Virus record (IMG/VR): IMGVR_UViG_3300030098_004930 | Span: 1 to 27,951 of that record | Strand: one strand, 5' to 3' | Origin: a virus | DNA: 27,951 nt | The notes under the pieces: generated by a model | Database searches by the model: none | The model's input: the letters and a program-made list of their open reading frames with translations, nothing else | What the model was told of the DNA's origin: nothing | Position numbers and translations under genes: made by a program | In this document: piece after piece, positions 1 through 27,951 of the stretch | Numbering within the stretch: position 1 is the stretch's first letter | Layout of the letters: every line of letters begins with the position of its first letter

Positions 1-931
1 CTGCGAATATACTATTATTACTTGTCCATCCATATGTTTCTCTATGTGGGTTTACTTTATAATTCTTTAAATCTAAATATTCTTCTGAGTGTGAATTACC
101 AAAGACAATTTCAGCAGTTCTTCTTACGTTACCAGCCACAACACATTTTCCGATAAGATTCATAATGTCAACTATTGTCGTGATAGTGATTGGTTCTCCA
201 CTATTTTTTTCTAATACCTTTCTAATGTCTTCATGTACTTCTTCTAATGGTTCATGTCCACTTGATACACCACCAAAACCACTTATTGGTTCTCCTGCTG
301 GTCTTATCTTTGTGTAATCAAACTCTATTGGAGCTTGTCCGTGAAAGTAACTTTCTAATAGTAGTCTTAAAGATTCAACCCAACCCTCACGAGTATCAGG
401 TATTTCGTATACTTGTTCTTCTCTATTTTCTTGTATACCTTTAACTACTATCTCCCCAGCACCTTTTGTATCAAACCCCACACCGACACCTAACATACTC
501 GCATCCATAAGGAAACAGAAAGGTTTAGCATAGTCTTCTTTTAGTGTTTTGGTTGATACGAAGGCACAATTGTTTAGGGCGGCATATAAACCCTTTTTCT
601 CTGTGATAGGTGTTCCCATAGCCCACAGACCGCGTCCAGGCGGCAAAAACTTCATATTGAAAATTCGGTCATACATATCTTGAGCCGACTTTTGAGCTTG
701 CCACGCATTCCACCCTAATTGATGTGATTCAATCCAATTCATTTGCATATTGTAAGTCCCCTCTACAACACGCTGTACGGTTTCCCACCATCTTTCATTT
801 TTACCATTATCTTTGATTCTTGAGTAAGTTCTCATATAAACTAATTCACCCAAACCATTGAAACCAAACGGAGCTTTTTTTCTTTTGTATTTGCTTATAA
901 AGTTCTCCGATAAAACAAACTTTTTACTCAT
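1..931 (-). CDS. nrdJ: Adenosylcobalamin-dependent ribonucleoside-triphosphate reductase, 3' end outside window
   Basis: Reduces ribonucleoside triphosphates to deoxy forms for phage DNA synthesis, using B12 to generate the thiyl radical (class II, monomeric Lactobacillus leichmannii type). I translated it by hand: an ATG at 931 preceded by AAGGA opens a frame with no stop to base 1, giving about 310 of a usual 700-750 residues. Family blocks are collinear: KAPFGFNGLGELVYMRTYSR near residue 20, FLPPGRGLWAMGT (95-107), LNNCAF with Cys122 in the place of the family's first redox cysteine, GVGVGF, PDTREGW, IRPAGEPISGFGG, LIGKCVVAGNVRR and the final TSNNS. The segment between GVGVGF and PDTREGW is about 35 residues shorter than I recall for the Lactobacillus enzyme. 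The radical cysteine and the C-terminal cysteines lie outside the window. It is the last gene of the replication module seen here and follows the methyltransferase after 60 nt. Confidence 0.93.
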   Translation of the reverse strand, partial: MSKKFVLSENFISKYKRKKAPFGFNGLGELVYMRTYSRIKDNGKNERWWETVQRVVEGTYNMQMNWIESHQLGWNAWQAQKSAQDMYDRIFNMKFLPPGRGLWAMGTPITEKKGLYAALNNCAFVSTKTLKEDYAKPFCFLMDASMLGVGVGFDTKGAGEIVVKGIQENREEQVYEIPDTREGWVESLRLLLESYFHGQAPIEFDYTKIRPAGEPISGFGGVSSGHEPLEEVHEDIRKVLEKNSGEPITITTIVDIMNLIGKCVVAGNVRRTAEIVFGNSHSEEYLDLKNYKVNPHRETYGWTSNNSIFA

Positions 932-970
932 AGACTTTCCTTATGTTAACATCTTTGTGTGGACACATTC

Positions 971-978
971 ATAAATAT
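971..978 (-). promoter_or_regulatory. ATATTTAT leader element upstream of nrdJ
   Basis: Minus-strand ATATTTAT in the 60-nt gap before nrdJ, 40 nt upstream of its ATG. It is one of six copies found in gene leaders here. Its function is not known to me; a promoter -10 or RNA-processing role is inferred. Confidence 0.3.
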
Positions 979-991
979 TAAGAACAATCTT

Positions 992-2068
992 TTAATTCTT
1001 CTTAAATATAAAAATCGGTTCATATTTATATCCCGCACCCATCACACTTGATAATGTTAGTTGTAGTGTATCATTTTGAACAAACCCAAGTTCCTTTGCT
1101 ATTCTCTGAGTCTCTTCCTCTATGAACTTATACTTTGGTGTATTAGCAATATTGATTAACATATATTTACCACCCTTTAAACCTCTGTAGCAGTTCTCTA
1201 TTGTTTTTCTTAAAAAACCATTTACCCACTCTTGCTTTGTCGGAAACTTTATGTAACTTTGTGTATCCTCGTCACTATACTTCTCTGTATCAAAATAAGG
1301 AGGCGATGTAAAACATAAATCCAAAGAATTTCTATCTGGTATAAACTCTTCACTTCCTAATTTATGTAATTCTACTGACTTTTTCAAGTAAAAAAAATCT
1401 TTTTTTATTTTTTGCAATCCCTCGAATGTCAAACTCGATGGTTCTGTACCAATGTACTTTTTTCGTGAACTTGCCAGAAAACCTATGAGTCTTCCACCCC
1501 ATCCACACGACATATCCCAAATATTATCACCACCAAACTTCTCATATATCAGTTTAGCAGCAGTTGGTCTAAAATTACTGACAGATTGTGTACCTGTGTA
1601 TATCTTTATGGATTGTCTGAGTCTATTTTCTTTAAAAGTGTTTTTTTCCATACCCTCTTCACCTTTAAAATGTGTCGTATTCCACTTCCAACACTTACGA
1701 ATTGTCTTTTTGAATTTTTCATCGTCATTATAGATGTCCATAGGTGACATTTTAGCACCACCACATTTAACTTCCCAAAAATGTGGAAAGTATGTCCAAG
1801 CTAACCTCAAACAATGCATTGTCTGAACTATCTTATCCTCATCTAATATGGTATCAATATTAAACTTCTGTAACTTTCTCATATGGTCGTGTTTTTCTTC
1901 TTCGCGAATTGTGTAGTGGGGAAACCCATGTCTTCTGTAGTAATCAAAGACAACTTCTATCCCATACTCAATATCAACATTACGAATATCGTTTACAACT
2001 CTATCAAACTCAACATCTCGTTCATCATATCCAAAGACATTTGTTAATATATCGGGATTACTATTCAC
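992..2068 (-). CDS. Putative DNA (amino) methyltransferase
   Basis: Likely transfers a methyl group from S-adenosylmethionine to an exocyclic amino group of cytosine or adenine in phage DNA. The 358-residue protein carries an AdoMet-binding motif I, DMSCGWGGRL, near residue 184, and a catalytic motif IV, TSPPYFDTEKY, near 252. TSPPY is typical of N4-cytosine and some N6-adenine enzymes. The I-then-IV order with a long N-terminal region and little after the fold is unlike the standard beta class, so target recognition probably lies in the first 170 residues. The start appears to be GTG at 2068, overlapping the helicase stop by 8 nt, with GAGG about 9 nt upstream. No restriction gene sits beside it, which suggests a solitary methylase for protection or regulation. 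Specificity cannot be read from sequence. Confidence 0.8.
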   Translation of the reverse strand: MNSNPDILTNVFGYDERDVEFDRVVNDIRNVDIEYGIEVVFDYYRRHGFPHYTIREEEKHDHMRKLQKFNIDTILDEDKIVQTMHCLRLAWTYFPHFWEVKCGGAKMSPMDIYNDDEKFKKTIRKCWKWNTTHFKGEEGMEKNTFKENRLRQSIKIYTGTQSVSNFRPTAAKLIYEKFGGDNIWDMSCGWGGRLIGFLASSRKKYIGTEPSSLTFEGLQKIKKDFFYLKKSVELHKLGSEEFIPDRNSLDLCFTSPPYFDTEKYSDEDTQSYIKFPTKQEWVNGFLRKTIENCYRGLKGGKYMLINIANTPKYKFIEEETQRIAKELGFVQNDTLQLTLSSVMGAGYKYEPIFIFKKN

Positions 2069-3422
2069 TCATTAAATCCTCATAACGAGCAGACAACATT
2101 TGTTTAGTTTGGTTGTCTCTATTGTTGATTCTATGTTGAACATCTTTACCTTGAACTGAATTACTCTCAAAAATCTCAATCTTACCGATGTTTGTGTTGA
2201 TTCTTGCTGGATAAGTTAATCCATCAGGACCAAATCTGTTCTTTATCACATGAAATCTACCAGTATTACCTATCTTATCTTCTATCTTACGACTTAACGA
2301 CATTACGAAGTCTGCTGTCATCACTTTCGCATAAGATTCAGCAACTTTAGTTGCCTCAATCACATCCTCATCCAATGCACTTCTGTTTGCCTGTGATGCT
2401 GTCCATATTGGAACTTGTAATTCACCAGCCAAACCTCGTAAGTCCTCATAGATGTTACCAAGAGCATGTCTCATCTCACTTGACTTGTGAACATCTCTCA
2501 TGATGTCAGCATAATCTACTAAAACCATATCTACTTTATCACCAAATGTAACCACTTTTTTCAGATGAGCGGAAAGAGTATTAACAGTACAAGATTTGGT
2601 TGGATAGTATTTGATAGTCAAGTTACCTTTTAGATTGAACAGTTTTTCCATCACTTCTTCTTTATGATATTTTAGGTTCTGACTTTCCACACCACTAAAA
2701 ATACTATCATATCTTAATCCAACATAAGCCTCGTTTAACTCCAAAGTATAATGAACTACATTTAGTCCTTGTGATAAAGCATAAGCACCCATAGCACTTA
2801 ACACCCAAGACTTACCAATACCAGCAGGTGCCACAACAACACCAAGTTCTCCACCACCTAAACCACCTTGCATCAACTCGTTCATAATATCCCAAGGTGT
2901 TGGTGATGTCACACGAGCAGACTCCTCGTATCTTTGCTCTATATCTTGTAAGTAGTCGTGTCCTAAGTTTCTCTCAACACCAGCTTGCATAGCAGAGTCG
3001 ATAAGGGATTTTATTTCATCAGTATTACCATCAACCTCTAATATCTTAGCAGATTGGATAACAGCATCTTTTAAAACTTGTGTTTTGTGGAAGTCTAATG
3101 CCTTATCTTTGATATATTCCAAGTCTTCGGCTTCCATATGTTTGTAGACTTCTTTCAAAGAGTCCTTTACATTTACTTGTAGTAAATCCGAATCAATATC
3201 TTTTATCTTTATCTTAAATACTTCCATCGTGATGTTTGTTTTGTATTCTTGATAATACTCACGAATAGCTTTTACAATCCACTTGAAACCATCATTAGTT
3301 ATATACTTCTCATCTAAGATGTCTACAATTTGCTCTAAAAAAAGTTTATCACTAATTAAACATACGACAAACTTTACTTGAAAATTATATCCAAACTCTG
3401 ATATGTTTTTTGTCTTACTCAT
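2061..3422 (-). CDS. DnaB-like replicative helicase (gp41-like)
   Basis: Replicative 5'-3' hexameric helicase that unwinds the fork ahead of the polymerase. Counting from the ATG at 3422 the protein has 453 residues. The N-terminal ~170 residues are the DnaB-N-like region that would contact primase or loader. The RecA-type motor follows, with Walker A APAGIGKSW near 196-204, Walker B VDMVLVDYADIM near 296, and WTASQANRS near 340, which fits the conserved Gln of DnaB motif H3. I chose ATG 3422 over an upstream TTG (3437) because it forms a 4-nt ATGA overlap with the exonuclease stop and has GGAAG upstream. It is flanked by exonuclease and methyltransferase genes in one transcription unit. Assignment to DnaB-family helicase is firm; equivalence to T4 gp41 rests on context. 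Confidence 0.9.
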   Translation of the reverse strand: MSKTKNISEFGYNFQVKFVVCLISDKLFLEQIVDILDEKYITNDGFKWIVKAIREYYQEYKTNITMEVFKIKIKDIDSDLLQVNVKDSLKEVYKHMEAEDLEYIKDKALDFHKTQVLKDAVIQSAKILEVDGNTDEIKSLIDSAMQAGVERNLGHDYLQDIEQRYEESARVTSPTPWDIMNELMQGGLGGGELGVVVAPAGIGKSWVLSAMGAYALSQGLNVVHYTLELNEAYVGLRYDSIFSGVESQNLKYHKEEVMEKLFNLKGNLTIKYYPTKSCTVNTLSAHLKKVVTFGDKVDMVLVDYADIMRDVHKSSEMRHALGNIYEDLRGLAGELQVPIWTASQANRSALDEDVIEATKVAESYAKVMTADFVMSLSRKIEDKIGNTGRFHVIKNRFGPDGLTYPARINTNIGKIEIFESNSVQGKDVQHRINNRDNQTKQMLSARYEDLMSE

Positions 3423-4477
3423 TTTTTGTTCTTCCAATAGTGGTCAAGAATATTAAACTCTGTTAACCAGTTGTCAAAATTAGGTATTTGTCCCCATAAT
3501 TTATCCTTTACGAACAAAGTTTGCAACTGATATTTTACTAATTTTGGCGCCATTCCTCTGACCGAATCTCCGATTTTTAGTTTTGTCTGATTTTTGATAT
3601 CAGGATCTCCCAACTGCATTAGAAGATAGTTCCTCTTTATTATCAACTCATTATCTTGTATCATCTTTGATATTCTTGTGTTTCGTGATTTCGCCATGTC
3701 TATAAGGTCTTTGGTATTAAACTCCCTATCCTCTACTAAAAGTGGGAACTCTTTTATTAAGGTTTTAACACCTATACCTCTAACACCAGGTATATCATCT
3801 GATTTATCACCATCCACCACTCTACAAGTTAATACATTTTGCGGGTAAACTCCAAACTCTTTTTTTACTAATTCTCTATCATATAATATTTTTTTAGTAG
3901 GTGAATAAAGTTTCACCCTATCATCCACCAACTGATAGAAGTCTTTATCAGCTGACATAATCGTAAACTTACTATCTTTAAGAACAACACTTGGGATATA
4001 ACTCATTATATCATCGGCCTCTAAGTTGTCTATTGATACAATCGTTAGTGGAAGACATTCCAAATACTCAACAAGTCTCTTAAGTTGGAGAGCCATACTT
4101 TCTCGTTCATCATGAGGACCTCCACCCCAATCGACAAGACGATTCAAACGACTTCTAATCTTACGACCAGCTTTATATTGTGGATATATTTTTTGTCGTG
4201 GTTTGGAAGAGTTCTTACCGTCAAATACAATAATACAACGAGTAGGTTTAAACTTGTTAATTGTATATCTTATCGATTTTAAAAACCCAACCAAACCACC
4301 AACATGAGCACCATCTTCGTTTAAGGAAGGATTGACGCTGAAACTACGAATAAATGTATTGAAACCATCGACCAATAGAACATGATCGTTTAAGTTTTTA
4401 GTTTCAGGATTTACGTCAATCTCATCCTTAAATTCATAGAATCTTTTATTTAATAGATTCTTATTGGCACTACCCAT
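3419..4477 (-). CDS. 5'-3' exonuclease / flap nuclease (PolA N-terminal, T4 RNase H type)
   Basis: Removes RNA primers and 5' flaps from Okazaki fragments using two metal ions. From the ATG at 4477 the protein has 352 residues. The acidic metal ligands are in order: LLVDGFN (Asp37), IIVFDGK (Asp86), LEADD (153-157), SADKDFYQL (Asp177, Asp179) and VVDGDKSDDIPGV (222-232). A helix-hairpin-helix DNA-binding turn GVRGIGVKTL follows at 231-240. This is the 5' nuclease domain of bacterial Pol I as a separate protein, which complements the compact polymerase at 9483-10679 that lacks it. I prefer ATG 4477 to TTG 4483, because the ATG overlaps the recombinase stop by 8 nt and GAAGAG lies upstream. Confidence 0.9.
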   Translation of the reverse strand: MGSANKNLLNKRFYEFKDEIDVNPETKNLNDHVLLVDGFNTFIRSFSVNPSLNEDGAHVGGLVGFLKSIRYTINKFKPTRCIIVFDGKNSSKPRQKIYPQYKAGRKIRSRLNRLVDWGGGPHDERESMALQLKRLVEYLECLPLTIVSIDNLEADDIMSYIPSVVLKDSKFTIMSADKDFYQLVDDRVKLYSPTKKILYDRELVKKEFGVYPQNVLTCRVVDGDKSDDIPGVRGIGVKTLIKEFPLLVEDREFNTKDLIDMAKSRNTRISKMIQDNELIIKRNYLLMQLGDPDIKNQTKLKIGDSVRGMAPKLVKYQLQTLFVKDKLWGQIPNFDNWLTEFNILDHYWKNKK

Positions 4478-5567
4478 CGGCAAACTCTTCGTCTGTAGTT
4501 ACATCATCAATACCAAGTTGAGCAGAGTCATACTTTAGTATCAACTTTTCACAGATAGAGTCGTAGATGTATTCTTGAGTTTCTACATCAGATATAAGAG
4601 CACCGAAGTCTTTAGATTGGAACTTATGTTCTTCTCCATTTTGGTCAACGAAAGTATACCAAGCACCAGCTTGTTTTACTAACTTGTGGTCTTTCATTAC
4701 AGTTAACCAACTCCCATAATCATCAATACCTTTATCAAAGAAAAGTGGAAACTCAGCACTTCTCAAAGGTGGACCTAATCGGTTCTTGATTACTTGAGCT
4801 CTTATTTTAATACCAATAGTATCTTTTTTGGTATCTTTGATTTGTCCCATATTCTTTAATCGAATACGAGTCGAGGCATGAAAAGGAAGAGCCTTACCAC
4901 CAGAAGTAGTCCAAGGATCTCCAAACATCACACCTAATTTTTGTCTTAACTGATTGGTAAAGATTAAACAAACTTTTTGACGAGCAATCATTTGAGTAAT
5001 CTTTCTCATAGCTTTAGACAGAACGATGGCTTTACTTGTAGCCCAACCATCCTTGTCGAAGTCGGCATCCATCTCCACTTTGGTTGAAGCAGCAGCCAAA
5101 CTATCGACTAATATTGTAACCAGTTTATCTTTACTTGATTCACGAATCTTTGTAACTATTGTTTCGATTGTATCAAATATATCCTCAATTGTTTCTAAGT
5201 GGACATATAACATACTATCAGTATTCACACCAATAGCCTGTAAGAACTCACTTGAAACAGCAGACTCGGTATCAATATAAACTGCAAGACCATCTTTTCT
5301 TTGGGTAGAAGCAAGAGCGTGAGCACCAATAAGTGATTTACCACTTCCCTCTAATCCATTGATTTCTGTAATCCTTCCAGCAGCTAAACCACCGTGTGGT
5401 CTATTTGATATTGCCAAATCTAACAAGGTTGAACCTGTGCCAACCCAATCTGTTACATCGGTTGGAGTTTCTTGAACACCATCCAAGAAGTAAGCAACTT
5501 GGTTTGACTTGAATTGTTTGTTTAGTTCCCCAGCAATTATATCCGCTAATTCATCTCTATTAGACAT
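4470..5567 (-). CDS. uvsX: UvsX/RecA-type recombinase
   Basis: ATP-dependent strand-exchange protein that coats single-stranded DNA and drives homologous pairing, repair and recombination-dependent replication. The 365-residue protein has Walker A GLEGSGKS at 71-78, the E-containing ES pair after YIDT (98-102), Walker B VTILVDSLAAAS near 150-161 and IFTNQLRQKLGVMFGDPWTTSGG, which matches the L1/L2 DNA-binding loop region. Two features fit the phage UvsX branch of the RecA family: the short N-terminal helix region and the acidic C-terminus (VTTDEEFADG). The start is well supported by AGGAGAAA nine nt upstream. A strong terminator hairpin ends only a few bases before this ribosome site, so expression probably depends on read-through from the SSB gene or on an unseen promoter. 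Confidence 0.92.
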   Translation of the reverse strand: MSNRDELADIIAGELNKQFKSNQVAYFLDGVQETPTDVTDWVGTGSTLLDLAISNRPHGGLAAGRITEINGLEGSGKSLIGAHALASTQRKDGLAVYIDTESAVSSEFLQAIGVNTDSMLYVHLETIEDIFDTIETIVTKIRESSKDKLVTILVDSLAAASTKVEMDADFDKDGWATSKAIVLSKAMRKITQMIARQKVCLIFTNQLRQKLGVMFGDPWTTSGGKALPFHASTRIRLKNMGQIKDTKKDTIGIKIRAQVIKNRLGPPLRSAEFPLFFDKGIDDYGSWLTVMKDHKLVKQAGAWYTFVDQNGEEHKFQSKDFGALISDVETQEYIYDSICEKLILKYDSAQLGIDDVTTDEEFADG

Positions 5568-5577
5568 TTATTTCTCC

Positions 5578-5619
5578 TAAAAATTGGGTGAGCCGGAAAA
5601 GGAGGAAACCAGCTCACCC
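5578..5619 (-). terminator. Intrinsic terminator between SSB and uvsX
   Basis: The minus-strand RNA has an 11-bp stem, GGGTGAGCTGG pairing with CCGGCTCACCC (one G-T wobble), a 12-nt loop TTTCCTCCTTTT, then AATTTTT. It lies just after the SSB stop and just before the uvsX ribosome site. The loop contains CTCCT, complementary to the uvsX AGGAG. A 10-bp palindrome ACCGTACGGT (5621-5630) precedes it. Confidence 0.85.
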
Positions 5620-5630
5620 CACCGTACGGT

Positions 5631-6374
5631 TTATGAATTAAATAACTTATCGAAATCATCTTCTACATTTGAAGAACCTTCAGTAGCAACCATTTCTGGT
5701 TCTTTTTCTGTTGTTTCTTCTGTAGAATCTGATGGGTTTAGAAAGTTAGAAAGATGACTCTTTAACTCATCAAAAGTTGGTTCTTGATACAACTCTTTGA
5801 TGTCAGGTTGTTCATCTAACAATCTTTGTAGTAAGTTAGAATCATCGGAAAGTGCTGTAACGTTTGGTTTGACACGAATGGTAGTCTTACCATATTGGTT
5901 ACCAGCTTCAGCAGGCGTTTGTCTTTCGACAACAATATCACGACCTGTTGTAGCATCGGATATATCACCATAGTCTGGATCGGCTATGATACCAAGAAGT
6001 TCTTGATATACAGTTTTACCAAATCCCCAAAACTTTACACCTTCGGATTCTTCACCACGAACAACGACAGGAACAAAAGTTCTCATCTTTGGTTCGATTC
6101 TCTTACCTTGAATCCATTCATCTTTGTTGCCAGTTGATTTCAACTTATCAGCAAATTGTTGAACAGGATCAGGACGACCATATGAAAGTGGTGACAATAC
6201 AGTTTTATTAGGAACTAAACTGTAGTGAAAGAATAACTCACTAAAAGGATTGTTCTTATCATGTAAGTAAGGTACAATTCTAATTTGAGATTTTCCAGGT
6301 TGAGGTTTCCAAAACGCATTTGTTTGTGTGTTCTGTAACTGATTAAGACGGCTTTTTATAGCATCTAAGTCCAT
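5631..6374 (-). CDS. gp32-like single-stranded DNA-binding protein
   Basis: Coats single-stranded DNA during replication and recombination and recruits helicase loader and recombinase. The 247-residue protein starts with a basic segment (MDLDAIKSRLNQLQ) that would give cooperativity, followed by KPQPGKSQIRIVPYLHDKNNPFSELFFHYSL, the gp32 core signature. The tail is acidic and ends EDDFDKLFNS, as expected for partner docking. It contains no cysteine at all: where T4 gp32 carries its zinc-binding cysteines, this protein has SYGRPDPVQQFADKL. The fold therefore must be stable without zinc, as in some marine relatives. It has the best-looking promoter in the window and a terminator directly after it, so it is probably made as a strong separate transcript. 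AGGAG precedes the ATG. Confidence 0.9.
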   Translation of the reverse strand: MDLDAIKSRLNQLQNTQTNAFWKPQPGKSQIRIVPYLHDKNNPFSELFFHYSLVPNKTVLSPLSYGRPDPVQQFADKLKSTGNKDEWIQGKRIEPKMRTFVPVVVRGEESEGVKFWGFGKTVYQELLGIIADPDYGDISDATTGRDIVVERQTPAEAGNQYGKTTIRVKPNVTALSDDSNLLQRLLDEQPDIKELYQEPTFDELKSHLSNFLNPSDSTEETTEKEPEMVATEGSSNVEDDFDKLFNS

Positions 6375-6415
6375 GTTTATTCTCCTAGTTTATGTTTATT
6401 ATTATTGTTACACCT

Positions 6416-6423
6416 ATAAATAT
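6416..6423 (-). promoter_or_regulatory. ATATTTAT leader element upstream of SSB
   Basis: Minus-strand AATATTTATAGG, 42 nt upstream of the SSB start and inside its predicted mRNA leader. It belongs to the recurrent leader motif. Because it lies downstream of a sigma70-like promoter, it could be a second, late promoter or an RNA signal. Confidence 0.3.
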
Positions 6424-6458
6424 TACTTAAGTAAAATTTGTAGATAACCAATTTATAT

Positions 6459-6487
6459 AATATACAAACTTTTGATGAAAGAGTCAA
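6459..6487 (-). promoter_or_regulatory. Sigma70-like promoter for the SSB gene
   Basis: On the minus strand TTGACT is followed after exactly 17 nt by TATATT, each matching 5 of 6 consensus bases. Transcription would start near 6451 and give a leader of about 75 nt. The -35 box overlaps the stop codon of the glutaredoxin gene. Early expression by host RNA polymerase is the simplest reading. Confidence 0.65.
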
Positions 6488-7026
6488 GAGATTTTTTCAA
6501 GTATTTTATCAACTTTTTCTTCTAAGGCAGACAACCTACTTTCTACAGTAGTAGGTTTAGTTTTGTATGCCATGTATTGTTTGTAAACCATATCTATCAT
6601 CCTATCTTTAGGTATTACATTTGAAGGAAGATTGTTTTTATTTTCCTCGTACCATAATATAACATCTTTTTTCCAAACTTCCAAATCTTTTTTTGTAGAA
6701 GTTTCGATGTTTAGTTGCGGCATAGGTTTTATTGGTTTTTTTTCTGGTATAGGTTCGGCTCGTAAAAACTTTTGAATATCTTTCTTGTCTCTATAACCCA
6801 AAAGAGTTGTACCTATATTTGAGTTGTATATAAGAGGAACAACATTCTGTAACTTGCCCATACGAATAACACTATCGTATATTACCTTTGATTTTTGCTC
6901 ATCAATAGAATGAATCTGAATCTTTTGTTCATCATTCAGAGTTTCATTTATTTGGTCTATTGACGGCTTCATTTTCTGACACCAGACACATCCACTTCTG
7001 GTAAAAAAATATATTGGTGACGCCAT
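6484..7026 (-). CDS. Glutaredoxin/thioredoxin-like protein with C-terminal extension
   Basis: Small dithiol oxidoreductase that probably supplies electrons to a phage or host reductase. The first ~90 residues are a thioredoxin fold: beta strand SPIYFFTRSG, active site Cys13-Val-Trp-Cys16, and cis-proline in NVVPLIY (Pro64). Residues 91-105 are a proline- and lysine-rich linker. Residues 110-155 form a predicted helical segment (LEVWKKDVILWYEENKNN), and residues 160-180 (VESRLSALEEKVDKILEKI) look like a short coiled coil for self-association. Glutaredoxins are usually 80-100 residues, so the 180-residue length is unusual. The B12 reductase at the left end of the window is an obvious but unproven client. 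It is coupled to the preceding gene by a 1-nt TAATG overlap. Confidence 0.75.
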   Translation of the reverse strand: MASPIYFFTRSGCVWCQKMKPSIDQINETLNDEQKIQIHSIDEQKSKVIYDSVIRMGKLQNVVPLIYNSNIGTTLLGYRDKKDIQKFLRAEPIPEKKPIKPMPQLNIETSTKKDLEVWKKDVILWYEENKNNLPSNVIPKDRMIDMVYKQYMAYKTKPTTVESRLSALEEKVDKILEKIS

Positions 7027-7421
7027 TATAACTCTATTATCTTTAGTATCCTTGTTGGTATTTTCTGTAAACCTTCTTTATTCGATATTAAAATCATATT
7101 CTTATATGTGTCCCATTCGACCTGATAGTTAGTATCCAACACTCCGTTGTTTATTAACTTTATCAGTTCGTTTAGGGCGTTTATCGTATAAAGTGTATTG
7201 GTTATCTTTTTACGATGTAAAGATATTGTATTCTTTACAGCATTAAAATCTATTTCATCTTGTTGATTAACATTATAAGTACAAATTAATTCTTTTGGTT
7301 TGTCCTCATTTTGTAATACATAAATCTTTTCAAACACGACCTTGAAGTTTTTTGTGATGTCACGAATTGATTGCTCAAGATTATGCTGAGTCGTGAATGT
7401 ACATAGTAATTGTGTTTTCAT
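7026..7421 (-). CDS. Conserved-looking phage protein of unknown function
   Basis: A 131-residue soluble protein that I cannot assign to a characterised family. It has no signal peptide or membrane segment. The central stretch DFNAVKNTISLHRKKITNTLYTINALNELI looks helical and basic on one side, and the ends are beta-rich (LLCTFTTQHN at the N-terminus, YKNMILISN and TRILKIIEL near the C-terminus). I have the impression that similar proteins occur in other marine T4-like phages, but this is memory and not a search result. It shares 1-nt TAATG junctions with both neighbours, so it is translated together with the large protein before it and the glutaredoxin after it. Confidence 0.65.
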   Translation of the reverse strand: MKTQLLCTFTTQHNLEQSIRDITKNFKVVFEKIYVLQNEDKPKELICTYNVNQQDEIDFNAVKNTISLHRKKITNTLYTINALNELIKLINNGVLDTNYQVEWDTYKNMILISNKEGLQKIPTRILKIIEL

Positions 7422-9493
7422 TATGGTTTCTCACCTGTTTTAAAGCATTTTTGCATACCTGAACTGTAAGTCATTGTATTATCTGTTTTGCCAGCAGCAC
7501 CATTTTTTGAACGATATGATTTATATCCTATCTCTGTTTTATTACCCTCTTTATCAACAATATAGGTAAATACTTTTTTGCCAGTGACTACTGTTCCTGT
7601 CTCCTTATCATAAGTTAGATCATCAGTTTCTTTCAATTCAAAATTTTCGGTAAAATCTTTTGAGTTTTCAACTCCGATACAATCCCTTAAAACTTTTCCG
7701 TTAACTATATTTCCACCCATATTAACATCTAAGGCAGAACCTATCATACTATTTGGATTTCCCTCTTCATATTTTTTCGGAGGGTAGTCCATCATAGTTA
7801 GATGAAATGCTCTCGATGCTTCTTCAGCTTCCATACGAGTTCCAAGTCCAGACTTTACTTCATTTAACTTATTAATTCTTTCCCTTTGCATATTTACCAC
7901 TTTTTCTCTTTGTTGTGATAAATTTCTTTTTACATTAACACCTTCAGTATTTGGATATTCTTCTTCATAAGCCAAACCTACTTTATTAATAACTTTTGTA
8001 AGTTCATCAGTAAGTTTATTATCATCAGCTACATATTTGAGAATTACTTGATATTTTTCTTCCAAAGTCAACTCTTCATCGGCAGGATACTCTTTATCTT
8101 TTGGTAAATATTTTTGATACTTTTTATTTATCGGTGGTTTTTTATTAGCTCCAAATAAAGATTTTTCAATGTTATTTTGAACTGTTTGTGGGTTTTTATT
8201 TAGAACTTCTATTTGTTGGTTCATAGAAAGTTTTAACAAATTTTGTGCTACTGGTACTGCCTCTCTTTGATAATTTTCTTCTATCTCTGTTATTTGATTT
8301 GAATAATTATCAATTATTTTTTTGGATTCTTCTTTTTCATTTTCACTCAAATCTAAACTATCAATTGTCTTTTTATAATTTTCACCCTCTTGCGATAATG
8401 TAGAGTTATCTTGAATATCATTAGTAGTAGTTTTATCAGAATGAAATTGTATTAATAAATTGCCATCATTATCTTCAACAAAAGTAGCAGTATCAGATGG
8501 GTTTATTCCACCGCCACCAGCCTCTATAAAAGCAACGGCATCCTCTTCTTTAACATCTTGTCCATTAGGTAAAAGAATTGTGTTAGCATTTTTTACCATT
8601 TCAACTTGAGCAGTTATTGAAATTTTAGCTCCATAAAAAGTTGAAGTTTTTTGAGGTTCACCAAACTTATTTTGTTCTTGTAGGTTTTTAATTCTTTTTT
8701 GCGTTCTTTCGTGTTTCTTTTTTGCAGACCTAGCAGAAACAACACATTTTGACCAAAGTTTTTTATTCTTTATTCCCTCTGGAACTTTACCTGTACCTGG
8801 AGTTTGTGCTTGTTCTTTTCCAAGCGCAGTATCTTCACTCATCTCGTACAATTTCATGGCAAGTTCTTCATCTGTCATATCTTGATTCTTTTCTAATATA
8901 TGAACACCCTCACCTGACATTATTTCATTGAAAGCAGAACCAGCTCCACCTGGTGCAGGTTTTGTACCAGTATTTTTTTCAAATTTACTATAACCATATT
9001 TGAACATATCGTTTTTAACTTGGTTATCACCCTCATTAGGATCACCAGCAACTATATTGTCTTGTTGAGATTGAGTATCAATATCACTATCATCAATATC
9101 GTTCTCGTCATCACTTCCTAAATATTTTTCGGTATCACCTAATTTAGGACCTGCCACAGATGTTGAATCTTTATCATCTTTTTTCTCACCACTTTCTTTG
9201 TCTTCTAATTCTTTTGCAGCTTTGTATGCCTCACTATCTTTATCCCTCACAATAGCTTTACCATAGGTGGTTTCTTGGTCTTTATCACCTACTTTATATT
9301 TTACTGGCGTGTCAGGATCTATTTCTTTCTTTTCTAATGCCAAGATAACATTATCAACCACATCTTTATCAATACCTCTTGCTAAACAAATTTCTTTTAG
9401 TAAAACTAAATGATAATCGTTATTTGGGTTTGGTATACCATTAGGTACGATTCGTCTCCAATCTATAAAAAGTTTTCCTAAATCAAAACTCAT
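7421..9493 (-). CDS. Large phage protein of unknown function (690 aa), possibly virion-associated
   Basis: I do not recognise a catalytic domain. The first ~55 residues (LGKLFIDWRRIVPNGIPNPN through ARGIDKDVVDNVILALEKKE) form a compact helical module. Residues ~80-170 are an acidic, low-complexity linker rich in Asp, Glu, Ser and Lys. The middle holds ISITAQVEMVKNANTILLPN, a glycine run EAGGGGINPSD, and NLLIQFHSDKTTTNDIQDNS. Long charged helices follow (about 375-560), and the C-terminal ~130 residues are likely beta-rich. Modular architecture with linker and helices would suit an internal head protein or an injected protein, but it lies after the polymerase gene. It overlaps the polymerase stop by 11 nt (ATGAGTTTTGA), indicating translational coupling. 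Confidence 0.75.
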   Translation of the reverse strand: MSFDLGKLFIDWRRIVPNGIPNPNNDYHLVLLKEICLARGIDKDVVDNVILALEKKEIDPDTPVKYKVGDKDQETTYGKAIVRDKDSEAYKAAKELEDKESGEKKDDKDSTSVAGPKLGDTEKYLGSDDENDIDDSDIDTQSQQDNIVAGDPNEGDNQVKNDMFKYGYSKFEKNTGTKPAPGGAGSAFNEIMSGEGVHILEKNQDMTDEELAMKLYEMSEDTALGKEQAQTPGTGKVPEGIKNKKLWSKCVVSARSAKKKHERTQKRIKNLQEQNKFGEPQKTSTFYGAKISITAQVEMVKNANTILLPNGQDVKEEDAVAFIEAGGGGINPSDTATFVEDNDGNLLIQFHSDKTTTNDIQDNSTLSQEGENYKKTIDSLDLSENEKEESKKIIDNYSNQITEIEENYQREAVPVAQNLLKLSMNQQIEVLNKNPQTVQNNIEKSLFGANKKPPINKKYQKYLPKDKEYPADEELTLEEKYQVILKYVADDNKLTDELTKVINKVGLAYEEEYPNTEGVNVKRNLSQQREKVVNMQRERINKLNEVKSGLGTRMEAEEASRAFHLTMMDYPPKKYEEGNPNSMIGSALDVNMGGNIVNGKVLRDCIGVENSKDFTENFELKETDDLTYDKETGTVVTGKKVFTYIVDKEGNKTEIGYKSYRSKNGAAGKTDNTMTYSSGMQKCFKTGEKP

Positions 9494-10679
9494 AATCTGT
9501 TAATGTCCCATAGGTGTTACCGACTTTACTGTGTATAATAAAATCATCTTGTCGTAAGATTTCTTGGATATCATGTATTGTTTCTTTCCCATCTTTTTTA
9601 GCATAATCAAATAAAAAACTATCGTAGTTGTAATGAACTATGTTAGTCTTTCTCTCTAATAAATATGTGTGTAGTTTATTTAAGATAGTAACATTCCTTT
9701 CAGTTTCATACGCCTGTATGTAATAATTAAATAACTTTTGAGCATTAAGGTCACCTAAATTAGCTCTTTTCATTGGTCGTTTATAAATATGTGTTAAGAT
9801 TCCATTCCGAGTCATATATTCGTCATAAAATACTTTAACCAAGTCCTCTACACCTCTGAAAAACTCACTCATCTTAGCAATGTCTTTTCTGACACCACCA
9901 TATAAGTTTTGGAATGTTAGTGTTTTTGCTTCTCCCTCTGTCACACCTAAGTCTTCTGCTAACTTACCATAGACCGACTTATTACCAAAGTCATAATCAG
10001 TTAGTTTAGCAATCAACCTTGGGTGATACGACTCAAAGTCAAACTCTACAAATACATCGTTAAGTGGAGAGAATGCTTTTCGTTGGTCTTTTGTGAGAGC
10101 AGCAAAGTTAAGATTATGAATAGAGTTAGATGGTCTTGATGTGGTTGTGAAAAAGTTATAGTTCTGATATATCTTCTTTTTGTAAATATACTTTAACATA
10201 TGGTCACCGAATATCTTTGTAAAGTCTGTATTGACTCCGATACCATTTGATTCTAACTCACCGAAAGCATTTATAAAGTCATCGTGAAATTTATCTAACT
10301 TATTGAAATCTGCCATATCTTTATAATGTGGAACATCTTCACATAGTTGTTCTATCATCTTGTCTAATGGATAATAATATGTAAAATCATCTTGGTCGTA
10401 AAAGTTATCCCATTGTATATGGTCAAGTGGTTTGTTTGTCATCCAATAGTTTAGGATATCAGCACAATACTTAGGACGACTAGCAAAATCATAAGCATGT
10501 CCAGCTTTCCAATCATCAATCAACATTCCTTCGTCTGCTGGATAATCTATATCAACAGTCATCTTCTCATAATGATTAGCATAAACTAACTTATGTTTCA
10601 TAACATCGTAAGCTAAAACTAAGTCATTTAACGGGTGAGATTTGGACCAGTTAGGTTTAGAGATAACCAATTTAATCAT
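9483..10679 (-). CDS. Compact family A DNA polymerase catalytic core
   Basis: Probably the replicative DNA polymerase subunit. Family A blocks are collinear: a thumb-like helix ending GELESNGIGVN (140-150), TTTSRPSNSIHNLNFAAL (178-195) matching the RLSS..NLQNIP block, motif A FVEFDFESYHPRLIAKL with Asp214, motif B KTLTFQNLYGG (252-262), NYYIQAYETE (318-327) in the place of PIQGTAAD, and motif C HYNYDSF with Asp353. At 398 residues it contains only palm, fingers and thumb: no 5' nuclease (that is a separate gene at 3419-4477), and I see no 3'-5' exonuclease motifs in the first 130 residues. Motif C reads YDS where most family members have HDE. No clear Shine-Dalgarno precedes the ATG. A separate proofreading subunit, as reported for Rhodothermus phage RM378, may lie outside the window. 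Confidence 0.82.
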   Translation of the reverse strand: MIKLVISKPNWSKSHPLNDLVLAYDVMKHKLVYANHYEKMTVDIDYPADEGMLIDDWKAGHAYDFASRPKYCADILNYWMTNKPLDHIQWDNFYDQDDFTYYYPLDKMIEQLCEDVPHYKDMADFNKLDKFHDDFINAFGELESNGIGVNTDFTKIFGDHMLKYIYKKKIYQNYNFFTTTSRPSNSIHNLNFAALTKDQRKAFSPLNDVFVEFDFESYHPRLIAKLTDYDFGNKSVYGKLAEDLGVTEGEAKTLTFQNLYGGVRKDIAKMSEFFRGVEDLVKVFYDEYMTRNGILTHIYKRPMKRANLGDLNAQKLFNYYIQAYETERNVTILNKLHTYLLERKTNIVHYNYDSFLFDYAKKDGKETIHDIQEILRQDDFIIHSKVGNTYGTLTDYEF

Positions 10680-10718
10680 ATGTTAAGTTACATATAATTT
10701 AATAAAATGTCAAGTAGT

Positions 10719-13700
10719 TTATCCTATGAAACCGGCATCTTCTCCTTGAAATGGATTTGAAATAGCACGTGCTTTATTAGATGTAGTAAACTTCCTAATG
10801 TATTTATTATTATCAAAAAAGTATTCTACATCATTTACAAAAGTTTGTAAAGAAACTCCTGACCTATCAAAAACCCATTTTGGAACTACTATCGAATTAA
10901 TCTGTTTTGTTAAAGGCATGTTAAATTTAATTCTATAAGATATTGCTGTACCCTTATCTGTCTTATCAAAAAATGTTTTAAAACCAAACGATGTAAAAAT
11001 AATACCATAATCTGATACTGGATCTTCTACCATAATTCCATCACCGACATTAGGTCTAACATCAAAACCAATCGGCAAATTATCTTTATTTGATATAAAT
11101 TTTTGAAAAAATTCAGCACTTGTTCTGTTTCCAGCCAATCCAATAACAAAGTTTTCGATGTTGTCTACATCGACATCAAATTTTCTATACGAGTCTCTTG
11201 ATATTCTACTTCCTTCCTCAAAATAAGTACCCTCATAATCACCTTCTGCAATTTTTAAACCTAAAGTTCCAAACACTTGTTCGATATAATTGACAATAGC
11301 ATGGTTTCTATCTCCCCCTAATCGTAATTTTCTAAGTTTTGAACCCAAATCATCAAAAAATCCCTCTTCATCTTCAACAACACCCGTAAAGATTGACCTA
11401 TGGTTGTTTCCACCTCCAAAACCAGAAAGTGAAAGTTGATTGTTTTTAATGTAATCATTTCTTATAAGACCAATTTCACAAAAATTATTGTTATCAACTA
11501 ATCCTTGATTTTCTTCTCTTAAAGAAATTAGTAATAGTTTTTTAAAAGCTTGATTTAATGCCATCACAAATTGAAAATCGTTTATGGTTTTGGGTGATGA
11601 AATATCATTAACAATAGTATCGGGTGTCATTAATTTTTCTACCTCAGAAGCTGTATTTTCAAAAACAAATTTTTCAATGTCTTTATCAAAAATTGAAGTA
11701 ACTTTTAGTATTTCATCATATTTTCCAACAGAGTCAACTTGATTAGATTTTATTATAGATTTTTTAAAAGGGTTGTTTATGTCACCAGTACCACCACCAT
11801 CCCCCCCATCAGGTATTGTTTCAGATGTCGTAGTTTTATCTAATGCTGGTTCAAAACCAGAAACATTTATAAACTCCCCTTTCACCTCTGGTCTTATAAA
11901 TGGCTGCATAGTATATCTCGTAACCCATCTTGTATCAATGGTATCTTCTATACCCTTTACGATAAAAATCATTTTTTCTGTCATCCATTTAGGTAAAAAA
12001 TTAAAAGAAAATAAATCACCTATTTGTAAATAAGAATTACCATAAACAGATATTGTTAACTCTGCTGGAATCAAATTATATATCGCATTTTTTTTATCTT
12101 TATCACCAAACCTTACATTTATTTTTGCTATCTTCCCATACATATCTCTTAGACTAGTTCCACCAATAATCTTATTATTTTCTTTAAATTCTTTTACAGA
12201 GGATAAATTATTAAATTGTTGTATTTCTTTTTCTTTTTGAACATCTGATTGAATAGATGTTAATTTTCCATCGGTTGCTGCTTGTTTTACTGCCTTATTA
12301 AATACTTCAGCCATAGTATCATTACCAGTTTCTATTTTTGTATCTTTAAAATTATTTCTTACAGTTTTTTCATTTACCAAATCCCTATTAGCTTCTATAT
12401 TTTCTTCTTCTTCGATATCTTCCTTTACTAAAGGTAAACTTAAAACAGAAACATTTTCTCCATATAGTTTTTTACCTTCGGGTCCTGTGGCTTGTAAAAA
12501 AGAAAAGTCGTCTTTTCTATCATCGTCAAAAAATTTACCTCTTGGTTTCTGACCTATGGCAATGGCATTTCCGAGGTTTCCTTTTGGCATAGCAAAAGAA
12601 AAATCTATATCGTTAACTATTGAATTTCCAGAGGTAATATCAAACATAAAAATTGAGTCATCTTTTGGTGCTTCTGGTATCAGATTAACATCTTGTACTG
12701 TCATTGCAGAAAAAGTGTCATTTAGTGCTTTTAGTTTTAATTGAAAAACGTCATACGAATCTTTATTAATTTGTTCTAAAATATTAACAAATGCATCATT
12801 TACAGTTTTTAATTTTTGAAAACTTTCTGTTATTAATTTTATAGATATAAATAAATCTCTTAATGGGATAACTTTTTTATTTTGATATTCATCATGATTA
12901 CCATCTAACATTTTTTGATAAATCTTTCCCCTATCTTTTTTCTCAACATTTCCAAACGTCTCTTTTGAGTTACGACTAAATCTACCCAACATTTCTGATA
13001 ATGGTTTTTCCTCTTCTTTTCCCATGTAAGGATATAAAAATAAACTCAAATCTTCACCACTTGATAAAAACTGTACTTGCCTAGCAACTAAAGCATCTGA
13101 ATACCTAATCATTGTATCTTTTGTATTGAATTCTACCGCATATATAGAGTTAATTTTACGAGACTCAGCAACAATGCCATTTAAAAATAAATCCTCAAAT
13201 AAACCATAAGTAATATAACCAACATCTAAATTATTACCTTGAGTTGTATATGGAGTATAATCTTGATAATATATACCACTACTCAAGTTTCTACTAGACA
13301 TTGTTCCAACTGATTGTTTTGATACTTCGATTGCGTCATATAAACTTTCTAAAACATCTCTTTGCCCTTCGGCTGATAAAAAATCATAGATTTGCCATTG
13401 AGCATTTGATATACCTAATTCTGCTGTCGCTCCACCCTCTTCTCTCCTCAATCTATTAATTTCAGCAACACTATCAAGTAATATTTCTTCAAATTTTGTA
13501 GTAAATATGTATTTTAAATCATTATCTTCATTTATTTCAGTATCTAATAAAACAGTTCCTCTTGAGTACATTTGAACAGTACATTCATAATGCCCTTGTT
13601 GGTTTAATTTAGCAGTATAGTCATATACCAATCCAACATGAGTGTCCACCTTACCTTTATTTATTTTTTTATTTTTATAGCCATTTGCTTTTGGATTAAC

Positions 13701-14378
13701 AGTTTCAACTCGATTCCCATCATCATCGTTGTAATAATATTTTCCGTTATCTAAATAAACATCAAATTTATTATCTACTTTTTGCAACCCACCATAAATA
13801 CTTGATAACAAAAACTCTAATTGAATATCAGTATTAAACAAGTATTCATCAAGGTCATAGAATTCTACATTATCATATGACCAACCAAAATCAACAATTA
13901 CTGTGGCACCAGGTCTTAAAAAATAGGGTAAATATATCTCGTCAAAATCTTTCTTGTTAAAAACCTTGAAATTTATAGTTGTACTTCTGACTGAACCCAA
14001 CGAACCCATAGTTCTTGAGGTTACTGATGTTATACCTGAATTTGGTTTTAACAAAGGATTATTTCGTAAACCATTGATTCTCAACTGTTCGTCTTTATCA
14101 GCAATATTACCGGTTACAGGCTCAAGTGCTTCAACATAATCATCTTGATTATTTTGATTAACGACATGATATCCAACTTGTTGAGTAACACTACCAGATA
14201 TCAAGAAGGTAGTCCACATTCTAGCAAATGTAGTTTGATCTCCAAGATAATGTCTGTTGTTATCATCAACTGGATCAAATGGTGTTACCTCAAAACTACC
14301 ATCTTGTAACTTATTAAGTATTTCTTTTGTCTCCTCACTTAGAGAAGAGCCAAATATTCTATCACTAAATTTAGGCAT
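10719..14378 (-). CDS. Very large baseplate hub-like structural protein (1219 aa)
   Basis: Likely a central baseplate protein. The N-terminal region contains RSTTINFKVFNKKDFDEIYLP followed by LRPGATVIVDFGWSYD, and further on LVYDYTAKLNQQGHYECTVQMYSRG, which resemble beta-rich hub domains of contractile tails. Around residues 770-840, NLIPAELTISVYGNSYLQIGDLFSFNFLPKWM, VKGIEDTIDTRWVTRYTMQPFIRP has the pattern of the closing domain of gp27/gpD-type hubs. A glycine-rich hinge (DGGDGGGTGD, about 868-878) separates a C-terminal region of some 340 residues of unknown role. T4 gp27 has 391 residues, so this is about three times larger and may combine several baseplate functions. The gene starts 1 nt after the stop of the LysM gene. 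No signal peptide or transmembrane segment is visible. The hub assignment is an inference from pattern and position. Confidence 0.7.
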   Translation of the reverse strand: MPKFSDRIFGSSLSEETKEILNKLQDGSFEVTPFDPVDDNNRHYLGDQTTFARMWTTFLISGSVTQQVGYHVVNQNNQDDYVEALEPVTGNIADKDEQLRINGLRNNPLLKPNSGITSVTSRTMGSLGSVRSTTINFKVFNKKDFDEIYLPYFLRPGATVIVDFGWSYDNVEFYDLDEYLFNTDIQLEFLLSSIYGGLQKVDNKFDVYLDNGKYYYNDDDGNRVETVNPKANGYKNKKINKGKVDTHVGLVYDYTAKLNQQGHYECTVQMYSRGTVLLDTEINEDNDLKYIFTTKFEEILLDSVAEINRLRREEGGATAELGISNAQWQIYDFLSAEGQRDVLESLYDAIEVSKQSVGTMSSRNLSSGIYYQDYTPYTTQGNNLDVGYITYGLFEDLFLNGIVAESRKINSIYAVEFNTKDTMIRYSDALVARQVQFLSSGEDLSLFLYPYMGKEEEKPLSEMLGRFSRNSKETFGNVEKKDRGKIYQKMLDGNHDEYQNKKVIPLRDLFISIKLITESFQKLKTVNDAFVNILEQINKDSYDVFQLKLKALNDTFSAMTVQDVNLIPEAPKDDSIFMFDITSGNSIVNDIDFSFAMPKGNLGNAIAIGQKPRGKFFDDDRKDDFSFLQATGPEGKKLYGENVSVLSLPLVKEDIEEEENIEANRDLVNEKTVRNNFKDTKIETGNDTMAEVFNKAVKQAATDGKLTSIQSDVQKEKEIQQFNNLSSVKEFKENNKIIGGTSLRDMYGKIAKINVRFGDKDKKNAIYNLIPAELTISVYGNSYLQIGDLFSFNFLPKWMTEKMIFIVKGIEDTIDTRWVTRYTMQPFIRPEVKGEFINVSGFEPALDKTTTSETIPDGGDGGGTGDINNPFKKSIIKSNQVDSVGKYDEILKVTSIFDKDIEKFVFENTASEVEKLMTPDTIVNDISSPKTINDFQFVMALNQAFKKLLLISLREENQGLVDNNNFCEIGLIRNDYIKNNQLSLSGFGGGNNHRSIFTGVVEDEEGFFDDLGSKLRKLRLGGDRNHAIVNYIEQVFGTLGLKIAEGDYEGTYFEEGSRISRDSYRKFDVDVDNIENFVIGLAGNRTSAEFFQKFISNKDNLPIGFDVRPNVGDGIMVEDPVSDYGIIFTSFGFKTFFDKTDKGTAISYRIKFNMPLTKQINSIVVPKWVFDRSGVSLQTFVNDVEYFFDNNKYIRKFTTSNKARAISNPFQGEDAGFIG

Positions 14379-14379
14379 T

Positions 14380-14649
14380 TTATTTTAAAACTGCTTTTTC
14401 TACAGAAAGTGGTACTCTTAATTGTGTTCCAGCTTCAATATTATTAGACTTTAAATTATTTACCGAAGCAATATACCACCAATATTCAGTTGTCCCATAA
14501 TACTCTTGTGATATTAAATCACATCTGTCACCTTCTGTTGCTATAAGAAGCACATCTGAATTTTTTTCTTCATGTTTTGGTAAATAAGATGTACCTATGG
14601 TAGCCACTCCGTTGTTTTTATATCTTTTTATTGTATTGTATCTACTCAT
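14380..14649 (-). CDS. Small LysM-domain baseplate protein (gp53-like)
   Basis: An 89-residue protein whose core is one LysM-like module: LLIATEGDRCDLISQEYYGTTEYWWYIASVNNL, then the terminal GTQLRVP typical of LysM ends. In contractile tails such a domain occurs in the T4 baseplate wedge protein gp53 and in P2 gpX, where it mediates protein contacts and not cell-wall binding. T4 gp53 has about 196 residues, so this is the LysM part with a short N-terminal arm (about 30 residues). Position fits a baseplate component: it lies between the tube-cap protein and the giant hub protein and is coupled to the former by a TAATG overlap. Which of the two families it matches better cannot be settled by eye. 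Confidence 0.75.
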   Translation of the reverse strand: MSRYNTIKRYKNNGVATIGTSYLPKHEEKNSDVLLIATEGDRCDLISQEYYGTTEYWWYIASVNNLKSNNIEAGTQLRVPLSVEKAVLK

Positions 14650-15719
14650 TATCTACCATCTCCATAAAATTTTCCTGAACTATTATTATCAGTATTTAAA
14701 CCAGGTGGTCGTTTACTAAGTATCTGATAAGATATCGCAATGTCAAAAAGTCTTGGTCTAACACTTAAAGAATCCCAATCACCTTGTTCATTAACGGTAT
14801 AAGATATGGATTTAATAAATCCAAACTGACCTACCCTCGGCGTTCCAATGTGAGCCATATAAAGTTCTGTAAAAGGTGGTTTCATCCTTGTTAGTCCGTC
14901 ATTGTCAGGTAAGTATTGGGGATATGCTAATGAAGTTAGTTTTTCTATTTTATCATACATCAATGTAAATTCTGTATGATTTGCTGGATAAACTTTTAAG
15001 TTAAAACTAATATCTCTTTCTGCTCTTTCATAAGAATAAACTGGTTCACTTCTACCAATATAATTAGTCGGTGTGAATGATGGACTTACATTTTCTGTTA
15101 TGCCAGTTACATATCCTCTAAAATAAATAAACTTACCATCTCTTAAATCTTTTATTCTTACATAAAAGTCTCCCTTTTTTCTTGGTGCTATCTCATCATC
15201 AACTTGTCTTGCAGTAACAGGACGTAATGAAACACGGTCAATATAGTTAGTTTCACGAGGTCCTCCCCCCAAATCTGTAAAGGGTGTTGGTTTTCCAACA
15301 ACCGGTACGTTAGCAATCTCTACTAATTCTTGTGTGGTTCTTACTTTAGCAGAATCAATCACTTGATTTGCTTTATCAATTAAATAACTTGATATTAAAT
15401 TATCTGATGTATTTTGTATAGGATATTCTGCGTCAAGGGATTCTTTTACTGCGTCCCTAACAAAATCTGGTGGATTATCACCAAGATTACCAAAAGGTAA
15501 ACCGACTGAACCTCTAAGGGAATAATCAATTTTGTTTAGAGTTGGATTTGCTAAATCTGTTAAGAATGTATTTGGTAAAGCAGTACGACCTAACAATAAA
15601 TTTTCGGTTTCTTTAACTGCATTATCAATACTAGTATTACGTTGTACCCTCGCAACTTGTCTTACAGCTTTATTTACACTTAAATCGTTAAATGCTGATT
15701 TTAAATTTTCTAATGCCAT
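14649..15719 (-). CDS. Baseplate tail-tube cap/initiator (gp48/gp54-like)
   Basis: Probably joins the baseplate hub to the first tube ring and nucleates tube polymerisation. The 356-residue protein has a mostly helical, polar N-terminal half (to about 160). The C-terminal domain, FYVRIKDLRDGKFIYFRGYVTGITENVSPSF ... ERAERDISFNLKVYPANHTEF ... GFIKSISYTVNEQGDWD, looks like a tube-fold domain with inward beta strands and a tube-protein-like closing strand (RLFDIAISYQIL). Length is close to T4 gp48 (364) and gp54 (320). The gene follows the tape measure by 2 nt and precedes the LysM protein, as expected for a cap. Which of the T4 pair it corresponds to is unclear; a single gene may do both jobs. 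Confidence 0.75.
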   Translation of the reverse strand: MALENLKSAFNDLSVNKAVRQVARVQRNTSIDNAVKETENLLLGRTALPNTFLTDLANPTLNKIDYSLRGSVGLPFGNLGDNPPDFVRDAVKESLDAEYPIQNTSDNLISSYLIDKANQVIDSAKVRTTQELVEIANVPVVGKPTPFTDLGGGPRETNYIDRVSLRPVTARQVDDEIAPRKKGDFYVRIKDLRDGKFIYFRGYVTGITENVSPSFTPTNYIGRSEPVYSYERAERDISFNLKVYPANHTEFTLMYDKIEKLTSLAYPQYLPDNDGLTRMKPPFTELYMAHIGTPRVGQFGFIKSISYTVNEQGDWDSLSVRPRLFDIAISYQILSKRPPGLNTDNNSSGKFYGDGR

Positions 15720-15721
15720 TT

Positions 15722-17722
15722 TTATCCACCAATGTTATCAAGAGTAACTCTGATTTGTCTGTCTGTTAATGTTGAACTTACATTTATATTATTTATCGCA
15801 TTAACAATTGCTTGAGTATCTGCTTGACTTCTGTTATTTGTTGTACCCCCACCACCAAAATCTGATTCCATGCTAGGTAACGCAGAACCACCACCACCTA
15901 TACCTTGAAGAGCAGCACCACCTGCAGCTCCGGCTACTGCACCTACGGCAATCCCAACAGGACCAAAGGCAGCACCAGCTGCAGCACCTAACAACAGTCC
16001 AACAATACTCAAGTTTTGTGCTAGAAAACCTACAACACTTGCTAAATTTCTAATTGTGTTGGTGATTTTTTGTATGTTTTGTTCGTTTCCTAAAAAGGCA
16101 ACTAAATTTGAAAGTATGTCTTCAAAGACAGGACCTAATTCATTCAACAAAGTTTTTGAAATTTGATTGAACAAACCAGTCAAAGACGACAATCTACTTA
16201 ATGCCTCTTGTCCACTTAAATCATCGAAAGTACCAGCACTCAAGGCACCAGCAACAGTAAGTTTTTCTGTTCCACTTACAAGTCTCGCAACTTCTTCTAC
16301 TGACATACCAACAGCTTTTGCCAGAGATTCTTGTTGGAAAACATTTAACTCACTAAAATCACCGATATCACCTAACTGATTTTTAATCTCTTCTTGGAAA
16401 CCAACTAAATCTTTGTTTATTGCTAATTGTCTAGCTCTTTGTAAGTTTATATTTTGACCTAACATAATTGAAGCTTCAAGTTCTGAAGCTACTGAACTTT
16501 CAAAATCTAATGTACTTCTTGCTGCTTTAGCAATCGAGTCTACACTAATACCAAGTTGTCTGGCTGCTACGGCTGCTTCAAATAAATTTTCACCAGTTCC
16601 CTTTGTGAATTTTGCAACAGTCTCCGATGAAGCAGCAATATCTTTCAACACTTGTTGTGGGGCAACTCCAGCTTGTCTGGCTAATTGAAACGTACTTTCA
16701 ATCAAATTCTCTGATTGGTCAGCAGTTAAACCAGCAATTATTCTTAATTGACCAGTCAACTTGGTTGCTTCATCAACAGATAAACCAGTAGCTTTTGCAG
16801 TATCTAAAACTTGTGATGATAGTTGAGAAGCATTCTCAAGACTCACTCCAAATTCACTTGCTAAAGTGTTGGTAACTGAGGCTACATCTGCAATACCAAA
16901 ACCTAACCTTACCGCACTATTCTCAGAGGCTAATAAAGTTTTTGTAACATCCCCACCCAATACTCTTAAACTACCAAATGTTTCTCCAATCTTATCGATG
17001 GTTTCAGAAAACTTTTTAGCAAGGGAAATTAGAGTGGCAAAGATAGCCACAACAGAACCTAATGCCAAAGTTTTTAAGGCCAATCCTTTGTTTTCTTTCA
17101 ACAAATCTGTAAATGCCTTTCCTTTACCAAACAAACCTCCTGTCAATGTGTTAGCAGCTTCTAACTCAAGTGCTTGGGCTGCTAATAATTGTAGTTTTTT
17201 CCTTTCTCCTTCTAATAATTTTGTAATATTTTGTTGAGACGAAAGTTCGTCATCAAGTTTCTCTTGACTAAACTGTTTTTCTCGTGCCTTACTAATGGCA
17301 ATAGCAGCTGAAATATCTTCAATGTTACTATTACCACCTACTATAGATCTTATAGACGATAGTTGTTCAGAATATATATCATTTAATTCACCATTTGAGT
17401 CAATCTGTCCTCTAATAAATTCAAAACCTTTTTTTGCACTATTATTTAATTCCATGCTCAAATCTACAAACCCACCACTTTGCTCCTTTAAAACCTCATT
17501 TGCTTCCTGTCTTGCCTGTATGTCACCTAATATTTGTTTTGCTAAAGAACTTTCAGTTTGTTGTTTGTCGACAATCATTTGCTGAAGTTCTAGTATTTTT
17601 TCTTGAGCTTGTCTATAAGACAATACACCCTCATTATGTGCTTTTAAGACAGTTTTTTGTCTCTCAAGCTCAGCAGTTATTTGTTCAAGAGTTTCTAATT
17701 TAATTTTTTCTTGGTCGGCCAT
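15722..17722 (-). CDS. Tape-measure protein (gp29-like)
   Basis: Sets tail length by spanning the tube lumen during assembly and is ejected with the DNA. The 666-residue protein begins with about 190 residues of charged coiled coil (LETLEQITAELERQKTVLKA and onward). A hydrophobic segment follows (LALKTLALGSVVAIFATLIS, about 214-233). A long helical, alanine-rich region follows with repeated short blocks such as LGFGIADVASVTNTLASEFG and EAAVAARQLGISVDSIAKAA. A second hydrophobic, glycine/alanine-rich stretch lies near 575-612 (IVGLLLGAAAGAAFGPVGIA), then a glycine-rich linker and a small C-terminal domain. This layout is typical of tape measures and the length is a little above T4 gp29 (590), implying a tail near 100 nm. 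Its position after the gp26-type chaperone genes fits the general rule for tailed phages. Confidence 0.85.
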   Translation of the reverse strand: MADQEKIKLETLEQITAELERQKTVLKAHNEGVLSYRQAQEKILELQQMIVDKQQTESSLAKQILGDIQARQEANEVLKEQSGGFVDLSMELNNSAKKGFEFIRGQIDSNGELNDIYSEQLSSIRSIVGGNSNIEDISAAIAISKAREKQFSQEKLDDELSSQQNITKLLEGERKKLQLLAAQALELEAANTLTGGLFGKGKAFTDLLKENKGLALKTLALGSVVAIFATLISLAKKFSETIDKIGETFGSLRVLGGDVTKTLLASENSAVRLGFGIADVASVTNTLASEFGVSLENASQLSSQVLDTAKATGLSVDEATKLTGQLRIIAGLTADQSENLIESTFQLARQAGVAPQQVLKDIAASSETVAKFTKGTGENLFEAAVAARQLGISVDSIAKAARSTLDFESSVASELEASIMLGQNINLQRARQLAINKDLVGFQEEIKNQLGDIGDFSELNVFQQESLAKAVGMSVEEVARLVSGTEKLTVAGALSAGTFDDLSGQEALSRLSSLTGLFNQISKTLLNELGPVFEDILSNLVAFLGNEQNIQKITNTIRNLASVVGFLAQNLSIVGLLLGAAAGAAFGPVGIAVGAVAGAAGGAALQGIGGGGSALPSMESDFGGGGTTNNRSQADTQAIVNAINNINVSSTLTDRQIRVTLDNIGG

Positions 17723-17724
17723 CT

Positions 17725-17955
17725 TTACTTATAGTGTTTTGGTTTTATACGCTTTGCTTTTTGTTTTTTAAGTAAATCATCAAAACCCTTTCCTGCTTTT
17801 TCAGCATTCTTCATAGCATCGTTGTATAATTTTTTTAATTTAGGATCTTTTAAAAGTTGTTTCTCTTGTTTTGTTAACTTTGAACGAGTAAAGAGTTTTT
17901 TTAAAGCATCAAAAAATCCCTCTGTGAGTATGTTTTTTCCATTCATAAAAGACAT
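17725..17955 (-). CDS. Small basic protein of unknown function (76 aa)
   Basis: A lysine-rich helical protein. Its N-terminal segment NILTEGFFDALKKLF is amphipathic and is followed by a charged helix region (LTKQEKQLLKDPKLKKLYND) and a basic tail ending KRIKPKHYK. It has no signal peptide and no cysteine. I do not recognise a family. The position between the gp26/+1 chaperone region and the tape measure suggests a role in tape-measure folding or tail assembly, or internal packaging. AGGAG sits nine nt before the first ATG; a second ATG four codons in is possible. The stop lies 2 nt before the tape-measure start, so the two are coupled. The upstream gap carries the ATATTTAT element. Confidence 0.65.
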   Translation of the reverse strand: MSFMNGKNILTEGFFDALKKLFTRSKLTKQEKQLLKDPKLKKLYNDAMKNAEKAGKGFDDLLKKQKAKRIKPKHYK

Positions 17956-17979
17956 AATGTACTTCTCCTATATACATTA

Positions 17980-17987
17980 ATAAATAT
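17980..17987 (-). promoter_or_regulatory. ATATTTAT leader element upstream of the 76-aa gene
   Basis: Minus-strand TATATTTATTAATG, 25 nt before the ATG and just after the stop of the +1-frame chaperone ORF. It is one of six leader copies. A transcript starting just downstream could carry the 76-aa gene and the tape measure. Confidence 0.3.
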
Positions 17988-17998
17988 AAAGAAATCAG

Positions 17999-18235
17999 TT
18001 ATTTTGGGTTAAATCTACGAGGGATTGTTGGTGTAGATTGTTGTTTAGATTTCTTTAATTCTTCGTTTTGTTTTTTAACAAAATCAGAATGTTCTCGATA
18101 ATAAAAATTTCTTAAGTGAACAGGCATTTCATAAATATCAGAGTATGTAAAAGCCGTATTATCTTTTAAGAAAACAAATATATTTTTATGAAATGTTAGT
18201 TTATCAGATGGATTTAGGCCAAAGAAACTCGACTG
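17999..18235 (-). CDS. +1-frame ORF after gp26: candidate frameshifted tail-assembly chaperone domain (gp51-like)
   Basis: An open frame of 78 codons begins just after a stop at 18238-18236 and ends with TAA at 18001-17999. It overlaps the end of the gp26-type gene by about 30 nt in the +1 frame. It has no ATG, GTG or TTG before an internal ATG (start of MPVHLRNFYY) that would leave only 42 residues. Yet the codons before that ATG encode protein-like sequence: FFGLNPSDKLTFHKNIFVFL, then KDNTAFTYSDIYEMPVHLR. In T4, genes 26 and 51 are adjacent baseplate-hub assembly genes, and many tailed phages make a second chaperone by frameshift just before the tape measure. The simplest readings are a programmed +1 (or -2) shift that gives a fusion of about 320 residues, or an indel in the sequence. 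Likeness to gp51 is from memory and weak. Confidence 0.6.
   Translation of the reverse strand, partial: QSSFFGLNPSDKLTFHKNIFVFLKDNTAFTYSDIYEMPVHLRNFYYREHSDFVKKQNEELKKSKQQSTPTIPRRFNPK
18204..18235 (-). other. Candidate +1 ribosomal frameshift window
   Basis: This is the only stretch where both frames are open. In the gp26 frame it reads GAG TTT CTT TGG CCT AAA. TTT followed by C lets a Phe tRNA re-pair with TTC after a +1 slip, as in influenza PA-X. CTT TGG C resembles the CTT TGA C site of bacterial prfB. A GAG lies just upstream. I see no strong downstream hairpin. Confidence 0.45.
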
Positions 18236-18953
18236 TCAACGGAATTGACACGCTAACAGACTCACCTCCTATTTCGATTTCCGATGTCAAATCAATATCG
18301 GGAGAAATCTCTTGAATGTGATTTCTCAATGCTGCGGAATCACGAGCTAATACATTTTGTGAAAAGGCAGTTATTGTTTCTGGCTTATCATCTCCATCAA
18401 CTTCAATAATGGTATGACGAAGACGAGTAGATATTGAGGTGTTATATCCATACTTACTTGATTGTTCAAGTTCTTTCTCAATTATCTTCTCTTCTTTACC
18501 AGTAATTAGTTTAAACTTAATTTTGTTTTTACCAACAGGTGTTTCAAATTCAAAACAATTATCACTATAATCCACATCTTTGACCGACTCTTTGAAAGGA
18601 CAATTTGTTAAGTCAAAAGTATGTTCAACTTTTTGTTCAATGTTATTCGGATTTGTGACCTCAACAGTATATTCAGGACCATAAGCAAGGATACGAGCTG
18701 CAACTAGAACAGCGTTTTTGTCACCTACTAATAAATCATCTGATGTTACACCTTTTGTAACAATCAGACTATCTAACAATTTATCAATAACCACACCTTT
18801 TTTTATGAGGTTTTCAGACATCAATATGTCTTCCTCTTTTGCGGTCATGTATTTTAATTCTAATTTACCTTCAGCAAGTGGTGAATCTTTTGGATATACT
18901 TTTCCACCAGACGGTAAATCTATAACTTCCGTAGGGAACTTATGTTCTGACAT
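18204..18953 (-). CDS. gp26-type baseplate/tail assembly protein (probable chaperone)
   Basis: A 249-residue protein of the T4 gp26-like baseplate protein family. The N-terminal block FPTEVIDLPSGGKVYPKDSP followed by LELKYMTAKEEDILM is the most recognisable part, and GVVIDKLLDSLIV follows. A beta-rich middle contains NCPFKESV and CFEFETPVGKNKIKFKLITG, and the last third holds the helix KEEKIIEKELEQSS and a final strand SIPLTVEFLWP. In T4 gp26 takes part in hub assembly. Its place between the tube gene and the tape measure is that of a tail-assembly chaperone in other phages. AAGGAG lies 6 nt before the ATG. Its last codons overlap another open frame (17999-18235), so part of the product may be extended by frameshift. 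Confidence 0.8.
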   Translation of the reverse strand: MSEHKFPTEVIDLPSGGKVYPKDSPLAEGKLELKYMTAKEEDILMSENLIKKGVVIDKLLDSLIVTKGVTSDDLLVGDKNAVLVAARILAYGPEYTVEVTNPNNIEQKVEHTFDLTNCPFKESVKDVDYSDNCFEFETPVGKNKIKFKLITGKEEKIIEKELEQSSKYGYNTSISTRLRHTIIEVDGDDKPETITAFSQNVLARDSAALRNHIQEISPDIDLTSEIEIGGESVSVSIPLTVEFLWPKSI

Positions 18954-18984
18954 TATAACTCCTTAGTGTTTTTATAACTATGTA

Positions 18985-19179
18985 TTACTTAGAACCGAAG
19001 ATTTTTGAAAAGAAACCTTTTTTCTTTTTCTTATTACTTTTCTTCATTTTCTTCTTTTTGGTTTTTTTCTTCTTTTTGATTTCTTCCATACCTGCCATGT
19101 TCATTTCCATAGCATTAACAGTAGGGACAGCACCAAAAAGAATTACAGCAGAAAGTATTAATTTAAATATGTTTTTCAT
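18985..19179 (-). CDS. Small exported polylysine protein of unknown function (64 aa)
   Basis: The first 23 residues form a clean Sec signal peptide: MKN, hydrophobic core IFKLILSAVILFGAV, and an AXA-like site at PTVNA. The predicted mature part has 41 residues, 18 of them lysine, in runs (KKKKK, KKKK, KKKKK), and ends GFFSKIFGSK, which could be a short amphipathic anchor. The start codon overlaps the stop of the tube gene (TAATG), so translation is coupled to a very abundant protein. I know no family for it. Possible roles are binding to the anionic outer face of the inner membrane or to lipopolysaccharide during lysis, or superinfection control; all are guesses. The lysine run is encoded by A-rich codons, so sequence accuracy there deserves care. 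Confidence 0.65.
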   Translation of the reverse strand: MKNIFKLILSAVILFGAVPTVNAMEMNMAGMEEIKKKKKTKKKKMKKSNKKKKKGFFSKIFGSK

Positions 19180-19667
19180 TAGAACTCCAATATAGCGTAA
19201 TCGTATCTTAGGGTTAGTGTAATTTCAACAGGATTAGAATCAGTAAAATCTAAATCACCAAAAGCAGCATCTGAGATGTAAGTACCATAAAGTGTCCACT
19301 TTTCAATGATATCACCTACAGGTCCTAAAACTTGAAAATTAATATTCTTTTTATAAACATCTTGATACCCATCACGACCAGTAGCACTCTCGTGATGTAA
19401 TCTTACCCACTCGATAACAGCAGAAGAAGCAGAGGGAACAATAGGATCATAAAGAGTAATTTGTAGAGTTTGCCATCTACCTTTACCCTTTACATACCTG
19501 GTAACATTCATATGTTCCAAAACAACCTCATCAAAGGTAATTTGTGGTCTTTGCATTGTCTTTATAGTAAAGGCAGGTATACCATCAATTTCCATGATAA
19601 AACGATTTTTTAATTTCGGTTCATATGGTGTGTAAAATACTTTATTCGCTTCTAATAATTCAGCCAT
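19179..19667 (-). CDS. Tail tube protein (gp19-like)
   Basis: Forms the stacked hexameric inner tube through which DNA passes. The 162-residue length matches T4 gp19 (163). Recognisable parts are YEPKLKNRFIMEIDGIPAFTIKTMQRPQ near residues 15-42, GKGRWQTLQITLYDPI near 61-76, and the closing beta strand NPVEITLTLRYDYAILEF. There is no cysteine. It directly follows the sheath gene, the standard order in contractile-tailed phages. The ATG has AGGAG eight nt upstream, and the short leader carries one ATATTTAT element, so it may have its own transcript in addition to read-through from the sheath gene. Confidence 0.92.
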   Translation of the reverse strand: MAELLEANKVFYTPYEPKLKNRFIMEIDGIPAFTIKTMQRPQITFDEVVLEHMNVTRYVKGKGRWQTLQITLYDPIVPSASSAVIEWVRLHHESATGRDGYQDVYKKNINFQVLGPVGDIIEKWTLYGTYISDAAFGDLDFTDSNPVEITLTLRYDYAILEF

Positions 19668-19685
19668 TTGTTATCTCCTATGATA

Positions 19686-19693
19686 ATAAATAT
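19686..19693 (-). promoter_or_regulatory. ATATTTAT leader element upstream of tail tube gene
   Basis: Minus-strand TGATATTTATTATCA, 19 nt before the tube ATG. The motif sits in the centre of a small inverted repeat (TGATA and TATCA around TTTAT). Confidence 0.3.
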
Positions 19694-19707
19694 CAAGTTT
19701 TCAAAAA

Positions 19708-21543
19708 TTACTCAGGAAAAGCAGCTCCTGTTGGTTGTACAACAAAGTCCAATACAATAAACTCAGCAGTCCTTGTAGGTTGGATAAATATCTGACCTAT
19801 TAACTGATTTCTATCTATGGTGTCTGGTGTATTGTTTGAGTCATCCATCACTACCCTATAGGCATTTAAACCTTGATTAGCTTGAACTTGATCCATATAA
19901 GGATTAACAACATTCAAGAATTGGTTTCTTAAGTCTGTTGTGTTTTGTTCGAACACAAGAGTTCTTGAGGAGTTAGCAACGAACTTCTTAAGATTGATTA
20001 ACAATCTTCTTACATTCACTCGGTCAAGAGCAGAAGCTTTCTTCTGTGTTGTTTTCTGTCCAAAAACAGTAACACCTTGACCAGGAAAGGTAGCAATAGG
20101 ATTGACGTTTGATTCATAAAGGTCATCTCTGTTACCTTGTGTTAGTTTTCTGTATGCCTGTACAGCACTATCAATTCCACCTCTGTTCAGTCCAGCAGGA
20201 GCAAACCAAGGTTGCCCGATAGTATCGTTAAAGTGATACACACCAGCAAGAACAACTGATGGTGGCACATATCTAAAGTTACCAGTTGTAGTATCTTGAA
20301 TCTGTATCCAAGGATAGTAGACAGCAGCAAAACTTGAATTACGAGCTTCTGTGTTTGTTTTAGCATTAGCTACCGTATCTGTCAAGAAAGTATTATCATA
20401 TACTAAGAAACAATCACCTCTATCCTCACACATTGATATAGCATCAGTTATAATAGCATTAGAATTTGTTCCGTTTTGGTCAAGGATACCTGGTAAAAAC
20501 AACATATCGATATCGAACTCATCTTTATTTCTCAAAAGATTAATAGCAATTTTATACCCACCACCACTTGTAGATAAGGTCGTACTACTTGTTGCTAAAT
20601 CAACACCTTGACTATTAGTGTCACTATCTGTTTCTAAATAAAAGTTAAATGGATGAAGAGCATTTTGAGTTCCAAACTCACCACCAGCAAAAATTCCACC
20701 ACCACTACCACTACCTAATAATGGTATGTATATTTCACCATCACCATATCTATCAGTATCTCTAGTTCCATCTTCTTTTAAGTAGTTAGGTGTTTTTATC
20801 GAAAGACTACTTACTCTAACATTTTTAGATCTGTTTGGAAACTCACCAGTAGTTTGTACAAATGCTTGGTCACCCTCAACAGCAATACTTTTAGTTTGAT
20901 TGCCTATTCTTTTTAGAATATAGTTTGGTGATTCTGGATCTAAGGATAAATTTTCAAAAGTTTCTATCACTTTCTTTTTAGCTTCTTCATCATCACCTTG
21001 ACGAAGAACTAATGTAAAAGTTCCTTTAGAAAGATTTCTCTGAGATATTTCATATCTAAAGTTATCATGTCTTCCACCAAAACTTCCTGAAGTAAAATGA
21101 TTGTTGGTAATGCTTGTAGCTAAAGGTAATAATCTTTGTTTAGAATCAAGTGAAGAACTGTTATTAAATAGAGTACCGTCTCCTATTGCCTCTAACTCAA
21201 ATACTGCTGGTAAAGATGCCGCAGAACCACTAGCATTGATAGTAGCAGTAGCTTTAGCTAAGCCAGGATCACCAACTCTAACTACAGTTAGAGGACCACC
21301 TTGTCTCAGATATTCTTTGGCTGCATGTGATGTCAAATATTGAAATTTGTCACTACCACTTTCAATTAACTCACCGAATACATTGACATATTCTGAGTAA
21401 GAACTAACGACTGTTGGTTCGAGGATAGGACCTTTTACAGTTGGACCTACAATAGCAGCTCCAATAGGACCGGCAGTTGCCGGTAAAAATGATTGGTCTA
21501 TTTCATTTGTAAATACACCTGGTGATACGATTTTCTCAGCCAT
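19708..21543 (-). CDS. Tail sheath protein (gp18-like)
   Basis: Contractile sheath subunit that surrounds the tube. The 611-residue protein begins KIVSPGVFTNEIDQSFLP, the typical sheath N-terminus, then GPIGAAIVGPTVKGPILEPT, YLTSHAAKEYLRQGGPLTVVRVG (about 65-93) and a variable surface domain near 120-320. The conserved C-terminal domain includes WIQIQDTTTGNFRYVPPSVVLAGVY, PWFAPAGLNRGGI, a VNPIATFPGQGVTVFGQKT segment, ALDRVNVRRLLINLKK and a final strand AEFIVLDFVVQPTGA. T4 gp18 has 659 residues. The last domain supplies the strands that knit sheath rings together. Its leader can fold into a long hairpin that includes part of the ribosome site GGAGA, so translation may be regulated. Confidence 0.94.
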   Translation of the reverse strand: MAEKIVSPGVFTNEIDQSFLPATAGPIGAAIVGPTVKGPILEPTVVSSYSEYVNVFGELIESGSDKFQYLTSHAAKEYLRQGGPLTVVRVGDPGLAKATATINASGSAASLPAVFELEAIGDGTLFNNSSSLDSKQRLLPLATSITNNHFTSGSFGGRHDNFRYEISQRNLSKGTFTLVLRQGDDEEAKKKVIETFENLSLDPESPNYILKRIGNQTKSIAVEGDQAFVQTTGEFPNRSKNVRVSSLSIKTPNYLKEDGTRDTDRYGDGEIYIPLLGSGSGGGIFAGGEFGTQNALHPFNFYLETDSDTNSQGVDLATSSTTLSTSGGGYKIAINLLRNKDEFDIDMLFLPGILDQNGTNSNAIITDAISMCEDRGDCFLVYDNTFLTDTVANAKTNTEARNSSFAAVYYPWIQIQDTTTGNFRYVPPSVVLAGVYHFNDTIGQPWFAPAGLNRGGIDSAVQAYRKLTQGNRDDLYESNVNPIATFPGQGVTVFGQKTTQKKASALDRVNVRRLLINLKKFVANSSRTLVFEQNTTDLRNQFLNVVNPYMDQVQANQGLNAYRVVMDDSNNTPDTIDRNQLIGQIFIQPTRTAEFIVLDFVVQPTGAAFPE

Positions 21544-21552
21544 TTGCTGTCT

Positions 21553-21610
21553 CCAAAAATTAGGTAAGATTTAATACAATTATTCATATATAAATATTAC
21601 CTAATTTTGG
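21553..21610 (-). promoter_or_regulatory. Leader hairpin covering the sheath-gene ribosome site
   Basis: Minus-strand arms CCAAAATTAGGTAA (21610-21597) and TTACCTAATTTTTGG (21567-21553) pair over 14 bp with one bulged T and a 29-nt loop. The last two Gs of the 3' arm are the first two bases of the GGAG ribosome site of the sheath gene. No U-tract follows, so it is not an ordinary terminator. Confidence 0.6.
21590..21597 (-). promoter_or_regulatory. ATATTTAT leader element upstream of tail sheath gene
   Basis: Minus-strand TAATATTTATATATG, 47 nt before the sheath ATG, beginning at the last base of the 5' hairpin arm and extending into the loop. Confidence 0.3.
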
Positions 21611-21630
21611 AAAGATAGAGAAAGTTATTT

Positions 21631-21930
21631 TTATTTTTCTTCTTCGGAAGGTTGAACTTCTACAGATGGAGTAAATACTCCTGTTTGTGGATCTAATGAA
21701 CCAGGTCCATACTTATCAGTAATTGACTGAAGAGTTTCTTGTTCTTCTACTTTAAGAGCTTCTAGCTCCTCGTGAAGTTTAAACTCTTCCTCTGCAACTG
21801 CTTCAGATTGTTTTTCTAAATTAATTTTAGCAATAGCTAACTGACCAAATCTATTGGTGATTCCATTAGACTTAGTAGAAAGTTCTTGAAGAGATTGTAG
21901 TTCTTTTTCTGTAAATTTAATTTCTGACAT
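21631..21930 (-). CDS. Small coiled-coil protein of unknown function (99 aa)
   Basis: A 99-residue acidic protein. Residues ~5-70 are a predicted coiled coil (FTEKELQSLQELSTKSNGIT ... AVAEEEFKLHEELEALKVEEQETLQSITDKYG), followed by a proline- and glutamate-rich tail ending QPSEEEK. It has no cysteine, signal peptide or membrane segment. I do not recognise a named family; small coiled-coil proteins of this type are frequent near tail genes of marine phages, where they may be minor virion or assembly factors. It sits between the gp15-like gene and the sheath gene. GAGG is about 9 nt before the ATG. The gap before it holds an AT-only inverted repeat. Confidence 0.65.
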   Translation of the reverse strand: MSEIKFTEKELQSLQELSTKSNGITNRFGQLAIAKINLEKQSEAVAEEEFKLHEELEALKVEEQETLQSITDKYGPGSLDPQTGVFTPSVEVQPSEEEK

Positions 21931-21961
21931 TTTAAAAACCTCTAATTTAGTTTGTTATAAC

Positions 21962-21981
21962 AATTATATACATATATAATT
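21962..21981. repeat. AT-only inverted repeat at the gp15-like stop codon
   Basis: AATTATATA and TATATAATT are separated by 2 nt, a perfect 9-bp inverted repeat without G or C in its arms. It overlaps the stop of the gp15-like gene. It is too AT-rich to be a terminator; a melting or promoter site is possible. Confidence 0.5.
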
Positions 21982-22822
21982 ATAAAAGTTTTTCGGAAAA
22001 ACTGACCTTTTTTGGATTATATGCTCTACCCAATTCAGCAGTTTTACCAAATACATTATCGGTAAACTCAGGTATCATGTATCCTTTTATTGATAGACTT
22101 AATTCATTTCTTATTATTCTCTCACCTTGTGATTCCATTTCTATTTCGTTTGATATATCTCCATCAAGTGATGAAAGAAAACGATGAGATGTTTGGTCAC
22201 CAAAGTAAGTTTCTAAATGTTCTACCCAAAGATTATTTAAATCATTCATCTGGTCTATAAAAGATGTCATCATAACTACACTATAGCTACAAATCACAAA
22301 ATCAGGCATACCTGTCTTTACAAACTCTTGTACAGGTTTTTGGCCTGTCAAAACAGCAAACCTATCATATCTATTATTTTTACTCCAACCACTACTTGAA
22401 CGAACAACAGATATAAATTTTCCTTTTACATCATTATCAAAAGATAGTGGCATGTCAGGATTCATACTAAGTGATGTTCTTTTTATCACTATCATCGGTA
22501 AAATTATTACACCGTTCTTATCTCTTAATGCTCCTCTAGCTTTTATAGACTTCCATCTTTCTTCATTACCATAAAGTACAGGCACAGAAATAATCTCATT
22601 CTGTTCTCTTACCTTTGGTTTCATTACATTTCGGATATGTTTTATAACTGCTGTATCAATTTCTTTGACACCAATAGAGAATCCCTTACCAGCATTTTGA
22701 CCACCTGGTTTCTTAATGACTACTTTAGAATTTCCTTTCTCACTTCTTATGCTAGTTTGCTCAGCACGATTTACACTTGACTCGTATCCGGCATTTTCAT
22801 TTGTTATTGGTTTAATTGCCAC
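21980..22822 (-). CDS. Tail completion/sheath-stabiliser protein (gp15-like)
   Basis: Probably caps the top of the tail and prepares it for joining to the head. The 280-residue protein has a basic, flexible N-terminus (to about 45). The core contains IISVPVLYGNEERWKSIKARGALRDKNGVIILPMIVIKR, then GKFISVVRSSSGWSKNNRYDRF and a MPDFVICSYSVVMMTSFIDQMNDL segment. T4 gp15 (272 residues) has the same pattern of a 'VPV.YG' strand and a block on polymer-end contacts. Its place just before the sheath gene agrees. The start is GTG at 22822, overlapping the preceding stop by 11 nt with GGAAA upstream. No ATG occurs before the conserved core. The match is from pattern and context, so the T4 number is tentative. 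Confidence 0.65.
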   Translation of the reverse strand: MAIKPITNENAGYESSVNRAEQTSIRSEKGNSKVVIKKPGGQNAGKGFSIGVKEIDTAVIKHIRNVMKPKVREQNEIISVPVLYGNEERWKSIKARGALRDKNGVIILPMIVIKRTSLSMNPDMPLSFDNDVKGKFISVVRSSSGWSKNNRYDRFAVLTGQKPVQEFVKTGMPDFVICSYSVVMMTSFIDQMNDLNNLWVEHLETYFGDQTSHRFLSSLDGDISNEIEMESQGERIIRNELSLSIKGYMIPEFTDNVFGKTAELGRAYNPKKVSFSEKLL

Positions 22823-23144
22823 GGCGTAGTTTCCTTAGTTTATCTAACTTACTTTCTGAATTATTTTTATACTCTTCAGACTTTAATCCTTTGGTCGAAA
22901 CTTTATCTATTGATATTTGTTTCTCAATCGGAACATCAACTGCTCCTAAAGTTATATTCTCCTTTTCTCCATAAATATTACCTTGTTTTAGTAAATCTAT
23001 TATCTCATCGAACTTATCAACTCTTGGTTCTTCGTATACATTTTCAATAGTCTCGTCAACCACCTCTTCTACCCTAACAGGTTTTACATGATTTGACCTA
23101 CGAGGTTTCATCACAAGGGTTTTGTCTAATAGTTGAATAGCCAT
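22812..23144 (-). CDS. Small hydrophilic phage protein of unknown function (110 aa)
   Basis: A charged, probably partly disordered 110-residue protein. The start MAIQLLDKTLVMKPRRSNHV is basic, followed by an acidic stretch (VEEVVDETIENVYEEPRVDK) and the helix KFDEIIDLLKQGNIYG. The C-terminus is basic and helical (SESKLDKLRKLRRGN). There are no cysteines, signal peptide or transmembrane helix. No family is recognised. It lies between two neck/connector genes with a 1-nt overlap upstream and an 11-nt overlap downstream, so it is made together with them and may be a chaperone or minor connector component. Confidence 0.65.
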   Translation of the reverse strand: MAIQLLDKTLVMKPRRSNHVKPVRVEEVVDETIENVYEEPRVDKFDEIIDLLKQGNIYGEKENITLGAVDVPIEKQISIDKVSTKGLKSEEYKNNSESKLDKLRKLRRGN

Positions 23145-23620
23145 TATCTTGGTCTTTCTTCAATGTTTATTGATGATAATCTACTACGATGTGCTGTAGC
23201 CTTTATAGAGTGACTAAAGTTTGGATGACCACCAATAAGTTGTGGTTCAGTCACTCCATTTATTTCCCAATACCAATCATTCCAATCACAGATATCACCA
23301 GCCTCAGGAAAAAAGTTCAATGAACCACTTGCTAAGTTATTTCTCTGAAACATTAAATCAATACTAGAGTTAGTATCCGGTCCTGCTTCTTGAAATTGTT
23401 CTACTTCAGGTGCGTTATATCGTATTAGACAATTAACTCTAAACCCTACATTAAAATACTTAGTTGTACTTTCTCCGTATATGTTTGATGGTGTGTGTTC
23501 AGTTGCGACTTTATAGATATCTACAGATTGACCAACTATCTCATCGATAAGTTCTTCATTCATGTGGTCAACTAAGTTTATTTCCTTTTGAGAAATAAAA
23601 AATGGTCGTGTAGCAGACAT
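23144..23620 (-). CDS. Putative neck/head-tail connector protein (gp14-like?)
   Basis: A 158-residue beta-rich protein. A helical N-terminal segment (KEINLVDHMNEELIDEIVGQ) leads into YFNVGFRVNCLIRYNAP and SIDLMFQRNNLAS. The closing half, FFPEAGDICDWNDWYWEING followed by HPNFSHSIKATAHRSRL, resembles the 'GD..YFP..WEI..V' strand pattern of head-closure and gp14-type neck proteins. Its order after the gp13-like protein and before the gp15-like protein is the T4 order 13-14-15, apart from the ferredoxin inserted in between. T4 gp14 is longer (256), so this would be a minimal version. The start ATG overlaps the ferredoxin stop (TGATG), indicating coupled translation. Confidence 0.5.
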   Translation of the reverse strand: MSATRPFFISQKEINLVDHMNEELIDEIVGQSVDIYKVATEHTPSNIYGESTTKYFNVGFRVNCLIRYNAPEVEQFQEAGPDTNSSIDLMFQRNNLASGSLNFFPEAGDICDWNDWYWEINGVTEPQLIGGHPNFSHSIKATAHRSRLSSINIEERPR

Positions 23621-23922
23621 CAGTTCATCTCCAAACCAAAAAAGTCATAATTTTTTTTGATGTAATTTTGCCATTCATCAGGCATTTCACTTTCTTCAAA
23701 TATTGCTTCAACCGGACACTCAGGTTCACAAGCACCACAATCAATACATTCCTCAGGATTTATATAAAGTGAATCGGTTTCTTTTGGTACAAACCCATCT
23801 ACTTTTGCCTCAGCACCGGCACCTTCTGTGTCATAAGGACCGTGAATACAATCCACTGGACAAACTTCGACACAAGCAGTATCACAAGTACCAACACATG
23901 GTTCTGCTATTATATATGGCAT
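23620..23922 (-). CDS. Bacterial-type 2-cluster ferredoxin (FdxA/7Fe-8Fe type)
   Basis: A 100-residue low-potential electron carrier. MPYIIAEPCVGTCDTACVEV and the following CPVDC form the first cysteine group (Cys9, 13, 17, 21, 25); ECIDCGACEPECPVEAIF gives Cys59, 62, 65 and 69 for the second. In Azotobacter-type FdxA a [3Fe-4S] centre uses the Cys equivalent to 9, 17 and 69 and a [4Fe-4S] centre uses 21, 59, 62 and 65. The extra Cys13 could supply a fourth ligand and make this an 8Fe protein. The C-terminal part (MPDEWQNYIKKNYDFFG) matches the helix tail of this family. It is much longer than clostridial ferredoxins but usual for FdxA. It is embedded between neck genes: start 3 nt after one stop, stop overlapping the next start by one base. 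The family call is firm; its role in the phage is unknown. Confidence 0.9.
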   Translation of the reverse strand: MPYIIAEPCVGTCDTACVEVCPVDCIHGPYDTEGAGAEAKVDGFVPKETDSLYINPEECIDCGACEPECPVEAIFEESEMPDEWQNYIKKNYDFFGLEMN

Positions 23923-23925
23923 CTC

Positions 23926-25104
23926 TTATCCTATGTATATTTGTAGAGGAGCTTTTGCCAATACCTCTCTTTGAGCATTTGACTCTTCTGCTTCCGCTTT
24001 TAATTTTTCTGTCAAAGATACTGACTCTAGGAACTCCCTTAACTCTTCAAGTAATTGTTGTTTTTCTTCTCTACCCTCTGTTTTTAGAGCTTCACCATCC
24101 AATGTAACTTCCCCATCAGGTATCGGCATAGAACTATACTTACTTCTGATAATACCAAGTAACTCTTTAGCAAGAGCATAAGTATATTTTCTAATCCATT
24201 GACGACCTGGTTGATTAATGGAATTATATGTAATAAATTTGTATGGTACATTAGAAGGATCTGATACTCCACCTTGTAAAGAAGCACTAACATTGTTTGT
24301 GTTTCTGATGTCATCTTTAACATAATATTCAAAATAAATCTTCTCACCCGCATCTCCGTCTAAAGGTCTTGGGAAAATTCTTAAATTATTATTATGTATT
24401 TCAAAAGAGTAAGCACTTTTTCTTACCAAATCCGATGTTTCAATAGCATTTGCTCTAGCCAAATCGTAAGAGATTGGTTTCAATACAAATGATATTGCTG
24501 GAGAAACATTACCAAATCCGAAAGCATCAAGAAGTTGTCGTTGGTCAAATGTTCCAGCATAAGGATCATAGAACCTTGATACAGCAGCTGGTTGGTGATT
24601 GAACACTCTTTGTACTTCTATTCGTTTACCACTTTCATTATCATCAGCCCAAACATCTTGTAAATTATAATCTTGTTGTGAACCAGTCAATACTATATTT
24701 CCTTTTTTCAAATCATAATTTTCATTCAACCCAACAACTTGTCCATATTTATCAGAAAGTGTTACAGAAGGACCAAGAGATGGTGTGACAGGATCTGATG
24801 AACCTGTACTTAATGAACCAGATATTCTACTTTTCTCTCCATACTGTTCCCACATCCAATTCTTAATATTATAGTTGTTGATATGTTGTGAATATTCGTT
24901 AACTGCTTCTTCAAAACAAGCATAGATAGAACCACTTGGTATTTCTAGTTGTAATACTGGAAATCCAAGTCGTTTAGCACACCATTTAGTTACAGAAATT
25001 ATATCTGTTTGAAAAGTGGTATCTGAATCATAAGTTCCGTAAGGTGTTTGTCCTTCAACAAAAGCACTTGTTGGATCTTCATAAGCAAATTGTAATTTTG
25101 GCAT
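23926..25104 (-). CDS. Neck protein (gp13-like)
   Basis: Probably the head-tail adaptor that binds under the portal. The 392-residue protein has an N-terminal domain typical of connector proteins: ISVTKWCAKRLGFPVLQLEI, then a region SIYACFEEAVNEYSQHINNYNI with long helices. The middle (about 95-215) is a polar, glycine/serine-rich insertion. The block PYKFITYNSINQPGRQWIRK followed by YTYALAKELLGIIRSKYSSM (about 295-330) is the most conserved-looking part, and a helical C-terminus follows (EEKQQLLEELREFLESVSLTEKL). T4 gp13 has 309 residues. It is the first gene after the capsid terminator, so it needs its own promoter; an ATATTTAT element lies 19 nt before the ATG, with AGGAG between. Confidence 0.7.
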   Translation of the reverse strand: MPKLQFAYEDPTSAFVEGQTPYGTYDSDTTFQTDIISVTKWCAKRLGFPVLQLEIPSGSIYACFEEAVNEYSQHINNYNIKNWMWEQYGEKSRISGSLSTGSSDPVTPSLGPSVTLSDKYGQVVGLNENYDLKKGNIVLTGSQQDYNLQDVWADDNESGKRIEVQRVFNHQPAAVSRFYDPYAGTFDQRQLLDAFGFGNVSPAISFVLKPISYDLARANAIETSDLVRKSAYSFEIHNNNLRIFPRPLDGDAGEKIYFEYYVKDDIRNTNNVSASLQGGVSDPSNVPYKFITYNSINQPGRQWIRKYTYALAKELLGIIRSKYSSMPIPDGEVTLDGEALKTEGREEKQQLLEELREFLESVSLTEKLKAEAEESNAQREVLAKAPLQIYIG

Positions 25105-25122
25105 AATGTAATTCTCCTACCT

Positions 25123-25130
25123 ATAAATAT
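25123..25130 (-). promoter_or_regulatory. ATATTTAT leader element upstream of neck gene
   Basis: Minus-strand GTATATATTTATAGG, 19 nt before the neck gene start and just after the capsid terminator. Because a terminator separates this gene from the capsid gene, a promoter is expected here, and this is the only recurrent candidate. Confidence 0.4.
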
Positions 25131-25137
25131 ATACTTT

Positions 25138-25173
25138 ATAAAAACAAAAGGGGAAAACCGAAGTCTTCCCCTT
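25138..25173 (-). terminator. Intrinsic terminator after the major capsid gene
   Basis: The minus-strand stem AAGGGGAAGAC pairs with GTTTTCCCCTT (11 bp, one G-T wobble) around a TTCG loop closed by C-G, a very stable tetraloop, followed by TTGTTTTTAT. It lies about 30 nt after the capsid stop and isolates the head genes from the neck genes. Confidence 0.9.
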
Positions 25174-25200
25174 ATGTTATGTATCAGAATTATGATTAGA

Positions 25201-26817
25201 TTAAACTAAATCAAGTGATTTACAATGAATCAAACCATAGAACTCTGGACGAATCATCTTCTTAGCATATCTCGTCATCACACCTTTTCTTGGTGTAAAA
25301 TCACTAGGATCATATACCAATGGAGTTGTAATCAACGGAACGTAAGGACTATATACAGCACCAGTTTCTAAGAAGTTACTTCCTCTGAATCCGACTAATA
25401 TTGAATTTTCATTCATGTATGGATTCTTATAAACGGTGTAACGACCAGCAGCTTGACCTATCTTAGAGATACCCATGCTAAACTGTTCGTTTCCACCATC
25501 ACCTGGCTGACTTACATATCCAGGTAGTGATTCAAGAATTGTTGCAATCTTCGGTGAAACAACAACGAAGTTCGCACCACCACGAAGTGTCAAACGATGA
25601 ATTTCGTTTGATACTTTTTGAATCTTGGATACAAGAGTTTGATACCACTCAAAACGAGTTCCGTAGAATGTAGTATTTACGAAAAGGTTTGTAGCAGCAT
25701 CAAAGTCATCACCAGCTTTTGCTGACCAGAAATCAACTGTGACTGCATCATTGATTAACATGTCAAGGATTTCCAAATCAATTTCCATTGAGATGTAATC
25801 ACTTAACATTGAAGTTAATTCAGCTTCAGCATCTACAGAATGATAAGCGTTTAAGTCTTGAGCAAGCTCAGGTGACCAAACAGCTTTCAATTTACGAGTC
25901 TTAGCAACGATTGGTAAAGACCTCATTTCAAGGTTAACTTCAGGTATACTTAGACTATCACTAGTAGCATCACCAACTCTGTCTTCAAAATCACCTCTGT
26001 TACCAGCAGTGTTTTCTTTTACATAGTCAATAGTGAATGAACCAGTAGCAGCATTAACGCCAGAAGCAGAAACAATCAAGTTAAGTGTGTTGCCACTAAC
26101 ACTACTAAATTCACCAAGTACTGAATTAAAAGTACCAGCAGCTGGTGTTAGTGCGAAGTTCCAAGAACGAACTGAAGTATTATCAGCTTGTAGCAGTGAA
26201 CCAATGTCACCAGATACTTTAAACAAAGTACCAGGTGCTGAACTGGCAGATATCTCAGAATCAAAGTCGATATCTTTATCGGATGCTATAGCGTTAGTTG
26301 TTAAAGATACAGCAGCACTTTGTGTTAGGTTAACGGAATATCCATAACGACCTGCACCGTAAAGTCCACCTTCTCCGAAAGGAGCAACTGAACCAGATGG
26401 TGAGTTAGGACCTGTTTTTCCGTAAATATCATCACCGGAAGTAAATTTACCAGCACTTGTTCCATACTTGAAATCAAGATAGAATACAAGACCAGAAGGT
26501 AAATTCATCGGTTGAACAGAAACAAGTTCCTGTGCAACGATGTTACCAAAAACTCTCCTTACAAGTGGAAGAGCAACTCCTGACCATTCTTCGTCACCAA
26601 CACCAGCACCGGCGTTAGGAGAAGTTTTAGAATTTTCAGAAATCAACTGACGAGCCTGGTTTTCAAGCAATACAGCCATACCAGATTTTTGCCAATCATT
26701 TTCCATTCCTTCTAAAAGTCCAGATTTTTCCCACTTAGTAATGAGTTTCGCGCTCTCTTCTTTTTGCTTCTTTATAGGTGAAGCATCAAGTAGAGATTCA
26801 TTTATATATTCGCTCAT
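25201..26817 (-). CDS. Major capsid protein (gp23-like)
   Basis: Forms the hexamers of the head shell (HK97 fold). From ATG 26817 (GGAGAA upstream) it has 538 residues; an upstream TTG at 26832 is less likely. Residues 1-61 look like the scaffold-facing propeptide, and ARQLISE (ending Glu61) fits the L/I-x-E cleavage rule of the T4 prohead protease, as in T4 gp23. The mature part starts NSKTSPNAGAG and includes the signature LPLVRRVFGNIVAQELVSVQ followed by PMNLPSGLVFYLDFKYG (84-119). An insertion rich in Ser, Thr and Ala (about 130-280) likely corresponds to the surface insertion domain. The C-terminal half has GANFVVVSPKIATILESLPG, FRGSNFLETGAVYSPYVPLI and a final MTRYAKKMIRPEFYGLI segment, all typical of gp23. 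Confidence 0.95.
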   Translation of the reverse strand: MSEYINESLLDASPIKKQKEESAKLITKWEKSGLLEGMENDWQKSGMAVLLENQARQLISENSKTSPNAGAGVGDEEWSGVALPLVRRVFGNIVAQELVSVQPMNLPSGLVFYLDFKYGTSAGKFTSGDDIYGKTGPNSPSGSVAPFGEGGLYGAGRYGYSVNLTQSAAVSLTTNAIASDKDIDFDSEISASSAPGTLFKVSGDIGSLLQADNTSVRSWNFALTPAAGTFNSVLGEFSSVSGNTLNLIVSASGVNAATGSFTIDYVKENTAGNRGDFEDRVGDATSDSLSIPEVNLEMRSLPIVAKTRKLKAVWSPELAQDLNAYHSVDAEAELTSMLSDYISMEIDLEILDMLINDAVTVDFWSAKAGDDFDAATNLFVNTTFYGTRFEWYQTLVSKIQKVSNEIHRLTLRGGANFVVVSPKIATILESLPGYVSQPGDGGNEQFSMGISKIGQAAGRYTVYKNPYMNENSILVGFRGSNFLETGAVYSPYVPLITTPLVYDPSDFTPRKGVMTRYAKKMIRPEFYGLIHCKSLDLV

Positions 26818-26842
26818 TTTATCGTTCTCCAATTAAAGCGGT

Positions 26843-27951
26843 TTAAGATTTAAGACCAGCAAGCTTTCTGAAACGGTCTGCTACTTGACTTTCCTCAGTA
26901 ATGATTTTAGTCTTTGGTGCAGTTCCACCAGATTTCTTACTAGCATATGATTCCTTAACAACTTCTTTTCTTTCACCACCATTGTCTTTATAAGACTCAG
27001 CTAGTGTAGAATAGACCAACTTAATTTCACGAGTTGTTTGAGCTCTATCAAAAGTCTCAACAATTTTCAACTTTTGGTCGTTACTCAATACAAACTCTTT
27101 GAAAAGTTTGTTGGTATATAGAAGTTTAGCATTAAGGATGTTAACTTCATGAAGCTTATCTCTTAAGAAAGTGACAGCTTCTTTATACTCATTAAGCTCG
27201 CCTTGTAGCTTTTCAACTTGTTCGTGAGTTTTACCCTTACCAGGATCTTCTTCATCAGCAGCACTTGGTTGAACAACTTTGTTGTCACCAGCACCTATAC
27301 CAGATGATTTGGACTGTTCTTCAAGGTCTTCTTCTTCATTCACAGACTCATCTTTTTCTTCATCTTCATCGTCTTCATGAGCACCTTCTTGAACAGACTC
27401 TTCTTCTTCACCAGGTTCAGATTCATTTAACTCTTCTTCAAGCTCTTTGATTACTGCCTCTAAATCAAGTTCGAGGTCCTCATCCATCTCATCATCATCA
27501 TCTTCTCTACGAGGATCATCTTCTTCTTTTTCAGAAACAATTGGAGCATACTTCACACCATCGATTTCAACGATTTCGGATTCATCCATTTCATCGTCAT
27601 CATCTTCTCTACGAGGATCATCATCATGCATACCTTCGTCTTTTTTCTCATCGTCATCATCTTCTCTACGAGGATCATCATCATGCATACCTTCGTCTTT
27701 ACCTTCTTCATCATCATCGTCTTCCCTAGAAGGTCTTGGTGAATACATACCTTCATCGGTTTCTTCTTCATCGTCTTCATGAGCACCTTCTTGAAAATCT
27801 TCATCTTCTTCAAGGTCTTCTTCAGCCAACTTAGCAGAAAGCATTGATTTTAAGTGTGGAGTGAATGCTTCTTCAAGAGCCATTTTAGCGTTTTGCAATG
27901 CAGTTTCACGAACAGCTTTAGCATCAGCGATAGCTTCTTTTAATAAATCAG
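26843..27951 (-). CDS. Prohead core scaffolding protein (gp22-like), 5' end outside window
   Basis: Forms the internal scaffold around which the capsid assembles, then is digested by the prohead protease. The frame is open to base 27951, with DLLKEAIADAKAVRETALQN visible before the first in-window ATG (27883), so the true start is probably only a few codons beyond the edge. N-terminal residues are helical (EEAFTPHLKSMLSAKLAEED). The middle (about 230 residues) is extremely acidic and repetitive, including two copies of EGMHDDDPRREDDDDE. The C-terminal ~120 residues form a charged coiled coil (HEQVEKLQGELNEYKEAVTF) leading to FKEFVLSNDQKLKIVETFDR and the end VADRFRKLAGLKS, which resembles the gp22 tail that binds the shell. 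It directly precedes the capsid gene, as in T4. Confidence 0.85.
   Translation of the reverse strand, partial: DLLKEAIADAKAVRETALQNAKMALEEAFTPHLKSMLSAKLAEEDLEEDEDFQEGAHEDDEEETDEGMYSPRPSREDDDDEEGKDEGMHDDDPRREDDDDEKKDEGMHDDDPRREDDDDEMDESEIVEIDGVKYAPIVSEKEEDDPRREDDDDEMDEDLELDLEAVIKELEEELNESEPGEEEESVQEGAHEDDEDEEKDESVNEEEDLEEQSKSSGIGAGDNKVVQPSAADEEDPGKGKTHEQVEKLQGELNEYKEAVTFLRDKLHEVNILNAKLLYTNKLFKEFVLSNDQKLKIVETFDRAQTTREIKLVYSTLAESYKDNGGERKEVVKESYASKKSGGTAPKTKIITEESQVADRFRKLAGLKS
27591..27704 (-). repeat. Tandem 57-bp repeats in the scaffold gene
   Basis: Two head-to-tail 57-bp units start at 27591 and 27648; the first 53 bases are identical and the last four differ. Each encodes a 19-residue unit containing EGMHDDDPRREDDDDE. 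Partial, diverged copies lie on both sides (around 27490-27530 and 27705-27760). The unit is a multiple of three, so copy-number change keeps the frame. Confidence 0.85.

Follow-up and report, generated by a model that had tools for sequence, protein, structure and literature searches.

A probable programmed +1 frameshift linking short and long forms of a gp26-type tail assembly chaperone

The tail assembly chaperone gene of the virus considered here is probably decoded in two ways. We analysed the whole of IMG/VR record IMGVR_UViG_3300030098_004930 (positions 1 to 27,951; 27,951 nt), referred to throughout as ‘the window’, and conclude, with a probability of roughly 0.87, that a programmed +1 frameshift near the end of its gp26-type gene yields a short and a long form of the chaperone, of 249 and 317 aa (Table 1). 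Most ribosomes would read the gene through to its stop codon and make the short form. A minority would skip one base forward on reaching the Phe codons close to the gene's end, where peptidyl-tRNA-Phe on UUU would re-pair with an overlapping UUU or UUC; in the window the move would be from UUU to UUC or, alternatively, a tRNA-Leu would shift from CUU to UUU. Slow decoding of the codon that follows probably assists the slip. Shifted ribosomes would read 73–74 further codons, and the long form would thereby carry an additional helical domain. The chaperone function of both forms is suggested by analogy with gpG and gpGT of phage lambda: the short form may coat the tape measure, the added domain of the long form may recruit tail tube subunits, and neither form would be present in the virion.

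Table 1. Positions of the chaperone locus and its neighbouring tail genes in the window
Feature	Position	Strand	Remarks
Short tail assembly chaperone (TAC-N), encoded by the gp26-type gene	18204..18953	-	249 aa, ATG start
+1-frame extension ORF (TAC-C)	17999..18235	-	78 codons, without usable start; stop at 18001-17999
Candidate +1 slip site TTT_CTT_TGG_CC	18217..18227	-	codons 243-246 of the gp26-type gene
Predicted +1 product, long chaperone (TAC-NC)	18002..18953	-	317 aa; four-base step at codon 244
ATG internal to the extension	18125..18127	-	improbable start; lacks a Shine-Dalgarno and is preceded by conserved protein sequence
Basic 76-aa protein between chaperone and tape measure	17725..17955	-	from the ORF list
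Tape measure protein, 666 aa	15722..17722	-	similarity to immuto tape measure
Tail tube protein (gp19-type)	19179..19667	-	PF06841 E=8e-7, phrog_4542 E=1.7e-30
Tail sheath protein (gp18-type)	19708..21543	-	PF04984 E=1.8e-11

The tail genes run in the order sheath, tube, a Lys-rich 64-aa ORF, the gp26-type gene, a 76-aa ORF and tape measure. The chaperone gene sits between the tube and tape measure genes, as in the lambda G/GT kind, and two small ORFs lie there also. The first-pass annotation had pointed to phages, lambda among them, that make two chaperones by frameshift just before the tape measure; here the gene is near the tape measure, and the 76-aa ORF, which has no significant family match in Pfam or PHROGs, intervenes. 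The tape measure protein resembles its annotated counterpart in Flavobacterium phage immuto (E=2e-18; 31% identity over 203 aa). The gp26-type gene has a Shine-Dalgarno sequence, aaggag, ahead of its ATG (context aaggagttataATG), and the 0-frame protein ends ...VEFLWPKSI. The 64-aa ORF in the tube–chaperone interval (18985-19179, minus strand) encodes a hydrophobic N-terminal stretch and a very Lys-rich tail. Elsewhere among the structural genes, between those for capsid gp23 and sheath, lies a gene for a ferredoxin-like protein with 4Fe-4S motifs (23620-23922, minus strand; PF00037, E=4e-10). An ORF adjoining gp23 (26843-27898, minus strand) contains an acidic, repetitive stretch of repeated DDPRREDDDDE-like units, and is possibly scaffold-related. 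At the end of gp23 (25201, minus strand) the +1 frame is open for 67 codons beyond the stop; it is out of frame with the next gene and possibly open by chance.

By sequence homology, the gp26-type protein is a member of Pfam family PF12322 (T4_baseplate), the family of T4 gp26 (E=1e-8; 35.6 bits, against a cut-off of 24.5), and it also matches phrog_150 (E=1.5e-8). The AlphaFold2 model is confident over residues 1 to about 240. The best PDB fold match of the N domain is the HK97 tail assembly chaperone (2ob9; Z 5.8, 3.5 Å over 78 residues), and the second is YqbN, a prophage tail-region protein (3klu; Z 5.7, 4.7 Å over 87). The Z values of these two matches are moderate (below 8), the next being 4.0, and a Foldseek search returned no PDB match of significance.

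The first-pass annotation had described a 78-codon frame that continues out of the end of the gp26-type gene in +1, has no ATG, GTG or TTG before an internal ATG, and shares the motif TTT CTT TGG C with the gene. This description is accurate. The frame begins at 18235 and ends with the stop at 18001-17999, its first start codon is the ATG at 18127, 33 codons past the junction, and the motif lies at 18227-18218; the overlap with the 0-frame ORF amounts to 29 nt ahead of the 0-frame stop codon. From base composition alone, the chance of 69 open codons after that stop is about 0.003, and the frame is, judged from its sequence, more than an accident. We searched IMG/VR, took the best 80 loci of at least 600 matching stretches, and added six phage records; the 76 loci with a complete extension form 57 clusters at 85% protein identity. 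The +1 extension is open in all 57 clusters (76 loci) and encodes the same single conserved domain of ∼75 residues (consensus FFGLxPxxKxxLHxQIFxLxYxGxGFTxxDVYxMPVYLRxFY). Within codons 9-60, stops occur in none of the 57 clusters in the +1 frame, and in 57 and 52 of them in the other two frames. That an original single ORF was broken by an assembly indel or by gene decay has next to no probability, the split itself being the sole point in favour of this reading. The identical split recurs across 57 independent clusters as well as in isolates with complete genomes, and because so many independent contigs and isolate genomes display it, assembly error is excluded.

Divergence from the 0-frame stop up to the internal ATG was compared among the window and its ten closest relatives (among the loci kept). 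Read in +1, 341 of 755 codon changes are synonymous (45%), against 69 of 740 (9%) and 86 of 797 (11%) in the other frames, and differences at +1 codon positions 1, 2 and 3 number 326, 219 and 546. Since divergence here is coding-like in +1, translation very probably covers the codons ahead of the ATG, which bears out the earlier impression that these codons are protein-like: they are conserved, and they evolve as coding sequence. In one relative (L011:4001-4760) a Glu codon is replaced by an in-frame TAA ∼17 codons ahead of the slip site, with slip site and extension intact; either an error in sequencing or a genuine nonsense change could account for it.

The same comparison bears on whether the extension could be a separate small protein, of the kind annotated as a short gp51, produced from the internal ATG or from a non-standard codon by coupled re-initiation. 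Separate ORFs of this kind are annotated in the genomes of relatives, and the ATG at 18127 does exist. The codons upstream of that ATG are conserved and diverge as coding sequence, however; the stretch preceding it (gatatttatgaaATG) contains no Shine-Dalgarno-like sequence; and in T4 gp51 the equivalent domain is joined to a complete chaperone. Homologues with a normal start for the second ORF were looked for, and no start codon is conserved among them. First start codons in the +1 ORF are scattered across loci, from 26 codons before the junction to 34 after it, and some loci have no start at all (the +1 ORF of L059 lacks any ATG, GTG or TTG). Translation from a conserved start is ruled out on these grounds, and a separate protein is extremely unlikely.

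The site at which ribosomes would enter the +1 frame is narrowly bounded. In 10 clusters a +1 stop directly precedes the pair of Phe codons, and the 0-frame stop comes 5 to 8 codons beyond the first Phe; entry is therefore confined, in these clusters, to the 5–8 codons ahead of the 0-frame stop. Of 84 loci, 61 have TTTTTTTGGCC at the junction and 15 have TTTTTTTACCC; the junction of the window, and of immuto, reads TTTCTTTGGCC. All 57 clusters carry a TTT in frame at the junction, with T or C as the next base, and +1 re-pairing of tRNA-Phe is possible in every one. This supports a slip at the TTT CTT codons that had been named from the window, and retention of the same overlap and slip codons by homologues, set as a test beforehand, is seen across the 57 clusters. 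UUU_UUU is present in 51 of them; the window has UUU_CUU_UGG_C. Where the pair is Phe-Phe, it is TTT_TTT in 51 of 54 clusters compared with 59% expected from upstream Phe codons, 77% of which are TTT (P=5e-9, assuming that clusters are independent). No consistent 3′ RNA structure was found (mean z -0.69; 15 of 57 clusters below -2; window -0.18). A GAG or GGG triplet stands right before the Phe codons in 41 of 84 loci, and is Shine-Dalgarno-like with the spacing of RF2, but it is only a partial element; AAC and AGC are also common at this place, and so we make no claim for it.

Two other kinds of slippage would also lead into the extension. A -2 slip would make the same fusion, in the same frame, with one extra residue. 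The run of seven T in relatives permits -2 re-pairing, formally in 54 of the 57 clusters when G-U pairs are allowed, but the slip is impossible in the other three (L005, L035 and L064), and in the window it would require Leu-tRNA to pair with UUC through a G-U pair, whereas the +1 move from UUU to UUC is fully cognate. The +1 slip, unlike the -2 slip, is possible in all clusters, and we regard the latter as unlikely. Slippage of RNA polymerase on the T run would produce some transcripts with an indel, and ribosomal recoding would not be needed. The TTTTTTT of most relatives favours this, but the sequence is TTTCTTT in the window and in immuto, and TTCTTTT, TTTCTAT or TTCTTTC in others, with runs of three or four T. 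Such runs are generally too short for polymerase slippage, and we regard this explanation as very unlikely. We infer that it is the ribosome that shifts, rather than the polymerase, that the step is +1 and taken by a minority of ribosomes, and that both proteins are made.

After a +1 frameshift the extension would read FFGLNPSDKL...RRFNPK, or FLGLNPSDKL... if CUU slips. It gets no match in Pfam or PHROGs, and a tblastn search of phages with the 77-aa extension by itself had no hits; its relatives were traced instead by profile and synteny work. In a model of the fusion the extension appears at low confidence because the aligned relatives covered the N part only. Folded alone, from 49 sequences, it forms three helices with a mean pLDDT of 84, and a structure search with this model returned no match.

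In T4 the corresponding proteins are gp26 and gp51, both of which match PF12322 across the full profile. On the 282-position PHROG profile, gp26 ends at 235, whereas gp51 runs on to 280. Because gp51 combines a full-length PF12322 match with this longer reach, it looks like the long chaperone, and gp26 like the short one, made from two genes. Comparison thus modifies three earlier proposals. The gp26- and gp51-like parts of the window were held to be joined by recoding: a programmed +1 shift has strong comparative support, but T4 gp51 corresponds, on this reading, to the long chaperone and not to the extension alone. Genes 26 and 51 of T4 were described as adjacent but separate; two separate genes they are, but they are divergently oriented paralogs, on opposite strands. 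Finally, the 78-residue frame was expected to resemble gp51. The direct match is weak (prob 24%), and so the tie goes indirectly, through phages in which the extension is in the -1 frame: the +1 and -1 extension profiles match each other (prob 94%, E=1e-7), and the -1 profile matches the gp51 C-terminus (prob 97%, E=9e-12).

The -1-frame extension occurs in HTVC008M, P-SSM2, P-RSM4, S-RIM8, phiM7, AS-zj, Mendera and three Vibrio phages, and also in Desulfovibrio phage 7757, Menlow, Vi01 and IG49, with entry at TTT_TTC or a similar site. In Kyanoviridae, Ackermannviridae and relatives, the -1 entry into the homologous extension is at the same FF codons as in the +1 clade, and the fusion boundary is the same in the two groups. 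The window does not belong to the -1 polyT group (T_TTT_TTY-like site), the extension being +1 in 57 of 57 clusters and the -1 frame being interrupted by a stop within codons 9-60 in 52 of them. In a tree of the short chaperone all sampled +1 members, including those of Bacillus phage SP-15 and Flavobacterium phage immuto, form one group (support 100/99), and frame polarity is therefore a lineage trait; the gp26 and gp51 paralogs also group together (98/93). The tree supports these groups and not a deep root, and either +1 or -1 may be the ancestral state. We think it probable that one homologous junction is decoded in three ways: by a -1 slip (Kyanoviridae, Ackermannviridae and others), by a +1 slip (the clade of the window), and by duplication into genes 26 and 51 (the family of T4). 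The Phe-Phe boundary would have been kept in both frameshifting groups, and the direction of recoding would have flipped in evolution with the product unchanged. ORFs annotated as ‘gp51, baseplate hub assembly catalyst’ in cyanophages and HTVC008M (L089, L090, L091 and L101) are mis-started fragments of the -1 extension; the 45-aa ORF of HTVC008M matches phrog_634.

These observations have several consequences. Nature here sets +1 against -1 frameshifting at one position of a single protein family, so that the two can be compared. The truncated look of the short ‘gp51’ genes annotated in many marine T4-like phages is explained, since these genes are the tail end of a longer chaperone. And the clusters provide a candidate +1 slip site that is well sampled (UUU-Y, in many cases UUU_UUU_UGG), whereas predictors still have no general motif for shifts of this class (PMC10885494).

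Frameshifting of T4-like chaperones is, for the most part, known already, and the link was published in 2022; the +1 direction looks new. According to papers that cite them, Vladimirov, Gautam & Davidson (Virology 2022, 566:9-15) identified the tail chaperone genes of T4-like phages. Passages in later papers state that some T4-like phages have one short and one long gene in place of frameshifting (PMC10885494), and that in the chaperone genes of T4-like phages polyT sequences serve as -1 signals (PMC12846349). A review describes frameshifting as widely conserved except in T4, and names HSTV-2 as a likely +1 case (PMC5009743). In the literature found, which includes Vladimirov et al. by way of citing papers, +1 polarity is not described for this T4-like group.

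Of the known systems, these T4-like chaperones are closest. As represented in the citing papers, they share with the window the PF12322 homology, the C-terminal extension, the short and long forms, and the position near the tape measure, but they shift by -1 at polyT, whereas the extension of the window is in +1. The lambda gpG/gpGT pair is alike in that short and long forms share one start, the shift falls near the end of the first ORF, and the locus lies between tube and tape measure. Lambda shifts by -1, however, and the chaperone of the window is larger (249 aa); the two are likened without a claim of sequence similarity. The haloarchaeal myovirus HSTV-2 is described as very likely to shift by +1 at a locus of this kind (PMC5009743). 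It is an archaeal virus, and is likened by description, not by homology. Bacterial prfB, the gene for RF2, shifts by +1 at CUU_UGA_C, which the CUU_UGG_C of the window resembles. At prfB, tRNA-Leu is able to move from CUU to UUU, the alternative slip proposed here. The A-site codon of the window is Trp UGG rather than a stop, no strong Shine-Dalgarno-like element is present, and the site would give two products in place of a release-factor sensor.
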